Part shown: one piece after another, positions 1-64,000 of the stretch
How the letters are laid out: each line of letters starts with the position of its first letter
Numbering within the stretch: position 1 is the stretch's first letter
Source of the DNA: Methanosarcina sp. DH2
Lineage (GTDB): Archaea > Halobacteriota > Methanosarcinia > Methanosarcinales > Methanosarcinaceae
Reading direction: 5' to 3'
DNA length: 64,000 nt
Assembly: GCF_020804225.1 (NCBI RefSeq)
Contig: NZ_WJBI01000001.1
Location: 793,188-857,187, forward strand
Position numbers and translations under genes: made by a program
The notes under the pieces: model-generated
Told to the model about the DNA's origin: nothing
Database searches by the model: none
What the model saw: the letters and a program-made list of their open reading frames with translations, nothing else

Positions 1-609
1 AAAGAGAATCCTTACTGTTTGCTTGAAACTGTAGAGATTTCAACAGTTTCAACAAGGGAAAACGGTAAGAGAGGAAGGCCAAAGAAGGATGAAAAGCTTA
101 TCGTCCACTATGTTGTAAATGCAACAGCAGTCAGGAATGAAGAGATTACACTGAATGAAAAAGAGCATCAGGGAAGGTTTATAATTGCAAGCAATGATCT
201 CAATCTTGATGCTGAAAAGATGCTGGATTACTACAAGAATCAAAGTAAGGTTGAAAAGGGATTCAGGTTTATAAAGGACAAAAGTTTCAGGGTTTCGGAG
301 GTTTATTTGAAAAAACCTCAAAGAATTGAAGCTCTATCAATGGTAATGGTATTAACTCTAATGGTTTACTCGGTAGCAGAATGGAAGCTAAGAGAAAGGT
401 TGAAAGAAACAGGGGAAACAATACCTGACCAAGTTAAAAAACAAACTCAAAAGCCCACTTTGAAGTGGACTTTTATGCTAATGAGGGAGATTACAGAAGT
501 AAAAGTGGAAGTTGATTCAAAAGTAGTAACTCAAATTGCCAACATGGATGAAATTAAGGGCAAGATAATAAGGTTGATGGGGAAAAATTGCGAAAAATAC
601 TACTTTTGA
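1..609 (+). CDS. Transposase, C-terminal part (IS1634/IS4-superfamily type), cut by the window edge
   Basis: The reading frame is open from base 1 and ends at 609, so this is the 3' part of a longer gene. It carries a Y-x2-Q-x2-VEKGFRF segment (DNA about 232-270), the form of the Y-R-E-K signature holding the last catalytic Glu of DDE transposases of the IS4/IS1634 group. The basic GKRGRPKKDE stretch and the hydrophobic segment after the motif fit the same family. The protein would cut and join DNA at the ends of its own element. I did not recognise a convincing right inverted repeat; the GC-richer bases 612-635 are the best candidate. Family-level assignment is fairly sure, the exact IS is not. 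Confidence 0.7.
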   Translation, partial: KENPYCLLETVEISTVSTRENGKRGRPKKDEKLIVHYVVNATAVRNEEITLNEKEHQGRFIIASNDLNLDAEKMLDYYKNQSKVEKGFRFIKDKSFRVSEVYLKKPQRIEALSMVMVLTLMVYSVAEWKLRERLKETGETIPDQVKKQTQKPTLKWTFMLMREITEVKVEVDSKVVTQIANMDEIKGKIIRLMGKNCEKYYF

Positions 610-672
610 GTGGGGATCTGCGGAAAGTCAGGTATAAGTATATTCTGTTGAATTAAAGAGGATCAAACAACA

Positions 673-915
673 ATGAAACTGCTCACATGGAATATCAATC
701 ATCGCACATTCAATAGAAAGATTCCATATCACATGGCTAATGCGATTGCCTCACTGACACCTGATGTCATTGTGCTTACAGAATATGTCCCTAGCTCGGC
801 ACATCAAAGATTCATTGAACAACTTTATTCATATGGATTCACACATCATGTTATGTCGAAGCGAGTACTCAAAGAAAATCAAGTTTTCATCGCTGCGAAT
901 ACGACACTTGAATGA
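673..915 (+). pseudogene. Endonuclease/exonuclease/phosphatase (EEP) family, N-terminal fragment
   Basis: The 80-residue product begins MKLLTWNINHR and continues with a DVIVLTEYV segment. These are the first two conserved blocks (metal-binding Asn and Glu) of EEP-fold phosphodiesterases such as exonuclease III-like proteins. Members are normally 200-300 residues, and the later catalytic Asp and His blocks are missing, so this is a truncated remnant. It stops where an unrelated pentapeptide-repeat reading frame begins (overlap about 4 bp), which suggests the two halves were joined by a deletion. No function is expected unless the fragment serves as a domain. Confidence 0.6.
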
Positions 916-1492
916 TTATGGAAATTTTAACTGCTTATGTTCGAAAAAACTCATCCATTGAAGATCAGAAAGTAAAGGAACTGGGTAAAGTACAATTTGA
1001 TATTCAAGCAATTCTTTCTGTTATCAAAAAACGCAATAAACCCGATGATTTTATAGAGCCCTATGGTCTAGATCTGCAAGACACTTATCTCTGCAAGGCC
1101 AATATCTCAGGGGCTCTTCTTCAGGGAGCTAACCTTCAGGAGCTAACCTGAAAGGAACTAACCTGAAAGGAGCCGATTTTACAGAGATTGACTTCACTGA
1201 TTATACTATTATCAAAGAGGCTAACTTTGAAGGGGCTCACCTTGAAGGAGCCGATTTTACAGAGGTTGACTTTGCAGAGTATGATACCGATAGTTCATTA
1301 TTACCTGGGCTTCACAATAAGCATGACTTAACAATTAACCAACTTTCAAAAGTAAAATCACTTTATGGAGCAACAAACTTGAATCCTGAACTCCAAACAC
1401 CATTAAGAGAGAAACACCCTGAGCTTTTTAACGAAACTAATGAACATAAACGGTATCGAGAATTCTTTATTCAATCACGACCGGCGTTGTAA
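912..1492 (+). pseudogene. Pentapeptide-repeat protein, frameshifted
   Basis: The first frame (912-1151) ends in pentapeptide repeats (ANISGALLQGANLQ). The next frame continues the same repeat directly (GANLKGTNLKGADF) to a stop at 1492. One missing base near 1133-1137 explains the break, because the repeat phase is restored exactly. Pentapeptide repeats (A[D/N]LxG) form a right-handed quadrilateral beta helix; the biochemical role of most such proteins is unknown. The region before the repeats lacks a clear start signal, so the 5' part is probably lost as well. It could be a single sequencing error, but the neighbouring gene is also broken. Confidence 0.6.
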
Positions 1493-1658
1493 CCTCATTT
1501 TTTGCTATTTTTTTCTTCTAGAAAAAGCAGATCTGCACTTATCACTGCATGTCTCTTTTCTGGGGTTCGAAGTCTCAAACAGCTGATTACAGTTTTTACA
1601 TAACTTCTGGTTCCGTTGTAAAAAATTCAAAAAAATATGTACCCTACGTTCCGCATTT

Positions 1659-1793
1659 TTAAGCGCATAAAGGCCCCTGATGTTGGATTATGCGCTTAAA
1701 ATATAAGCACATAATTTTTTGGACTGAATTTCAAAATCGGCATCAATTGAGATTATATATTTGTAATAATGCTTAATATGCGCTTAAAATATG
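1659..1793. promoter_or_regulatory. Three copies of a TTAAGCGCATAA-type motif in a 463-bp gap
   Basis: The gap 1493-1955 contains no gene that I can support. It does hold TTAAGCGCATAA at about 1659-1670, its inverse TTATGCGCTTAAAATAT at 1688-1704, and TATGCGCTTAAAATATG at 1777-1793. A related ATAAGCACATAA lies at 1702-1713. Repeated, inverted copies of one 12-mer in a short AT-rich spacer are typical of regulator sites, but no protein or promoter can be assigned. Confidence 0.35.
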
Positions 1794-1955
1794 GGAACTA
1801 AGTGTTTAATCTAGAGTTCCCCTGATTCTTCTCTTTCTAGTTGTGTTTAGTCGATTAGCCCACATCTTCTGTTAAGTTTTTGGTGCAAACTGGATAAATT
1901 AGTAATACCTACTAATCGTGTGTCGCCTTACCAGGGTCATACTTGAAACAATGCT

Positions 1956-3110
1956 TCATGAGAGTGATTTTACCGATATAAGCCACAAAGCCCTCTGCTT
2001 CAGCTTTTGAAAAAATGTCAAATTATGGACCGAGGCTTCTGCTAATTCAGGTTCTCCCCTGAAATCATATTTTGTATTACCTTTAACGAAACCGCGAATA
2101 AGTCCCGTCTCTGGAGAATATTCGATAAATGAATTGTCTCTCTGGACAGTGCCGATGATTGTGATGTCGTCGGAAGCGGAAGTCAGAGTATACAGGCCTG
2201 CCTTTTCATCAGAGACTGTCAGCAACCGGACCTGTTCCGAGGTATCTTCGGAAATCCCGCCACTGTTCAGAACGGTGACGTATTCCTGGTTCACGTTGTA
2301 CGACATGTTAGTCCTCGCCCACCTAGTCCCGACCTCTGTCAGGGACGAAAATGAGACTCTGCCATCAGCATAGAGAACATAGGAAATTGTTATATTATGC
2401 GTGCTTTCGTTGACATTGCCTAAGATGAGGTTGCCTTTCTCACAGAGCATAACAATCTCGACTGTACCGTCCTCAGCAACCGTATCGATGTATCCGGCAA
2501 ACTGTGTGGATGTTGTTTTCCCATGTGGGGTGATTTGACCGTAAAACACGTTTCCTTCCTGGCTGTCTATCAGGTAAACACTGTTCTGGGCAGTTGTCCA
2601 CGTCCCAATGAGATCAGGAATCGCAGTTCTGTCATCGGGGACTGTTGTTCCGTTACGAACTGCGAGAGCCGTCTGGACCGTGACAACCCCACCTGAATTG
2701 GCAATCAGCCTCGTTGAGAAAAGATCGTCTGACTCGATGATACCGCTTCGGAACAATCTGGTATTCCCGTTATTTTCATAGCTGAAGAAATGCGTACCGT
2801 GTTTATCGTCAATGGCAAAAAACAAAGGAGAGCAGAAGATATCCTCCTCGATCGTAAACAGCCGGTCATACTGAGTGACGGTGTAAACTATTCCTGAGTT
2901 GTCTGCGGCAAACCAGCCGGAAGCAGAGTCGTAGGTGATACCTGACACGGTCGTAAAAACGCCGTTGATATCATATGGCACTTGCTTTAACCCGGTATTT
3001 GTCGCCGGGTGTTCAGGGCTGACATAACCCGCGGTGGCTGTTCCTATAATTAGAAAAAGAATTGCCAGGGAAAGACACAGTGCAATTGTTGTTCTGTAAA
3101 ATGTTTTCAT
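1956..3110 (-). CDS. Secreted protein of unknown function (384 aa)
   Basis: The protein starts with a clear Sec signal: a short basic end, a hydrophobic core over residues 8-24 and a small-residue site near TATA-GY (about residue 28). The rest is rich in short beta-type segments with recurrent aromatic/Gly/Asp patterns (SGIVYTV, GTHFFSYENNGN, NVFYGQI), suggesting a beta-propeller or similar extracellular fold. I recognise no family. The last roughly 25 residues (HNLTFFQKLKQRALWLISVK) look unlike the rest and may be the product of a 3' frameshift or truncation. The gene stands alone, with about 350 bp upstream in which I see nothing assignable. Confidence 0.65.
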   Translation of the reverse strand: MKTFYRTTIALCLSLAILFLIIGTATAGYVSPEHPATNTGLKQVPYDINGVFTTVSGITYDSASGWFAADNSGIVYTVTQYDRLFTIEEDIFCSPLFFAIDDKHGTHFFSYENNGNTRLFRSGIIESDDLFSTRLIANSGGVVTVQTALAVRNGTTVPDDRTAIPDLIGTWTTAQNSVYLIDSQEGNVFYGQITPHGKTTSTQFAGYIDTVAEDGTVEIVMLCEKGNLILGNVNESTHNITISYVLYADGRVSFSSLTEVGTRWARTNMSYNVNQEYVTVLNSGGISEDTSEQVRLLTVSDEKAGLYTLTSASDDITIIGTVQRDNSFIEYSPETGLIRGFVKGNTKYDFRGEPELAEASVHNLTFFQKLKQRALWLISVKSLS

Positions 3111-3464
3111 ATCTCAATTCTCCTAATTTTTCTCATTACATTTTACAGGCATTTATTATTTTAAATGTTATTATGTTGAACTGTTGATTGACTTTATAAA
3201 GTATATTTTTGCTAATCAAAACAGGATAAGAGCTTATTCTTGTGCTCTCTATGAAGCTTTTAAGGATATGGTAGAGCAAGTACATTGAGCATTTTATAAG
3301 GCCTTGACAAGCAATGGCACTAGATTGGTTTCGGCTTTTGACGTTGAACCGGACAGTAATCGATCACAACTCTATATTCCGATATGATGCAGAACAACTG
3401 AATTCAGAAAAGCACAGTGTGAAGAGAAATAAAAAAATAAGAAAGTAATTAAAATAAATTGAAA
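3111..3464. other. Gene-free stretch
   Basis: AT-rich spacer with a few GC-richer bases near 3296-3370. I find no supported gene, RNA or repeat. It should contain the promoter of the leftward secreted-protein gene. Confidence 0.4.
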
Positions 3465-3713
3465 TTAAAAAATAAAAATTGTATTGCTAACATATGACTT
3501 TTTTAGTTCACTTTCTCTGATTTTTCTTGGTATCACTGCATAGGCCAGCATAGCCATACCTATGGATGAGAGAATCGCACCAAGAAAATAATATTCGAAG
3601 CAAGCTCCTGCAATGATAAAAAATAATCCTAATAGCAAGAATCCTATGCGTTCTATGCGTTCTATGCGTTCTATGCGTTTAGAGAAGTCTGTAAGAAATT
3701 CAAAGAATCCCAA
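3465..3713 (-). CDS. Small two-helix membrane protein (82 aa) with an internal 9-bp repeat
   Basis: Two hydrophobic helices (about residues 24-43 and 45-61) are separated by a short turn, preceded by an N-terminal RIERIERIERI segment encoded by a tandem 9-bp repeat (TTCTATGCG on the + strand, about 3642-3679). The repeat keeps the frame, so its copy number can change by replication slippage without killing the protein. A positively charged C-terminal tail follows. I do not recognise a family and the start codon is not strongly supported. Small orphan membrane proteins are common in Methanosarcina. Confidence 0.45.
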   Translation of the reverse strand: MGFFEFLTDFSKRIERIERIERIGFLLLGLFFIIAGACFEYYFLGAILSSIGMAMLAYAVIPRKIRESELKKSYVSNTIFIF

Positions 3714-4106
3714 TAAACTATCACTTATAATATCACTGCTTCACAATATTTTAATGCATGTACCTGTTGATGTATTATTTGGTCTCTTGTAACAAGACTG
3801 TTATTCATGAAATTTTACACAGCAACAAATAATAAAAGGTTGCTATAATCAATTTATATGTATGAAAAAAATGCCAGAAACAAGCCTAAAAAACAGAGAA
3901 ATAACAACATTATTAGATCAAAACGTTGCTATCATTTCTAATCATTGAAGTTTAGGAAGATTTTAATCTATCAGGGATATCCTATAAGACCTTGATCAGA
4001 CTTAGAAGCCTGCGTCTTGCATTTCAGAAAAACCGGATAATAAAAAATAATGGTGGAAATTCTGGAAATAATATATTTCTTGCTGATAGCTCAGAGGACT
4101 GCAATA
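3714..4106. other. Gene-free stretch upstream of the GNAT pair
   Basis: AT-rich, with no reading frame that I trust. It could hold decayed coding DNA, but nothing is recognisable. Confidence 0.35.
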
Positions 4107-4120
4107 AAGATATATAATCC
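4107..4120 (+). promoter_or_regulatory. Probable TATA box of the 48-aa/GNAT pair
   Basis: AAGATATATAATCC lies about 40 bp upstream of the ATG at 4160. It would place transcription start near 4138 and give a short 5' leader with GAGG at about 4148-4151. Confidence 0.45.
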
Positions 4121-4159
4121 TAACATAGATTAATCAATTAAACAAAAGAGGTATTCACA

Positions 4160-4306
4160 ATGGCAAAACCTATTGAACTCGGGCTTGTTCTTGAAGGGGA
4201 AGATGCAAAAGAGTTCTTCAGAAATGAAAGAAATCCGGTGGTATCAGAGGAACTAATAGGATTGTTTAGGCGAGGAAAGAAAATATATGAGAAAAACAGG
4301 TTTTAA
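4160..4306 (+). CDS. 48-aa small protein, putative partner/antitoxin of the GNAT
   Basis: The ATG at 4160 follows an AAAGAGG box and opens a 48-codon frame ending TAA at 4306: MAKPIELGLVLEGEDAKEFF..., ending in basic residues (FRRGKKIYEKNRF). The next gene starts 2 bp later, so the two are almost certainly cotranscribed and translationally coupled. Small proteins placed directly before a lone GNAT often act as its antitoxin. Here the sequence does not look like a ribbon-helix-helix or DUF1778 protein, so the antitoxin role is inferred from context only. It is too short for usual gene callers. Confidence 0.6.
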   Translation: MAKPIELGLVLEGEDAKEFFRNERNPVVSEELIGLFRRGKKIYEKNRF

Positions 4307-4308
4307 TT

Positions 4309-4860
4309 TTGCCTTCTATTATTCCAGATTCTGAACTTTACATAGTACCCCTTGATAAAAGTCATAATCTTTCTTCTTTTAATTGCCTAAGTCCGGAATT
4401 GAATGATTTTTTGAAAAACGACGCTTTAGATGATCAGATTAATATGATCAGTAGAACCGGTTTGTGCTTTTGGAAAGACAAATTCGTAGGATTTGTTGCT
4501 CTGATAGCTGATACGATTGAAGCTAAAGCTGTAACAGATGGAATCGAGCATTACGAATATCGCAAATATCCAAGAGTTAAAATTGCAAGATTGGCAGTTG
4601 ATTCCAGATTTGAAAGAAAAGGAATAGGCACGTATCTATTAGCAGCAGCAATAGGTAAAACGCTGTCAGTTTGTGAGAGCATAAGATGCAGATACATTCT
4701 TGTTGATTCGAAAAAAAATTCAAGTGGCTTCTATCAAAAAAATGGATTTAAACTTGTAGAAAAATATAGAAACAGGGAGTTTATTCCAATGTATCTTAAC
4801 CTACAGCCGATAGTTGCTGCAATTGAAAAAGCAGATTTTGATAAATCAAAAAGCAATTGA
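4309..4860 (+). CDS. GNAT-family N-acetyltransferase (toxin-like)
   Basis: Acetyl-CoA-dependent acetyltransferase of about 183 residues. The early segment (F-x-C-x3-ELNDFLKNDA) and the IARLAVDSRFERKGIGTYLL block resemble the TacT/AtaT-type GNATs that acetylate aminoacyl-tRNA. The latter block is GNAT motif A with the Q/RxxGxG/A pyrophosphate loop, here RKGIGT at about residues 104-109. SSGFYQKNGF (about 139-148) is motif B. The start is TTG at 4309, 2 bp after the stop of the 48-aa gene, consistent with coupling. The alternative is an ordinary metabolic acetyltransferase. The fold is confident; toxin identity is moderate. Confidence 0.75.
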   Translation: MPSIIPDSELYIVPLDKSHNLSSFNCLSPELNDFLKNDALDDQINMISRTGLCFWKDKFVGFVALIADTIEAKAVTDGIEHYEYRKYPRVKIARLAVDSRFERKGIGTYLLAAAIGKTLSVCESIRCRYILVDSKKNSSGFYQKNGFKLVEKYRNREFIPMYLNLQPIVAAIEKADFDKSKSN

Positions 4861-5058
4861 ATCACATGGAAATAAGAAACCATTGTATAAATTTTGGTAA
4901 TTACTTTTGTATGATAATTTGTAACTCCCAGAACCACACGTATACAAAGAGATTTTCATTGAGTTTCTAAAAAAGCTAACAAGTTTTTAGGGCAGTACTC
5001 CGCATCTTCGTATATTCAATAAACTATTCTTTTTTCTATCTTTTCTCTATTCATTTAA

Positions 5059-5090
5059 GATAGCAACTTTTAGGACAAAAGATTGCTATC
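5059..5090. terminator. Hairpin downstream of the GNAT gene
   Basis: GATAGCAA pairs perfectly with TTGCTATC and the stem continues through TTTT/AAAA with one bulge around a five-base loop. It lies between the rightward GNAT gene and the leftward gene starting its 3' end at 5201, so it may separate the convergent transcripts. The rest of 4861-5200 holds no supported gene. Confidence 0.4.
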
Positions 5091-5200
5091 CGACAAATGA
5101 AAGCTTCAAGAAAACCCACTATTATCTTGTATGTGACAAAGATAAATCAAATGAAATAATGAATTTGGTTAGAAAATGCGAATCGACATCAATTAAAACC

Positions 5201-6192
5201 TTATTTCTTCAAGCCTTTTATCAGTTCTGCAATATCGCCCATGAATTCCAGACCGGCATTTCTCCCTGTCCCCGAATAGATAAGCTCTGTGCCAGAACCG
5301 TTTTTCTTCAATAGAGTCACATTGATACTGGAGCGTAACGACTCATTGACCTTTGCCGTCATTTCTCCCAGTTTTGGCGCCGGGAGCTCGACACCTTCCG
5401 ACCTGTCCGCATCGATGTCGAGCCGGTATTCTTTATTTTCCAGCCGGATCCGAATGTTATTGTCGGTCACATCGAGTGCGGTTACCTTTGCCCCGGAATA
5501 CGTCGTAAATCTGTATAATTTTATGTCATATAAGAAGCCGAAGATGTAACCCGTGAAATAATTGCCGAGCCAGGGTATCTTCGCGATCGATCCAGAGAGT
5601 GATATACCTTCCCGGCCGAAGTGGTTAGTTTGCATCCATATCCAGGAGGAAGGCATCGAAACGCCCCAATCCTTTTCGATATAGCCCCTACCACCCGTCA
5701 GGTCTGTCCTTATGCTGTCAGCCTCTATGAACCCCTCGATGGCATGGTCCATGCTCAATATGCCGTGATAGCATTCCATGCCCGGCACGAACGCATACCA
5801 GCCCATCACCCCCGGGGACAGCAGCTTCACGGGCCAGGGATGCATATTCTTGAAACTGGTTTGGGCAGCTATCAGGTCTCCACCCTGTTCGAGGTTGAGT
5901 CTCATCCCATCAATGCTGAACGAAGATCCACCAATGGTAAGCTCGAACTTTTTATCGTTCGCCTTAAGGTCGTCGAGCGGATACTTGAAATAGCGCATTC
6001 GCTGTGCTCGGCATCCATGAACATGATGAATGCATGGGACTTTAACGGGTTCCTGGCTATGGAGACTCCGGGGATGACAGCATAGGCGTTCTTTTCACTG
6101 CGATCCACCATCTTAAAATACCAGCCCTCAAAGAAATCCTTTTTTTTTCTCCGGCCGTGGAATATTCCCGGCTTCAAGGTATCGAGCATCAC
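5201..6192 (-). pseudogene. Tocopherol cyclase-like / CrtC-AttH superfamily protein, frameshifted
   Basis: The N-terminal frame (6192 to about 6000) encodes PGIFHGRRKKKDFFEGWYFKMVD and HAFIMFMDAEHSE. After one missing base the frame from 5998 continues RYFKYPLDD...GYIEKDWGVSMPSSWIWMQTNHF. Together they give the usual roughly 330-residue layout of the tocopherol cyclase-like family (PF14249), with the FEGWYFK and EKDWG signatures intact. The family binds or modifies lipids or isoprenoids; the archaeal role is unknown. Apart from the shift near 5998-6000 the frame is open, so either the gene is freshly inactivated or there is a one-base sequencing error. The composition is GC-richer than its surroundings. 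Confidence 0.7.
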
Positions 6193-7250
6193 ATATGACA
6201 GGAGGGCCGTCTTTAAAATCTTGTGGATTATCCCTGCTTTCGCCTGCCTAAAAAGTCACAGCAGCAGGCGAGACCATCATTTAGGAGAATTTTTAATCTT
6301 TTCTGAAACGACAGGTTTACCATTATTCCTCGGGCATTCGACTGTAACTAAAAATAGAAGAATATGAGAATTCTCTCATTTGTATTTGAACTGATCCCAA
6401 AACTCAAAAATACATGTCTAAATTTCAAATTCCGAATGACCAATAAAATTTCTGATCCTGAAAATTGTTCTGAAGCACTTATTGATGTGAAAATAAACTC
6501 TACATCTATGTACATCTACGGGATGTAGGTTACCAGGTCTTTTTCTCCCATTAGTAATACAATTTTTGTCTTCCTTTTCTCTGTCGTTTGGAATATAAGA
6601 ATTTAATTTAATTTAATTTAATTTAATTTAATTTAGTTTAGTTTAGTTTAGTTTAGTCTAGTTTAATTTAATTTAGTTTAGTCTATTTTAATTTAATTTT
6701 AACAGTAACGTCACTTTAATTTTAATTTCAAACAATCAACAATTTAAAAAATATAACTCTTCTTATATGTAAATTATTACAGAAAAACTATAATTCGCCC
6801 TCTTTGGTTAGATTTTAGAGAATATTCTTTTGTTTGCAATTTTCGTAATTGACCCATGCCCTAATCTCTTAACTTTTTTAAGCTTATTTAAATTTCAAGG
6901 CATATCTTAACGTTTCTTGCGCCGAAATACCCTGATGTCTCTACGCAGATTTGCTTTGATTCCGCCCTTATCCCGAGACAAATTCTCTCAAATTAGATTA
7001 TTTCTGTAACGCCTGAATCCAAACGGAAATGTTTGAAAATTATGAGTAAGTATTCAGTATTAAAATTGTTTTAATGAGCTTTAAAGAAGGAAAAAACAAG
7101 TGAAAAATAAAGAGATTGCAGAGAAGAATTTTCTAGATTTCAATCTTGAGTTGACTAAAATTGGTTTACAAGTCGTCAATGGCTGGGTAACAGAATTCTG
7201 TTTTTGTCCGTTAGTTCGAGAATATTGGAACGACAATAAAACGGTGTTAA
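6193..7250. other. Gene-free, very AT-rich stretch
   Basis: I find no supported gene here; a 60-codon frame at 7100-7282 has a start signal but no recognisable content. Bases 6383-6405 (CTGATCCCAAAACTCAAAA) match the end of the small inverted-repeat element at 29.86 kb, so a solo element end may be present. Confidence 0.35.
6600..6702. repeat. TTTAA/TTTAG pentanucleotide microsatellite
   Basis: About twenty copies of a 5-bp unit, first TTTAA then variants with TTTAG and TCTAG, lie in the gap before the flippase gene. It is non-coding and prone to slippage. Confidence 0.8.
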
Positions 7251-8788
7251 CATGTCAGTTAACGACTCTGTCAACCGAATAGTGCTAGGCTCCGGTGTAA
7301 TATTTACAGGCACATTTATTGGATTGCTCTTCGATATTACTATTAAAGGAGTGCTCACTTCATATCTGTCGCCGGCCGACTTTGGAACATATACCCTGCG
7401 CTTACAGTAATATCGATTACAGGGGCTATTCTCTAGGGCTTAATGAAGGAGTGCCAAGGTATATTGCATACTTCAGAGGCAGGAATGAAGACTACAAGAT
7501 TCATGAATTAATTATATCAGCAGCAGCCATGGGTCTGATAGCAGCTGTACTTGCCATGCTGGTCTCACCGGCATTATTCGAGTGTCTGGTTGGAGAGGGA
7601 TTCGACATAAAGGGAAAAATCCTGTCCGTCGTTAAAATTATGATTTTTGCCCTTCCTTTTACTATACTTTTGAATGTGGCAGTAGCAATCTACAGAGGAT
7701 TCGATCGTACCAACGTAAATATGTACTTCTATAATATCATAAGACCCCTGTCCCTGCTAGTATTTGCTTCAACTGCCGTATTCTTCGGCGTATCTTTTCA
7801 CGGAATAGTGTTTGTGGATCTGCTTTCCATGATATTTACATTTGGTGTAATGTCAGTATACTTTATGAAAAGGCCCCCATTTAAACTGAAATTAAAACTT
7901 AAGTTTAATGAACCTACAAAGCAATTGATTAGATATTCTTTCCCGCTTTTAATAACTGCGACTCTTTTAAACTTTATGACCTGGACAGACACTATAATGC
8001 TTGGTTATTTCAAGTCAGCCGAAGTGGTCGGAGTTTATAGTGCAGTGTATCCCCTGGTAGGTTTTTTGTCCATGATAATCGGTTCTATGGGATTTGTATA
8101 CATTCCTGTAATCTCAAAGCTTTGGGGGGAAAACAGGACTGAATTAATTGGACCTATCTACCAGATAACGACCAAATGGTGTTTCCTGTTCACCTTTCCA
8201 ATCTTTGTGTTGATGTTTGTGTACCCCGAATTTCTTCTCACGAGAATCTATGGAGCAGAATACGCAAGTGGAGTTACAGTCCTTCGCATCCTGTCCCTGG
8301 GGTTCATAACAAACTCATACTTCGGATTTAACTATCACACAATAATGGCATATGGAGATTCTGACTTCCTTATGAAGTGTTCGATGGCAAGTGCGGGAAT
8401 GAATGTCCTTCTCAACTTCATACTTATACCTCAATATGGAATGATAGGAGCAGCAATTGCATCTTCCGTATCTTTTGCGTCAATTGAAGTCTTTATGACC
8501 TTAAAAACCTGGAAGAAACAGAACATGCACCCTTTCACTTCGACGTACAGAAGATTAACCTTCATCGACATTTTTATGGTCGTGGCTATGTATGCAGCCG
8601 GAAAAGCACTTCTGTTGACTGGAACAAACCTGGAATATACAGCTTTTATTATAGTTTACTTTGTGATTATCCGGTACGCAAATGTGCTGGAAGACGCAGA
8701 GATGGACATGACGAGAAAAATAAGTAATTCTATTAGGTATAATATAGACATCCACATCCTTCAAGCACTTAAAGCTCTTGCATCCTAA
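7251..8788 (+). pseudogene. Polysaccharide/oligosaccharide flippase (Wzx/MATE-like), two frameshifts
   Basis: The ATG at 7251 opens MSVNDSVNRIVLGSGVIFTG, a typical first helix of Wzx-type lipid-linked oligosaccharide flippases, which continues to PADFGTYTL. The sequence then needs one shift near 7394 (LTVISITGA) and a second near 7434 to reach the long frame LGLNEGVPRYIAYFRGRNED, which runs to 8788. The reconstructed protein is about 512 residues with some 12-14 hydrophobic helices, the normal size for the family, which moves lipid-bound glycans across the membrane. Two shifts within 45 bp indicate inactivation or local sequence error. Glycosyltransferases downstream (10.7-15.7 kb) make a polysaccharide context plausible. 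Confidence 0.75.
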
Positions 8789-9260
8789 TTTACTTTCAGA
8801 ATTGTCAAGAAGCCGGCAAATATCCCTTTGAAGAATGCCGGTAATTCTATTTTTGCGCAGTTTTTAAGTTAAAAAGTTCTGTATCATACTTTTGGCAGGT
8901 AACTTATTTTTTCCCGAGTATTATTAATGATAGCGCTTTTGTAGGAAAACATATCGCTTCCCAGACTAAACATCGTTGCAAAATGTTCGTTGATTATTAT
9001 AGTGGTGAGATTTGGGCCATATGTTAACACTTTAAATACAATTTATAGGATGTTCAAAAACAATATTGTCAAAATATCTAACTCTTTATGTCGACCCGCT
9101 GAATATAGGATCGTGGGGGAAGTTACTGAAAACAGCAAACAGAGAGTAATTTCAAATTTGTACAGACAAAACAAATATGCCCGCTTTGTCAGATTTAATC
9201 AATAACACACGGACACAACCCTTATTTTTGATCATTATTTCTATTAATCAATTTTCCAGG
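8789..9260. other. Gene-free stretch before the IS5 element
   Basis: A 71-codon open frame (8990-9205) starts ATG but lacks a good ribosome site and recognisable sequence; I do not call it. Nothing else is supported. Confidence 0.3.
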
Positions 9261-10164
9261 CTATATCTGAGAGCCTGTCCTAAAACTAAATAATTCCTAT
9301 AATCTGATTGTTCGTCAATGCCAAAACAATATAGAAGACTTCCTTATCCCAGTGATTTAACCGATAAAGAATGGAAATTAATTAAGCTTTATTTCCAGAA
9401 TCCCAGAACGAATCGAGGTAGAAAACGTGTTCATTCCTATCGAGAAATATTGAATACCATCTTCTATTTGTTACGTTCTGGTTGTGCCTGGCGAATGTTA
9501 CCTCACGAATTTCTACAATGGAAAACTGTTTACCATTATTTCCGCCTTTGGCGGATTAAAGGAACCTGGGAACATATCAATGCTGCATTGAGAACGGAAT
9601 TGAGAGTTGCGTATGGCAGAGAACCAGATCCGAGTGCAGCGATTTTAGATAGCCAATAGTTAAAACCACAGAAACACGAGGAATATGCGGCTATCATGCT
9701 GGCAAGAAAGTAAAAGGGAGAAAACGCCGCATTCTGGTGGATACAATAGGATTACTGTTAATGGTTATAGTTCATGCAGCAAATATTCAGGATCGAGATG
9801 GGGCTAAAATTATTATGGAACAAGTTACTGGAAGATTTTCTCGGTTGAAGTTAATTTGGTCAAATGCTGGTTACTCGGGTAAACTGGTTTATTGGGTCAA
9901 TGTAATGTGTGGATGGGTACTGGAAATAGTTAAGCGCGACGATGTCAAAGGCGTTAAAGTACTTCCTCACAGATGGATTGTAGAGCGGACATTTGCATGG
10001 CTGGGTCGATATCGCCTTTGAGTAAAGATTACGAAGGTTTGACAGAATCAAGTCAAGCGTTGGTGTATGCTGCGATCATACACATAATGATTAGACGACT
10101 GAGTCGTATCAAAACGTTAACCGAATGAGAAAAATATAATATTCAGACACGCTCTGAGATATAG
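9261..10164 (+). mobile_element. IS5-family insertion sequence (about 0.9 kb), inactive
   Basis: The ends are imperfect inverted repeats: CTATATCTGAGAGCCTGTCC at 9261-9280 and, read on the other strand, CTATATCTCAGAGCGTGTCT at 10145-10164. They flank a single transposase gene of the length and layout of the IS5/IS427 group. No obvious target duplication is visible. A decayed relative of the same right end lies at 16.81-16.95 kb. Confidence 0.75.
9318..10128 (+). pseudogene. IS5-family transposase, two frameshifts and a lost catalytic Asp
   Basis: Frame one (9318-9660) carries the N-terminal domain (LTDKEWKLIKLYF, FYLLRSGCAWRMLPHEF) and ends at AILDSQ, the first catalytic Asp region. A missing base shifts to VKTTETRGICGYHAGKKVKGRKR...VERTFAWLGRYR with the catalytic Glu. 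Another missing base near 10017 shifts to SKDYEGLTESSQALVYAA, ending at 10128. The expected second catalytic Asp (W-x-D-x-GY-x-G in relatives) reads LIWSNAGYSG, with Asn in its place. Three independent lesions make this a dead copy; no slippery heptamer supports programmed frameshifting at the first break. Confidence 0.8.
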
Positions 10165-10338
10165 GTTTAAAAGGAGTTGGCTCAAAACCCAGTCTTCAGT
10201 ATATTCAGTTTCCAATACGAATAGAAAAAGCCGGTTGCTATACCTAAATAACCGTCTTTTAACAAACGTTTGGGTTGAATTTTTTTATAGATACGTCAAC
10301 ATAATATTTAATTAGGTTTGGAAAAAGACAACTATACA

Positions 10339-10346
10339 TTTATATA
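10339..10346 (+). promoter_or_regulatory. Candidate TATA box of the glycan operon
   Basis: TTTATATA at 10339-10346, in an AT-rich stretch with further TATA-like steps to 10365, is the best promoter-like sequence upstream of the glycosyltransferase operon. If used, the transcript has an unusually long leader of about 400 nt before the first start codon, containing the repeats described next. Confidence 0.35.
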
Positions 10347-10478
10347 GTATATAAACGGTATATAATGGAAGGTAGGTAAAAGACAAAAATGCCCTAATCT
10401 GGGAGGATTAACTCGTCAAGAGAAGTCCCAGCCAGATTGAGAAGTCTATAAAAACATAAGGCAGTTATGGAAGTTATT

Positions 10479-10572
10479 GATAAGCTAACTTTTTAATGAG
10501 CTAAGTTTTTGATAAGCTAACTTTTGATAAGCTAACTTTTTAATGAGCTAAGTTTTTGATAAGCTAACTTTT
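10479..10572 (+). repeat. 47-bp tandem duplication built from GATAAGCTAACTTTT units
   Basis: Two exact 47-bp copies (10479-10525 and 10526-10572) are each made of GATAAGCTAACTTTT and AATGAGCTAAGTTTTT subunits. The subunit also recurs outside the copies (to about 10635). The repeat lies in the presumed untranslated leader. Confidence 0.75.
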
Positions 10573-10593
10573 GATAAGTTAACTTTTTGGGGG

Positions 10594-10702
10594 ACTTCCA
10601 GATTAAATCATGGAAGTTTTGATGAGCTAACTTTTTGATGAGCTTCCAGACGGAGTCATGGAAGTTTTTGATGAGCTTCCAGACGAAGTCATGGAAGTTT
10701 TG
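10594..10702 (+). promoter_or_regulatory. Three tandem stem-loops with T tracts in the operon leader
   Basis: CTTCCA-N10-TGGAAG occurs three times (10595-10616, 10643-10664, 10676-10697), each followed by four or five Ts. The loops differ slightly (GATTAAATCA, GACGGAGTCA, GACGAAGTCA) while the stems are identical. Each looks like a small intrinsic-terminator or protein-binding hairpin. Placed just before the first gene of the glycan operon, they suggest leader-mediated control, which is inference. Confidence 0.5.
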
Positions 10703-10773
10703 ATGAGCCAGGTATTTGTAAATAGATAATTGGGAAAGTGAGAAATAAATTAATGCAAGTTTGGAGGGATTAC

Positions 10774-13170
10774 TTGAATAAGCAATTAAAAGTATTATTT
10801 ATAGGGACTTATGTTCCAAAAGAGTGTGGGATTGCTACATTCACTTCTGATCTTTTAAATTCGGTTTCTGGAGATGACAAAGGAGTTCATTGCGAAGTTA
10901 TTGCATTGAATGATCCTTCTGAAACTTACAATTATCCGAAAGAGGTCGTTTTTCAAATTCAAAGAGACAAGATAGATGACTACTACCGCGCTGCTGACTA
11001 CATAAATCAATCTGATGCCGATATTGTGTGCCTTCAACATGAATTCGGCCTTTTTTGCGGGGATGCAGGCGACTACATATTTGCTATTTTATCAGGAATA
11101 AACAAGCCTGTAATAACCACAATGCATACTGTAATTCAGGAGCCTGACACTGAATATCTGGTATCCACTGAAAAGCTCATCAGGTATTCCGAAAAACTGG
11201 TTGTAATGAGCCAGACGGCAGTCGATATGCTAAAAGATGTTTATGAGGTTCCTGAGGACAAAATAGAAGTCATATTCCATGGAGTACCGGACTATCCGTT
11301 TAACAACTGTGAAAAGTATAAAAAAATACTGGGTCTTAAAGGATCTCCACTTGTTCTTACTTTTGGTCTGCTGAGCCAGAATAAAGGGATAGAAAGTATG
11401 TTAGATGCTCTTCCTGGGGTTGTAAGTCGATATCAGGACCTTAAGTATCTTATTCTGGGCGCTACGCATCCTATGGTTAAAAGGAAGCAGGGAGAAACAT
11501 ACAGGCAATGTCTCAAAAACAAGGTTTCAGAACTTGGGCTTGAGAATAACGTGATATTTCACGATAAATTTGTCGAAAAAGAAGAACTCTGCAATTATAT
11601 CCTGGCCAGTGATGTTTACGTATCTCCTTATCTTTCCAGGGAACAGATTGTCAGTGGCGCTCTGACCTATGCCATGGGTATGGGAAAAGCGATAGTATCC
11701 ACTCCTTACTGGTATGCCCAGGAAATGCTTTCCGATAACCGTGGGTTGCTCGTAGATTTCGGAGATAAGGACGGTTTTAAAAATTCCCTTTTATACTTAA
11801 TTGAAAATCCAGAAGAGTGCGATATTATGCGCAAAAAAGCGTACGATTTTGGTAGAAAAATGACCTGGAAAAATGTAGGTAAAGAATATAATGCCGTTTT
11901 TAGCAAGGCTTTAAAGAAATACAATATCTATCCCAAAATACAAAACAGATTTAATTTCCTTCCAGACCAGCTGCCTGAAGTTAAATTTGATCACCTTAAA
12001 CTATTGACCGATGATACAGGCATTATACAGCACACCAATCTTGGTGTACCTGCTCGCCGTCATGGGTACAGCACTGATGATGTGGGCAGGGCTCTTGTTG
12101 CTCTAACACAGTTAATAAATAATGGGGAAAGGTCTGACGAGTTCTGCAAGTTAATTACGACATACACGAGCTTTCTTGAACATGCCCAGACAGACACGGG
12201 TCATTTTCATAACTTCATGAGCTATGAAAGAGAATTTTTAGACAAAAAAGGCAGTGAAGATACTCTTGGGCGTGCGATCTATGGGCTTGGACACATGATA
12301 AGTTGTCCTTACCTTCCAGAAAATATGCGCACGCTTGCACATACCCTTGTAAGCAGGTCCAAACCGGAAATGGAAAATCTGCGCTATCCGAGGGCAAAAG
12401 CCTATACAATGTGCGGCCTGTATGAGATACTCAAAAAAGGCGTAGATGCAGACGAATTTGGGTCTTTATTCTACTCACGCAGAGACGCTGTCAGGGTCAG
12501 AGACTCCCTTGCAGAAAAAGATACTTTTGAATCTATATTTACCAGCCATGCAGATTCTCTGGTTGACTTATATGAGGCGAACCATAAAGAGGACTGGGAC
12601 TGGTTTGAACCTACAGTTACCTACGCCAATGCAAAGTTAAGTGAATCCCTTTTACTGGCATATGATTATACCAAAAACAGAACTTATAAAAAAATTGGTC
12701 TTGCTACTCTTGATTTCCTTACTGGGATTCAGTGGAAAGGGGACTTTTTTGACATCGTTGGGAACCAGGGCTGGTATTCTTACGATGGAGAAAAGCCAAT
12801 TTTTGACCAGCAACCTATAGAGGCAGGTTACCTGACTCAGGCTTATATTTCGGCTTATGAAATTGTGCGTGAGAAAAAATATCTGGAACTTGCAAAATAC
12901 TCTTTTGAATATTTCCTGGGCAGAAACCGGTTGAAAGCTGCCATATACGATTATTCAACAGGTGCAGTCTGCGACGGGCTCAACAGCGACGGCATGAACT
13001 GTAATCAGGGTGCAGAATCCGTAATCTGCTTCTTTATGGCTTTGAGCTCTTTAAATAAACACATAAATAAGCCCTTCAGTACGATATTGCAATCCAAAGT
13101 AAGCGATGAAGCAGATAACGGGGCTCTGCAGAGAACAAAGAATCTATTATCAGCAAATCAGGCGGAATGA
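10774..13170 (+). CDS. GT4 glycosyltransferase fused to an (alpha/alpha)-barrel glycosidase-like domain
   Basis: I place the start at TTG 10774, five bases after GGAGGG (10763-10768); an upstream GTG at 10738 has no such site. Residues 1 to about 385 are a GT-B retaining glycosyltransferase: KVLFIGTYVPKECGIATFTSDLL at the N-terminus, LQHEFGLFCG, FHGVPD, and SPYLSREQIVSGALTYAMGMGKAIVST near the donor site. Residues about 410-770 are helical repeats with RRHGYSTDDVGRAL, DWDWFEPTVTYANAKLSESLL and GWYSYDGEKPIFDQQPIEAG, resembling six-hairpin glycosidases. It probably transfers, and may trim, mannose-type sugars. The GH130 gene follows after 10 bp and a GT4-cupin gene further on, forming one operon. 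Confidence 0.8.
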   Translation: MNKQLKVLFIGTYVPKECGIATFTSDLLNSVSGDDKGVHCEVIALNDPSETYNYPKEVVFQIQRDKIDDYYRAADYINQSDADIVCLQHEFGLFCGDAGDYIFAILSGINKPVITTMHTVIQEPDTEYLVSTEKLIRYSEKLVVMSQTAVDMLKDVYEVPEDKIEVIFHGVPDYPFNNCEKYKKILGLKGSPLVLTFGLLSQNKGIESMLDALPGVVSRYQDLKYLILGATHPMVKRKQGETYRQCLKNKVSELGLENNVIFHDKFVEKEELCNYILASDVYVSPYLSREQIVSGALTYAMGMGKAIVSTPYWYAQEMLSDNRGLLVDFGDKDGFKNSLLYLIENPEECDIMRKKAYDFGRKMTWKNVGKEYNAVFSKALKKYNIYPKIQNRFNFLPDQLPEVKFDHLKLLTDDTGIIQHTNLGVPARRHGYSTDDVGRALVALTQLINNGERSDEFCKLITTYTSFLEHAQTDTGHFHNFMSYEREFLDKKGSEDTLGRAIYGLGHMISCPYLPENMRTLAHTLVSRSKPEMENLRYPRAKAYTMCGLYEILKKGVDADEFGSLFYSRRDAVRVRDSLAEKDTFESIFTSHADSLVDLYEANHKEDWDWFEPTVTYANAKLSESLLLAYDYTKNRTYKKIGLATLDFLTGIQWKGDFFDIVGNQGWYSYDGEKPIFDQQPIEAGYLTQAYISAYEIVREKKYLELAKYSFEYFLGRNRLKAAIYDYSTGAVCDGLNSDGMNCNQGAESVICFFMALSSLNKHINKPFSTILQSKVSDEADNGALQRTKNLLSANQAE

Positions 13171-13180
13171 GGGAAGTAAC

Positions 13181-14215
13181 ATGACCTGGAAAGAACATGG
13201 AGAACTGTTCCAAAGGTATAAGAAAAATCCTATACTTACTGTTGAAGATTGGCCGTATCAGGCCCATTCAGTGTTTAATCCTGCAGCCGTTATAGTTGAT
13301 GGTCAAACTCTATTACTGGTGCGGGTCGAAGACCACAGGGGCTTTTCTCACTTTACCGTAGCCAGGAGTAATAATGGGATCGATGGCTGGGAAATTGACA
13401 GCGAACCAACCTTTTCTCCTGATCCTGTAAACCATCCTGAAGAGATATATGGCATTGAAGACCCACGTATAACTTACATTGATGAGATGGGAAAATGGGC
13501 TGTAGCATATACGGCTTTTTCGGATTCAGGTCCCTTACCAGCTCTTGCCTTTACAGAAGATTTCCGTAAGTTTGACCGAGTAGGACCTAGCATGCCTCCT
13601 GAAAATAAAGATGCTGCTGTTTTCCCTGTAAGATTTAATGGCATGTGGGCAATGCTACACAGGCCTGTATCTGGTATGCAGGGTGCAAAGGCAAATATCT
13701 GGATCTCTTTTTCTCCTGATATGAAATACTGGGGTGGACACGAAGTTCTTTTATATGCTCGAGAAGGCGGATGGTGGGATGCTCACAAGATAGGTTTATC
13801 ACCACAGCCAATCCGTACACCTGACGGATGGTTAATAATGTATCATGGGGTACGCCATACAACATCTAAAGCAAGTTACCGACTTGGATTGGCCCTTCTT
13901 AACCTTGAAGATCCCAGAAAAGTGCTCCACAGATCAGAAGGATGGGTTTTTGGGCCCCGTGAAATGTATGAACGCAGTGGGGACGTTAATGATGTCGTTT
14001 TCCCTTGCGGATGGGTTCTGGTGAACGATGAAATTCGCATTTATTATGGAAGTGCGGATACTTCTGTATCAATGGCCAGCGCAAAAGTAAGCGATATACT
14101 TGAGTATATCCATGAGTGTCCTGAGATACAATGTCCTGAAGAATATTGTAGATCGTTTGAAGAAAACAGGGGTCTTTCCAATGATCCTAAAAAAGGTGAT
14201 ATAAAATTGAAATAA
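13181..14215 (+). CDS. GH130 family glycoside phosphorylase/hydrolase (COG2152 type)
   Basis: The ATG at 13181 follows GAGGGA and lies 10 bp after the stop of the previous gene. The roughly 344-residue protein has the five-bladed propeller signatures of GH130: NPAAVIVDGQTLLLVRVED near the start, YGIEDPRITYID (catalytic-site Asp region, about residue 90), GWWDAHKIGLSPQPI and MYHGV. GH130 enzymes act on beta-mannosides, either as phosphorylases releasing mannose-1-phosphate or as beta-1,2-mannosidases. Next to two GT4 enzymes, one with a GDP-mannose-pathway cupin, a role in making or recycling a mannose oligosaccharide is likely. Subfamily and exact linkage cannot be read here. Confidence 0.85.
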   Translation: MTWKEHGELFQRYKKNPILTVEDWPYQAHSVFNPAAVIVDGQTLLLVRVEDHRGFSHFTVARSNNGIDGWEIDSEPTFSPDPVNHPEEIYGIEDPRITYIDEMGKWAVAYTAFSDSGPLPALAFTEDFRKFDRVGPSMPPENKDAAVFPVRFNGMWAMLHRPVSGMQGAKANIWISFSPDMKYWGGHEVLLYAREGGWWDAHKIGLSPQPIRTPDGWLIMYHGVRHTTSKASYRLGLALLNLEDPRKVLHRSEGWVFGPREMYERSGDVNDVVFPCGWVLVNDEIRIYYGSADTSVSMASAKVSDILEYIHECPEIQCPEEYCRSFEENRGLSNDPKKGDIKLK

Positions 14216-14218
14216 AAT

Positions 14219-14321
14219 TAAAATAAAATTACAATTAAAATAAAATTACAATTAAAATAAAATTACAATTAAAATAAAATTACAATTAAAATAAAATTAC
14301 AATTAAAATAAAATTACAATT
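14219..14321. repeat. 17-bp tandem repeat, six copies
   Basis: The unit AAAATAAAATTACAATT repeats with exact period 17 (the ACAATT core at 14231, 14248, 14265, 14282, 14299 and 14316). It fills the gap between the GH130 and GT4-cupin genes. Other 17-bp repeats of different sequence occur at 16.97 and 31.30 kb. Confidence 0.85.
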
Positions 14322-14381
14322 AGATTCGAAGATAAATATTAAGAAGTGAGTATTTAGGGGGGGATTATTATAAAAATTGCA

Positions 14382-15737
14382 ATGTTATCTCCGATTGCCT
14401 GGAGCACACCGCCTAAAAAATATGGGCCCTGGGAATCGATAGTCTCTTTATTAACCGAAGGACTGATAAAAAAGGGTATTGACGTCACGCTGTTTGCAAC
14501 AGCAGATTCGCACACCGCAGCCAAACTTCATGCAGTATGTCCAAGACCCTACGAAGAAGATAAGGATATAATCACAAAGGTCTATGAATGTCTGCATATC
14601 TCAGAACTTTTTGAGAGAGCAAATGAGTTCGATATAATACACAATCATTTTGATTATCTTCCTCTTACCTACAGTGCACTTGTCGATACGCCTGTTGTGA
14701 CAACAATACACGGCATTTCTTCAAGGAAAATTCTGCCTGTCTACAAAAAATACAACAATCGAACTTTTTATGTGTCCATAAGTGATGCCTGCAGGTGCAA
14801 TGAGCTGGACTATATAGCAACAGTCCGACACGGAATCAAGATAGAAAGCTTTCATTTTAATGATAAGCCACAGGACTATCTCCTCTTTTTATCACGCCTG
14901 CACAAAGACAAGGGCACAAGAGAAGCAATAGAAGTTGCAAAAAAGACCGGAAGGAAACTTATAATAGCTGGCTTTATCGCGGATCAGGCCTATTTCGAAA
15001 AAGAAGTCAAGCCCCACATAGACAATGAACAGATCATTTATGAGGGTCATGTCGATCCTGAGCGGAAGAAAGAACTCCTGTCAAATGCATACGCTTTGCT
15101 GCACATGATCAATTATGATGAGCCTTTCGGGCTTGGTGTTATTGAAGCCATGGCAAGCGGTACACCGGTAATTGCAATGAACAGAGGTTCGATGCCTGAA
15201 CTTATCAGTAATGGAGAGACTGGCTTTCTGGTTGATAGCGTTGATGAAGCTGCAAATGCTGTTCAAAAGGTTGCTTCCATATCCCGCAAAAAATGCAGAG
15301 AGAGCGTGGAAAAACGCTTCTCTGTTGACAGGATGGTGGACGATTACATCAAAGTGTACGAAACAATTCTTGAGAAATGCAAACGTGAGTCAGAAAGGCC
15401 CTGGGGGTACTATGAGGTACTTTTGCAGAAGCCAGGATGTAAAGTCAAAACTATTACGATTCTACCTCAGGGTGAAATCTCACTTCAGCGCCATGCTCAT
15501 AGAAATGAGCACTGGTACATAGTCAGCGGAGAAGGGCTTGTAACTAAAAGCGGGAGTGAAATAAGGGTTCTTGCCGGAGATTCTGTCGACTTTCCGGTAA
15601 ACGAGATTCATCGTATAAAAAATATAGACAATGAAAATCTTGTTTTCATTGAAATTGCACGGGGAGACTATCTGGGGGAAGATGATATCGAAAGGCTTGA
15701 GGACAAATATGGAAGAGTTGAACAGATCTGTATTTAA
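14382..15737 (+). CDS. GT4 glycosyltransferase fused to a mannose-6-phosphate isomerase type II cupin
   Basis: Residues 1 to about 335 form a GT4 enzyme: SPIAWSTPPKKYGPWE at the acceptor side, FDIIHNHFDYLPL, LSRLHKDKGTREAIEVAKK and EPFGLGVIEAMASGTPVIA (donor-binding E-x7-E). Residues about 340-451 match the C-terminal cupin of ManC-type proteins: RPWGYYEVL, LQRHAHRNEHWYIVSGEG with metal-binding His, and YLGEDDIERLEDKYGR. Relatives usually begin MKIAMLSPIAW, and KIA is present just upstream in frame, but no ATG, GTG or TTG precedes it. A GGGGGGG box at 14357-14363 sits right before ATT/ATA codons at 14364-14372, so a non-AUG start there is possible. It would join mannose supply to transfer. 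Confidence 0.8.
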   Translation: MLSPIAWSTPPKKYGPWESIVSLLTEGLIKKGIDVTLFATADSHTAAKLHAVCPRPYEEDKDIITKVYECLHISELFERANEFDIIHNHFDYLPLTYSALVDTPVVTTIHGISSRKILPVYKKYNNRTFYVSISDACRCNELDYIATVRHGIKIESFHFNDKPQDYLLFLSRLHKDKGTREAIEVAKKTGRKLIIAGFIADQAYFEKEVKPHIDNEQIIYEGHVDPERKKELLSNAYALLHMINYDEPFGLGVIEAMASGTPVIAMNRGSMPELISNGETGFLVDSVDEAANAVQKVASISRKKCRESVEKRFSVDRMVDDYIKVYETILEKCKRESERPWGYYEVLLQKPGCKVKTITILPQGEISLQRHAHRNEHWYIVSGEGLVTKSGSEIRVLAGDSVDFPVNEIHRIKNIDNENLVFIEIARGDYLGEDDIERLEDKYGRVEQICI

Positions 15738-16370
15738 TTAGTTTTTAACTGGTTTTTAACCAGTTTTTAGGTTGGAAATCCTGTGCATACATGAAGAAGT
15801 CGCTAAAGTTATAATAGTATAATATTCAAAATTAAAATGATTTTAAGACCCTCAGGGGACATTGAGGCGCGGTTAGCTTATAAGACAATTAACTAAAAAA
15901 CTCCCACCTTCATGTTCAACTGAGAGAGCCTCAAGAAAATCGTTGAATAGAGCTTCGATTTCTTCCTGATCAAAATCATCGAGACAAAGATTGCTTTATT
16001 AAAAAACAGATACAAGAAACACTACAAGATGAACCACTAATCAGTAGAGAAATTTTTAAAATATCCAACTTTCATAAAAGTTATAAAACTTTATCTGTGC
16101 TTTTAATCCAGTTAGGACTTACGCAGTTGCCTGTTTTAAAGGCAATGTCATTTTCTCACTTCTCATACTAAGGATCCACCGCGAAAATAACATAGACCTA
16201 TTTTTAGGCTGTACTCAACCATTTTCACACGCAAGCCCATCGATTTTGGTCCAAAATAATTATGTATTGCCTAAGTTATTTAGTAACGGTCCTTTAGCTT
16301 GATTGCTAATACTGACTAAGTGTTTTATCGAGCTCGACATTTTCAAGGCTCAATCCTTTTTAAACGAATA
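15738..16370. other. Gap with coding scraps
   Basis: On the minus strand, about 15873-15995 reads as a 40-codon stop-bounded frame (LDDFDQEEIEALFNDFLEAL...) without a start, probably a gene remnant. GGACTTACGCAGTT at 16115-16128 recurs inverted at 16793-16806 with one mismatch, so the 0.69-kb segment between them, which holds the next small gene, may be bounded by inverted repeats. Nothing else is supported. Confidence 0.4.
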
Positions 16371-16640
16371 TTACTTTTGAACTGATGTTTTTAGCATACA
16401 GGTTTCGGGAAATTTTTTGTCTCGGCGTTTCTGAGGAATCTCAGTTATTTTGAAATATGGCAGCCCCTTGACTGCCAGACGGGCCATAGAGTCTTCGATG
16501 TCCAGACTGTTGTGTTCTTTGATCTTTTCAGGTCCTGCTATGGTGTTGAGCAGCTCCGCAAGGGTTGGGCTGTTTGATTTCCATGTGCCATCGCTCCGCG
16601 TTTCTGCTGTAAAGATTTGCCATTCGATTTTTACTGACAT
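16371..16640 (-). CDS. Small protein of unknown function (copy 1 of the MSVKIEW family)
   Basis: The 89-residue protein begins MSVKIEW and contains FTAETRSDGTWKSNSPTLAELLN and MARLAVKGLPYFKITE. A second copy at 23359-23613 shares these blocks at roughly 70 percent identity, so the family is real even though I do not know its function. It has no signal peptide or membrane helix. A GAGGGGGAA ribosome site precedes the start, the same type as on several genes of this minus-strand block. The C-terminal tail (KFPETCMLKTSVQK) differs from copy 2 and may be divergent or frameshifted. The gene sits between the two inverted 14-mers described for the left gap. Confidence 0.7.
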   Translation of the reverse strand: MSVKIEWQIFTAETRSDGTWKSNSPTLAELLNTIAGPEKIKEHNSLDIEDSMARLAVKGLPYFKITEIPQKRRDKKFPETCMLKTSVQK

Positions 16641-16812
16641 AATATTCCCCCTCTTTCCATTCGAACTGCAAACTCAAAAAAACTGATTACTACCAGGACA
16701 TACTTAGAGTACAAAATCAAGTACAATAAACGTTGTAACCCAATTTAAACGTTATACAGTTAAACTTTTAATACAATTGAGTTTTTCAGTTTAACTGCGT
16801 AAATCCTGTTTA
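16641..16812. other. Spacer upstream of the small gene
   Basis: It contains the minus-strand promoter region and the right inverted 14-mer (AACTGCGTAAATCC, 16793-16806). Nothing else is seen. Confidence 0.35.
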
Positions 16813-16965
16813 GAGCCTGTCTGAATGTTCCTTATTGTTTACTTAAGGTTTGAGACTAGCCAATCTTTTAATCATTATATGGATCATAACAGCATAAATT
16901 AATGCTTGATGATTCTGGTAATCCTTCGTAGTTTTTACTTAGAAGCTGTCTTAAAATTCGAGACT
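16813..16965 (-). mobile_element. Decayed right end of an IS5-family element
   Basis: Read on the minus strand, about 16945 to 16840 encodes SKNYEGLPESS... and RLASLKP, matching the transposase C-terminus of the element at 9.3-10.1 kb (SKDYEGLTESSQALVYAA). GAGCCTGTCTGAATGTT at 16813-16830 matches the terminal inverted repeat. At 16940-16958 a forward GAAGCTGTCTTAAAAT resembles the left end, giving an odd head arrangement rather than a simple deletion. Confidence 0.6.
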
Positions 16966-16968
16966 TTT

Positions 16969-17049
16969 ATTATTTTCTGGATTTACTATTTTCTGGATTT
17001 ACTATTTTCTGAATTTACTATTTTCTGAATTTACTATTTTCTGGATTTT
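16969..17049. repeat. 17-bp tandem repeat, five copies
   Basis: The unit TTACTATTTTCTG[G/A]A[T]T is repeated with period 17 directly after the IS5 remnant. Confidence 0.75.
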
Positions 17050-17139
17050 TGATTGCAGTCACTGGATTCTGAAAACAAATATAAATTTTGGCAATCTCAG
17101 AAGATATTAAAAAATCTCGGCATTTTTCATACAGAGTCC

Positions 17140-17280
17140 TCATCCGTAAATCATTATTGAATCGAGTCTTGCAGTACCTAGTTTTGTCCAGTAACTGCAA
17201 ATACTACAATACTGGGTCTCGCCATCTGGGCGCAATTTCAGTTTAGCGTCGCATTTTGGACATATGTTTAGATGTTTCAT
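17140..17280 (-). CDS. Small zinc-ribbon protein (46 aa)
   Basis: Starting at ATG 17280, the product is MKHLNICPKCDAKL...ETQYCSICSYWTKL. It has two Cys pairs (CPKC at 7-10 and CSIC at 25-28) of a rubredoxin-like or zinc-ribbon knuckle. The frame is open much further upstream (to 17580), but that extension has no domain character. Small archaeal zinc-finger proteins of this size are frequent and mostly uncharacterised; nucleic-acid or protein binding is likely. Start choice and expression are uncertain. Confidence 0.5.
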   Translation of the reverse strand: MKHLNICPKCDAKLKLRPDGETQYCSICSYWTKLGTARLDSIMIYG

Positions 17281-18590
17281 GAATAAAACCCTTGAATTGT
17301 TATTTTTAAACTTGATATTTTTAAACTTGATAAAGAATCTTCTGAATATGTAATGCAAGAAGAAGCCCGAAGGCGCTGTATCTACTGTATCCCCCAATAC
17401 AGCCTCTTCGAATATTATGCTCCCCCAAGCATATTGATTCGAAGTGGACCAGCAACCCCCAGGAAATTCTTTATGTGGTAGATTATATTGGTAGATACCC
17501 CATTTTACTTCCCAACTCCAGCACATAGTAATAGCATAAATTATATTAAATAAATTATACAAAAAATTGTTTTCAAGCAAAAAATTGCCTGGCGTAAAAA
17601 AATTCAGGCCTATTATAGCCCTTTTCTGAAGTAGGACTTAGTGGTTATGTAAAACAAGTAACAAAAGCAGAGTCTTAAATTAAAGCCTGCAATTTATTTT
17701 AAAACTTGCAGGACAGGAGATTATAGATGATATAACTGACAACTAACAAGCAGTCCCGTATTTCTCAGAGATTCAGAGATTAAAGACTGGATTTTTCGGC
17801 CTGCAGTCATGACTGGTTCGCTTTTAAGTCATAAGTGTTTTCAGCTACGTGCGCTAGAATTTGTAATGATGTTATTCGATATACACATTTTTTTCGAATT
17901 TTTGGAGCTAATTTTCGTCAAAGTCGGATTGTTTTATATGAAATAATCTTTTCAGCATATCTGTTAGAAGCCCAATACAGGATATCTTTAAGCTTGAAAT
18001 CTTTTGTATATCAGATTTTTCGAGTCTCTTTCTATAAGGGCTTGTAGTAGGTTATGGTAGGGCTTTTCTGACATTAGCAGACAGCTAATGAATGCAACAA
18101 TCAGATTGGTTAAAAACAAGAATCAAGGAACAAAATGAGGCTATCTGAATGGTTAAAGCAAGAACATTATCGTTAATATTTTCCACAACATGGGCCTATA
18201 AAGATTACAAGCCATAGTCACCAATTTAATAATGCGACATTTTATGAGCTCATCCAAAAAAACTTTATTTCCACGTCAATAAGATTTCAGAGTCATTCTC
18301 ATAATCAGAAACTTGACTGATCAACAGGAGTCTGAGAATACAGAGATACAATTTTTGTGTTCAGGAATGAGCCCAATAAGAGTTTCAAAAAATATCAGAA
18401 TCGGAAGCTCAACCGGTTATTTCAAATTTGAGAATCCAAGAAATAATTTTGAGCTTTGGAACCCACTCGATAAAAGACAGCAAGCCAGGGAAAAATAGAT
18501 GAAATTATAAGTATAAAAGGAAACTGAGAGTAAAAAGAGAAAGCTCCTTCAAAAAAATGCTCAATTCAGACTGACCTTGGACATACCTTT
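17281..18590. other. 1.3-kb stretch without a confident gene
   Basis: Open frames at 17835-18047 and 18313-18498 lack start signals and family character. Around 18130-18330 a plus-strand reading (RLSEWLKQEHYR, then HQFNNATFYELIQK after a stop) looks like decayed coding DNA, but I cannot name it. Confidence 0.3.
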
Positions 18591-19031
18591 TTACTGTTTT
18601 GGTCTCATCTCTTCCGGGAACCATTCCTGAATTTCCGCGGGCATGTTGCTTTTTACATGTCCGAGCTCACCTTCACCCATGTGCCTGTACATGACACGTA
18701 GAACTCCCCGGATAACCTCAGCCGGATTTACACCGGAATCAAGTCCAAACTGCTCATGCACCCTTCTTGCAAATTCTTCTTTTTTGAACTTTTCCGGCTT
18801 GTCCCGGGGTGTCCAGCCGTCATAGTACATTCCTTTAATTACAAGAGGCAGCTGTGCCGCAAGCTGGACTGCTTCCTCCATCGGCAGCCTGTCTCTGAGT
18901 GCATGTAGCGTGCCCCTGAGAGCTTCGTATGCACTGTTCTTGCTCTGCCATTTTAACTGTTCAAGAATATCCTTAAGCCAGACATTGGTAAGTTCAATAC
19001 TGCTGTCAAGATTGGTTACACCTGTACTCAT
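18591..19031 (-). CDS. DUF2267 family protein
   Basis: This 146-residue all-helical protein matches DUF2267: LKDILEQLKWQSKNSAYEALRGTLHALRDRLPMEEAVQLAAQLPLVIKGMYYDGW, then the second half FARRVHEQFGL...AEVIRGVLRVMYRHMGEGELGHVKSNMPAEIQEWFP. The family is two similar helical halves, cytosolic, of unknown activity, and in bacteria is often near stress or membrane-stability genes. An AAGGGGGAAAT ribosome site precedes the ATG. It is followed 147 bp upstream by the DUF389 gene on the same strand. Family call is confident; function is not known. Confidence 0.9.
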   Translation of the reverse strand: MSTGVTNLDSSIELTNVWLKDILEQLKWQSKNSAYEALRGTLHALRDRLPMEEAVQLAAQLPLVIKGMYYDGWTPRDKPEKFKKEEFARRVHEQFGLDSGVNPAEVIRGVLRVMYRHMGEGELGHVKSNMPAEIQEWFPEEMRPKQ

Positions 19032-19178
19032 TCCATTTCCCCCTTGATGTCATGAAAATCAATAGCATTCGGCAGAATCAAACTAGGGTCTGTATTTATA
19101 TAATTATATCTAAGAATAAAATTCGAGAAAGAAATCGGGAAAAAACAGGGCCTAAAAAAAGAGTTTAAAGCAGCGGGT

Positions 19179-20471
19179 TTACGCAGTCTGCTGAGTCTCA
19201 ATGAACCCGACATTGACCCGGAAATCTTTATCTATAACCCTGGTGAGGCGGTTGTCGATTTGAATAGCAATATCCTGAGGGACTTCCTGTGCAGCAGGAT
19301 GAGCCACAACAACATCTACACTTACAGGCTCTTCGAAAAGAAAGTACGCAGGCTCATAATTGACAGTAACTTCGGCAAGTGTCAGCCCCATATCTGTGTA
19401 AACGGGTTCTTCAAACATAGTTGTAACTTCCTCGTTTACTTGCTGCTCAATAATATAAGCCTGGAAAGAAGCAAAACTTGTCAGGATCAGGATGACAGAG
19501 AGGACGGCAATTGCGCTGAAGAGCACTGCACTGCGTGATATTACAGCGTATCGGGCATGGTCTATAGCAGAAGACTCAAGAGGCCGAAAGCCCGCAAGCC
19601 AGAACAGAACGAGTGTGGATACATTAATGGCAAGCATGTTAATAACAGCAAGCAAAGCCGCAGCAAGAGCTACTTCCGGAAGCCCCCAGGCAAGCCCCAG
19701 CCCTGAAGTTGCTGCAGGAGGAATCAGGGCGATAGCAATAGCAACCCCTACTAGAGCAGAACCTACATTCCGCATTACGCTGATAGCGCCTGCAAGGCCC
19801 GATCCCAGGGCAAGTAATACATACAGGAAATTCGGGCTTATGCGCTCAGCAATCTGGGGCACGTCCCGAATATCAAGACCTGGAGGGAGAAAAAAAGATT
19901 CTTTAATGAGGAAGCCGAGCAGGGCAGAGACTGCAATTGCCAGCAGGAGACCCGTAACCTGCAACAATACTCCTCGAGAGGCAAGTTTTCGGTCGTCCAC
20001 TACTGTTCCGACGCTGGCAGTGATTGCGGGTCCCATTAATGGGGCAACGACCATTGCTCCGATAATGGTTGCAGCCGAGTCAAGCAGAAGCCCTGCAGTT
20101 GCAATAATTGTGCTAAGAATAAGAAAAGCAAAATAGGTTGAAGCTGCAGGTGCGAGGTGCTGTGCACGTGCGACCAGTTCTTCCCTTGAGATGCGCTCTC
20201 CGGAATACCGTCTCTTCAACACCTCAATATGTTCGGAAATAACTGTCTCAGGGGACAATACTATTGTGTATACCCCTTTAATTACTCCAGCGTCGCGCAG
20301 CTTTTCAAGCACAGGCTCGACACCTATGGGAGGGATGGGAAACTGGACAAGAGCCTCGAAGTCTCCTCTTCCGGTCTCATCCCAGACAGCGTAATCAATC
20401 TGTTCTTTATCGAGAACAGCCAGCACGGACTCTCGCTTTCCCACAGGAATAAGCACCTGGACGAGACGCAT
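19179..20471 (-). CDS. DUF389 (TIGR00341) family membrane protein
   Basis: I start at the ATG at 20471 (MRLVQVLIPVGKRE), the conserved first strand of the family, rather than the in-frame ATG at 20555. The N-terminal roughly 100 residues are a soluble alpha/beta domain. Several helices follow, with the hallmark DSAATIIGAMVVAPLMGPAIT and ISVMRNVGSALVGVAIAIALIPPAATSGLGLAWG. A C-terminal extracytoplasmic or cytosolic domain (about residues 350-430) ends the 430-residue protein, the normal length. Function is unknown. It lies in a minus-strand block with DUF2267 and YgaP-like genes, suggesting envelope or stress roles. Confidence 0.9.
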   Translation of the reverse strand: MRLVQVLIPVGKRESVLAVLDKEQIDYAVWDETGRGDFEALVQFPIPPIGVEPVLEKLRDAGVIKGVYTIVLSPETVISEHIEVLKRRYSGERISREELVARAQHLAPAASTYFAFLILSTIIATAGLLLDSAATIIGAMVVAPLMGPAITASVGTVVDDRKLASRGVLLQVTGLLLAIAVSALLGFLIKESFFLPPGLDIRDVPQIAERISPNFLYVLLALGSGLAGAISVMRNVGSALVGVAIAIALIPPAATSGLGLAWGLPEVALAAALLAVINMLAINVSTLVLFWLAGFRPLESSAIDHARYAVISRSAVLFSAIAVLSVILILTSFASFQAYIIEQQVNEEVTTMFEEPVYTDMGLTLAEVTVNYEPAYFLFEEPVSVDVVVAHPAAQEVPQDIAIQIDNRLTRVIDKDFRVNVGFIETQQTA

Positions 20472-20691
20472 GACATAATATAAAGTTGTCCGAATATATG
20501 AATTATGAAGAATAATCGATATGTAATTGCATGGAACTTGCAAATCGGTTCTCAAATATCCTGCTGCAAATATACTAAAAAAAACTCAGGGATCTCCCTT
20601 GATTAAATAACAAAAAACACTAAAACAAAAATATTAAAAGGGTATTGAAAAAAGGCATCAAAAAAATAAATGTTCAGGGCCGCTCGTCGGC

Positions 20692-21171
20692 TCAGATACT
20701 CCTGCTGCCGTTGATAGCTTCCCTTGCACGGTCTATTTCACTCTCCTGAGAAGGGACCCTATCAAAATCCCCACGCAAAGCCTTCAATGAATATTTTTCG
20801 AGCTCTATTTCTTTTCTGGTACGTATGAAAAGCCTTCTGAATACGGACACAGGGGGGCACCAACCCTGTACAGCGTGCTGGAGCAGAAAGATTGCAACCA
20901 GGATAGGCAGAATAAACCATTTTCTGCTCCGTTTTAAACCAAGCACTGCACCAATGAAAGAAAATATGGCTGCATTGGCTTCGATATAGCGTTCTATATC
21001 CCACTCATGATCAAGTTCTTTGATCCTTTTCGAAATCTCGTAATCGGTCTTGCCTGCATAGAACCTGACTGTTGCTGCGGTTTCAGAGTCGATCGCCTCA
21101 TTAATTTCTTGAGGCGTGTTAGCCCTAACACGATCTCCCCTCACGAATTCTCCAAAATCAGTCATCAACAT
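20692..21171 (-). CDS. YgaP-like (DUF2892-type) membrane protein, copy A
   Basis: Residues about 1-60 (MTDFGEFVRGDRVRANTPQEINEAID, VRFYAGKTDYEISKRIKELD) precede two hydrophobic helices with FIGAVLGLKRSRKWFILPILVAIFLLQHAVQGWCPPVSVFRR, the DUF2892/YgaP transmembrane pattern with its conserved GW-C-PP turn. A basic and helical tail (IRTRKEIELEKYSLKALRGDF) ends it. The neighbour at 21279-21767 is a close paralogue. The bacterial YgaP family couples this helix pair to rhodanese domains; none is present here. The copies probably arose by tandem duplication. Copy A retains the Cys in the turn, copy B has Ala. Confidence 0.8.
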   Translation of the reverse strand: MLMTDFGEFVRGDRVRANTPQEINEAIDSETAATVRFYAGKTDYEISKRIKELDHEWDIERYIEANAAIFSFIGAVLGLKRSRKWFILPILVAIFLLQHAVQGWCPPVSVFRRLFIRTRKEIELEKYSLKALRGDFDRVPSQESEIDRAREAINGSRSI

Positions 21172-21278
21172 AACTTCCCCTTCTAAATAAACAGAGTTTC
21201 AATTTTATAAATGAATTTTCAAGCATTTATAAACATTAAAAGTAAATGATTAAGGCCTGAATCTTAAACCCTTTACTT

Positions 21279-21767
21279 TCATTGCCAGCCTGTGTTGTGC
21301 GCCCTGCTTTTGCTCTCCTGAGAAGAAATCTCATCGAAATCCCCACGCAGGGCTTTTAAGGCATATTTTTCCACATCGATTTCCTGTCTCGTACGGATTC
21401 CAAATCTTCTGAGCACGGGTATCGGAGGAGCCCAGCCCTGTACAGCGTACTGAAGCAGGAAGGTTGCAGCTATTAAAGGCAGGATAAACCATTTCTTGCC
21501 CCTATTCAAACCAAGCACCAATCCAATCATAGAAACTACAGCCGCCCGAGCTTCAACATGACGCCCTATATCCCACTCATTATCGAGCTCTTCAATCCTT
21601 TTTGAGATTTCGTAATCGGTCTTGCCTGCATAGAACCGGACTGTTACTGCGATTTCGCGATCGATTGCCTCGTTAATATTGGGAGATGTATTTGCCCTTA
21701 CTCTGTCTCCCCTGATAAGCTCCCCAAAATCAGTAATCACATAAAATTCCCCCTCTTCATAAAGCAT
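21279..21767 (-). CDS. YgaP-like (DUF2892-type) membrane protein, copy B
   Basis: This 162-residue paralogue of the downstream gene has the same order of blocks: VITDFGELIRGDRVRANT, VRFYAGKTDYEISKRIEELDNEWDI, a two-helix segment with LLQYAVQGWAPPIPVLRRFGIRTRQEIDVEKYALKALRGDF, and a short polar tail. The Cys of the turn in copy A is Ala here, so if the Cys matters the copies have diverged in function. The start has a GAGGGGGAA site. The gap to copy A is 107 bp, so both may be expressed separately. Confidence 0.8.
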   Translation of the reverse strand: MLYEEGEFYVITDFGELIRGDRVRANTSPNINEAIDREIAVTVRFYAGKTDYEISKRIEELDNEWDIGRHVEARAAVVSMIGLVLGLNRGKKWFILPLIAATFLLQYAVQGWAPPIPVLRRFGIRTRQEIDVEKYALKALRGDFDEISSQESKSRAHNTGWQ

Positions 21768-22156
21768 ATTTTAAGGCTTTACCGTCTCCCCTGATACCCT
21801 GAACGGGAATACCTGTTACTAAAAGAGGGTGGAAGTATGACCATATAAAATTAATCATAGAAATTTATTTGATACTTATACTACGGGATAAAAAATTCGG
21901 GACGTTGCTCTGCTTTTTAAGCCTTTTCGATTTTTAAAATAGGTATCAGACACGTCTTAGGACCTCTTGATTGAGGTATCGGTCTTCAGCTCATATTATC
22001 TGGCTGACAGGCTGCCTGGATCAAGCGCGGTGCAGGATCAAGCGCGGTGCAGGAAGAAAAAATAAAAAGATCCTTTCTGGGTTCCGGAGAGGTCAACCAG
22101 TTAATCAGGCACCAGCTGAAGGTTGAAACCGGGCAAAGTTTGCATTTGTTTCTGCT
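21768..22156. other. Gap with a short duplicated segment
   Basis: GATCAAGCGCGGTGCAG occurs twice in tandem (about 22018-22053, period 17). No gene is supported in the remaining 390 bp. Confidence 0.4.
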
Positions 22157-22987
22157 TCAAAAATCGATCAGACCGTTCGGGTAATATATAATACATGTCC
22201 CCCGGAAGTATTCGCCTCCGGGATGTCTGTACCCGTTTGATCCGCTCCAGTCGAAGTTGAGCCAGTACTGAGTTTCCTGACCATCTTCAAGCACTCTTTC
22301 CGAGTACCAGACATTTTCGGCAGAAGAGTATCTCTCTGCTACGTAGTCAAGTATCTCGTAAGCCGTATCCCTGTTATTCCCTATGTAAATTTCAGGATAA
22401 GCGTGCCCGTAAGACTCATTGTATGCCGTAACTATCCTTGTATTGAATCCCATATTTTTCAAAAGAGCAGACATAACAATTGAATAGTCATCGCAGTCCC
22501 CTGTATATCCGCTGTCGATAGTCTGTGAAGCCCCAAAAAAAAATTCGGCATTTTTGTCGTACCTGTACTGCCAGTGCCTGTTTACGTGATTAAAAACATT
22601 GCAGGCATCTTCCATATTGTATCCTGAAGCTTTTCCTGTGATATTGCAGACTTCTGCCTCTATCCTTTCCTCTCCTGATCCTATAGCCCTCCGAAAGTTG
22701 AGAGACAGCAGCCTGTATTCTTTTGGATAAACAGCTCCTGATTTCTCTTCGGAATACGTCGGCACCTCAGGTATCCCCGGAGAGGGAGTACTTTCACTCA
22801 CCCCAATTCCGGTGAGATCAGTTTCTTCGGCTTCGAAATCTTCTGCCGGCACCGTACCTTCAGGCAGCAGTTTATTAATTTCATCAGTGATGAGGTTCTC
22901 CTTAAGGTTACCAGTGTCCATACAGCCGGCTGTTAGGGAGACAAGAAAAATAAGGAATAAAAATTTTAAAGCCTTTATACAGGCCAC
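22157..22987 (-). CDS. Transglutaminase-like lipoprotein
   Basis: The N-terminus is a lipoprotein signal: hydrophobic residues 8-20 then LTAGC with the lipid-bearing Cys at 22, so the protein is anchored outside the membrane. A low-complexity linker (about 25-85) leads to a transglutaminase/protease fold: Cys165 in GDCDDYS, His195 in YGHAYPE and Asp246 in WLNFDWS form the expected triad. Such archaeal proteins may crosslink or cleave surface peptides; substrates are unknown. The 276-residue length fits a single-domain member. It sits in the minus-strand envelope block but about 390 bp from the next gene, so it is likely monocistronic. Confidence 0.85.
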   Translation of the reverse strand: MACIKALKFLFLIFLVSLTAGCMDTGNLKENLITDEINKLLPEGTVPAEDFEAEETDLTGIGVSESTPSPGIPEVPTYSEEKSGAVYPKEYRLLSLNFRRAIGSGEERIEAEVCNITGKASGYNMEDACNVFNHVNRHWQYRYDKNAEFFFGASQTIDSGYTGDCDDYSIVMSALLKNMGFNTRIVTAYNESYGHAYPEIYIGNNRDTAYEILDYVAERYSSAENVWYSERVLEDGQETQYWLNFDWSGSNGYRHPGGEYFRGTCIIYYPNGLIDF

Positions 22988-23358
22988 AAAATCAGCTCCA
23001 GAAGTACGTATAAGAAATACTGTACAAAAAGTACTGTATAAGTTTAATAGATTATTAAACTTTTCTAAATATAATAGAGAAAATCTCTTTAAATTCTAAT
23101 ATTATCCTCTGGTTTCTATACCAGAGCTTATACTTCCCTTCTTCTTTTCAAAAATACCCCGCATTTAGGATAGTCTAGCCCTTCGCAATATTTTCCTTTA
23201 GGTTGGAATTGAGGGCATGATGAACAATATTTGCATTTCACGTGTGAAATAATGGATAAGATTCCCATAAATCTTCCCTGCTATTATTTCATTATCAACT
23301 ATGTATAGAATATCAAACTAAATTTCCCTGCAAATATTACATTTCCATATTTTTCTCT
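22988..23358. other. Spacer, no supported gene
   Basis: The 370-bp AT-rich spacer contains a minus-strand reading with CxxC-like residues near 23180-23240 (NCKYCSSCPQFQPK), perhaps a scrap of a small zinc-ribbon gene. No start codon or ribosome site is convincing. Confidence 0.3.
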
Positions 23359-23613
23359 TCAAGCATGGACCTGCTCCGTTTTAATCCCTGATGCCCCCGT
23401 ATTTCCTGAAGTAACCTCAGTTATTCTAAAGTAGGGCAGTCCCTTAATTGCCAGTTGAGCCATCGAATGCTCGATATCCGGAGTATATTCTTTAATCCTG
23501 AGAGGGCTGGCTATAACATTAAGCAGTTCTTCAAGACTCGGGCTGTTCGACTTCCAGGTCCCGTCACTCTGTGTTTCAGCTGTAAAGACTTTCCATTCAA
23601 TTTTTACAGACAT
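23359..23613 (-). CDS. Small protein of unknown function (copy 2 of the MSVKIEW family)
   Basis: The 84-residue product MSVKIEWKVFTAETQSDGTWKSNSPSLEELLN...MAQLAIKGLPYFRITEV is a paralogue of 16371-16640. Conservation is concentrated in the first 75 residues; the tails differ. A GGGGGATCA ribosome site precedes it. The two copies bracket the block of DUF2267, DUF389, YgaP-like and transglutaminase genes, all on the same strand, which hints at a shared regulon or a segmental duplication. No function can be assigned. Confidence 0.75.
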   Translation of the reverse strand: MSVKIEWKVFTAETQSDGTWKSNSPSLEELLNVIASPLRIKEYTPDIEHSMAQLAIKGLPYFRITEVTSGNTGASGIKTEQVHA

Positions 23614-23796
23614 TAGTATGATCCCCCATAAAAAATTGTTTATTTGGTTGCGCTAAACGCTCAAAAAAATAAATGGGTAATAATCAGATTTAAGTATTTT
23701 TATATGTTTGCATCTATAACCTTTTATTACCCATATAATCGGCTTTTTCCCTTTCAAAACCTTAAAGTATTGACAAGGAAAAAAAGTAGAGAATAA

Positions 23797-24018
23797 AATC
23801 AAAGGAAAGAGTTACTGTCTCAAGAAATTCAAGCCGGCAAGTGTACAGCTGAGTGTGTACAGACTGAACATGAACAAATTGAGCGTGTACAGACTGAATA
23901 TGAACAAATTGAGCGTATACAGACTGAATATGAACAGCTTGAGTATTTACAGATTGAACGTGTACGGACTAAATATCACAGATTGAAAAAAAGGTTATTC
24001 AGCAGAGAGCTACTTTAA
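23797..24018 (+). other. Open frame encoding 10-residue repeats, no start codon
   Basis: Bases 23851-23970 are four copies of a 30-bp unit. The plus-strand frame through them is open from 23797 to a stop at 24018 and reads (ERVQTEYEQI)n followed by TKYHRLKKRLFS, which looks like a charged helical coil. No ATG, GTG or TTG precedes the repeats in frame, so it may be a fragment of a coiled-coil gene or a chance effect of a 30-bp (multiple of three) repeat. Confidence 0.4.
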
Positions 24019-24119
24019 CCTTAATTTAATCGAGCAGTTAAGGAATAGAAATATTTACGTTAAAAAGTGCTCCTGAAGGTTGCTTTTAAACAGGGAATTT
24101 CACTTATCTTTTTGCTGCC

Positions 24120-24932
24120 TCATAGATGACTCAGGAAATCCAGCACAATCCTATTAAATTCAGCAGGTTTTTCCATATTTGGCACATGGGCACTATCAGG
24201 AATTATAATCTTTTTTGCCCTTTTGATTTTGTCTGCAAGCAGGTCAGCAGCCCTGAGGATTTCAGGATTATCAAGAGAACCGGCTACAATCAACGCAGGG
24301 ATATTGATCTCATCTAGCCGCCCGGCAGCCGGCGGATTGAGAGGATTAAGAGGGTTGGCATCGGCTATAGCCCATGTTTTATTTTCAACTGCAATCCGGT
24401 TCATTTCAGCCGCATACTGGCGGACGCGAGAGTCAACCTGCTCTGGCTGGCGGAAAATACCATCAACCCATAGACGGATTTGCAGATCACTTGCGCGGTC
24501 CAGATCCCCCTGCTCGAGAGCCTGCAGCATCTCCATAACCTGAGAAGGAGGAGCCCCTCTCATTTCAAAGCCACTCGGAGTCCCGTTAACAATGATTAGA
24601 GACAGCACCATTTCAGGGTGCTCAAGCGTGAAATCAATGGCTGTTTCTCCGCCCATGGAACAGCCCAATATGTGTGCATGTTCAATGCCGAGTTCCTGCA
24701 GCACAAGGTATAAATCCTGACGGCGGGAAACCGGCCCTGTTGCAGAATCGGATTTTCCGAACCCACGCATATCAAAGCGAAGAGCCCTGTAATGTTGTGT
24801 AAAGTCATTCCACTGCCCGTCCCACATGCGGCTGTCAACAAAGCCCGCGTGTATGAGCACAAGCACCTCGCCCTTTCCCTCAATTTCATAGTAGAGCTTC
24901 CCATCTCCAATGTCAGCGTATCCTGCAGTCAT
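24120..24932 (-). CDS. Alpha/beta hydrolase
   Basis: The 270-residue protein has the full fold: oxyanion-hole LIHAGFVDSRMW near 27-37, FDMRGFGKSD (53-62), nucleophile Ser92 in GCSMGG, acid Asp in GSLDNPE (about 222) and His in DSAHVPNME (about 248). It most resembles the 3-oxoadipate enol-lactonase/epoxide-hydrolase-type sequences. The substrate is unknown, and esterase, lactonase or haloperoxidase-like activity is possible. It stands alone on the minus strand. A second, decayed alpha/beta hydrolase lies at 33.9 kb. Confidence 0.88.
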   Translation of the reverse strand: MTAGYADIGDGKLYYEIEGKGEVLVLIHAGFVDSRMWDGQWNDFTQHYRALRFDMRGFGKSDSATGPVSRRQDLYLVLQELGIEHAHILGCSMGGETAIDFTLEHPEMVLSLIIVNGTPSGFEMRGAPPSQVMEMLQALEQGDLDRASDLQIRLWVDGIFRQPEQVDSRVRQYAAEMNRIAVENKTWAIADANPLNPLNPPAAGRLDEINIPALIVAGSLDNPEILRAADLLADKIKRAKKIIIPDSAHVPNMEKPAEFNRIVLDFLSHL

Positions 24933-25039
24933 ATCTGGTGCCTCTCTTCCTGCAATTCAGCCCTGATTACTATTATCACTATATTTCATTAATTATCTGA
25001 ATCCTCGCTCCTTATTTAGGGGCTTTCTCTCATATTGCA

Positions 25040-25190
25040 CCTGATAACCCCGGCCTTAATCCGATTTTAATCAGGGTTTTAGTCCGACCTTAATCCGATC
25101 TTAATCAGGGCCTTAGTCCAGGTCTTAGTCCGGCCTTAATCAGGACCTAATACAAATAATTCGGGCCTAACCAGGATCTTAATCAAGACC
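25040..25190. repeat. Degenerate CTTAAT(C)-rich short repeats
   Basis: About ten imperfect copies of a 12-14-bp unit (CTTAATCCGA, CTTAATCAGG, CTTAGTCCGG) run from about 25050 to the stop codon of the permease gene. The repeat is non-coding and lies 3' of a minus-strand gene. Confidence 0.55.
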
Positions 25191-27428
25191 TTAATCAGTA
25201 TCTTCTTCTTTCCTGATCCTTGCGTAGATCTTCTTAGCAGATTTTTTCAGCAGATAATTCAGGCTCTCTTTTGATATCGGTTTTGATTTTTTAACTATCA
25301 TTACAGGCTTCCTGGAATGTCTGGCAATCCTCTGGGACAGGGTCCCGAGGAAAGAAATCTTAAACCTCTCGCTCGAGTCGCCAATAATTGTCAGGTCGTA
25401 GCCGTTTGAAACTTCCAGTATGGCATCTTCTATAGAGTACCTTTCGAGCAGTTTGAAGCTGACAGGTACCGAAGTTATCTTTTTTGCCTGTTCTTCAAGT
25501 TCTCCAGCAATTTTCGCCTTTTTATCCGGGTCCTCATCAGGACTGATAATACTGATTATTCTAATTGCAGCCCCGGTATTTACAGCAAGTTTTTTTGCCA
25601 GATAAAGACCATGTACCGAATTTTCTTTTCCATTATATGCTACAAGAAGTTTCTTAATGCTGTCAGGCAGATGTCCTTTTAATAGAGCAATCTGGCTTTT
25701 TGAGGACCCGAGAACATCATTTGTTACGTCTCCGAGTGAATACTTAAACCTCTTTGATTCATGCCATCCCATAATGATTATGTCTGCATTTTCAATTTCA
25801 GCCTGTTCAATAATTGAATTTGAGATTCTGTGATCAAAAGCAACGATAAATTCTCTCTTATTTCCGAACTTTGCAGGATAAACATCGAAATCTTCCTGAA
25901 AACGATAATCCAGCTCTATTTTTTTCTCGTGATAGGCTTCCTGAGCCACCTTTAAGGTTGTCTGGCGAGGAACTTCAATTATATGCAGACAAATTATCTC
26001 ATTTCCCAGGAAATCTGCCAGTTTCAGAAGGTCTCGTTCATGCCCCGGATTGGAAACCGGCACAAGTACCCTGCCAACAGAAACTGGTTCAACACTCACT
26101 CTTTCGACATTGTTTTCCAGCAGGTCAAACAGGTTATAAGCTGGCATGGCTTTGCCTTTTCCATAAAACATGTACCAGCCAGCTCCGGCAAATATCATCA
26201 ATACAGAAAATAGTAAAGGTAAACCACCAAGAAGAGGCAGCAGTAATAAGCTCCCGACCACCCCGAATATTTGCGTGAAAGGGTATAAGGGGTCACGGAA
26301 TGTCGGTTCATATCCGGGTAGAGTCCGCTTTCTAAGGATCAATACTGCCATATTTAGCAGGATGAAAATCAAAATGTTAAAAGCCCCGCCAAGTCTTGCC
26401 AGCTGCTCTATGTCGAACAAAAACAGGAGCGCAACCATTACAGACCCGGTGACCAGTATGGCATTGTAAGGAGTTTCATACTTTTTATGGATCATGACAA
26501 ACCATTCAGGCATCAGTGCATCTCTGCTCATTGCGAAAGGAAATCTGGAGGAGGAAAGGATGGCACCATTGGCTGTTGAAAGCGTTGCAAGAAGGGCAGC
26601 AAAGGAAATAAAGAATTTTCCGGAATCTCCTCCAATCAGGCCTGCTATATCTGCCAGCGGAGTGACCGTTGTTGCGGTCCCTTCAGAGCCTGAAAATCCC
26701 ACAACTACTGCCATTATACCAACATAGAATAAGGTCACTACAACTGCTGAGGCGATAAACGCCCTTGGCAAGGTTTTTGAAGGATTTTTTACTTCCTCGG
26801 CTACTGCGGCCGCTTCTGCCAGACCAAGATAAGAGATGAAAATAATCCCTGTTGTAGTAAATATTGAGGTTATCCCGTGCGGGGCTACCGGGAAAAAATT
26901 AGCTGGCTTAACCATGAAAGACACTTCGCCGATGAACAGGACCAGTATTACCAGTAGAATAATAACGATAATGTTCTGCAGCGAACCACTGCTTTTTGCA
27001 CCCCGGTAATTAATAACTAGCAGAAGTATTCCTGTAACAGCTGCTACTAAATAGAGAGGTAGGGGATGAAAGACCTGAGAGTATTCTGCAAGCCCTATAA
27101 GTGCAAATGTACCTTTGAATACGAGTGCCAGCCAGGAACCGAGCCCGATTACTGCACCAAATGCGGCTCCCATTGTCCTGCTGATATAGTAATAGCTGCC
27201 GCCTGCTAAAGGCATGCCTGTTGCCAGCTCGGACATGCTGATTGCTGTAGCTATTGAAATGAGCCCGCCCAGCAGAAATGAGATTATTGCTCCTGAACCT
27301 GCATTCGCCATGGCAATTCCGGGAAGGAGGAATATTCCTGCCCCTATCATTGTTCCGGTGCCTATTGCAAAAGTTGAGAAAAAACCCAGGCTGCGCCCCA
27401 GTCTTTCCGTTGTTTCAACTGGCGCCAT
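25191..27428 (-). CDS. APC-superfamily amino-acid permease with C-terminal universal-stress domains
   Basis: Residues about 10-420 are a 12-helix transporter of the amino acid-polyamine-organocation type: FAIGTGTMIGAGIFLLPG in helix 1 carries the substrate-binding G-x-G-I-F element, and GLAEAAAVAEEVKNPSKTLPRAF marks helix 6-7. Residues about 445-590 and 600-725 are two UspA-like domains (RVLVPVSNPGHERDLL, AYNGKENSVHGLYLAKKL, TIIGDSSERFKISFLGTLSQRIARHSRKPVMIVKK). The nucleotide-binding G-x2-G-x9-G(S/T) pattern is only partly kept in the second. USP tails are thought to gate transport by nucleotide. The length of 745 is normal for this fusion. Confidence 0.9.
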   Translation of the reverse strand: MAPVETTERLGRSLGFFSTFAIGTGTMIGAGIFLLPGIAMANAGSGAIISFLLGGLISIATAISMSELATGMPLAGGSYYYISRTMGAAFGAVIGLGSWLALVFKGTFALIGLAEYSQVFHPLPLYLVAAVTGILLLVINYRGAKSSGSLQNIIVIILLVILVLFIGEVSFMVKPANFFPVAPHGITSIFTTTGIIFISYLGLAEAAAVAEEVKNPSKTLPRAFIASAVVVTLFYVGIMAVVVGFSGSEGTATTVTPLADIAGLIGGDSGKFFISFAALLATLSTANGAILSSSRFPFAMSRDALMPEWFVMIHKKYETPYNAILVTGSVMVALLFLFDIEQLARLGGAFNILIFILLNMAVLILRKRTLPGYEPTFRDPLYPFTQIFGVVGSLLLLPLLGGLPLLFSVLMIFAGAGWYMFYGKGKAMPAYNLFDLLENNVERVSVEPVSVGRVLVPVSNPGHERDLLKLADFLGNEIICLHIIEVPRQTTLKVAQEAYHEKKIELDYRFQEDFDVYPAKFGNKREFIVAFDHRISNSIIEQAEIENADIIIMGWHESKRFKYSLGDVTNDVLGSSKSQIALLKGHLPDSIKKLLVAYNGKENSVHGLYLAKKLAVNTGAAIRIISIISPDEDPDKKAKIAGELEEQAKKITSVPVSFKLLERYSIEDAILEVSNGYDLTIIGDSSERFKISFLGTLSQRIARHSRKPVMIVKKSKPISKESLNYLLKKSAKKIYARIRKEEDTD

Positions 27429-27553
27429 CTATATCTCCGTCTCTCCAGGGTTCGCGAATAGGTAAATCAGGCCCTGTATAAACTTTCATTTTATAATTAT
27501 GCCTGCAGTATTGATTATACACTTCCGCACCATACATCCGGGCAGGCAAAGAG

Positions 27554-27810
27554 AGTTCAAATCCCTGCTTAATGGATCCTGCTTTCGAATAAAAATCTCC
27601 GAAAAACGTCATTTTCCTCCTGCAGTACGGTTTCAATCTCTGTTTTAGCGGGTCATGAATTATAAGTCTTTAGAGGAAGAAGGCAACCTATTTCTGATCA
27701 AAAGGCTTCGATCCTGTCTTAGTGATTCTTGCTTTCAAATAGTACATATAATTATCCGTCGAGGGCATATTTAAGTTTCAATTCACATTTAATGGGCACT
27801 GCTTTCGAAT
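27554..27810 (+). CRISPR. Relict CRISPR repeats, group 1 (four degenerate copies)
   Basis: Copies at about 27554-27590 (AATGGATCCTGCTTTCGAAT end), 27630-27660 (GTTTCAATCTCTGTTTTAG start), 27705-27740 and 27775-27810 all follow the pattern of the live repeat at 39.4-42.3 kb in the same orientation. Their ends are spaced 70, 80 and 70 bp, against about 73 bp in the live array, leaving pseudo-spacers of 34-44 bp. This looks like a four-unit decayed array. It lies between the permease gene and the next leftward small genes. Confidence 0.65.
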
Positions 27811-27918
27811 CAGTTACTTTCTGCACTTATAACTTATTATTTTTACTGTCCTGCCTTGATGTTTCCTGACATGATAATAGCTTTCCAGATCTCCTCAGCC
27901 TCGCTACATCCTTCTTCG

Positions 27919-28119
27919 CTACATTTCTTCTTCGCTAGATTTTTCTTTATTGATATCAACCTTAAAACCTTGCTCCCGCAATTCCCTGTACAAACCGGAA
28001 ATGTCTAGGATACTGTTTTTAGAGTTCCACTGCTGTATCGGGTTGACCTGCTCTTCTCCGGCTGCCTGGAACTTATAACAGATGATTTTCGGAAAATTTA
28101 GCTGCTTCAGTATTACCAT
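27919..28119 (-). CDS. Possible small protein (66 aa)
   Basis: The frame starts ATG at 28119 without a clear ribosome site. It encodes a mixed sequence ending in a charged, helical tail (SILDISGLYRELREQGFKVDINKEKSSEEEM) that looks like real protein. No family is recognised. The start could be further downstream. Confidence 0.3.
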   Translation of the reverse strand: MVILKQLNFPKIICYKFQAAGEEQVNPIQQWNSKNSILDISGLYRELREQGFKVDINKEKSSEEEM

Positions 28120-28309
28120 ATGCCATTTTTCACTATATATGTTAGACTCACGAAATTCCTGAAGGTCACAGTGCTCATTTTTAGTAAATTTTGCTTATGA
28201 ACTCCTTAGTTCCATATTATAAAATAGAAATTATTTATGGAATAATTGAAGCGAGACCATAATGACTAAAGCTGAATAATATGAAAGCAAGAGTCCTTAT
28301 AAGTTTAAA

Positions 28310-28657
28310 TCAGGGATTATAGTATTCATTTATACACTCTCCAAATAGCTTTTTGGATTTTTCAAACCCTTCATAGATCCCATCTAAATGGTCCTGAGAA
28401 TAATTTGGTTTTTCTTTAACAACAATCGTATCTATAATACGATTGAATCTATCCTGCAGGCTCTGTACCTTTACAGTCGGATCTTCGTCTGATACGGGTG
28501 AAAGAAAATTTTCCACGTTTTCCTCAAAAGTGTCTTTAGCTATTTCCAGACCTTCATTTACTCCTTCTTTATAATCTGAATAAGCCCGCCTATCTTTATT
28601 TCTTTCAATTAAGTCGCTAAATTTTCTCACTGTCCTGTTAATTTTTCGTTGATCCAA
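28310..28657 (-). CDS. Unknown helical protein, family member 1 of 3
   Basis: I start at TTG 28657 because AGGAGGGG sits five bases upstream and the paralogue at 29434 has the same TTG arrangement. The longer frame to 28729 reads into untranslated DNA. The product (about 115 aa) has two signature blocks: KFSDLIERNKDRRAYSDYKEGVNEGLEIAKDTFEEN and SQDHLDGIYEGFEKSKKLFGE. They look like the same helix-turn pattern (Y/G-x2-EG-x3-G) used twice. No membrane segment or known domain is visible. Two more copies follow at 29.1-29.4 and 30.3-30.7 kb; stretches of DNA are nearly identical to copy 2, implying recent duplication. Confidence 0.65.
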   Translation of the reverse strand: MDQRKINRTVRKFSDLIERNKDRRAYSDYKEGVNEGLEIAKDTFEENVENFLSPVSDEDPTVKVQSLQDRFNRIIDTIVVKEKPNYSQDHLDGIYEGFEKSKKLFGECINEYYNP

Positions 28658-28777
28658 ATTTACCCCTCCTATTTTAAGATATAAAAAAGGATATTGATAT
28701 ATAAAGAAGCTCAAGTACTCGTTGATCAATTTGTTTTAGAAAACCGATTTTCATAAAGTGGGAGAAAAAACGGAAGA

Positions 28778-28885
28778 ATTTAAGACCCTATTTTAATAAA
28801 TCTTGGTTCAGGATAACTAATTAATTTACTGTTATTTATATCTATTTTTAATAAAATTCCTGTTTTAGAGAACCTTATATCGAGG
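28778..28885 (+). CRISPR. Relict CRISPR repeats, group 2 (two weak copies)
   Basis: 28778-28814 matches the repeat at about 22 of 37 positions with no gap, and about 28849-28885 keeps the CCTGTTTTAG core; spacing is 71 bp. On their own these would not be convincing. They gain weight from the correct spacing, the orientation and the stronger groups on either side. Confidence 0.35.
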
Positions 28886-29085
28886 CGCACCTTAGAGAGA
28901 TATTGCTCGCTTATTCCTTACCAAAGCAATTATAATTTGCAGGTGTAACTGATTATTATAGCCGACATAAGCGGTCATTCTGACTAAAAAGCGGTCATGC
29001 TGATTAAAAAGCGGTCATGCTGATTGAAAAGCGGCCATGCAACTAAAACTCATGTTCTGTAAAAAATTGTAGTTCAGGGCTTCAG

Positions 29086-29434
29086 TCAGGGATTATAGAA
29101 TTCTTTAATAAATTCCCCAAATCGTTTTTTAGACTTTTCAAATCCTTCATAGATCCCGTCTAAATGGTCCTGAGAATAATTTGGTTTTTCTTTAACAACA
29201 ATCGTATCTATACATACGATTGAATCTATCCTGCAAAGTATGTACCTTTGCAGTCTGACCGCCATCTGAAATAGGGGAAAGAAACGTCTCTATGTTCTCT
29301 TCAAAAGTATCTTTGGCTATTTCTAAACAGCTGTTCATTCCTTCTTTAAAATCCGAATAAGCTCGTCCATCCTTATTCCTTTCAATCAAATCACTAAATC
29401 TTCTAGCTGTCTTCTTAATTCTTTGCTGATTCAA
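29086..29434 (-). pseudogene. Unknown helical protein, family member 2 of 3, frameshifted
   Basis: It starts at TTG 29434 behind GGAGGGG and encodes RRFSDLIERNKDGRAYSDFKEGMNSCLEIAKDTFEEN up to LQDRFNR. There an extra base near 29211-29214, relative to copy 1, throws the frame into a stop at 29192. In the other frame the family's C-terminus (VVKEKPNYSQDHLDGIYEGFEKSKKRFGEF) follows intact to a stop at 29086. Because the 3' half is still nearly identical to copy 1, the lesion is recent. Confidence 0.7.
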
Positions 29435-29492
29435 TTTTCGCCCCTCCCTAAATATAAAAGAGACTCTTTATGTCAATAACAAAAGTCCCGGT

Positions 29493-29593
29493 GCATGTTT
29501 TTATCGAATCTCGCTTTGAATAAACCCTGAACAGTTATGTAGATGTAGAGTCATTGTCCGAATTCCTGTTTTAATGGATCTGCTCCCGGATAA
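29493..29593 (+). CRISPR. Relict CRISPR repeats, group 3 (two copies)
   Basis: 29493-29521 keeps the 3' half of the repeat (GAATCTCGCTTTGAAT-like) and 29556-29593 reads AATTCCTGTTTTAATGGATC then CTGCTCCCGGATAAT. The ends are 72 bp apart, in the same orientation as the live array. Confidence 0.5.
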
Positions 29594-29778
29594 TCAATAT
29601 ATTTAGTATTATTTATAATAATTTAGTTTTTATTATTTAAAAGGGTCTTGCTAACGAGTTTAAGGCCAGTCTGAGAAAAAACAATGAGCTGCTGGCATCC
29701 AGCATCCATTCCTGATTAGTTAGCCTTGCTTGTAGATTTAGTAACTGAACAATTTGGTGATAAAATCACAGATTTTAC

Positions 29779-29842
29779 CTTTAAGGCGGGAAGTCCCCTT
29801 CCTCGACAACCGTAGGCTGGCAGGTGGGAGATGAAAGCCGTC
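29779..29842 (+). mobile_element. Solo right-end remnant of an IS200/IS605-TnpB type element
   Basis: The GC-rich segment AAGGCGGGAAGTCCCCTTCC ... AGGTGGGAGATGAAAGCC resembles the structured 3' end (omega-RNA/right-end region) that follows tnpB genes in Methanosarcina. It is preceded by the palindrome AAAATCACAGATTTT (29763-29777). No tnpB coding sequence is present, so only an end or an RNA relic remains. The assignment is from memory of such ends, not from a search. Confidence 0.45.
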
Positions 29843-29862
29843 AACTTCCCAAAAATTTACTT

Positions 29863-29983
29863 TGAGCTGATCCCAAAACTCAAAATTACTCTTACGAACT
29901 TCGAATTTGGAATAGTCAATCGGGGTTCGGATCATCAAAATAGTTCCAGATATAGGAATGAAAATGGTTTTGGGATGGGCTCA
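29863..29983. mobile_element. 121-bp inverted-repeat element (MITE-like)
   Basis: TGAGCTGATCCCAAAACT at 29863-29880 matches the reverse complement of 29966-29983 (TGAGCCCATCCCAAAACC) at 15 of 18 positions. The interior is AT-rich and non-coding. The same end sequence appears alone at about 6383-6405, so this is a dispersed short element whose parent transposon is not in the window. Confidence 0.6.
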
Positions 29984-30300
29984 CATAATGTTTACTATTT
30001 AATACACGGATGATCTCAAAACCGATTACTCTCTATCAGCTGGATCTTTTAGAACAGATCTGGAATAAATTTGAGATTATATTATTATGAAATATTATTA
30101 TGGAAGAGGTAGAAACCCAGAATTGACTCTGAAAAAGACAAATCATAAGTCAAAGATCCATAGAATACGTTAACTAAGAACTAAACTGAAAATAAGAGAA
30201 TAGAAAATAGAGCTGTTAAGAATATGGATATCGAAAACGAATTCTTGAGAAAGGAGCTTTCAAGCTAAATCAAAGTTATAAAACTGATAGAGGCTTTTCA

Positions 30301-30654
30301 TTAATTCTCCAGAGGAAAAGCCTCCTGTACGAAATCTCCAAATATTTTTTTGGATTTTTCAAATCCGCTGTGTATTCCATCCAGACGCTCCTCAGAGCAA
30401 TTTGGCTTTTTTGGCAGGATAATACCATCTAAAAGCTGGTTAAACTCATTCTGTAAGTTCCCTGTCATTAAAGCCCGGTCTTCATCTGAGAGGGATAAAG
30501 AGAACTTTTCTGCGTTTTCTTCGAAAGTATATCTGGCTATGTCCAAGCCTTTATTCACTCCTTCTTTAAAGTCTGAATAAGCCTGATAATCCTTATTCAT
30601 TTCAATAGAACTGTTAAATTTTCTGACAAGACTTTTTATTTTTTGTGTAGTCAA
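30301..30654 (-). CDS. Unknown helical protein, family member 3 of 3
   Basis: The family blocks are present (VRKFNSSIEMNKDYQAYSDFKEGVNKGLDIARYTFEEN and SEERLDGIHSGFEKSKKIFGDFVQEAF) but more diverged than between copies 1 and 2. By homology I place the start at the TTG at 30654 (LTTQKIKSLV). The ribosome site is weaker here (AAGGAAGCGAAGAG), and an ATG at 30765 would add 37 residues. No motif indicates an enzyme; a small soluble interaction protein is a fair guess. All three copies lie among relict CRISPR repeats. Confidence 0.6.
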   Translation of the reverse strand: MTTQKIKSLVRKFNSSIEMNKDYQAYSDFKEGVNKGLDIARYTFEENAEKFSLSLSDEDRALMTGNLQNEFNQLLDGIILPKKPNCSEERLDGIHSGFEKSKKIFGDFVQEAFPLEN

Positions 30655-31166
30655 ACTCTTCGCTTCCTTTTTTAGTTGATCTTGATTCTGGAAATGTATT
30701 TCAGATTGTAAACAGAAAACTTGTTTTGTGGACGTTAAATTATCAGTTGCCATAAAAAATTTCAAATCAAGCTGTTTTGAAGCTTTCGGTTATAAAACCT
30801 CATCGCATTAAAATAAGTTTCTATAAATAAAAATAGTATTCACAAGTATTTAAGGTTATTGAAGTAGAATTAGAGGACTTTAAATCTTGCAAACACGGCC
30901 TTTATTTTGTAGTCTTTAAAAGATCCTTTTTGTATGGTGCCACTTTCTCCCACTACTTTTTCTTCCTTTCGAGATTCCGGAGCAAGTCATAGCATTCCCG
31001 ATCCCCTCAGCTTTTCCGTTCCTCCTGGGGTAGCAGGAAGTTTTCTTTTTCTTATTCTTTTTCTTTTTTTTGTCCACTGTCCCGGGCTCCGATTTAATTC
31101 ATTACTATGGTCTGTCACGCAATTTAGTTGATTATCTCAAGTCTGTATATCAGTTAGGGGCTATGA
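30655..31166. other. Gene-free stretch
   Basis: Pyrimidine-rich, with a T/C-rich run at about 31040-31075. No gene or structured repeat is supported. Confidence 0.35.
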
Positions 31167-31204
31167 AGTTCCAATCTTTGTTTTAATTGATCCTGCTTGC
31201 GAAT
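31167..31204 (+). CRISPR. Relict CRISPR repeat, group 4 (single copy)
   Basis: GTTCCAATCTTTGTTTTAAT followed by TGATCCTGCTTGCGAAT keeps the start, middle and end of the live repeat with a few substitutions, in the same orientation. A possible partner ending near 31122 is too weak to call. Confidence 0.6.
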
Positions 31205-31294
31205 TTCCCGAATATGGTCATCCTAGCAACCTGGAAGGTATCCGTACGCCGGCATATATTATCACACCGCAAAAATATAATATAATATAATGTA

Positions 31295-31382
31295 ATTTGA
31301 GTTATTTGAATTTTGGAGTTATTTGAATTTTGGAGTTATTTGAATTTTTGAATTATTTGGATTTTTGAGTTATTTGAATAAT
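31295..31382. repeat. 17-bp tandem repeat, five copies
   Basis: The unit GAGTTATTTGAATTTTG repeats with period about 17 up to and across the stop codon of the acyltransferase gene. Confidence 0.75.
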
Positions 31383-32614
31383 TTATTATATAGTGTAAAA
31401 ATAGAGCTCGATAATGGTTCTTGTTTTATGTGTCCGGCACTGTTATGTGTGCGAGAATTGACCAGTTTTATATAAAAAACTCTAGAGAGTTCTACGCCAG
31501 CCATATCGATATACTTATAAAAAAAATAGCTTAACGGTATTATTAATAGTAACGACAGTACGCATGAGATTAAAACAGCTGCGCCATATGATAATACCGG
31601 GTACAGGGCCAGGAACAATGCACAGGTGAAACTGCTTATCACCAGGAAATGTATCAGGTACAGAGAGTAGGATATTTTTCCGAGGAACACCGGCACCGGG
31701 GAAGAAAAAAAGTTTTGCAAGCCCTGGCTGTTCAATAAGGCATACATTACCATGCCGGCGCCTATAATATGATAGGCTACTTTTGGTGTTTCAAAGAAGC
31801 CGTTATTAAGAAACGCGTATAAAGAATCGTTTGTCAGCGGGCTTATAGGATATGACCCAATAAACAACCCCGAAACCAGTATAATAAACAACACTATTTT
31901 ATTACCTGTTTTAAATACCTGCAACACAGGGGTCTTATTGTTGAACGTGTCAGCGAGTGCCATTCCTATTACAAAAGCCAGATAGTAAGAGTTGAGGAAA
32001 AGCACGACTGCGGCAAGATAGAACGTCCAGCGGTTTTTCAGCGACCCGAACAGTAATGCCATTGTGAAAACAAGCATCGACCCATAAAACTCGATTGTCA
32101 TTGTCCATAAGACCGGGTTGTAGTAGATGTTACCACCTAAAAAAAACGAATTCCACACCGCCTGTTTAACCGCATCGAAGATGTCCGGCGTAAAGGTCCA
32201 GTAGTGACGGTAATTACTGCCTGCAGAGACAATCATAGTTTCAATATAATAATGGTATAATCCGGCTGACGCTAATAAGAATGACAGCATTACTGCTGCA
32301 AATACCGGAATAAACAATCTTATATACCGGCGCAGTGCCCCGCTTATAATTATACTGTCGTCCCTTATTTTAAAATATTTTTGGGTCAATACATAGCCGC
32401 TCAGGACGAAGAAGATGCAGACTGAAAAGTTACCAGCGCCAATTAAGCCCAGAGGTGTGGTCGAAAAAAACCGTTCAAGGTTTCCACCGAAATGCGATGG
32501 CAGCTCACTACCATAGACCATCGCCGGAGCTAATGCGACAAAGAAATGCATTATCATAACATTAACCGCAGCTACACCGCGCAGCCCGTCAAGGTAGGTG
32601 ATTTTCCCGGACAT
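31370..32614 (-). CDS. Acyltransferase 3 family membrane protein (OafA/YrhL type)
   Basis: The 414-residue integral membrane protein opens with KITYLDGLRGVAAVNVMIMHFF, the family's D-G-x-R-G and catalytic-type His in helix 1. It continues with FFVLSGYVLTQKYF and a run of some ten helices, including KISYSLYLIHFLVI near the C-terminus. Such enzymes add acetyl or other acyl groups to surface sugars, drawing on cytosolic acyl-CoA. No SGNH domain is fused, so it is the short form. It stands alone, bounded by relict CRISPR repeats on both sides, which suggests acquisition into this region. Substrate unknown. Confidence 0.88.
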   Translation of the reverse strand: MSGKITYLDGLRGVAAVNVMIMHFFVALAPAMVYGSELPSHFGGNLERFFSTTPLGLIGAGNFSVCIFFVLSGYVLTQKYFKIRDDSIIISGALRRYIRLFIPVFAAVMLSFLLASAGLYHYYIETMIVSAGSNYRHYWTFTPDIFDAVKQAVWNSFFLGGNIYYNPVLWTMTIEFYGSMLVFTMALLFGSLKNRWTFYLAAVVLFLNSYYLAFVIGMALADTFNNKTPVLQVFKTGNKIVLFIILVSGLFIGSYPISPLTNDSLYAFLNNGFFETPKVAYHIIGAGMVMYALLNSQGLQNFFSSPVPVFLGKISYSLYLIHFLVISSFTCALFLALYPVLSYGAAVLISCVLSLLLIIPLSYFFYKYIDMAGVELSRVFYIKLVNSRTHNSAGHIKQEPLSSSIFTLYNKLFK

Positions 32615-32784
32615 ATTTATCGCTCAAAGAACATTCAGAGTATTTGGTTTAAGCTATTTGATTTAAGCTGATACAATTCTATAGTAAAGCAGTATGTAAT
32701 TATGTAATATCCGGCTCATAATAGCACGAGTGAGGAACAGGGTTGACAGTCTCCGCTTCGACTTCGTCACCACTGCTATCTTCT

Positions 32785-32896
32785 GTTTCAATCCCTGTTT
32801 TAATGGGTCTTGCTCTGGAATATGAAATAGATTTCTATTTGTTCACGCATTGTCCGTTTATTTCAATTCCTGTCTTAATAGATTTTGATCTCGAAT
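32785..32896 (+). CRISPR. Relict CRISPR repeats, group 5 (two copies, one pseudo-spacer)
   Basis: 32785-32821 (GTTTCAATCCCTGTTTTAAT ... TGCTCTGGAAT) and 32860-32896 (TTTCAATTCCTGTCTTAATA ... ATCTCGAAT) are each exactly 37 bp, the length of the live repeat. They enclose a 38-bp segment, giving a 75-bp period. This is one of the clearest relict units. Confidence 0.8.
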
Positions 32897-32935
32897 CAGA
32901 ATGATATTCAAGATAATTTGTAATATATAGCTGAA

Positions 32936-33065
32936 CTCAAGGTCAATAACTTAACTCAGGGTCAATAACTTAACTCAGGGTCAATAACTAAACTCAAGGT
33001 CAATAACTGAACTCAGGGTCAATAACTAAACTTAAGGTCAATAGCTGGACTCCGGGTCAACGTTT
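32936..33065. repeat. 19-bp tandem repeat, almost seven copies
   Basis: The unit CTCAGGGTCAATAACT[T/A]AA repeats with period 19 and increasing divergence toward the right. It lies in the gene-free stretch 32615-33277 next to relict CRISPR repeats and is non-coding. Confidence 0.85.
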
Positions 33066-33277
33066 AATGGTCAGAAAAAGTTCTTCAGCTGCTGGATATA
33101 CGACCTGATGTAAAAAAAGTATGTTGGAGTATATAAAAAACTATGTTTTTTCAATTTAACTAAAAATTCTGGAAATGTTTTTGAAAGAAACGGTATGAAA
33201 GAAATTCGGGGGGATTAGCTTCAATCCCTCTAAAACCTTATTTTAATTTTAAATTTTAGTATTTCCTTCAACTTATT

Positions 33278-33565
33278 TCAAATAATACTCCCACTATCAC
33301 TGTTAGCTATGAACACCCCATTATTAAGAATACCGCCAGGGACATTCATTATTCTGTCTTCTATCCAGACTCTGTAATTCTCAGAAATAAGACACCCTTC
33401 TTCTTTCTGGAATATTGAAGAGTGCTTAAAATAGTCCAGTTTTACGGTGTCCGGGGTTTCCTCATAGAGTCCGCATTCTTTGAATTTTCCATTTATATAA
33501 ACGTCGAATGTACCATCGTCATGGAGGATGAAATGGGTTGTCTTGTTGGCATATTTTCTAGGCAT
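33278..33565 (-). CDS. Small protein of unknown function (95 aa)
   Basis: The product (MPRKYANKTTHFILHDDGTFDVYINGKFKECGLYEETPDTVKLDYF...) is a compact beta-rich sequence with alternating aromatic and charged residues. It resembles a small OB- or beta-sandwich-type domain, but I cannot name it. No signal peptide or membrane helix. Coding character (codon pattern, ATG start, open 95 codons) supports a real gene. It is alone in its gap. Confidence 0.5.
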   Translation of the reverse strand: MPRKYANKTTHFILHDDGTFDVYINGKFKECGLYEETPDTVKLDYFKHSSIFQKEEGCLISENYRVWIEDRIMNVPGGILNNGVFIANSDSGSII

Positions 33566-33874
33566 GTTGGATCACACATTTTAACATCTTAAACAGTTGC
33601 ATGATTTACCTTTTCATCTTCATGCATAGGGTTTTGTTTACGATGTTGTTTTATTGAGGTTAGGGTTTCGTTTTTAATTTTGTTTAATTTCAGGTATATA
33701 TTACTTCCTGTTTTTATAATCCTTATAGAACTTAAAATGTTAACAGGCCGAAATAATAGAGATTCAGTTCATCATACCTGATTTTAACACCCTATTGTAT
33801 TAACCTATTATTATATATATCGACTAAAAGATAGGGCTTTGTGATAAAAACTGTAATCCATAAGGGCTCTATGT

Positions 33875-34669
33875 ATGCATACCGTACGTTCGAAAGATGG
33901 GACCATGATCACTTTCTGGAAGAGCGGTTCGGGACCGCCTCTGGTTCTAATTCACGGCAGCACCGCAGATCACACTCGCTGGAACCCCATTCTTCCAGAA
34001 CTTGAGCAAATGTTCACTGTGTATGCCGTCGACCGGAGAGGGCTTGGTAAAAGTACCGATGCAGTCAAATATTGTGTTTAGCGCGAATTCTAAGATATTG
34101 TAGCGGTTGTGAATGAAATCGCTCAACCGGTTAATCTGCTCGGTCATTTATTCGGGGTATTTTGTGCTCTTGAAGCAGCACTGCTCACGGAGAACATCAA
34201 CAAGCTGATCCTTTATGAACCGCAGGCTCCGGGCGTGAAACTTATGTCGCCGGACGTGGTGAATAAAATAAAACAGTTACTGGATGTGGACGACCGTGAG
34301 GCGGTCTTAAGCATATATATTCTTGAAGTCGGCAGGCTAACACTCGATGAACTCGAGATACTGCGTTCATTGCCAGCCTGGTCCGGACGTGTAGCAGCAG
34401 CGCACACAGTACTGCGAGAAGATCAGAAGGTTGGAGACTCCCTCGTTTTAATCCGGATCGGTTTAAATCCATGAAGATGCCTACCCTGCTTTTGCTTGGA
34501 GGCGATAGTCCCGGTATACAGCGATTTTATTAAGCAGGTAAATGCAAGCATTCCCAAACAGCACAATAGTCGTGATGCCTGGTCAGTAGCATATCGCAAT
34601 ACTGCACCAGAATTATTCATTAAAGAAGTAGTGTGGTTTCTCACCAATCAGCATATTGAGACAGAATGA
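33875..34669 (+). pseudogene. Alpha/beta hydrolase, decayed
   Basis: The frame opens MHTVRSKDGTMITFWKSGSGPPLVLIHGSTADHTRW...AVDRRGLGKS, then meets TAG (34079-34081) and TAA (34091-34093) where relatives would have Glu codons. The same frame resumes VNEIAQPVNLLGHLFGVFCALEAAL, where the nucleophile Ser of G-H-S-F-G-G is Leu. It later shifts frame near 34440 (RFNPDRFKSMKMPTLLLLGGDSP) and again near 34513, ending FLTNQHIETE at 34669. Two nonsense changes, a lost nucleophile and two shifts show long-standing decay. Confidence 0.85.
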
Positions 34670-34828
34670 CGGAAGAAAGGAAATTTTTCGCTACATCAAT
34701 GGACAGGATGTGAGGACGCTTGGCCGGACCAGTGACGTTCGGAGTTTCGCAGCCGCGGCCCACAGCCCAAGAATCCTAGATGTAACTACGTTATGCAGTT
34801 GAATTCGAAATCCCCCACTCAATTTTTT

Positions 34829-35467
34829 TCAATAATCAGCTATTTTTATGTTTACCTTATTTCCAATGTATGTATTCCCTATCATTCCCGGGGGGATAGC
34901 AGGCAATTGCACACCAATATCACAGTAAGAAAACGTATTTCCAGTTATACTTGTGCATGTCGCCCCTTCATACAAATGGAGACCGATTCTGGCTTTTGTA
35001 ATTTTATTTCCTTTGACTACGTTATCCCAGGTCTCACACAGCGTAACAGTTCCATTTGTGATCTGGTTGTTCATGATGGTATTTTCGCTGCAGGTCAACC
35101 CTGTGATGTCCACACCACAGTTATAAAAATAATTATTACGGATGGTATTATTACTGCCTGCACCCTGGAAATCAATGCCGTTCTTTTGTATTGAGAACCC
35201 GTTAATGACTGCTCCGCCCTGAGTCACCTTGAAACCGTTAACTTTTGGATAGCTTGTTCCGTATATGCTCACGAATTTCCCTGATACAGAGACATACTCG
35301 TTATATGTCCCGGAGGCTACCTGTATTGTATCACCGTTATTTGCCGCGTTTACCGCGCTTTGAATTGTTTTGTATTTGGCTGTACTTCCTGCATAAAGGG
35401 TAGCTGCTGACGCGCTCCCTGTGAGCAGGAGGGTTATTAAAATTGCCAGGATTAGTTTTCTTAACAT
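34829..35467 (-). CDS. Secreted NosD-like parallel beta-helix protein
   Basis: A signal peptide (MLRKLILAILITLLLTGSASA) precedes YKTIQSAVNAANNGDTIQVASGTYNEYVSVSGKFVSIYG, the classic entry into a right-handed parallel beta helix. Helical turns follow with N-asn ladders (NNTIRNNYFYNC, ENTIMNNQITNG, NVVKGNKITKARIGLHLYEG, SITGNTF). The family (NosD/pectate-lyase-like, PbH1 repeats) is greatly expanded in Methanosarcina surface proteins, usually with PKD or S-layer-type domains. This 212-residue member has only the helix and no anchor, so it is either released or truncated. It binds or processes polysaccharide by inference. Confidence 0.85.
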   Translation of the reverse strand: MLRKLILAILITLLLTGSASAATLYAGSTAKYKTIQSAVNAANNGDTIQVASGTYNEYVSVSGKFVSIYGTSYPKVNGFKVTQGGAVINGFSIQKNGIDFQGAGSNNTIRNNYFYNCGVDITGLTCSENTIMNNQITNGTVTLCETWDNVVKGNKITKARIGLHLYEGATCTSITGNTFSYCDIGVQLPAIPPGMIGNTYIGNKVNIKIADY

Positions 35468-35538
35468 TGTAAGTGCTCCTTTGTAAAAGAGAGAAAGCGA
35501 GAATACAATTTAAAGTTATTGATATAGTTATGCTCGGA

Positions 35539-35644
35539 ATTTCAACCCCTACTTTGGATCTTAATCACGAATCTACCACAGTTCAAGAACAAAAGCGGGT
35601 GAAATATATTTCAATTCAGTTATTAATAGACCTTATTCTCGAAT
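35539..35644 (+). CRISPR. Relict CRISPR repeats, group 6 (two copies)
   Basis: About 35539-35572 (ATTTCAACCCCTACTTTGGA ... TTAATCACGAAT) and 35608-35644 (ATTTCAATTCAGTTATTAAT ... TTATTCTCGAAT) end 72 bp apart. The second is exactly 37 bp. Same orientation as the live array. Confidence 0.65.
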
Positions 35645-35679
35645 AATTCTATATACGATAAACCATTAATTAAAAGGAT

Positions 35680-36078
35680 ATGAAAGGATTTTCCATTAAT
35701 ATAGAAGAAGCCACTCTGGAAAACGACAATTTCCGCAAGGTGCTCTATACCTCAAAACACAGCCAGCTGGTACTTATGACCCTCAAGCCCGAAGAAGACA
35801 TCGGGATGGAAGTGCATGAGGAAAACGACCAGTTTTTCCGTTTTGAGGCAGGACAGGGTAAGTGCATAATCGACGGCAACGAATACGAACTCAGTGATGG
35901 GGTCGCAGTTGTAGTGCCAGCCGGTGCAGAGCACAACATTATCAACACCTCGAAAACCGAAGAGCTGAAACTCTACACAATCTATTCCCCGGCGCACCAC
36001 AAGGACGGAATCGTTCGCGCCACAAAAGAAGAAGCCGAAGCAAATGAAGCCGACTTCGACGGCGTGACCACGGAATAA
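35680..36078 (+). CDS. Cupin-domain protein
   Basis: The 132-residue single-domain cupin has the motif 1 metal site G-M-E-V-H-E-E-N-D-Q-F-F-R-F-E (about residues 42-56) and motif 2 P-A-G-A-E-H-N-I-I-N (about 85-94). It folds as a small beta barrel that binds a metal and often a sugar or organic acid; the specific activity is unknown. The start (ATG at 35680) lies 35 bp after a relict CRISPR repeat and has a short AAAAGGA site. Another relict pair follows 190 bp after its stop, so the gene sits alone between repeats. Confidence 0.85.
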   Translation: MKGFSINIEEATLENDNFRKVLYTSKHSQLVLMTLKPEEDIGMEVHEENDQFFRFEAGQGKCIIDGNEYELSDGVAVVVPAGAEHNIINTSKTEELKLYTIYSPAHHKDGIVRATKEEAEANEADFDGVTTE

Positions 36079-36269
36079 GATCATAAGAACATAGAATAAA
36101 CTGTTACTCTCGGCCAAAAAATTGCTACGCTTTATGATCGGTAGTTGATTTAATTAAAAAAGCAAGATAAAACGTTTTATCAAAGTAAAGCGTTTTACTT
36201 TTTTATATTTAGAATTGAAAGATCGGAATTTATTTACAAATGCTGCTGACCTGTTTATTTGTATCCAGT

Positions 36270-36376
36270 GTTTCAATTCTGATTTTAGTGGATCTTGATA
36301 ATGAATTTTTGAAAATTGGTATTCCATCACTCAGAATTTGTTTCAATCCTTGTTTTAGTGGATCCAGATTCGCGAG
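36270..36376 (+). CRISPR. Relict CRISPR repeats, group 7 (best-preserved pair)
   Basis: 36270-36306 is 37 bp and differs from the live repeat at only a few positions (GTTTCAATTCTGATTTTAGT start, ATGAAT end). 36340-36376 is identical to the live repeat over its first 25 bases and then diverges (GATCCAGATTCGCGAG). The intervening 33 bp would be the spacer. Start-to-start distance is 70 bp. The pair ends 77 bp before the RNB ribonuclease gene. Confidence 0.85.
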
Positions 36377-36452
36377 CGAGAATGATTTACTACGATGGCA
36401 CAATGTTTCTTTTTTCACCATGGCGGCACGGCAGAAACAATAACTTGTAAAA

Positions 36453-38306
36453 ATGGGCATCTCTTACCACTTTTTTACTAACCAATATACATATAAGGAA
36501 AGATACCAAATTTTGCACCTAAGTGGTATTATGCCAGATATGCTCAGAGGTATTACGATCGATGACGTGACAACCCGGGACATGGATGATGCAATCTGGG
36601 TGGAAATCACGGAAAATGGCGGCTGGCACGTCGCGGTCATGGTCGCGGATGTCGCAAAGGTAGTTCCCAGGCATTCAGAGCTTGATCGGCTTGCGATGTC
36701 CCGGGTCGAGACCAGGTATTATGCAAACGGTAACAGCCCGATGTTGCCCAGGCGGCTCGCAGACGGGAAGCTTTCCCTGTGGCCGGGAGAGGCGAAGTAT
36801 GTCCTCGTCGTGGATATCATCCTCGGCATAGATCTGTCGATCCTCGAAACAAGGCTTTTGCGGACTGCGATGACCAGCGAAGCCCGGCTCGCCTTCTCTG
36901 ACATCCCCCGTATTCTATCCGATCGGGAGCACCAGCAGCATGCTCTCATCAAGCTCACAAGCCAGCTCGCAAGCGGTCTTTTGATGCAACGCCGTAACCG
37001 TGGAGCGCTGGCATTCTACGACCTGGGGCGCGGGCTGGTGACGAGTGAAGAAGGATCGCTTCGGCAATTGAGATGCAGGGAGGATACCATCGGCTACGTC
37101 ATCATCCAGGAGCTGATGATTCTCGCTAACATGGCTGTAGCAGAGTATGCGGTCAAAAATGACATTCCTATCCTTTTCCGTAACCATATAGCCCGGAGCG
37201 CTACTCCTGAGCGGGGGGACTTGCTGAAGCTGCTCGAAAGCATGGCTGTTATCCCTGAGGTAAATATAGCTACCTTCAGGCATACCGCGTACATGATGCT
37301 CAACAGAGCGGAATACGGCCCAGTCATCCTGGGTCATTTCGGACTGAACCTCGGAGCGTATACTCACTTCACCTCGCCCATCCGAAGGTATGCTGATCTC
37401 GTGAACCACCAGCAGATCCGGGCATACATCCGAAACGAGTCCTTGCCCCATTCTAAAGAAGAGATTCAGGCAATTGCATCACACGTCAACCTGACGCGCC
37501 TCGAAAACGACAAGGCTAAAAGCGAATACATGAAGGAAAAGGCGTATAGAAAAGCTGAGTCGGTCATCCTGGGGAATCGGATCGAGGATGCAAGCGATAC
37601 AGACTTCGAGCGCATCACCAAATTCCTGATCCGCAAGGGAGAAGACTGCCCCGATGCTTATTGCGATGCTTTCCGGAAACGCCTTGGCAAGCTGCCGATC
37701 ATCTGTGCAGGGCTGGTACTCCTGCAGGCTCCTGATGGCGAAAGATGGACCGGGCTTAAAAGAGCACTGCTGGAGGAAATCGCAACTGCGCCTCATCAGG
37801 CCGTCTCGATCTTCGACATCGCACAACATATACCGGGATGGCAGATGCCCGTATACGACGTGACCGAAACTGCACGGAGCAACCTGCCAGTATTCATTGC
37901 TCGGAGCGCCATTAGAGTCGATAATAGAGAGTACCAGTCCGCAGCATACGAGGACATGACAAAGAAAGGCGCCGTGCAACGGGCATCTGTAGACCTGCTC
38001 GCGGCTATTGTGGGCTTACCCGCTCCGGACTTGAAGATCACGATCGCAGATCAGTCCGCCAGTAAGGAAGAGATGACGATTAACACGTCGAAAGACCCGA
38101 TTTTTGCCCTTCAGGAGTATTGTCAGGCGAAGAAACTTCCCTTGCCAGCTTATTCGTTTGAGATGGAAGGCTCGACCAACAAGCCGATTTTCACCTGTAC
38201 CTGCACCTTTGGGTCCTCGACCCGCACCGGACAGGCGGGAAAAAAGCAAAGGGCCAAACGGCTGGCAGCTAGAGCAATGATATTGACTTTAATATCTGAG
38301 AGTTGA
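36453..38306 (+). CDS. RNB-domain ribonuclease (RNase II/R type) with C-terminal dsRNA-binding domain
   Basis: The RNB catalytic core begins almost at the N-terminus: IDDVTTRDMDDAIW places the four metal-binding aspartates at about D37, D43, D45 and D46, and FTSPIRRYADLVNHQQ (about 310-325) is the second core motif. The cold-shock and S1 domains of RNase II/R are absent. Residues about 545-612 (DPIFALQEYCQAKKLPLPAYSFEMEG ... CTCTFGSSTRTGQAGKKQRAKRLAARAMILTLI) form a double-stranded-RNA-binding motif with its KK-x-AK-x-AA helix. A less clear middle region lies at about 375-540. It should degrade RNA 3' to 5', recruited by duplexes. The start may be ATG 36453 or 36531. The gene is GC-richer than its neighbours. 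Confidence 0.85.
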   Translation: MGISYHFFTNQYTYKERYQILHLSGIMPDMLRGITIDDVTTRDMDDAIWVEITENGGWHVAVMVADVAKVVPRHSELDRLAMSRVETRYYANGNSPMLPRRLADGKLSLWPGEAKYVLVVDIILGIDLSILETRLLRTAMTSEARLAFSDIPRILSDREHQQHALIKLTSQLASGLLMQRRNRGALAFYDLGRGLVTSEEGSLRQLRCREDTIGYVIIQELMILANMAVAEYAVKNDIPILFRNHIARSATPERGDLLKLLESMAVIPEVNIATFRHTAYMMLNRAEYGPVILGHFGLNLGAYTHFTSPIRRYADLVNHQQIRAYIRNESLPHSKEEIQAIASHVNLTRLENDKAKSEYMKEKAYRKAESVILGNRIEDASDTDFERITKFLIRKGEDCPDAYCDAFRKRLGKLPIICAGLVLLQAPDGERWTGLKRALLEEIATAPHQAVSIFDIAQHIPGWQMPVYDVTETARSNLPVFIARSAIRVDNREYQSAAYEDMTKKGAVQRASVDLLAAIVGLPAPDLKITIADQSASKEEMTINTSKDPIFALQEYCQAKKLPLPAYSFEMEGSTNKPIFTCTCTFGSSTRTGQAGKKQRAKRLAARAMILTLISES

Positions 38307-38356
38307 TATCGAATTCGAGATTGTAATGAGAAGCTCCGTGCCGCCGTGGTTCTTTG

Positions 38357-38393
38357 GTTTCAATAATTGTTTTAATGAGTCTTGCTATTGAAT
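38357..38393 (+). CRISPR. Relict CRISPR repeat, group 8 (single copy)
   Basis: GTTTCAATAATTGTTTTAAT ... GAGTCTTGCTATTGAAT is exactly 37 bp, in the same orientation, 51 bp after the stop of the RNB gene. With group 7 it brackets that gene. Confidence 0.75.
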
Positions 38394-38430
38394 TATTAAT
38401 TGTTACCCTGTGCATCTCTTTGATTCTATG

Positions 38431-38480
38431 TTATCATATTCTTTCCGTATGTCGATTATCATATTCTTTCCGTATGTCGA
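38431..38480. repeat. 25-bp tandem duplication across the fic 3' end
   Basis: TTATCATATTCTTTCCGTAT plus GTCGA occurs twice head to tail (38431-38455 and 38456-38480). The stop codon of the fic gene lies in the second copy, so the end of the gene has been duplicated downstream. Confidence 0.8.
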
Positions 38481-38866
38481 ATTATCCATCTTTTTATTTC
38501 TTCAATTGACATTTCATTTTCTGTTGTAGCTACTCTAATTATGAACTCTATCATCTCTTCATCTGTAGATGTAAACTTGTATCCTCCATCTTCAATAATA
38601 AAATTCATGGCTTCATAACCAGTTCTTTTATTCCCATTGAAAAACGGATGTTTTGCAACAATAGTATAGACTATTATTGCGGCATTTTCAAAAATAGTAT
38701 TAGATTCTTTTATTAAATATTCAAACATTAATTCCAATGTAGCTAAAGAACGTATTGTGGGGGTATAATCATCTGGGTCTTTAAATTTATCGTAATCTAT
38801 AACCTTTTGATGAATTTTCAAAATTTCAATTAAACTGATCAAAGCATCACTTTCTTCCAAGTGCAT
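38459..38866 (-). CDS. Fic/Doc-family toxin
   Basis: The 135-residue protein has the Fic core HPFFNGNKRTG at about residues 73-83 with catalytic His73, and the helix before it (ENAAIIVYTIVAK). Length and the HPF-x-N/D-GNKR form match the Doc branch, whose members modify EF-Tu by phosphate transfer, whereas longer Fic proteins attach AMP; which applies cannot be read with certainty. No inhibitory (S/T)xxxE(G/N) helix is obvious within the protein. Its start overlaps the upstream partner gene by 20 bp, a typical toxin-antitoxin arrangement. The pair lies next to the leader-distal end of the CRISPR array. Confidence 0.85.
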   Translation of the reverse strand: MHLEESDALISLIEILKIHQKVIDYDKFKDPDDYTPTIRSLATLELMFEYLIKESNTIFENAAIIVYTIVAKHPFFNGNKRTGYEAMNFIIEDGGYKFTSTDEEMIEFIIRVATTENEMSIEEIKRWIIRHTERI

Positions 38867-39098
38867 CTAAAATATTTTTATCTTCTACCAGCTTTTTTTC
38901 TAACCAAACATTAAAATCTTTTATGTGAGATTCCTTATGTTCTTGTTTTTCTTCTTTTGGAAACATTGGTTTATAATCTTCTTTCTTTTTAACTTCGCTA
39001 ATAAGTCTCTTAACTACTGAATTATAAGACTCTTCAGGAGCTAATTTTAGCTCTCTAAGAGACTCTTTTACATCCGGATCTATAGCTATTGTAGACAT
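38847..39098 (-). CDS. Antitoxin partner of the Fic/Doc toxin
   Basis: The 83-residue protein begins MSTIAIDPDVKESLRELKLAPEESYNSVVKRLISEVKKK, a ribbon-helix-helix-like N-terminus of the kind found in archaeal VapB/RelB-type antitoxins. It then has a charged, probably flexible C-terminal part (KDFNVWLEKKLVEDKNIL) suited to wrap the toxin. It precedes and overlaps the Fic gene, so it is translated first. It probably also represses its own promoter, located just upstream in the AT-rich 39099-39150 region. Confidence 0.75.
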   Translation of the reverse strand: MSTIAIDPDVKESLRELKLAPEESYNSVVKRLISEVKKKEDYKPMFPKEEKQEHKESHIKDFNVWLEKKLVEDKNILDALGRK

Positions 39099-39151
39099 AT
39101 ATTATAATATGTTATAATAGAATAAATAAATATACATTAAAGCATGACTGA

Positions 39152-39355
39152 TCAGTAAGCTCAAGAATTGTCAGTGAGTTTCCTAAAATCAAATTTATCC
39201 TTGCAGGCGGATTAAATCCTGAAAACGTCCGCAGCTCCATTAGCAAAATCAGGCCTTATGGCGTTGATGTAAACAGTGGAACTAGAGGCAAAGATAGCAC
39301 AAAAGATATCTGTAAGATAAAAAAGTTTATAGAGCAGGCTAAAAATAGTGTTTAA
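39152..39355 (+). pseudogene. Phosphoribosylanthranilate isomerase (trpF), C-terminal fragment
   Basis: The stop-bounded frame reads [17 protein letters not shown], then [31 protein letters not shown]. This is the phosphate-binding end of TrpF: the [10 protein letters not shown] loop and GVDVxSG strand of the beta/alpha barrel. About the last 60 of some 215 residues remain; no upstream part is present. TrpF catalyses an isomerisation in tryptophan synthesis; this scrap cannot. It lies 89 bp from the first CRISPR repeat and marks a deletion or rearrangement endpoint. Confidence 0.75.
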
Positions 39356-39443
39356 TCCGATTTTTGTGAATTGTTTTTTTCTAAACTATAAATTTCTTTA
39401 AATTTAATAGAAGCATCACCTGTCAAAGGGGTGTTTTATAACT

Positions 39444-42325
39444 GTTTCAATCCTTGTTTTAGTGGATCTTGCTCGCGAATTTTTAAGCGATGTAGACGAC
39501 ACAGAGATGGAGTATGGTTTCAATCCTTGTTTTAGTGGATCTTGCTCGCGAATTTTGAAGTGTGGGACGAAGACGAAGAGCAGTGGGGTTTCAATCCTTG
39601 TTTTAGTGGATCTTGCTCGCGAATACTCATTCAGATGCTACGAAACTGCTAGGAATCCCTGGGTTTCAATCCTTGTTTTAGTGGATCTTGCTCGCGAATC
39701 AATCTGAATTGCTGCATTGCCAGCGGACCAATGAGTTTCAATCCTTGTTTTAGTGGATCTTGCTCGCGAATAGACACCAAATTCTTTAATGAAAATCGAT
39801 ACCCCGGGTTTCAATCCTTGTTTTAGTGGATCTTGCTCGCGAATAGTTGTGCGGGGGTCACTTCTACCATAGTCATTTTTGTTTCAATCCTTGTTTTAGT
39901 GGATCTTGCTCGCGAATAGTTGTGCGGGGGTCACTTCTACCATAGTCATTTTTGTTTCAATCCTTGTTTTAGTGGATCTTGCTCGCGAATTGTAATTATT
40001 CAAAAACCAACCGGGGAAAGATATTTCCCGTTTCAATCCTTGTTTTAGTGGATCTTGCTCGCGAATCTTCGATAAGATTCTCGGAATGGTAGACAAAATG
40101 AGTTTCAATCCTTGTTTTAGTGGATCTTGCTCGCGAATATATAAATCAATCGACTTGCTCTGAATTAAGAATTGTTTCAATCCTTGTTTTAGTGGATCTT
40201 GCTCGCGAATATGGGGATTCGCAATGGATCTCCGCCTGGAAGACAAGTTTCAATCCTTGTTTTAGTGGATCTTGCTCGCGAATTTATTTAGAGGAACCGG
40301 GAATCAAGTGTTAGTGTGGTTTCAATCCTTGTTTTAGTGGATCTTGCTCGCGAATCCGGAAAGGTCATATTCTGAATTGTGAGCGTAAAAAGGTTTCAAT
40401 CCTTGTTTTAGTGGATCTTGCTCGCGAATGAGAGTATGGTGTATCATTTTGAGTCATTTGGATCGTTTCAATCCTTGTTTTAGTGGATCTTGCTCGCGAA
40501 TCAAATTTCGGTGCTCCGTTGTTGTTTGAGCCTGAAGTTTCAATCCTTGTTTTAGTGGATCTTGCTCGCGAATCAGATTGAAAAAATAGGATTCCTTATG
40601 GATGCCATGTTTCAATCCTTGTTTTAGTGGATCTTGCTCGCGAATGCTGAGCCGTCTTTTTCAAAATCGCTGAAAATATTGTTTCAATCCTTGTTTTAGT
40701 GGATCTTGCTCGCGAATGGACCGGGTAGAGCAGTCTGTAACATCTCAAGTTGGTTTCAATCCTTGTTTTAGTGGATCTTGCTCGCGAATCCTGAATAGAG
40801 CAGTTAATGACCCTCGTGATTACAGTTTCAATCCTTGTTTTAGTGGATCTTGCTCGCGAATCAGTACACTTTTTGTATGACCTGCAAGATAGTCTTGTTT
40901 CAATCCTTGTTTTAGTGGATCTTGCTCGCGAATAAGATTTACTTACTTTTGTTTTACCACAATTCTTGAAGTTTCAATCCTTGTTTTAGTGGATCTTGCT
41001 CGCGAATATTCCCGATGGTGTCTTTCAGGCACCCGGTAGTCTTGGTTTCAATCCTTGTTTTAGTGGATCTTGCTCGCGAATACTATGAATAATACCACAA
41101 GGACAATGCTTGCAGCATGTTTCAATCCTTGTTTTAGTGGATCTTGCTCGCGAATATTCCCGATGGTGTCTTTCAGGCACCCGGTAGTCTTGGTTTCAAT
41201 CCTTGTTTTAGTGGATCTTGCTCGCGAATACTATGAATAATACCACAAGGACAATGCTTGCAGCATGTTTCAATCCTTGTTTTAGTGGATCTTGCTCGCG
41301 AATCCAGAAATAACACGTATATGTATAAGAGCAGTATTTTTGTTTCAATCCTTGTTTTAGTGGATCTTGCTCGCGAATCTCTTCAGGACAGCTTTTCTTA
41401 AGCAGGACTATAAGGGTTTCAATCCTTGTTTTAGTGGATCTTGCTCGCGAATATGTGTAGCATTTCGCTGTACTGCAAGAATCAGTTTCCGTTTCAATCC
41501 TTGTTTTAGTGGATCTTGCTCGCGAATCTAACGGGGGCTTTATACAGTATGTGGGTGGGTGATGTTTCAATCCTTGTTTTAGTGGATCTTGCTCGCGAAT
41601 AATTATCCGCTCCGTCCTCGTATCATATCAGCTCAAGTTTCAATCCTTGTTTTAGTGGATCTTGCTCGCGAATAGGATAATATGGGGGGTTTAAATCCCC
41701 CAATTCAAGTTTCAATCCTTGTTTTAGTGGATCTTGCTCGCGAATCTCTGGCGTGAGAGCTCCAATTACACCAGGAAGAGTTTCAATCCTTGTTTTAGTG
41801 GATCTTGCTCGCGAATAGGAGCATAAGAGAGTACAGCTTTTATCCTACACTTATGTTTCAATCCTTGTTTTAGTGGATCTTGCTCGCGAATGAGTTTGCA
41901 GGCAGTGGAGCTGGGAGCTTCGACAAGTTTCAATCCTTGTTTTAGTGGATCTTGCTCGCGAATAAAGTTCAATTCTTACCATGTTCGGTTTCACCTTTGG
42001 TTTCAATCCTTGTTTTAGTGGATCTTGCTCGCGAATTGGTCCCTTTGTATTTTCCTATGATGGTGTTGAGTTTCAATCCTTGTTTTAGTGGATCTTGCTC
42101 GCGAATACCGATTACTTTTCCTGTACCATCCGACTCCTTGACAGTTTCAATCCTTGTTTTAGTGGATCTTGCTCGCGAATTGACCAGGTGTACATCTTCC
42201 CGGCTACGGTATGATGTTTCAATCCTTGTTTTAGTGGATCTTGCTCGCGAATGCGGGCAACTTCTTTTTGAGTATATAAGCCGGTTGAGTTTCAATCCTT
42301 GTTTTAGTGGATCTTGCTCGCGAAT
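39444..42325 (-). CRISPR. CRISPR array, 40 repeats and 39 spacers (type I-B)
   Basis: A 37-bp repeat (plus strand GTTTCAATCC ... GCTCGCGAAT) appears 40 times, apparently without mismatch, from 39444-39480 to 42289-42325. Spacers are about 33-38 bp. Read on the minus strand the repeat ends ATTGAAAC, the 8-nt crRNA 5' handle used in type I-B systems. Together with the AT-rich leader on the right this indicates leftward transcription, newest spacers at the right. Two duplications are visible: spacer 39845-39880 equals 39918-39953, and the pair 41008-41118 equals 41156-41266. The array lies just downstream of cas4. Confidence 0.98.
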
Positions 42326-42436
42326 AGGGCAAAATTTTCCGGCGTTTGGCCAGAAAAGGCCTGAAATGAGCCCTTTTTCGGGGCTAAAATTCTTGCTGGA
42401 AAATTATCAAACCCTTTATAAATACAAGAAAAATTC
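42326..42436 (-). promoter_or_regulatory. CRISPR leader and promoter
   Basis: The 111 bp between the last repeat and the cas4 stop codon contain, on the minus strand, a TATA-like GTATTTATAAA (42415-42425), so transcription would start near 42390 and run into the array. Two palindromes lie between it and the repeat: GGCC-N6-GGCC (42348-42361) and AGCCC-N7-GGGCT (42369-42385). These may be docking signals for the Cas1-Cas2 integrase, by inference. Confidence 0.65.
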
Positions 42437-43126
42437 TCATACGCAGATATTCCGGTAACAGCAATCTACGCATTTTCTAGAAGATCTGGATGTCTTGGGA
42501 TATAAGCCTTTTTCAATGATATCTAGTATTTCCTCGATTATTTTCTCAGCTTTCTTAAAATCAGTGGTGCTGATCTCCATTTCTTTGACAAGGCTGTTGC
42601 TGCGGGTAAAACAGAGGTATGCATGGTTTACTTCAATATTGTAGTTTTCACGAATCAAAAGTGCCTGCAAAACCAGCTGGAATTTATATGTTTTAAAAAT
42701 TTTGTCCTTATACTCGGCAAATTTGTATTCAAGAGGGGCAGCAGTCCCATCTTCAAGAAACAGCACCTCGTCAACGATTCCTTTTATATGGTGCTGTTTC
42801 GAAGCAATAAAAACTTCACTCTCCTTCCTTGTGCAGTTCAGTTTTTTCCTAACATAATCCCTGTTTGCGAGTTTCCTTGTTTCATGGACCTCGCGGCCTT
42901 TGACAACCTTAAACCTTTTCTCTTCATGCTGTGGGATATCGAGGCAGTACATATAGTAGGTAAAGCGGGGGCAGAACAGGTATTCAAGAACATCTGAAAT
43001 CCGTATTATTGTTCCTGAATCGTTATCAGAATCAGGTTCAACGGCTATCTCGTCCTTGTCATCGGTATCGTTTTCAACGTCTGTTTCAGCCCTTTCCTCA
43101 TTCACCAAAAACTCAGAACTCGTCAT
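42437..43126 (-). CDS. cas4: CRISPR-associated exonuclease Cas4
   Basis: RecB-like nuclease that trims and orients new spacer precursors with Cas1-Cas2. The iron-sulfur cysteines are Cys52 (LFCPRFTYYMYC) and the C-terminal CVDCCYRNIC cluster. Nuclease motifs include GREVHE (about 83-88), DEVLFLEDGTAAPLEYK (acidic metal site and Lys) and the QLVLQALLIRE helix. An unusual acidic N-terminal extension of about 38 residues (many D and E) precedes the core. The gene is last in the operon, 17 bp after cas2, instead of before cas1 as in the common type I-B order. Its stop lies 111 bp from the array. Confidence 0.93.
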   Translation of the reverse strand: MTSSEFLVNEERAETDVENDTDDKDEIAVEPDSDNDSGTIIRISDVLEYLFCPRFTYYMYCLDIPQHEEKRFKVVKGREVHETRKLANRDYVRKKLNCTRKESEVFIASKQHHIKGIVDEVLFLEDGTAAPLEYKFAEYKDKIFKTYKFQLVLQALLIRENYNIEVNHAYLCFTRSNSLVKEMEISTTDFKKAEKIIEEILDIIEKGLYPKTSRSSRKCVDCCYRNICV

Positions 43127-43143
43127 ATGCGCCTCAGAAAAAC

Positions 43144-43440
43144 TTAGAAGAATTTAGTAATTATTTCATCGCTGACAAGTTCCTTATCAAAGGCCTGACC
43201 GATCAGCTGAACCTTTTTAAAAGATTGGTCATCCATGGGGAAAATATATACAGAATCCTGTTCGGTATTGATCAGTTCTTCACACTCAATTCCCAGGGAA
43301 TCTCTATCATTTGAATTAAGGTCTCCCAGAAAAACACTTTTTTGAACCCTATAAAGACCATAGTTCTTACAACGGTCACTAACTTTCTGACGGACTCTAT
43401 CTTCCGTAATGTCATATATTACCCAGACAAGCAAAACCAA
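43144..43440 (-). CDS. cas2: CRISPR-associated endoribonuclease-like Cas2
   Basis: A 98-residue ferredoxin-fold protein that bridges two Cas1 dimers in spacer integration. LVWVIYDITEDRVRQKVSDRCKNYGLYRVQKSVFLGDL contains the conserved first-strand Asp (YDI) and the R-V-Q-x-S-V-F segment. The start at 43440 gives MVLLVWVIYD, the usual first strand. It lies 82 bp after cas1 and 17 bp before cas4. Standard length. Confidence 0.95.
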   Translation of the reverse strand: MVLLVWVIYDITEDRVRQKVSDRCKNYGLYRVQKSVFLGDLNSNDRDSLGIECEELINTEQDSVYIFPMDDQSFKKVQLIGQAFDKELVSDEIITKFF

Positions 43441-43522
43441 TCCCCTCTACTCTTATTTCCTTTACTTTTATTTTTACCGAATATCAAATTATTAGCTTCA
43501 CGAACTTCTCGCATTAAAATTA

Positions 43523-44494
43523 TTATTTCCCAATCAGGCTGTTTGCAATCCTGTGACAGTCGAACTGGATTGTGTTTCCAATTTTTATGTTCCTGCCCCT
43601 GTAGCTTATTTCCTTATCAAAAGTTTCATTGACAGCCTGGATCAGAACAGCTTTTCCTTCTTTATTAAGCGTCATTCCGTTTGGAATTTCATCAAACTGA
43701 GATTCAGTTACCTGTTTTTTAGAAAAAAGGTTGAAGACTGTCCTGTCAATGTGGATGCGGTACATCTCAATCAGGTCAAACACAAAGGACTTTTTGTTAT
43801 AGTCATCTGTGTGATTAAAGCCAACATAAGGGTCAAGTCCGGCTATAATGCACGCCTTTTCCACCCTGGAATACAAAACCCCATATCCGTAATTCAAAAG
43901 GCAGTTGAATTCGTCCTTTGCAGGGTTCCGGCTTCTGCCTGAAAACTTCCATTTATCGGGCAGAAGAAAACTTAAAGCTCCGAAGTAATTGCGCGATGCC
44001 ATCCCCTCAAGACCCATAATTTTTCCCCGCATCTCATCAAGTTTACCCTCCAGAGCTTCAAGCTGGGATTTCATATCTTCCATTCCAGAGATATAATCAT
44101 CAAGTTCGTCCTTCTGGTCAGGCCGATTCTTTTTTAGGTCTTTCAAAAAAAGGATCTGGCCATCGATCTTCTGCTCAATCCAGCTTTTTGCAAGCCTGAA
44201 CCCCTCAGGCTCTTCCGAAATTTCGAGCTGCCTTCTCCTTATGTATGTCGTGCTCCCGAGTTTTGAGTGCCATACTCTCCCATAAGGATCCCCGAAATTG
44301 TCCAGAAAAACGATATCGATATTGTTTTCCACAGCAAATTTGATCGCATCGGTAGTTATGGTTGCAGAAGTCGTAATCAGGATACTTTCCACTTTCTTTT
44401 CGGAGACTTCGAAAACTTTGTCGTCAACTTTTACAAGAAAACAGTTGTTCTGCTTTTTCAAAAATGAGCCGTGGGTGTTGATTACAAGCTGCAT
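43523..44494 (-). CDS. cas1: CRISPR-associated integrase Cas1
   Basis: The 323-residue protein has an N-terminal beta domain (QLVINTHGSFLKKQNNCFLV, TTDAIKFAVENNIDIVFLDNFGDPYGRV). The helical catalytic domain carries the Glu in DEFNCLLNYGYGVLYSRVEKA, the His in GFNHTDDYNKKSFVFDLIEMYR and the Asp of the same block. It integrates new spacers at the leader end together with Cas2. Length and order are normal for type I-B Cas1. It follows cas6 by 14 bp, indicating cotranscription. Confidence 0.96.
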   Translation of the reverse strand: MQLVINTHGSFLKKQNNCFLVKVDDKVFEVSEKKVESILITTSATITTDAIKFAVENNIDIVFLDNFGDPYGRVWHSKLGSTTYIRRRQLEISEEPEGFRLAKSWIEQKIDGQILFLKDLKKNRPDQKDELDDYISGMEDMKSQLEALEGKLDEMRGKIMGLEGMASRNYFGALSFLLPDKWKFSGRSRNPAKDEFNCLLNYGYGVLYSRVEKACIIAGLDPYVGFNHTDDYNKKSFVFDLIEMYRIHIDRTVFNLFSKKQVTESQFDEIPNGMTLNKEGKAVLIQAVNETFDKEISYRGRNIKIGNTIQFDCHRIANSLIGK

Positions 44495-44508
44495 GCCGTC
44501 ATCTCCTT

Positions 44509-45159
44509 TTATTGCTTTTTAATTGAACCATAACCTCGAGATACAGATTTTCCAACTCCAGCATAATCAGGGAGACAAAAATTTGATTTAAACCCACCTT
44601 TAAAACCAGCCATCAATTTACCTTTAAAATTTACCGTTATGGGCTTAACATTCAGTTTTACTCGAATTTTGTCTTCAACACGGCAGTTCAGAGATTTTGC
44701 CATGGAAAGCAAATTTCCGATTAGAATCTTAGTCAATAAGTCATCTTTATCGATCTCATCAACAGCATTGTAATTTGTTATATTTTCCTGATTTAAAGCA
44801 AGCCAGGGGGTTTTGAAAATATACTCATTAATCTTATCGGTAACACCAAAAAAAGTAGATTCAGTAGTAATTTCTGCTCTTTCAAGACAAAATCGGGTTC
44901 CCTCAATATTTAGTTCCTCTTCACAAATACCGATATCCAGAATAAGATTTGCACCTTCATTTAAACCCAGAAGAGTAGGTATGCCATCAATAACCTTGTA
45001 TTGAACTAAAGGATATCTGTAAATAGGTCCTTTTTCCCCATGATTATGCATAAGCTCTTCGAAGGAATATTTTTTAGCAAAAAAACCTCGGAGTTTTGAA
45101 CCATAACGCATTTGCAGACGAATATCCGGATATTGCACACAACTGTAACTTATATGCAA
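44509..45159 (-). CDS. cas6: CRISPR RNA endonuclease Cas6 (Cas6b type)
   Basis: The 216-residue protein cleaves the repeat RNA to release crRNAs with an 8-nt handle. Its N-terminal half (KLRGFFAKKYSFEELMHNHGEKGPIYRYPLVQYKVI) carries two histidines at residues 38 and 40, the positions I recall as important in Methanococcus maripaludis Cas6b. The C-terminus has the Gly-rich RNA-binding loop (DYAGVGKSVSRGYGSI). It lies between cas3 (9 bp) and cas1 (14 bp), rather than at the head of the operon as in most type I-B loci. Confidence 0.88.
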   Translation of the reverse strand: MHISYSCVQYPDIRLQMRYGSKLRGFFAKKYSFEELMHNHGEKGPIYRYPLVQYKVIDGIPTLLGLNEGANLILDIGICEEELNIEGTRFCLERAEITTESTFFGVTDKINEYIFKTPWLALNQENITNYNAVDEIDKDDLLTKILIGNLLSMAKSLNCRVEDKIRVKLNVKPITVNFKGKLMAGFKGGFKSNFCLPDYAGVGKSVSRGYGSIKKQ

Positions 45160-45168
45160 GAAAACACC

Positions 45169-47586
45169 TCAAAAAATCATAACATTAGGGGTATCTAAAA
45201 TAATCCCCTTTTCATCTGAATAAAGCTGCCTTGAACCACAACTTTTTGGAAGATATTCGACATCAAAACCATTTAGTTCGCAAAGATCGTCATGGATCAA
45301 TGAATAAGTACTCTCATAAATGGATATTTTATACTGATTCAATTGGCGGAATAAATTTTTAATTTTGAAATTATATTCCCATTTATCCTTAGTTGATTTT
45401 CCATTCCTTTTAATTTCACTAAGTTTATTAATAATTTGAGAACATTCTGGATCTGCTTCAATAATGACATCCTTCTTGAAAGCATAATCATTTTTAATCA
45501 ATTCAAAGGAGTCTCTTAATTTTTTAAGGTCAAAATCCTTTATATGTTCAAGAATTTCTGTGGAAACGTCAGGACTCACTTTTTCAATAATCTTTTTTGC
45601 ATAAGCTTCGTTAAGGGAATAAATATCTTTTTCCAGAATAATCTCTTTATCTCCAAGAATATCCTTAGTAATATCGGTCAAAAATGCAGGATAAATATAA
45701 CTGTGATAATATAAACCAGTTTTTTCATTTTTTAACCGATATACATGAACTTCGCTAAACTCTTGACCTACTCCATTTCTGTTAGCTCTTCCTGCAGTTT
45801 GGTTTATTGAACTAAGAGGAGAAAAATCTCTGTAAACAACATCCATATCAATATCGACACCGGCTTCTATTAACTGTGTCGAAATAACCACTAATTTATC
45901 AGAACCATTCTTGATGAATTTTATTTTATCAAGTCTTGCTTTTGGATATATTTCAGTAGAGAGATAAAGGCAATGTCTATCTGTATTTTTCTGAAGAAAC
46001 TCAAATATTTCCTTTGAAGACTTGATCGTGTTCAGCACAATTAAAAAACTCTTATCTTCTCGGCTTTCAATATCTTCGATCAATATATCTTTGAAATCAT
46101 CTAGAAAGATATCCTCGTGGATATGATTGCAGATCCTAATTCTGTTAAGATTTTCAAAATAAGCTTTCTTACCAGGTACAAGTTCATGTGCACCAATTAA
46201 CAAAGGCATTGTTGCGGTTACAAAAATAAATTTGGTATTGTATTGTTTTGCCAGTAATTCAAAAAACTTCCGAACTACAGGATAAAATTTCTCATCCACT
46301 GCCTGTATTTCATCAAGAATGATTATTGAATTTGCAAGTCGATTAAAGCGATGTGCTACGGAATTGTCTCCAACTTTAAAGATCGTATTGAACAATTGTA
46401 CAAAAGTAGTCGTTATGATTTTACTCTGCCAATTATCGTAACAAAACCTAGCATCGTAATTTTTGTATTCTTTTTCACCAGATTCATATTTAATTTCAGA
46501 AAGAGAATGGTGTTTTAATATTTCCGTATCCTTAGGTTCCTCATCCATTCCCTGATTAAATTTAATTATGTTTACTAACTCATCATAATTTTGATCAATT
46601 ATACTCATGTAAGGGAGAGAATATATGACCCGAGATTGCTCTCCATAAAGATCTTTAAGTTTGTCTGCAAGGCAAAAAGCAGAATAATAAGCAAGAAATG
46701 TTTTACCAGAACCCGTTGGAACATTAATTGAAAAAAAAGATTCAGAATTCAAATCAATAAGATCAAGCTCCTTTTTCATTTCCCCAAAGATCTCATCTCT
46801 TATTCTAAATATTTGGGAATCTGCAATTGCTGCATTCTTAGACAAAAGATTAGCACGAATATGATCTTTATATTTTTCAACAAACCAACAGGGTTTTTGA
46901 GTCGGCAATTTTGGTAACTCGGCAATCAACTGCATTTTGTCTGCGTTTAGTAAAAGGGAATACAAATAATTAAAATCTAAAGTGTCTTTCACGGAAAAAT
47001 TATTTAATTTCCATACTTTACGAAAATGTTTTTTCATTGTTTTTATATTAGTTTCATTAATGAAAGCAAAAAACTCATTTAAATCAAAACCATAAATTCT
47101 TTCAAGTTCAGTTTGACTAAATTTCTTAATATCCTCTATTTGCTCCTCAATGACACTATAATCGTCCATCAAATTAAACTCGTCACGGGCATCCTTCACA
47201 CTCCCATGGTGTCGTTTCACGATTAAATAACCAAACAGTTTGTATTCCTCTGGAAGCCACCAGTAAGCAAAAATAGCAGACAAAAGAGCATGATTTTTAT
47301 TTGGCCCAAAGACTTTGTCTTTTTTCCCAAACTCCTCTTTTTCTTTTGCTTCCTGAAAAGCAAGATATTCCTGAAAAAAGGAAGTGGCTTTACCAAAATC
47401 ATGAGCCATGCAGATTTTTTTTATAACATCTCTCTTTTTATCATCCTGATTTTGAGAATCAAAGATATGAGTTGCTATGGAAGTAACTCCATCTAGATGA
47501 TCTTTTAATGATTGATGAGGATGTGACTTCAAAGTAAAGTCATTATTCAAAGAAGAAAATGTTGTTGTCATCAACTTTATACACAT
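45169..47586 (-). CDS. cas3: CRISPR-associated helicase-nuclease Cas3
   Basis: The 805-residue protein has an N-terminal HD nuclease (HPHQSLKDHLDGV at about 22-34, AHDFGK at 61-66, KRHHGS) and a superfamily 2 helicase. Helicase motifs are: motif I PTGSGKT, motif II DEIQ (a DExH variant), motif III TATMP, and motif VI QTAGRANRNG with EAGVDID before it. It unwinds and degrades target DNA after Cascade binding. Its start overlaps the 3' end of cas5 by 28-44 bp; ATG 47571 (MTTTFSSL) is an alternative to 47586. Order and length are normal. Confidence 0.95.
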   Translation of the reverse strand: MCIKLMTTTFSSLNNDFTLKSHPHQSLKDHLDGVTSIATHIFDSQNQDDKKRDVIKKICMAHDFGKATSFFQEYLAFQEAKEKEEFGKKDKVFGPNKNHALLSAIFAYWWLPEEYKLFGYLIVKRHHGSVKDARDEFNLMDDYSVIEEQIEDIKKFSQTELERIYGFDLNEFFAFINETNIKTMKKHFRKVWKLNNFSVKDTLDFNYLYSLLLNADKMQLIAELPKLPTQKPCWFVEKYKDHIRANLLSKNAAIADSQIFRIRDEIFGEMKKELDLIDLNSESFFSINVPTGSGKTFLAYYSAFCLADKLKDLYGEQSRVIYSLPYMSIIDQNYDELVNIIKFNQGMDEEPKDTEILKHHSLSEIKYESGEKEYKNYDARFCYDNWQSKIITTTFVQLFNTIFKVGDNSVAHRFNRLANSIIILDEIQAVDEKFYPVVRKFFELLAKQYNTKFIFVTATMPLLIGAHELVPGKKAYFENLNRIRICNHIHEDIFLDDFKDILIEDIESREDKSFLIVLNTIKSSKEIFEFLQKNTDRHCLYLSTEIYPKARLDKIKFIKNGSDKLVVISTQLIEAGVDIDMDVVYRDFSPLSSINQTAGRANRNGVGQEFSEVHVYRLKNEKTGLYYHSYIYPAFLTDITKDILGDKEIILEKDIYSLNEAYAKKIIEKVSPDVSTEILEHIKDFDLKKLRDSFELIKNDYAFKKDVIIEADPECSQIINKLSEIKRNGKSTKDKWEYNFKIKNLFRQLNQYKISIYESTYSLIHDDLCELNGFDVEYLPKSCGSRQLYSDEKGIILDTPNVMIF

Positions 47587-48238
47587 CCCTTTTTAGATCA
47601 CCTATCAAACTGCATGGATTGCCTTTTTTGAAAGCAAACAATATTTTTTCATAACTCGTATATTCCCTTTTTTCATTATTGCATACAGGAATATTGTCTG
47701 TAAACATCTGGTAATCAGAATGTTGCAGTTTTATAAAACGTGAAGGAATGATACTCTCCACGCTGCCCGCTCTCCCTGCTATTTCTACATTGCATCGATT
47801 TTCATAAACCAGTTTTGCAATGTATTCACTTACACCCAAATAAGGAGTGAAAACAGGACTTTGGTTCATTAACCTCTTCTCAAGTTCATCAAGCTTATCA
47901 GGAAGCCACGATATAAATATTCTATACTCTGGATCCCTCAGAAATTCGGCATTCACAGGGAAGTTAAACAGATCTTTTTCGGCCTTCATACTCACTAACT
48001 TCAGAACCTGCATATCCTTACGAACAGGAGAAAGCACTTGAATACCGATTCTTAGATCCAGAGTAGTTCTATAAATTTCAGTCTTGTCAATACCCATAAC
48101 TGCTCCAATAAGCCCCTTTACAGCCGGAGGATGGATACACAAAAAAGTCAGAGCTGATGTAGTGGTATACGGTTTTCGAAATTTAGCGTATCCACTTTTT
48201 GCCCTAAAAACCAAGCAGTCCATCAAAGAACGCCTCAT
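47543..48238 (-). CDS. cas5: Cascade subunit Cas5
   Basis: The 231-residue RAMP-fold protein caps the crRNA 5' handle in the type I-B Cascade. The N-terminal strand DCLVFRAKSGYAKFRKPYTTTSALTFLCIHPPAVKGLIGAVMGI is the characteristic Cas5 start with the basic groove and Gly-rich turn. Its ATG overlaps the cas7 stop by one base (TAATG), so translation is coupled. It has no catalytic motif for RNA cleavage, in line with a separate Cas6 in the operon. Confidence 0.92.
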   Translation of the reverse strand: MRRSLMDCLVFRAKSGYAKFRKPYTTTSALTFLCIHPPAVKGLIGAVMGIDKTEIYRTTLDLRIGIQVLSPVRKDMQVLKLVSMKAEKDLFNFPVNAEFLRDPEYRIFISWLPDKLDELEKRLMNQSPVFTPYLGVSEYIAKLVYENRCNVEIAGRAGSVESIIPSRFIKLQHSDYQMFTDNIPVCNNEKREYTSYEKILFAFKKGNPCSLIGDLKRDVYKVDDNNIFFFE

Positions 48239-49113
48239 TAGAAGTCAATTACCTCAAAATCATCTCTTAGGTTGTCCACTCTAACGCTACTATGTTTAAA
48301 TATGCGTATAGTGTCTATTGAATCTTTTTTACAATCATAATATTTGCAAAGTTTTTCAAGATCGAGAGTAACCTGGGAGATCTCTCTAACTCCCTCTGCC
48401 TCAGTATCAAAATTTACATCAACATAATTGAGTTCACCATCAATTCTATGTTCTTTGTATACTACTTCAACCAATAATCTGGGCATCTGGTTTTTGGAAG
48501 TGCTCCTGTAATTAATTAGTCCATTAATCAAAGCTTTAGTGAACTCACTTAGGTCCTCATCACTAACTTCAATACCCTGTCTTTTTGCTGCATTATCATT
48601 ATAAACAGCATAGGTTTTGAAAAGTGCATAAGGAGATATGTATTTGGACCAGATTGTAGACTGGCTCTTTCCTTCTCCACTTGCATAAGCAGAATTTCCC
48701 TGCATGAATTTTATTTCTGCCGGATTGACTGATTTGCTCCACATCACTTGTAAAGGACCTGTAATATCATATTTGGGCTTTGTAATTACTGCACCAAATA
48801 ACCTGACATCAATATACTCCTTTAAGAGATGGTTCGGCAGTTCAGCTTCTTTTACACCGGAATTTCCCATAATCTCTTTGATCAAATTAGTGCATGACAT
48901 CACTTTTCCAGAATCATCCTTTTTTGTGCGAACGAGCACGTTGTGACCCATTGACTGCCATTCATCCCTGATAAAACGCTTTATTCGAACATCGGAAACT
49001 TCAAGCTGACCTGTAATTTCATCATGTCGGGGTTTGTTGTCATTTAGCATATCCCCATTTGGATTTGCCATCGTACTGTCCCAAATTAGTAAGTATTCTC
49101 TTGTATTAGCCAT
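48238..49113 (-). CDS. cas7: Cascade backbone subunit Cas7 (Csh2 type)
   Basis: The 291-residue RAMP-fold protein polymerises along the crRNA. It begins NTREYLLIWDSTMANPNGDMLNDNKPRHDEITGQLEVSDVRIKRFIRD, the N-P-N-G-D and D-V-R-x-K-R blocks typical of type I-B Cas7/Csh2. DVRLFGAVITK and GPLQVMWSKSVNP follow. Both ends overlap neighbours by one base (TAATG), typical of tightly coupled Cascade genes. Standard length. Confidence 0.95.
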   Translation of the reverse strand: MANTREYLLIWDSTMANPNGDMLNDNKPRHDEITGQLEVSDVRIKRFIRDEWQSMGHNVLVRTKKDDSGKVMSCTNLIKEIMGNSGVKEAELPNHLLKEYIDVRLFGAVITKPKYDITGPLQVMWSKSVNPAEIKFMQGNSAYASGEGKSQSTIWSKYISPYALFKTYAVYNDNAAKRQGIEVSDEDLSEFTKALINGLINYRSTSKNQMPRLLVEVVYKEHRIDGELNYVDVNFDTEAEGVREISQVTLDLEKLCKYYDCKKDSIDTIRIFKHSSVRVDNLRDDFEVIDF

Positions 49114-50768
49114 TATTCATCATCTCCATTAATATCGATATCTTCACTCTTTGATTTTCCAATCCACTGCTGCATTCCCCAGAAGAAAATGTATTTAGCT
49201 TCATCACTTGAGAATTTTCCATCACCTGTTCCCATCAGTTCTTTTGACGAAGAAATAAGATCTTTTAAATATCCTTTATTTTGCACCCCATATTTATACA
49301 TCAATTCAGAGCATTGATTTGAGAAATAAACAAAAGTCTTGAAATCATATTTTCTTCCGAAGAAGAAGTTCTTTTCTAAATATGATTCAGTATTTTGTTT
49401 TTCAGCTCCACCCTTGTATATTTTAGATTCATATATCATATTTCCATAAAGACGACCAAGCAAAAACCATGCTTTTTTAGATTCAAGATCGAAAAATTCT
49501 TTGTTTACATCAAAGAAATCTTCAATATTCTCGTATGTTGTCATATCGTAACCTCTATCATTTTGTTCAACAAAATTCCAACCCTTATCAAGACAACCAC
49601 AGTCCACAAGGAAACTATATACCCTATGGATCATGGACATACTTTCATACCCGTCAAAGTAGTCGTGTTTATACTTACTCATTGAATGGGAAAAGAAAAG
49701 ATTTCGATTCAAATTGTTTCCATGAAAAATAGCTTTCAGGAAATTTTTAGCCTCGTTTGTATTGAAGATTTCATTTTGTTTTGAAAAATCTCCAAGTAAA
49801 TAAGCAAGTACCAACCAGAGAGCCAGATTATTTCCCGACTTGGCCTTATACTTACGTTCAAGTTCTGCAATTTTTGTAAATCGAGAAGGTATCACGTCTC
49901 TTATGTGATAGGTTATTTTCCATTCTGATTTTTGCTTTGGCGCAGAAAAGAATACAATATCGACTTCAGTACCACAATTACCAATATTATCCATTACTTC
50001 ATCTTCGTTTTCACGAATATTCTCAAGAAGTGTCCTGCCTTTAAGGTTACCAATATTAGAGAATTCAAAAATTTCCTTTATTTCCTCATTATACATATGA
50101 GGCAAGAATAAAATATCACTTCCTCCCCACCATGTATTGAGAAATGTGTTTACATGTTTTCTTCCATAAAGTATGTTAAAAATACAATCTTTACAAACAC
50201 CATAAGATAAACCCTCTGTATTTGAGAAAATCCCTTTGTCATTTGTATAGCATTTATAGATGATGCTATCATACAGCGTGTCTGTGTGTATACCACACAT
50301 CTGACAATTCCCAGAAGAAGATACTTTTTTTAATCCATTTTTTTCAATTTCATCCAGAAACTTATTTTTGGAGATATCTATTGGTTTTTGACCGTTTTTC
50401 ATGAAAAATACTACAAAATTTACTCCATCATATTCTTTGAGTTTTGAATCAAGCAACGACTTAACATCATTGAATCTATCAAGAGGAACATCAATAAATT
50501 TCAAACAATCTTCTATTTTGCTATCCTTCAGTGAGTCTTTTTTGAGAACACCGCCAATAAACCAGTTTCCTTGAGTAAATAGTAATCCATCCCTGAAAAC
50601 ATTTTTTTCAAAATCTCTGGTATCGATTTTAACAGAATCACTGGAGATATCAACATCAATTATTAATTCATAATCTCCGTTCTCTTCCTTTTGCCATAAA
50701 TCGACTAAGTCCTTTTCCCCTTCAATTTCTCGGACGGTCTTGCCTATATTGCAAATAGTTTCAATCAT
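49113..50768 (-). CDS. cas8b: Cascade large subunit Cas8b (TM1802 type)
   Basis: The 551-residue first gene of the operon has the features of the TM1802/Cas8b1 large subunit: a central zinc-binding pair CQMCG and CKDC (about residues 157-200) and a helical second half. It recognises the PAM and positions target DNA. Sequence conservation in this family is low, so the call rests on the zinc-finger layout, length and position before cas7. The 312-bp gap upstream contains the divergent csa3 promoter. Confidence 0.9.
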   Translation of the reverse strand: MIETICNIGKTVREIEGEKDLVDLWQKEENGDYELIIDVDISSDSVKIDTRDFEKNVFRDGLLFTQGNWFIGGVLKKDSLKDSKIEDCLKFIDVPLDRFNDVKSLLDSKLKEYDGVNFVVFFMKNGQKPIDISKNKFLDEIEKNGLKKVSSSGNCQMCGIHTDTLYDSIIYKCYTNDKGIFSNTEGLSYGVCKDCIFNILYGRKHVNTFLNTWWGGSDILFLPHMYNEEIKEIFEFSNIGNLKGRTLLENIRENEDEVMDNIGNCGTEVDIVFFSAPKQKSEWKITYHIRDVIPSRFTKIAELERKYKAKSGNNLALWLVLAYLLGDFSKQNEIFNTNEAKNFLKAIFHGNNLNRNLFFSHSMSKYKHDYFDGYESMSMIHRVYSFLVDCGCLDKGWNFVEQNDRGYDMTTYENIEDFFDVNKEFFDLESKKAWFLLGRLYGNMIYESKIYKGGAEKQNTESYLEKNFFFGRKYDFKTFVYFSNQCSELMYKYGVQNKGYLKDLISSSKELMGTGDGKFSSDEAKYIFFWGMQQWIGKSKSEDIDINGDDE

Positions 50769-51030
50769 TTTTATTCCTGCAGTAAGGTATTTTCGTTAAT
50801 TATATCAGTGACATCTGTTTGAGTTATACTCCTCAATGTCTTTCATTCCTAAGACAAAGGAAATCAAATCTGAATATAATTATTTGGTAGAAGACCACAT
50901 CAGATATGTAATAATATTCCGTTTTCAAATCCAACCCTTAACTTGTAAACCCTAAACATTCATTTTCAACACTATATATATACGTTTCTAATTTAAATTA
51001 TATTAATTAATAGATAATACAAACTAGCCT

Positions 51031-51053
51031 ATATGCTGCATAGTAAAGCATAT
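51031..51053. promoter_or_regulatory. Palindromic operator candidate in the csa3-cas intergenic region
   Basis: ATATGCT-N9-AGCATAT is a perfect 7-bp inverted repeat located 28 bp before the csa3 start codon. It lies about 28 bp downstream of an AT-rich TATA candidate (50991-51004), so it covers the expected transcription start. A dimeric winged-helix regulator such as Csa3 could bind here and repress its own gene, perhaps also cas8b. The assignment is inferred from position and symmetry. Confidence 0.5.
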
Positions 51054-51080
51054 AACCAACCCCACAATAATAAGCATCTA

Positions 51081-51683
51081 ATGCCAAAACTCACACTCAT
51101 CTCCACAATCTATTCTTTTGAGCCTGTTATTATTTGTGTGACTAGGCTTTCCCCTTCAAAAATTATACTTCTTTCAGAAGAAGGAGCGGTTGAAAAGAAG
51201 TTGCAGTCCGAAGATATAATTGAAAAAACTTTTAAAAACGCTCTTGAAGTTGAAAAAAAATATACTGCTCTTTATGACACCGTCAGAGTAGCAAAAGATG
51301 TTGCTGAACTGATTGAAAAGGAACACGATAGGGGTAACCAGGTTATTGTGAACGTCTCAGGAGGCCGGAAGCCGCAGGCTTTTGGGGCGCTTTTTGGGGC
51401 ATATGCGAGAAACGATATGGTACAGAGAATCGTTTACGTGACCGAAGAAGACAATTTGATGATTGATTTTCCGGTGCTGAGCTTCAACCTCTCAGAAACC
51501 AAGAAACTGATACTTGAAGAGATTCAGAAAGGGGGTTCCTCGGTTTCTAAGATTGCGGCAACTGCCGGAATTTCTAAAGGGATGACTTACAACCACCTCA
51601 GAGAGCTCAAATCGATGGGATATATTGCAGACGGGGACAGCGGATACGTAATAACTGATGCAGGAAGAATTGCCTCAATTTAA
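51081..51683 (+). CDS. csa3: CRISPR-associated transcription regulator Csa3 (CARF-HTH)
   Basis: I start at ATG 51081 (MPKLTLISTIYSFEPVI); the upstream ATG at 51033 lies inside the palindrome. Residues about 1-135 form a CARF domain that can bind cyclic oligonucleotide ligands: TIYSFEPVIICVTRLSP, the NVSGGRKPQAFGALFGAYA ligand loop and YVTEEDN. Residues about 140-200 are a winged helix (KLILEEIQKGGSSVSKIAATAGISKGMTYNHLRELKSMGYI). Csa3 proteins control cas operon or adaptation genes in archaea. It is divergent from cas8b. The 200-residue length is normal. Confidence 0.92.
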   Translation: MPKLTLISTIYSFEPVIICVTRLSPSKIILLSEEGAVEKKLQSEDIIEKTFKNALEVEKKYTALYDTVRVAKDVAELIEKEHDRGNQVIVNVSGGRKPQAFGALFGAYARNDMVQRIVYVTEEDNLMIDFPVLSFNLSETKKLILEEIQKGGSSVSKIAATAGISKGMTYNHLRELKSMGYIADGDSGYVITDAGRIASI

Positions 51684-52208
51684 CAGCCTGGGCAAAAAAT
51701 ATAAGAATTGAATTAAAAAGCCCTGTTTAACGAAAATAACTATTACCACCTCTCGTCCCAACTTATCACATTTTCACATTATATCTCAAGAAATAAAAAT
51801 AAAGACTCTCAGATGCAATACATTATCAGGCGAAGCATAGAACAGGCAGGTGTGAGTTAAACTTTCTCATTAAAACTTAGGTAGTGCTAAATCTGTATCA
51901 TTACTGGACAAATAGACAAAAATACTTGTGAAGACATTCATTTAATTGGCAGACAGACAAAGCTTGCATCAATGGATCCGCCTGCAGACCAGACTGCTGG
52001 CAAATATATGGGAATAAAAACCAGGGAATATGGGGGAGAAAGGGGCTCATAGATGTAGTATGGGGGTACTGCATCGGAAAAACTCCCTGCTCCCTTCAAT
52101 CTTCTTTATCTTTAGTCTCAGAAGTTTTCGATCTTTTTGCCTTAAACTGCTCCTGTACTGTTTCCGATTTGCAGGAGGTTTCTGTCACGGTTTTTTTGTT
52201 TCCTCTTT
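51684..52208. other. Gene-free stretch
   Basis: AT-rich 525-bp gap between csa3 and the alkD stop codon. No repeat or RNA structure stands out, and an open frame at 52030-52308 runs into the alkD gene on the other strand and is not credible. Confidence 0.35.
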
Positions 52209-52946
52209 TTATTTTTTCATAGCTTCAGCCCGCAGGTCTGCAGGGAATTTTTCGATTGCGTACCTGAGGGAAGTTCTGGGCATTTCCTTTTTATTTTTCA
52301 TGACATAATCGAAGACTTCCTGCTGGTGGGGTTTGCTGGCTTCTTTCAGCATCCAGCCGTAGCCTTTCCGGACAAGGTCGTCTTTATCTGTGAGGAGGAG
52401 GTCTGAGATTTCAAATATTTCAGGCAGGAAAAGGCCTTTTCTTGCGGGCAGGACAAGGGTCACGGCTGACGCCCGCCTGAGCCAGCGGTTGTCCGACTGT
52501 GTCCAGAGCTTGAGGTTTTCAATGTAGGACGGGAATTTTTCAATAAAAGAGCCAACTGTGTGGTTGCAGAGAGTGTCGCACTTCGCCCAGTTGTTAACGT
52601 AGCTTTTGACCCAGTGCTCAAAAACAGAAAAGTCAGCTTCGGTGTATTCGGCTCTTACCTCGTATGCCCATTCGAAGGCGATGTAGGCTTCCTCGCAGTA
52701 GTCCGACTGCAGGAGTTCTTCACACAGGAGAAATATATTTATTTTCTTTGCCTGCCCTGCCTGCTTCAGCTCCCTAAAATAGTCTTTCGCGATTTTTCCG
52801 ACAGTAGAAGTCTTGACTCCGTAGCATTTCACCTCTTCTTTAAAAAAGCGGGAACAGCTATTTTTTGTATTTTCATCAACATTTTCGATTAAATCTTTTC
52901 TGATCCTGGCTATAATATCGGCTTGCACAGTTGTATATTTAATCAA
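52209..52946 (-). CDS. AlkD-like DNA alkylation repair protein
   Basis: The 245-residue protein is made of HEAT-like helical repeats typical of AlkD/AlkC: FFKEEVKCYGVKTSTVGKIAKDYF near the N-terminus, EWAYEVRAEYTEADFSVFEHWVKSYVNNWAKCDTLCNHTVG in the middle and SDNRWLRRASAVTLVLPARKG near the end. WAKCD and NRWLRRAS are the usual AlkD signature with the DNA-contacting Asp and Trp. Such proteins excise positively charged alkylated bases. It stands alone on the minus strand. Confidence 0.9.
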   Translation of the reverse strand: MIKYTTVQADIIARIRKDLIENVDENTKNSCSRFFKEEVKCYGVKTSTVGKIAKDYFRELKQAGQAKKINIFLLCEELLQSDYCEEAYIAFEWAYEVRAEYTEADFSVFEHWVKSYVNNWAKCDTLCNHTVGSFIEKFPSYIENLKLWTQSDNRWLRRASAVTLVLPARKGLFLPEIFEISDLLLTDKDDLVRKGYGWMLKEASKPHQQEVFDYVMKNKKEMPRTSLRYAIEKFPADLRAEAMKK

Positions 52947-53071
52947 AGGTGTTACTTATATTTTGTTTTTCTACCCATATCGTGCTTTCAGGCGTAAGAA
53001 ATAGCCAGGTACCAGGATGGACAGGTAAGAAAAAAAGTTTGCTGGTCCGTGTGCCTGTCAGGATGAAAAAC

Positions 53072-53493
53072 TAAAAAGAAAGTAGGAGAGAAAGTGGGAA
53101 AGAAAGTGGGAAAGAGAAGTGGAAAAGAAAAATAAGGAAGAAAGGTAGAGAAGGAAAATAGAGAAGAAAAGTGGGGAAGAGAAGTGGGGAAAAGAAATGG
53201 GGAAGAGAAGTGGGAAAGAGATGTGGGGAAGAGAAGTGGGGAAAAGAAATGGGGAAGAGAAGTGGGAAAGAGATGTGGGGAAGAGAAGTGGGAAAGAGAT
53301 GTGGGGAAGAGAAGTGGGGAAAAGAAATGGGGAAGAGAAGTGGGAAAGAGATGTGGGGAAGAGAAGTGGGAAAGAGATGTGGGGAAGAGAAGTGGGGAAA
53401 AGAAATGGGGAAGAGAAGTGGGAAAGAGATGTGGGGAAGAGAAGTGGGGAAGAGAAGTGGGAAAGAGAAGTGGGAAAGAAAAATCGGAGAGGC
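53072..53493 (+). repeat. Long purine-rich tandem repeat (13-bp period)
   Basis: About 420 bp consist of G/A on the plus strand with only isolated T. The unit is a 13-mer of the type GGGGAAGAGAAGT with variants; the marker GGGGAAAAGAAAT returns at 52- and 78-bp steps (4 and 6 units). Because 13 is not a multiple of three, several frames on both strands stay open, which produces artificial long frames. Such tracts can form triplex DNA. Confidence 0.9.
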
Positions 53494-53533
53494 GTTAAAA
53501 ACATTTTTCATGAGGGAAGCTCAATTTTCCATT

Positions 53534-54028
53534 ATGCCTCGAGTAAAGATTCGCCCTCAGGAACTATCCGATGCCGAGCGTCTTTTTGAAATTCTTATGT
53601 ACACTGACCTGGAGTTTATAGAAATTCCGGTAGAAACCCTTGAGGATGAAAAGCGATTTCTGAAGCTGAATGAGGTAAAAAAGAAAACCAATTTTGAACA
53701 TAATTATTCAATCCTCTTTGACGGAAAACTTGTAGGAGCCTGCGGGATAAGGATCGACCAGCATAGGCCGTGGATTGGGGAAATCGGTTATCTTGTGGAT
53801 AAGGCTTATCACGGGCAGGGAATTGCAACCGAAGCTGTAAGTCAGCTTGAAAAAATTGGTTTTGGTGAACTGAAATTACAGAGGATTGTTATCCTTATGG
53901 ATATTCGAAACCTCGCAAGTGAACAGGTTGCCCGGAAATGCGGGTATGAAAAAGAAGGGATCGCAAAAAAAGTTCACAGGATCAGGAAAGAGTACTACGA
54001 CTGTTTCGTATATTCCAAAACCAGGTAA
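53534..54028 (+). CDS. GNAT-family N-acetyltransferase (RimJ/RimL-like)
   Basis: The real protein begins MPRVKIRPQELSDAERLFEILM; the frame is open further upstream only because the purine tract has no stops. It has IGEIGYLVDKAYHGQGIATEAVSQLEKIGF (motif A with Q-G-x-G/A) and NLASEQVARKCGYEKEG (motif B). The roughly 164 residues match ribosomal-protein or small-molecule acetyltransferases of the RimJ/L type. The substrate is not known. ATG 53510 (MREAQFSI) is an alternative start close to a GAGGGAAG sequence. The purine repeat ends about 40 bp upstream and may affect expression. Confidence 0.85.
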   Translation: MPRVKIRPQELSDAERLFEILMYTDLEFIEIPVETLEDEKRFLKLNEVKKKTNFEHNYSILFDGKLVGACGIRIDQHRPWIGEIGYLVDKAYHGQGIATEAVSQLEKIGFGELKLQRIVILMDIRNLASEQVARKCGYEKEGIAKKVHRIRKEYYDCFVYSKTR

Positions 54029-54228
54029 GCAATAGGGCAGCAGCAGGGTAACAGCAGAGCCGGATGCAGAAAATGAGTAAATAAGCAGCAGTGGGCAACA
54101 AATAAGCAACAGGTGAGCAACAATCGGCGAGCAGTAACAGGTGAGAAGTAATACAGGGCTCAGATCAACCAGTGAGGAAAAAATAAAAAGAGAGGAAAAA
54201 AGGCCTGAATTACAGGGTCTGCAAAAAC

Positions 54229-54588
54229 TCAGACCAGCCCAAGAGTCTCTATAAGGCTGCTCCCGTACCAAACGACCATAAGGTTGTTTACAGTGACAAG
54301 GATACCTACGGATTCAATAATATGTTTTGTAAGTTCCCAGCGTCCCTTTGACGTTTTTATTACCGGAGCTACGTAAAAGAGCAAAAGGACGAATGCAACT
54401 TTTATAAGCAGGAGATGGTAAATTCCATACTTTTCCAGGATCATTGCAGGAACAGGGTTATATTCTGTGCCAAACGGCAGGGCATAAAAAGTAGAAGCCC
54501 AGTCCCCTATCACATAGAAAAGAATAATAAAACGGATATCGTACAGATAAGACCTGAACGAACTCCGAATATAGCTAACTTCCAACAA
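54229..54588 (-). CDS. Four-helix membrane protein of unknown function (119 aa)
   Basis: It has three to four hydrophobic helices: RFIILFYVIGDWASTFYAL, HLLLIKVAFVLLLFYVAPVI and SVGILVTVNNLMVVWYG, with an intermediate GTEYNPVPAMILEKYG loop. The D-W-x-S-T-F-x-A-L and E-x-N-P-V-P-A residues resemble DUF5658-type archaeal membrane proteins. Function unknown. The gene stands alone on the minus strand downstream of a plus-strand GNAT, so the two are convergent. Confidence 0.65.
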   Translation of the reverse strand: MLEVSYIRSSFRSYLYDIRFIILFYVIGDWASTFYALPFGTEYNPVPAMILEKYGIYHLLLIKVAFVLLLFYVAPVIKTSKGRWELTKHIIESVGILVTVNNLMVVWYGSSLIETLGLV

Positions 54589-55196
54589 AACCCCCCTATT
54601 ACTTCTCTGTTTTTCGGTTAAAGCGACTTTATTTTATGAGATTATATAAGCGTAAGAAACTAAGATAGAGGTTTACAAATTTTAGTAAGGAAGCCGTCGA
54701 GGGTTTTAATAATATTTAATATGTCTATGGGCTACCGAATATAGAACAGAGATATAAACGAGTTAAGATAACCGAATAGACAGTAAAATATTTGTTTAAG
54801 GGGATATTTTGTAAATTAAATCTAAAAAGAGAAAATCGGAGGCTTCTGATGTCTTTTAGGACTAAATTATAGCAGTAATTCTAATTGATGCTCGATGCTT
54901 TCAGAATATAGTCTGGATGGATTTTTCTGGTCGAATCTTCCTGCCAGTTAAGGACTATGCTGAAGGTATGGAAAAGATTTAAAAAGGGGAATTTCGATTA
55001 AAAGGAAAACTCCGGGGAAAAGTGAATTCCAGTAAAAATAGCTTCAAATGATCCCAGAAAAAATAGTTTCAAATAGCTCCAATATAAAAGGTCCCGGCAA
55101 AAGTAGTTTCAATAAAAAGTGATCCAGCAAAGTCCCGAAGTGAGAAAACGACTGGAAAATGGATGATCTGGATGAATTTCAGTTTTAAACTAAAAG
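54589..55196. other. Gap with degenerate short repeats
   Basis: About 55000-55140 holds imperfect repeats of the type AAATAGTTTCAAATAGCTCC / AAAAGTAGTTTCAATAAAAA. I compared these with the CRISPR repeat and rejected a relationship. No gene is supported. Confidence 0.4.
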
Positions 55197-56024
55197 ATGA
55201 TACGTATGGCTGAACAATTTCAAAACACAGGGAAGGAAAATTCCCCCTCCTTACTGGAAATGAAAAATGTAACAGTTGTCAGGAGCGGGAAAAAGATCCT
55301 TGACTCCGTATCCCTTTCCATCAAGCCAGGGGAACACGTTGCAATCATAGGACCCAATGGCTCGGGCAAATCCTCCCTGATAAAAACCCTTACAAAAGAG
55401 TACCACCCGCTGGCAGGAGCTGACGGGCTCGTACTGAAAATCATGGGTAAGGAGACCTGGCACGTTTTTGAGCTCAGGAAACTTCTCGGGATAGTCTCTG
55501 GAGAACTCCAGCAGACTTGCTGTCGCCAGATCCGGGTTCTTGATACGGTACTCTCAGGATTTTTCAGCAGCATAGGAATATATTACAACCACAGAGTAAC
55601 CCCTGAAATGGAGACAAGAGCCAGAGAAATTCTGGAGTTCCTTGAGATTTCCCACCTTGCAGACAGGTTGATGTGCGAACTTTCCACAGGGGAAGCAAGA
55701 AGAGTGCTTATAGGGAGAGCTCTTGTGCACGACCCGCATGCCCTTATCCTTGACGAGCCTGCAAACAGCCTCGATTTAAAAGCCATGCACAGTTTCCGTG
55801 AAAGTGTCCGGAAAATAGCATGCTCCGGGAAAAGTGTTATCCTTGTCACCCACAACCTGCAGGATGTCATTCCCGAAATCAGTCGTGTGATTCTCATAAA
55901 GGAAGGAAAAGTCGTCATGGACGGAAAAAAAGAAGAAGTTCTGACAGATGCAAACCTCTCCGAGCTTTTTTCTCTTCACGTACAGGTTATGGAGAAAGAC
56001 GGCTACTACCAGGCCTGCAGCTAA
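55197..56024 (+). CDS. ABC transporter ATP-binding protein, stand-alone
   Basis: A complete ABC ATPase of 275 residues: Walker A GPNGSGKSS (about 54-62), signature LSTGEARRVLIGRA (about 163-176), Walker B HALILDEPANSLD and the switch His in VILVTHNLQDV. A short N-terminal extension (about 18 residues) precedes the first strand. No permease or binding protein is next to it, so it may serve another transporter or a non-transport role as in the ABC-F or ModF-like groups, although only one ATPase domain is present. The start is ATG 55197, with 55206 possible. Confidence 0.85.
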   Translation: MIRMAEQFQNTGKENSPSLLEMKNVTVVRSGKKILDSVSLSIKPGEHVAIIGPNGSGKSSLIKTLTKEYHPLAGADGLVLKIMGKETWHVFELRKLLGIVSGELQQTCCRQIRVLDTVLSGFFSSIGIYYNHRVTPEMETRAREILEFLEISHLADRLMCELSTGEARRVLIGRALVHDPHALILDEPANSLDLKAMHSFRESVRKIACSGKSVILVTHNLQDVIPEISRVILIKEGKVVMDGKKEEVLTDANLSELFSLHVQVMEKDGYYQACS

Positions 56025-56592
56025 AGGAAATTGCTCAATTCAACCCTTTTGATTCTGTGTACAGACCCACCTCTTTAGTCAGCACCAGGCATCTCAGCCT
56101 TATCAGGCATCTTACCTGATACCCGTTTGTTTAAAAATATTTCATCTGACACGAAACCACTTTTCAATTCACACTGTATGAAAGCGCTCCCGCGATATGG
56201 CGACAACTACCAAAAGAAGCAAAAAGGAACAAAAGACCGATCTGAAAAAGCAAGAAGAAAGAAAAAGAAGACCTGAGAAGAGTATCTTTTAGATATAATT
56301 TAATTCCGTATTTTTGCATTCTTACCATTTTCTGACTGCTCTTAAGTATTGGTTCCTTATTAGTTTCCTACTGGATTCCCGGTTCGTTTTCATTAATAGT
56401 TTTTTCCTCTTTTTCGCGGAAAAGACCGCTTGCAGGCGAGCGTGACAGAAACGGTTCGGTAGAGCAAATGCGTTGTACCGGTTAGAAATATCTGTCATTT
56501 AGTCCTCTTGAGCGAAACGAAGCGTAGCGAAAAGGACCTCGTGCTGTTGCACTTGCAGTGCAACTCCCAGGAAATCTCTGATTCCCTGTGAT
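56025..56592. other. Gene-free stretch leading into structured repeats
   Basis: 56500-56560 contains GAGCGAAACGAAGCGTAGCG and the palindrome TTGCACTTGCAGTGCAA, related in style to the 87-bp repeat that follows. Nothing coding. Confidence 0.4.
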
Positions 56593-56796
56593 CCCGAAGT
56601 GAAACTCGGGAAGTAAAATCTGTGATTTTATGAATCAGTCTGCTTGAACGAGCGAAGCGAGTGAAACAGACCTCGTGCTCCCGAAGCGAAACTCGGGAAG
56701 TAAAATCTGTGATTTTATGAATCAGTCTGCTTGAACGAGCGAAGCGAGTGAAACAGACCTCGTGCTCCCGAAGCGAAACTCGGGAAGCGAAACTCG
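56593..56796. repeat. 87-bp tandem repeat made of hairpins (2.3 copies)
   Basis: Copies at 56593-56679 and 56680-56766, with a partial third, are nearly identical. Each contains CCCGA...TCGGG, the palindrome TAAAATCTGTGATTTTA, and GTCTG...CAGAC around CGAGCGAAGCGAG. The second palindrome is the reverse complement of the one beside the TnpB-type remnant at 29.76 kb. This suggests a transposon-end or structured-RNA origin. 56797-57140 adds nothing further before the next gene. Confidence 0.75.
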
Positions 56797-57140
56797 GATA
56801 TCAAAAGAATCTGATATTCAAATCTTATCTTTAATACAAAGGAGATCATATTTGCTTTTTAATACAGGTAATTGCATAAAACTAATGGAATATTTAGAAT
56901 TTAGAATAGAATTTAGATTAAAAGTTTAGGATTGTATGAAAGCTTCAGAGTCATATGAAGTTTCAGAATATGCTTCAGATATACTATAGTAATGCGATTC
57001 CGAAGTATACTCACAGGACTTGGCTTTTGAATATATTCACCGATCATGAATTTTTCCATCAAGTTAGGAATTTATTTTGGAATCGAAGTACTAGAACCAG
57101 AATCCCTGCAAGTATTCTGCAGGAAAACAGAGGAGGCTAC

Positions 57141-57929
57141 ATGCCAGTAATTACCATAATAGGGTGCAGGATGTTTGAAGATGAGATCATGCACCTCCTT
57201 GAAAACGACCCTGAAATTGGAAAAGTGCTTGTAGTGGAAAACGAAGACTGCGGCGGGATTATGAGAAAATTGACCGAAGCAGGAATTGTACACACAGCCC
57301 TTCCCCTTGAAGGGATTCCCGAAAAAGCTGCAGGTAAAGACAAAAGTTTGACCCTCATAATATACATACTTGAGCTCGCCCTGCACGCAATCCCTGAAAA
57401 CCTTAAAAAAACCGTATATTCAAAAGTAGAACTTATGGCTCCCCGTTCGGACGGGGTCCTGCTCTTTTACGGGCTCTGCGGAAACGTGCTTGGGAAAATT
57501 GAAGAAGACTTCAAAGACCTGGACTGCAGGGTCTCCATCCTGAAAGAAGAAAACGGAGAGATTGTTGATGACTGCATCGGTGCCGTTCTTGGAGGCAGGG
57601 GACATTACCTGGAAGTCCTGAAAAGCTGCAGAGGTGTGGGCACCTTTTTCCTGACCCCCATGTGGGCTGTGAACTGGAGGGAAATGATCCGGACTGCAGG
57701 CCTTAGTCAGAACCCGGATGATATAACGATGTCGAAGTTTGTCTTTGATTATGCAGGCTATAAAAAGGTTGCCAGAATAAATACAGGCCTTGCCTACGAA
57801 AAAGATTTCGATGCCTGTGTAAAGGAATTTTCCACACTCTTTGAATTTGAAATTACGGACCTGAATGGGACTTTGCAGCTTGTAGAAAATTGTTATGCAA
57901 AAACAAAAGCTTCAGTGATCAATGCCTGA
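57141..57929 (+). CDS. DUF1638 family protein
   Basis: I start at ATG 57141, six bases after AGGAGG; the frame is open further upstream but without a signal. The 262-residue protein has ITIIGCRMFEDEIMHLLE, CGGIMRKLTEAG, LLFYGLCGN, DDCIGAVLGGRGHYLEVL and GTFFLTPMWAVNW, the blocks of DUF1638. Several conserved Cys and His (GC near residue 8, CG near 37, LCG near 114) suggest metal or cofactor binding. The family is often found near corrinoid methyltransferase genes in methanogens, but none is in this window. Function unknown. Confidence 0.88.
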   Translation: MPVITIIGCRMFEDEIMHLLENDPEIGKVLVVENEDCGGIMRKLTEAGIVHTALPLEGIPEKAAGKDKSLTLIIYILELALHAIPENLKKTVYSKVELMAPRSDGVLLFYGLCGNVLGKIEEDFKDLDCRVSILKEENGEIVDDCIGAVLGGRGHYLEVLKSCRGVGTFFLTPMWAVNWREMIRTAGLSQNPDDITMSKFVFDYAGYKKVARINTGLAYEKDFDACVKEFSTLFEFEITDLNGTLQLVENCYAKTKASVINA

Positions 57930-58061
57930 CCTCACATCCGGGTATAAATCCTGACCTTTAAGCTCGGGTCGAAAAACTCGGGTTTGAGAAATATTTTTTT
58001 CGACCCCTTTCTTTCCCGGCATCTTTCCAATCTTTAAACTTTTTTCGCTCTATATCTTACC

Positions 58062-58140
58062 TTTCTTTCCTTCTTTTATTTTTCTTTCCTTCTTTTATTT
58101 TTCTTTCCTTCTTTTATTTTTCTCTCTTTCTCTTATTTTT
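58062..58140 (+). terminator. 19-bp pyrimidine repeat with T runs
   Basis: The unit TTTCTTTCCTTCTTTTATT occurs about four times after the DUF1638 gene. The T-rich runs are typical of archaeal termination and would stop plus-strand transcription before the next operon. The gap 57930-58309 has no gene. Confidence 0.5.
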
Positions 58141-58309
58141 ATATCCTTCTTTCATTCAATTCCTCCACATATTCTTTTGGAGTATCAAATGAGTTCGAGA
58201 CATTTAAGCTATCAGTTTCCTTTATCAATTGATAGGTATTAATATTCGTAGGCAGATTTAAAATAAACACGAAATCTAACGTCAAAAGACCTGAGGGGGA
58301 ATTCAGGAG

Positions 58310-60130
58310 TTGGGAAACCATTTTATTATGATTGCCGGAGAAGAGGCAGGTCCTGCATCAAACAAAATGGGCGGGATCTGGAACGTCATTGATGAAGAGG
58401 CGCATACCCTTGCGGCTCTTTTTGACTCCGGAAAACTCAAGGCAAAAGAAAGTACAGAGATCCTTGTTGCAGGGCCATATTTCGGGCACAGGGGAGCAGA
58501 CTGGAACCGGGGCTTGAACAGGATTACTAATATGGACGGGCTTGCCCCTCTCAGCTCTGACGGAGAGCTCCGGAAAAGTCTCAAAGCCCTTGAAAACGAA
58601 GGTATAAAGGTTTTCACAGGAGAAGAGATGGTTGGAGAAACCAGGATAGGTTACCTGCAATTTCAGACTTCGGATTTTGGGAAACTCCGCTCCTCATATA
58701 TGGGAAAAGAGATGACTCTCGAAAGCAGGGTCAAAGCCGAAGCCTATGAACTTCTTGGGCTTGACTCCCTGAGGTATGAAAGCATGCCAAATGGAGCTGA
58801 ATATACTCATTACCTTTCTCTTTCGCATTCGATTTCCGAGCTTATCCGGCTTCTTGTAAGTTCAGCTCCTAAAACTGGCGATACCTGGGCAGAAGAGGCA
58901 GGTTCGGGTAAAGATTCAATTCCCTGTCCCGGAATTTCCCTTCATTGTCATGAATTCGGGACATTCTATGCACCTGCAAGACTTAAAAAGCTGGGAATCC
59001 CGATAAATACTGTCGCGACCCTGCATGCCACCCTTCCTGGCAGGGCTGCCGGATATAATTCCATTCAAAAAAGAAGAAACAATGACAGCACATGGTCTCA
59101 GGGCGTGCCTCAAAACCTTGCCTCCCTCGAAGCACTTGCCCTCTATGCAGATACGGTTACTGCCGTTGGGGAATCAACTCGCCAGGAGGCCAGGCTTTTT
59201 TACGGGATTAACGGGATTGTCATTAGAAATGGAATAACCATTGCGCCCGAAAAAATAGACTGGAACCGCAAAGAACTTTGCCTCGCACATATAAGGAATT
59301 TCCTTTCCGAAAACATGCACAGGTACTATGGAGGGGAAAAGGTCGAGCCCGAAAAGATTATTCCTATTTTCACAATCTCCCGTATAGAGGTCGAAAACAA
59401 AGGATACCCTGACCTTCTAGATTCCCTTCTAGCTCTCGAGCACATAATAAGGAACAGCATCATGGAAGGGCATATGGAAGAGGGGACAAAGGTAATTTGC
59501 TTCCTTATAGCAGCAGAAGGCCCGAAAACTAACCTCCCAGAAGGGTTTCCGGTACACCTTCCAAAAGATGTACTTGTAGGAAACGAACTCAGGCTTCAGC
59601 AGATGATAGAGGAAAGAGGGCTGGATTTCACGAGACTGGTAAGAGGAAAGCGTTCAGTTGCAGCAGTCCTCTATCCCCAGATTATATCAACGGAGGACGG
59701 AGGGCTGGGCATGGGAGTCAGGGACTTTATGGCAGGCTGCTGTGCCGGGATATTCCCCTCCCGCTATGACCCGTTTCTGCTCACAGGGCTTGAAGCCGGA
59801 AGAGAGGGAACCCCGAGCGTGGTAAGCCGGGTCTGCGGCTTCAGTGATGCTATAAAAACTATCGAGTCCCTGGTAGAAGGTCTGGGAGGAGTGATAGTGG
59901 TAGACAACATAGACCTTTCCTATTACGAGACAGTCCTTGACTATGCCCTGGCAGTCAGTTACTTTACCAGAAATTTTGTGGATGACAGAGTAAAATACAA
60001 ACTGCTCTGCAGGGAAGCTTTTCTCCTTGCAAAGGATATGGGCTGGGAAAAGCCCACAGAGCAGTACTATGAGCTTATAAGCGGGGCACGCTTCTGCGCG
60101 CAGGAAGATGAAGTCTCTGAAAAAGAGTAA
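58310..60130 (+). CDS. Glycogen synthase-like glycosyltransferase (GT3/GT5 type)
   Basis: The 606-residue GT-B enzyme begins AGEEAGPASNKMGGIWNVIDEEA, the nucleotide-sugar loop of glycogen synthases (K-x-G-G-I). It has VAGPYFGHRGADW, LHCHEFGTFYAPARL, TLHATLPGRAAGYN, TRIEVENKGYPDLLDSL and ends with GIFPSRYDPFLLTGLEAGREGTPSV, the E-x7-E and R-Y-D-P-F signature near the C-terminus. It would extend alpha-1,4-glucan from UDP- or ADP-glucose. The start is TTG 58310 behind GAGGGGG, with ATG 58328 possible. It is followed by a galT-like gene after 33 bp, suggesting one operon. Confidence 0.85.
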   Translation: MGNHFIMIAGEEAGPASNKMGGIWNVIDEEAHTLAALFDSGKLKAKESTEILVAGPYFGHRGADWNRGLNRITNMDGLAPLSSDGELRKSLKALENEGIKVFTGEEMVGETRIGYLQFQTSDFGKLRSSYMGKEMTLESRVKAEAYELLGLDSLRYESMPNGAEYTHYLSLSHSISELIRLLVSSAPKTGDTWAEEAGSGKDSIPCPGISLHCHEFGTFYAPARLKKLGIPINTVATLHATLPGRAAGYNSIQKRRNNDSTWSQGVPQNLASLEALALYADTVTAVGESTRQEARLFYGINGIVIRNGITIAPEKIDWNRKELCLAHIRNFLSENMHRYYGGEKVEPEKIIPIFTISRIEVENKGYPDLLDSLLALEHIIRNSIMEGHMEEGTKVICFLIAAEGPKTNLPEGFPVHLPKDVLVGNELRLQQMIEERGLDFTRLVRGKRSVAAVLYPQIISTEDGGLGMGVRDFMAGCCAGIFPSRYDPFLLTGLEAGREGTPSVVSRVCGFSDAIKTIESLVEGLGGVIVVDNIDLSYYETVLDYALAVSYFTRNFVDDRVKYKLLCREAFLLAKDMGWEKPTEQYYELISGARFCAQEDEVSEKE

Positions 60131-60163
60131 AGGGAAATAAGGGAAAGGCTGAGGTTTCAGAAA

Positions 60164-61174
60164 ATGTCAGAAATCAGAAAGCATTATTTTCTCCCCGAGT
60201 ACTGCATAATTGCTGAAGAGAGGGCTAAAAGGCCTTCGGATTTTGTGGGGGCAGCCGAAGGTTCTGAAGGTTCAGAAGGTTCTCAGGAAAGCTCCTTTGA
60301 AAGCTGCGTTTTTTGCGGGGGAAATGAAGAAAAAACGCCTCCTGCAACTGCAGTATATAAGAATGGGGAGGTCTTTGCCGATAGCGGGGAAAAAAGAGTA
60401 CGCAACTGGGATTTTCGCTGTTTCCCAAACCTCTATCCTGCACTTTCTCCTGCCCCACCTCCTCCCGGATTTCAGGGGAAAGATCCTGAAGTTCTCCCGG
60501 GATTCGGTTTCCACGAAGTAATAGTAGAGTCGCCTTTGCACGGGAAAAAGCTGGAAGACTTCTCAGATAATGAAATCTCCGGGCTTATGAATGTCTATAA
60601 GGACAGGGTATGCCATTACACAGCCCATGAAAAAATTCGTTATGTATCCCTGTTCAAAAATTCTGGAAAAAACGCAGGTGCTTCCCAGGACCATCCGCAC
60701 AGCCAGCTCATAGCCCTGCCGGTTTGTCCTCAGGTTCTGGAAAGGGAATTGAAGGCTATTAGAGAAGTAAAAGAGTGCCCTTACTGTGCTATCATTGAAA
60801 AAGAAAAAGTCTCACCAAGACTTATCCATGAAAATAGCAAATTTATGGCTTTTGCCCCTTACTATTCAATAGGACCCTTTGAAATATGGGTCCTTCCAAA
60901 AAAACACATAAGCTTTCTCGGGGATTTTAGTCCTGAACTCCTTTTTGCCCTTGGTGAGATTTTGCGAGTTATCCTCAGGAATTACGCAAAAGTGCTTGGA
61001 AACCTGCCCTATAACTATATGTTCTACCAGCTTTTTGAAACTCCGGAGTACCACCTGAACCTCAGGCTGGTACCCCGACTCTCTACTGCTGCAGGGTTCG
61101 AACTTAACACCGGAATCTACATTAATACGGTTTCTCCGGAAAAGGCAGCCTCATACCTCAGAGGGGATGAATGA
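60164..61174 (+). CDS. galT: Galactose-1-phosphate uridylyltransferase-like protein
   Basis: HIT-superfamily nucleotidyltransferase of 336 residues. The catalytic DHPHSQL (about 176-182) contains the nucleotidylated His179, and the zinc site CVFCGG starts at Cys48. GFHEVIVESPLHG, NSGKNAGASQDHPHSQ, CPYCAII and PFEIWVLPKKH follow in the usual order. An Ala/Glu/Gly-rich insertion (EGSEGSEGSQESS, about 32-45) near the N-terminus is unusual. It exchanges UMP or AMP between sugar phosphates; in this cluster it may supply UDP- or ADP-glucose to the synthase upstream. Confidence 0.88.
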   Translation: MSEIRKHYFLPEYCIIAEERAKRPSDFVGAAEGSEGSEGSQESSFESCVFCGGNEEKTPPATAVYKNGEVFADSGEKRVRNWDFRCFPNLYPALSPAPPPPGFQGKDPEVLPGFGFHEVIVESPLHGKKLEDFSDNEISGLMNVYKDRVCHYTAHEKIRYVSLFKNSGKNAGASQDHPHSQLIALPVCPQVLERELKAIREVKECPYCAIIEKEKVSPRLIHENSKFMAFAPYYSIGPFEIWVLPKKHISFLGDFSPELLFALGEILRVILRNYAKVLGNLPYNYMFYQLFETPEYHLNLRLVPRLSTAAGFELNTGIYINTVSPEKAASYLRGDE

Positions 61175-61676
61175 GTGTTCAGAATAACCCGGGAGAGAGA
61201 AATCGACATGGAACAAATAGCCAGCAAACAATTGGAGCAAATAACCTGAATAAACAAAAGGGATAAAAAATGGAATAAACAGTTAGAGTAAAAGTTTCCA
61301 ATGTAAAAACATATGGAAAAAATCAGAGATATGTTTATGTACAATTAATAAGGAATAAAGTTAGGTAAGTATAGAGATATATTCTTAATGCGAAAATTGT
61401 CCTGTAGACCAGGTATATTTAGATAATTCCTGTTCTGAACAGGTACGTGAAAGGGTTTAAGGGGAATAAGTACAGAGAAATTACAGCAGGAAAGACGTAA
61501 CCTGAGTTTACCAATCTGGAAAATATTTGACAAATCTGGAAAAATATTTGACAAATCTGGGAAATATATGTTTAACCCGGTAAGCTGAAGGGTTTGAACA
61601 GCACAGGCTGGGGGAAGCCTGTAACTTTTAGCAACCGTGATGTCATTTACTTTGACAAAAAGGAACAAGTGAGTCT
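61175..61676. other. Gap with short direct repeats
   Basis: GACAAATCTGGAAAAATATT-like units occur three times at about 61513-61570. The stretch otherwise has no gene; a promoter for the next gene is expected here. Confidence 0.4.
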
Positions 61677-62840
61677 ATGAGAAAGATTCGAATAGGAATG
61701 TTTAGTTGGGAAAGTTTGTATTCAATACGTGTAGGAGGGATTTCGCCCCATGTATCCGAACTCTCTGAGGCTCTTGCAGCTGAGGGTCATGAGGTTCATC
61801 TTTTTACCCGAGGCCTTGAAAACAATAATGAAGTAATCAGTGGAGTCCACTATCACAGAATTGCATGCGACAGGACTGGAGGAATAGTGGAACAAATGAA
61901 CAGGATGTGCGATGCCATGTATTGCCGGTTCCTTGATGTGCAGGAAGAGGCAGGAGAGTTTGATATCCTCCACGGGCATGACTGGCATCCTGTAAACGTA
62001 CTCTGCAGAATTAAAGCCCAGTTCGGGCTGCCTTTTGTCCTGACATTCCACAGTACGGAATGGGGCCGCAACGGAAACCGGCATGGGGACTGGTGGGAAG
62101 CAAAAGAGATTTCGCACAGGGAATGGCTTGGAGGGTACGAGGCTTCCGATGTAGTTACAACCTCCACAGTTTTGAGAGAAGAAGTCAAGCACATATACAA
62201 AATTCCCGATTACAAGCTGTGGGAAATCCCCAATGGAATAAATGTGGGAAAAATAAAAAGAGAAGTTGATCCCGGAAAAATAAAAAGAAATTACGGGATA
62301 CATCCATGCCTTCCTGTGGTGCTTTTTACTGGGAGGATGTCCTATCAGAAGGGACCTGATCTGCTAGTTGAAGCTGCAGCAAAAGTCCTTAGGAAGCGGG
62401 CTGCCCAGTTTGTGCTCATAGGAGAAGGGGATATGCGGGCTCAATGTGAAAACCAGGCTCAGAGGCTTGGAATTGGGGATTCCTGCAATTTCCTTGGTTA
62501 CGCCCCGGACAATACTGTCATAGACTGGTTCAATGCCTGTGACCTTGTCTGTGTCCCAAGCCGAAACGAACCCTTCGGGATAGTTGTGCTTGAGGCATGG
62601 GATGCAAAAAAACCTGTGGTTGCAAGCGATGCAGTTGCTCTTGTTGAGAACTTCAGAACGGGAATCATTGCTCATAAAGAACCCTCTTCCATTGCCTGGG
62701 GCCTTAATTACGTACTTGAGGGTCTCGGACGTAACAGAATGGGAGAGAAGGGGTACGACCTTCTGAAAAAGAGATACAACTGGGAGACAATAGCTGAAAA
62801 AACCCTTGAAGTATATGAAAAAGTAATAGAAAAAGCCTGA
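61677..62840 (+). CDS. GT4 glycosyltransferase (glycogen/starch synthase-like)
   Basis: The 387-residue GT-B enzyme has MFSWESLYSIRVGGISPHVSELSEAL (acceptor loop G-G-I), FDILHGHDWHPVNVLCRIK, TFHSTEWGR, LFTGRMSYQKGPDLLVEA and NEPFGIVVLEAWDAKKPVVA, the donor-site E-x7-E. It resembles archaeal GT4 enzymes annotated as glycogen or ADP-glucose synthases. With the glycogen synthase-like and GalT-like genes upstream it forms a storage-polysaccharide group, although about 500 bp separates it from them. Precise donor and acceptor are not determined. Confidence 0.85.
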   Translation: MRKIRIGMFSWESLYSIRVGGISPHVSELSEALAAEGHEVHLFTRGLENNNEVISGVHYHRIACDRTGGIVEQMNRMCDAMYCRFLDVQEEAGEFDILHGHDWHPVNVLCRIKAQFGLPFVLTFHSTEWGRNGNRHGDWWEAKEISHREWLGGYEASDVVTTSTVLREEVKHIYKIPDYKLWEIPNGINVGKIKREVDPGKIKRNYGIHPCLPVVLFTGRMSYQKGPDLLVEAAAKVLRKRAAQFVLIGEGDMRAQCENQAQRLGIGDSCNFLGYAPDNTVIDWFNACDLVCVPSRNEPFGIVVLEAWDAKKPVVASDAVALVENFRTGIIAHKEPSSIAWGLNYVLEGLGRNRMGEKGYDLLKKRYNWETIAEKTLEVYEKVIEKA

Positions 62841-62970
62841 GTGTTTAAATTATGAAGAATATTTAAAAAGCCTGTGTACTAAAACACAGTGTCTTTAAAA
62901 AACTTAGCACTTAAAAAATAAAAAATATATTACTTGAAAAAGTTTGAAGAGAAAGTGTGAGAGGAAGGTA

Positions 62971-63606
62971 TTATACAGTATCTTCCTCGTCGTCTTCGTC
63001 AAATTCTTTATAACTGTCGCTTCCTACCATAGCTGCCGAAATTGAGTCAATCCCGTCAAGCCACTCTGCAACAATTCCATATGGAAGCTCAGCCATTATC
63101 TCTTCAGGCAGGCTCTGTCCTTTGAGTACGATTGCGCCGCACTGTGCAGTGTAATCAAGAGCAGTTTCAAGGTCATCCGAGGCTTCGGCGTCGATTGCTA
63201 CTTTTATAAGTTCTTCGATATTTGCCTCCTCCTCGTAATCGCCCATGACATAGCATTCAAAGGCGACGAGTGCCCCCATCAAAGAGGTCTGTACCGAATC
63301 GATCATAAGGTCAATATCTTCAGAAATGGGTTCGACCTCGGAAAGCACTATATCCCTGATCTCCTCAAGAATCTTTAAAGACATTTCTTTGGAGAGCAGA
63401 TTTTTTTCAAAGCGAGCGGTTAATTTGAGGCAGGCAAGAATCACATCGTCAACCATGTTGACGAATACAGCACTTTCCTTTCCGGCCTCTTCTTCGGACT
63501 CTTTGATTTGAAAACCGCTTTCCTTTGCCCGTCCGAGCCAGTTTTCCCAGCGCTTTTGGGTATAAAATTCATAGGGGGGGACCTGGTTCATATCATGTTC
63601 AGGCAC
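62971..63606 (-). CDS. DUF2150 family protein
   Basis: The 211-residue acidic, helical protein has YTQKRWENWLGRAKESGF near the start and VFVNMVDDVILACLKL in the middle; the C-terminal tail is very acidic (EFDEDDEEDTV). These fit DUF2150, an archaeal family of unknown role found mainly in Euryarchaeota. No membrane segment or enzyme motif is visible. It is convergent with the GT4 gene and codirectional with the UPF0179 gene upstream of it. Confidence 0.85.
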   Translation of the reverse strand: MPEHDMNQVPPYEFYTQKRWENWLGRAKESGFQIKESEEEAGKESAVFVNMVDDVILACLKLTARFEKNLLSKEMSLKILEEIRDIVLSEVEPISEDIDLMIDSVQTSLMGALVAFECYVMGDYEEEANIEELIKVAIDAEASDDLETALDYTAQCGAIVLKGQSLPEEIMAELPYGIVAEWLDGIDSISAAMVGSDSYKEFDEDDEEDTV

Positions 63607-63681
63607 TTATAACACCGCTTATATACCTTTTTTATTAATTAATAATCAGTCTTACTATTACTAAAAGGTGTTTGTTTATGT

Positions 63682-64000
63682 TCACCAGGCAAGTTTCACT
63701 TTTTTTAAGGAATTGCCGGCTTCGCACTTTGCGTCAAGGCTCTCAAGGACCTCTACAATTTTGCATTTGTCCCCTCTTAAAAGCCCTTCCGGGTGGCAAA
63801 TCTCATACACACCGCACTCTCTCTTGCCACATTTGGCGGGCTCATACATAATTTTTGCCCCTTCAACTGCTTTTCTCGACTCCATTGTTGTCAGGATGGG
63901 AGCCCTGCTGACGTCCACAGCAAGTACTCCGCTGTCGTGCAGGAAACATTCGTGTATATCTTTACTTTTGATTCTCTCGACTCTATACCTGCGCCCGGGT
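63682..64000 (-). CDS. UPF0179 family protein, 5' end cut by the window
   Basis: The frame is open to the window edge. Reading inward from 64000 it gives RRYRVERIKSKDIHECFLHDSGVLAVDVSRAPI and then EGAKIMYEPAKCGKRECGVYEICHPEGLLRGDKCKIVEVLE, the UPF0179 pattern with conserved cysteines of a probable metal site. The N-terminal CxxC part lies outside the window. Function unknown, but the family is widespread in methanogens. An ATG near 63885 could be mistaken for the start; homology rejects it. Confidence 0.85.
   Translation of the reverse strand, partial: PGRRYRVERIKSKDIHECFLHDSGVLAVDVSRAPILTTMESRKAVEGAKIMYEPAKCGKRECGVYEICHPEGLLRGDKCKIVEVLESLDAKCEAGNSLKKVKLAW

Follow-up and report, generated by a model that had tools for sequence, protein, structure and literature searches.

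A gene of Methanosarcina sp. DH2 was predicted to encode an active 3'-to-5' RNB exoribonuclease in which tandem double-stranded RNA-binding domains (dsRBDs) replace the OB-fold clamps of RNase II and RNase R. The enzyme belongs to a clade borne mainly on mobile elements in the collections searched and would have been acquired and kept by Methanosarcina. This reading was given a probability of about 0.6. Catalytic activity, the dsRNA substrate, the direction of transfer and the cellular target are the parts of it that we infer. The window analysed was a stretch of 64,000 nucleotides, and the features of the gene and its surroundings are listed in Table 1.

Table 1. Features of the RNB-dsRBD gene and its surroundings (positions in the window).
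Feature	Position	Strand	Evidence or remark
Degenerate orphan CRISPR repeat	36270..36306	-	7 mismatches; locus relic
Orphan CRISPR repeat upstream of the gene	36340..36377	-	Rfam CRISPR-DR7, 39.3 bits, above threshold
Likely TATA-like element (ACTTGTAAAA) and conserved 5' leader	36441..36530	+	Alignable in all ten orthologues
RNB-dsRBD exoribonuclease gene (predicted)	36531..38306	+	591 aa counted from Met27 of the listed ORF
RNB catalytic domain	36552..37433	+	PF00773, E 4.5e-64; Foldseek RNase R 8cdv, E 2.9e-17
Catalytic aspartates D11, D17, D19, D20 (591-aa numbering)	36561..36590	+	Invariant in 16-row family alignment A1
TSPIRRYADL motif	37371..37400	+	T281, S282, P283, R285, R286, D289 and L290 invariant in A1
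Helical linker region, no S1 domain	37434..37793	+	All-helical in AlphaFold2 model; no Pfam S1
First, divergent dsRBD (alpha-beta-beta-beta-alpha)	37794..38012	+	Models; Foldseek; alignment with bacterial relatives
Second, canonical dsRBD (LQE helix, KKxxAK motif)	38097..38300	+	PF00035, E 1.2e-15; model; Foldseek
Degenerate orphan CRISPR repeat downstream	38357..38393	-	8 mismatches; locus relic
CRISPR array (neighbour only), 40 repeats of 37 nt	39444..42325	-	Minus-strand repeat orientation

The listed open reading frame spans 36453-38306 on the plus strand (617 aa). Ten Methanosarcina orthologues were aligned and several had the frame broken by stops or indels, all of which lay 5' of the ATG at 36531. 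The start was therefore placed at Met27, giving the 591-aa protein; translation could also begin at Met30 (36540). Most sequence further upstream than the conserved leader was not alignable among the orthologues, and the TATA-like element in the leader probably has a promoter role. Pairwise dN/dS among the Methanosarcina orthologues was 0.125-0.262 with a mean of 0.17. Purifying selection on the gene in the genus is strong. A pseudogene or relic was ruled out by this value and by the position of all in-frame stops before the true start. The gene was described in the initial annotation as richer in GC than its neighbours and this was confirmed (0.54 compared to about 0.40 locally).

The protein belongs to the RNase II/RNB superfamily, as evidenced by an RNB domain (residues 34-327 in the listed-ORF numbering) carrying the four catalytic aspartates. 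Alignment A1 comprised Methanosarcina, cyanobacterial, actinobacterial and proteobacterial members; the aspartates and the SPIRRYADL motif had been reported as intact from the first reading, and the aspartates and TSPxRR were invariant in it. The absence of the usual cold-shock and S1 domains was likewise upheld, with no Pfam match to CSD, OB_RNB or S1 in the protein at E<=1. The layout of RNase R and RNase II, with N-terminal CSD1 and CSD2 and a C-terminal S1 OB fold, was not found. In the predicted model the RNB domain lies at the very start and the dsRBDs at the end. RNase R was the best PDB and the best Foldseek match, with a modest TM-score of about 0.44 for the whole protein. The score against the NCBIfam RNase R model TIGR02063 was 211.5 bits compared to a curated cut-off of 597.85. 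On profile scores the protein is RNB-related and is not an RNase R equivalog. No RNase III catalytic domain was present and TIGR02191 matched through the dsRBD part only. The full-length AlphaFold2 model had a mean pLDDT of 79, and the RNB domain was partly poor in it (<60 around residues 221-290).

The structure prediction and domain search proposed in the initial annotation were carried out. The C-terminal dsRBD that it had noted was matched by Pfam dsrm PF00035 (residues 552-612 in the listed-ORF numbering), but the count of one did not hold. In the full-length model the RNB domain was followed by a helical linker and two domains of alpha-beta-beta-beta-alpha fold, spanning residues 422-494 and 523-590, and modelling the last 171 residues on their own gave an agreeing result. 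Used as a Foldseek query, the C-terminal model matched the tandem dsRBDs of TRBP, DRB4 and NF90 at E 3e-9 to 1e-6. The matches spanning both domains were the tandem dsRBDs 7zpk, 5n8l, 2n3f and 5dv7, and the proteins matched were TARBP2, TRBP, Loquacious, DRB4 and NF90. As the models and the Foldseek matches agree, two tandem dsRBDs were assigned, the first being divergent. The first lines up with the region of the first dsRBD in bacterial relatives; it is divergent and may lack RNA binding. The second matched 1di2 as a single domain (rmsd 1.6 over 68 columns).

The layout was thought at first to be unlike any standard RNase II or RNase R. This holds, but the layout is shared by a whole clade, defined here as an RNB domain, a linker and one to three dsRBDs with a monophyletic RNB domain. 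Among bacterial plasmids 172 records matched, 41 of them with at least 80% of the query covered, and identity was roughly 27-34%. RNB and dsrm were both found in 10/10 plasmid relatives tested, several of which had two or three dsrm stretches. The closest relatives outside Methanosarcina came from the scan of viral contigs (35-41% identity, contigs of 126-536 kb). A terminase large subunit was encoded on related contigs of 323, 437, 536, 143, 202, 115 and 94 kb, and some of the related viral contigs encoded ThyX, a PurZ-like synthetase, a D12 methyltransferase or RlaP. Based on these genes several of the related contigs are jumbo phages. Among 50,697 records of isolated phages none matched over 80% of the protein length. 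The term mobile-element family refers to the collections searched, namely plasmid records, viral contigs, isolated phage records and archaeal genomes. Within Methanosarcina the gene was present in 11 of the 31 genomes of the genus, and it was Methanosarcina alone that gave full-length matches in a sample of 394 genomes across the archaeal phylum. Beside or near the RNB-dsRBD gene on Pseudomonas and Streptomyces plasmids a DndC/PAPS-reductase-like gene was observed (L021, 7121-7921; L092, 6121-6921; L022, 4491-6038). The gene of L021 gave weak PADLOC matches to BrxP, SspD and DndC.

A phylogenetic tree of the RNB domain placed the dsRBD-bearing proteins on one side of a 100/99 branch and the canonical phage and archaeal RNBs on the other. 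By this tree the RNB-dsRBD layout is a monophyletic clade and is not unique to this gene. The Methanosarcina proteins formed a group with the viral contigs L093-L095 and L099, with moderate support (94/83). The donor is uncertain because this branch is only moderately supported and bacterial chromosomes were not evenly covered. The GC content, the patchy distribution and the tree position suggest transfer into Methanosarcina, and the enzyme is most likely of mobile-element descent.

In the proposed mechanism the C-terminal tandem dsRBDs would take the place of the cold-shock and S1 clamps of RNase II and RNase R and would anchor the enzyme to RNA duplexes or hairpins. The unguarded RNB channel would then thread the RNA, with hydrolytic decay from the 3' end. 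In RNase R the RNB domain alone suffices to unwind structured RNA, a role of the CSDs as a barrier against duplexes is discussed, and the S1 domain and K/R tail aid duplex binding (PMC12320835). An RNB-only fragment was functional in vivo (PMC10579198). Since the CSDs are gone here and dsRBDs are added to a core able to unwind alone, a duplex-tolerant, dsRNA-anchored 3'-5' exoribonuclease is expected. In the collections searched, the clade is borne mainly on very large mobile elements, namely jumbo phages and big plasmids. The gene would have been acquired by an ancestor of part of Methanosarcina and then retained by purifying selection. Its location next to CRISPR arrays would be an inherited position at a CRISPR-prone locus. 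The protein represents a natural exchange of substrate-recognition modules on an exonuclease fold that is among the best studied, with OB clamps out and dsRBDs in. It offers a natural test of two views, the exclusion of duplex RNA from RNB enzymes by CSDs and the melting of structure by the RNB core alone, and it defines a gene family of giant phages and large plasmids.

No publication describing the combination of RNB and dsRBD was found in the literature. The protein shares the RNB core, the catalytic aspartates and the SPxRRY motif with RNase R and RNase II (COG0557, TIGR02063). It differs from them in having tandem dsRBDs instead of CSD1, CSD2, S1 and the K/R tail, it lies in a separate clade, and its score is far under the TIGR02063 cut-off. 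Canonical archaeal RNBs sit on the opposite side of the tree. Accessory domains are reduced or rudimentary in the minimal RNBs Deinococcus RNase II (2r7d) and Haloferax RNase R (PMC12320835). These resemble the present protein in being cut down but, as described, have no dsRBDs. RNase III also joins a nuclease to a C-terminal dsRBD, and its dsRBDs superpose at about 1.2-2 A; however, the present protein has no RNase III domain and is expected to be an exonuclease and not an endonuclease. TRBP, DRB4 and NF90 share the dsRBD pair on a short linker but are eukaryotic, non-catalytic RNA-binding proteins.

A role in defence had been considered conceivable. No PADLOC model matched the protein, which is therefore not a known defence protein, and ten annotated plasmid contexts contained neither cas genes nor a constant partner gene (two further records were unannotated). 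A defence role was not supported. Alternatively, TRBP-like tandem dsRBDs could feed an OB-less RNB core in a mobile-element family of dsRNA-directed exoribonucleases, serving giant phages and megaplasmids in RNA-level counter-defence or silencing against structured guide, antisense or defence-system RNAs and later domesticated by Methanosarcina. Within the collections searched, occurrence on large mobile elements and in a single genus of archaea is consistent with this, as are dsRBDs suggesting a duplex target and the lack of a fixed operon partner, which is usual for accessory genes. The plasmid neighbours are mostly hypothetical proteins, however, and long purifying selection on chromosomes argues against it, making this an unlikely account. 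A housekeeping substitute for RNase R, clearing structured mRNA or rRNA fragments beside the archaeal exosome, would explain that selection. The gene stands alone with its own conserved leader and gave the sole RNB match in the genome. It is dispensable, though, as the other Methanosarcina genomes searched show no match, and with only those 11 carriers a housekeeping role is quite unlikely.

It is highly improbable that the enzyme is a CRISPR accessory nuclease acting in the trimming or turnover of crRNA from the array next to it, as had been suggested for hairpin-containing crRNA precursors. The nearby array was confirmed together with cas4, cas2, cas1, Cas6-like and cas3 genes, and in Methanosarcina CRISPR repeats accompany the gene at its locus in every case. 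RNase R trims type III-A crRNAs in Staphylococcus (PMC9762709), which is a precedent. The survey of neighbourhoods nevertheless found a single orthologous locus. The gene usually lies just after a conserved cupin gene and is followed by variable genes and CRISPR-Cas. As the loci are orthologous, the carriers are not independent evidence of function. In G004, G013 and G028 arrays were present at the cupin locus but the gene was missing, while G005 had the gene and no Cas1 match. Cas1 types differed by species and the gene stayed while cas subtypes were swapped. Above-cut-off Cas10 was no commoner in carriers (1/11) than in non-carriers (5/20). Conserved cas linkage across unrelated hosts, as for a Cas protein, was not found. 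The repeat stem of the array is 5 bp, and such a stem is too short for a dsRBD. A dedicated Cas6-like gene also appears to be present; it was assigned by our own reading and gave no NCBIfam match. A CRISPR function was rejected on the locus survey and the Cas1 and Cas10 searches. The linkage is positional and within one genus, reflecting a single shared ancestral locus.

The gene had also been described as bracketed by repeat relics. All three relics were recovered, with zero chance matches in 20 shuffles. The repeat 153-191 nt ahead of the start codon was kept in 8/10 orthologues. Orphan repeats flank the gene on both sides and reach past the cupin gene. In 26 related stretches all 71 orphan repeats had the orientation of the array. 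The simplest reading is that they mark the eroded trailer end of an old array into which genes have moved, RNB-dsRBD among them. A creA-like crRNA control by an upstream mini-array was rejected: the best match of the pseudo-spacer to the promoter was 19/36, none of the array spacers reached 24 matching positions with the gene, and in many genomes orphan repeats occur all over the locus. Regulation of the gene by the upstream repeat is unproven because the pseudo-spacer has no notable promoter match.

Other observations were made at the locus. Orphan repeats outside arrays extended over many kb between ordinary genes, at 31168-38393 in the window and also in L025-L034, L066, L072, L078 and L079. 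CRISPR-Cas cassettes of differing subtypes occupied the cupin locus in L025-L034 and L065-L078, with Cas1 identity down to 23%. Duplicated spacers at 39845-39953 and 41008-41266 (one adjacent pair and two spacers as a repeated block) are a sign of internal array duplication. A Fic/DOC-family protein was encoded at 38459-39098 on the minus strand with a DUF7557/VAPB-like antitoxin upstream. These are likely a toxin-antitoxin pair, and the pair was kept near the RNB-dsRBD gene in L029, L031 and L034. Elsewhere in the window a nearly purine-only tandem repeat tract of GGGGAAGAGAAGTG-type units with a GC skew >0.5 was located at 53060-53480, directly before a GNAT-like acetyltransferase gene.
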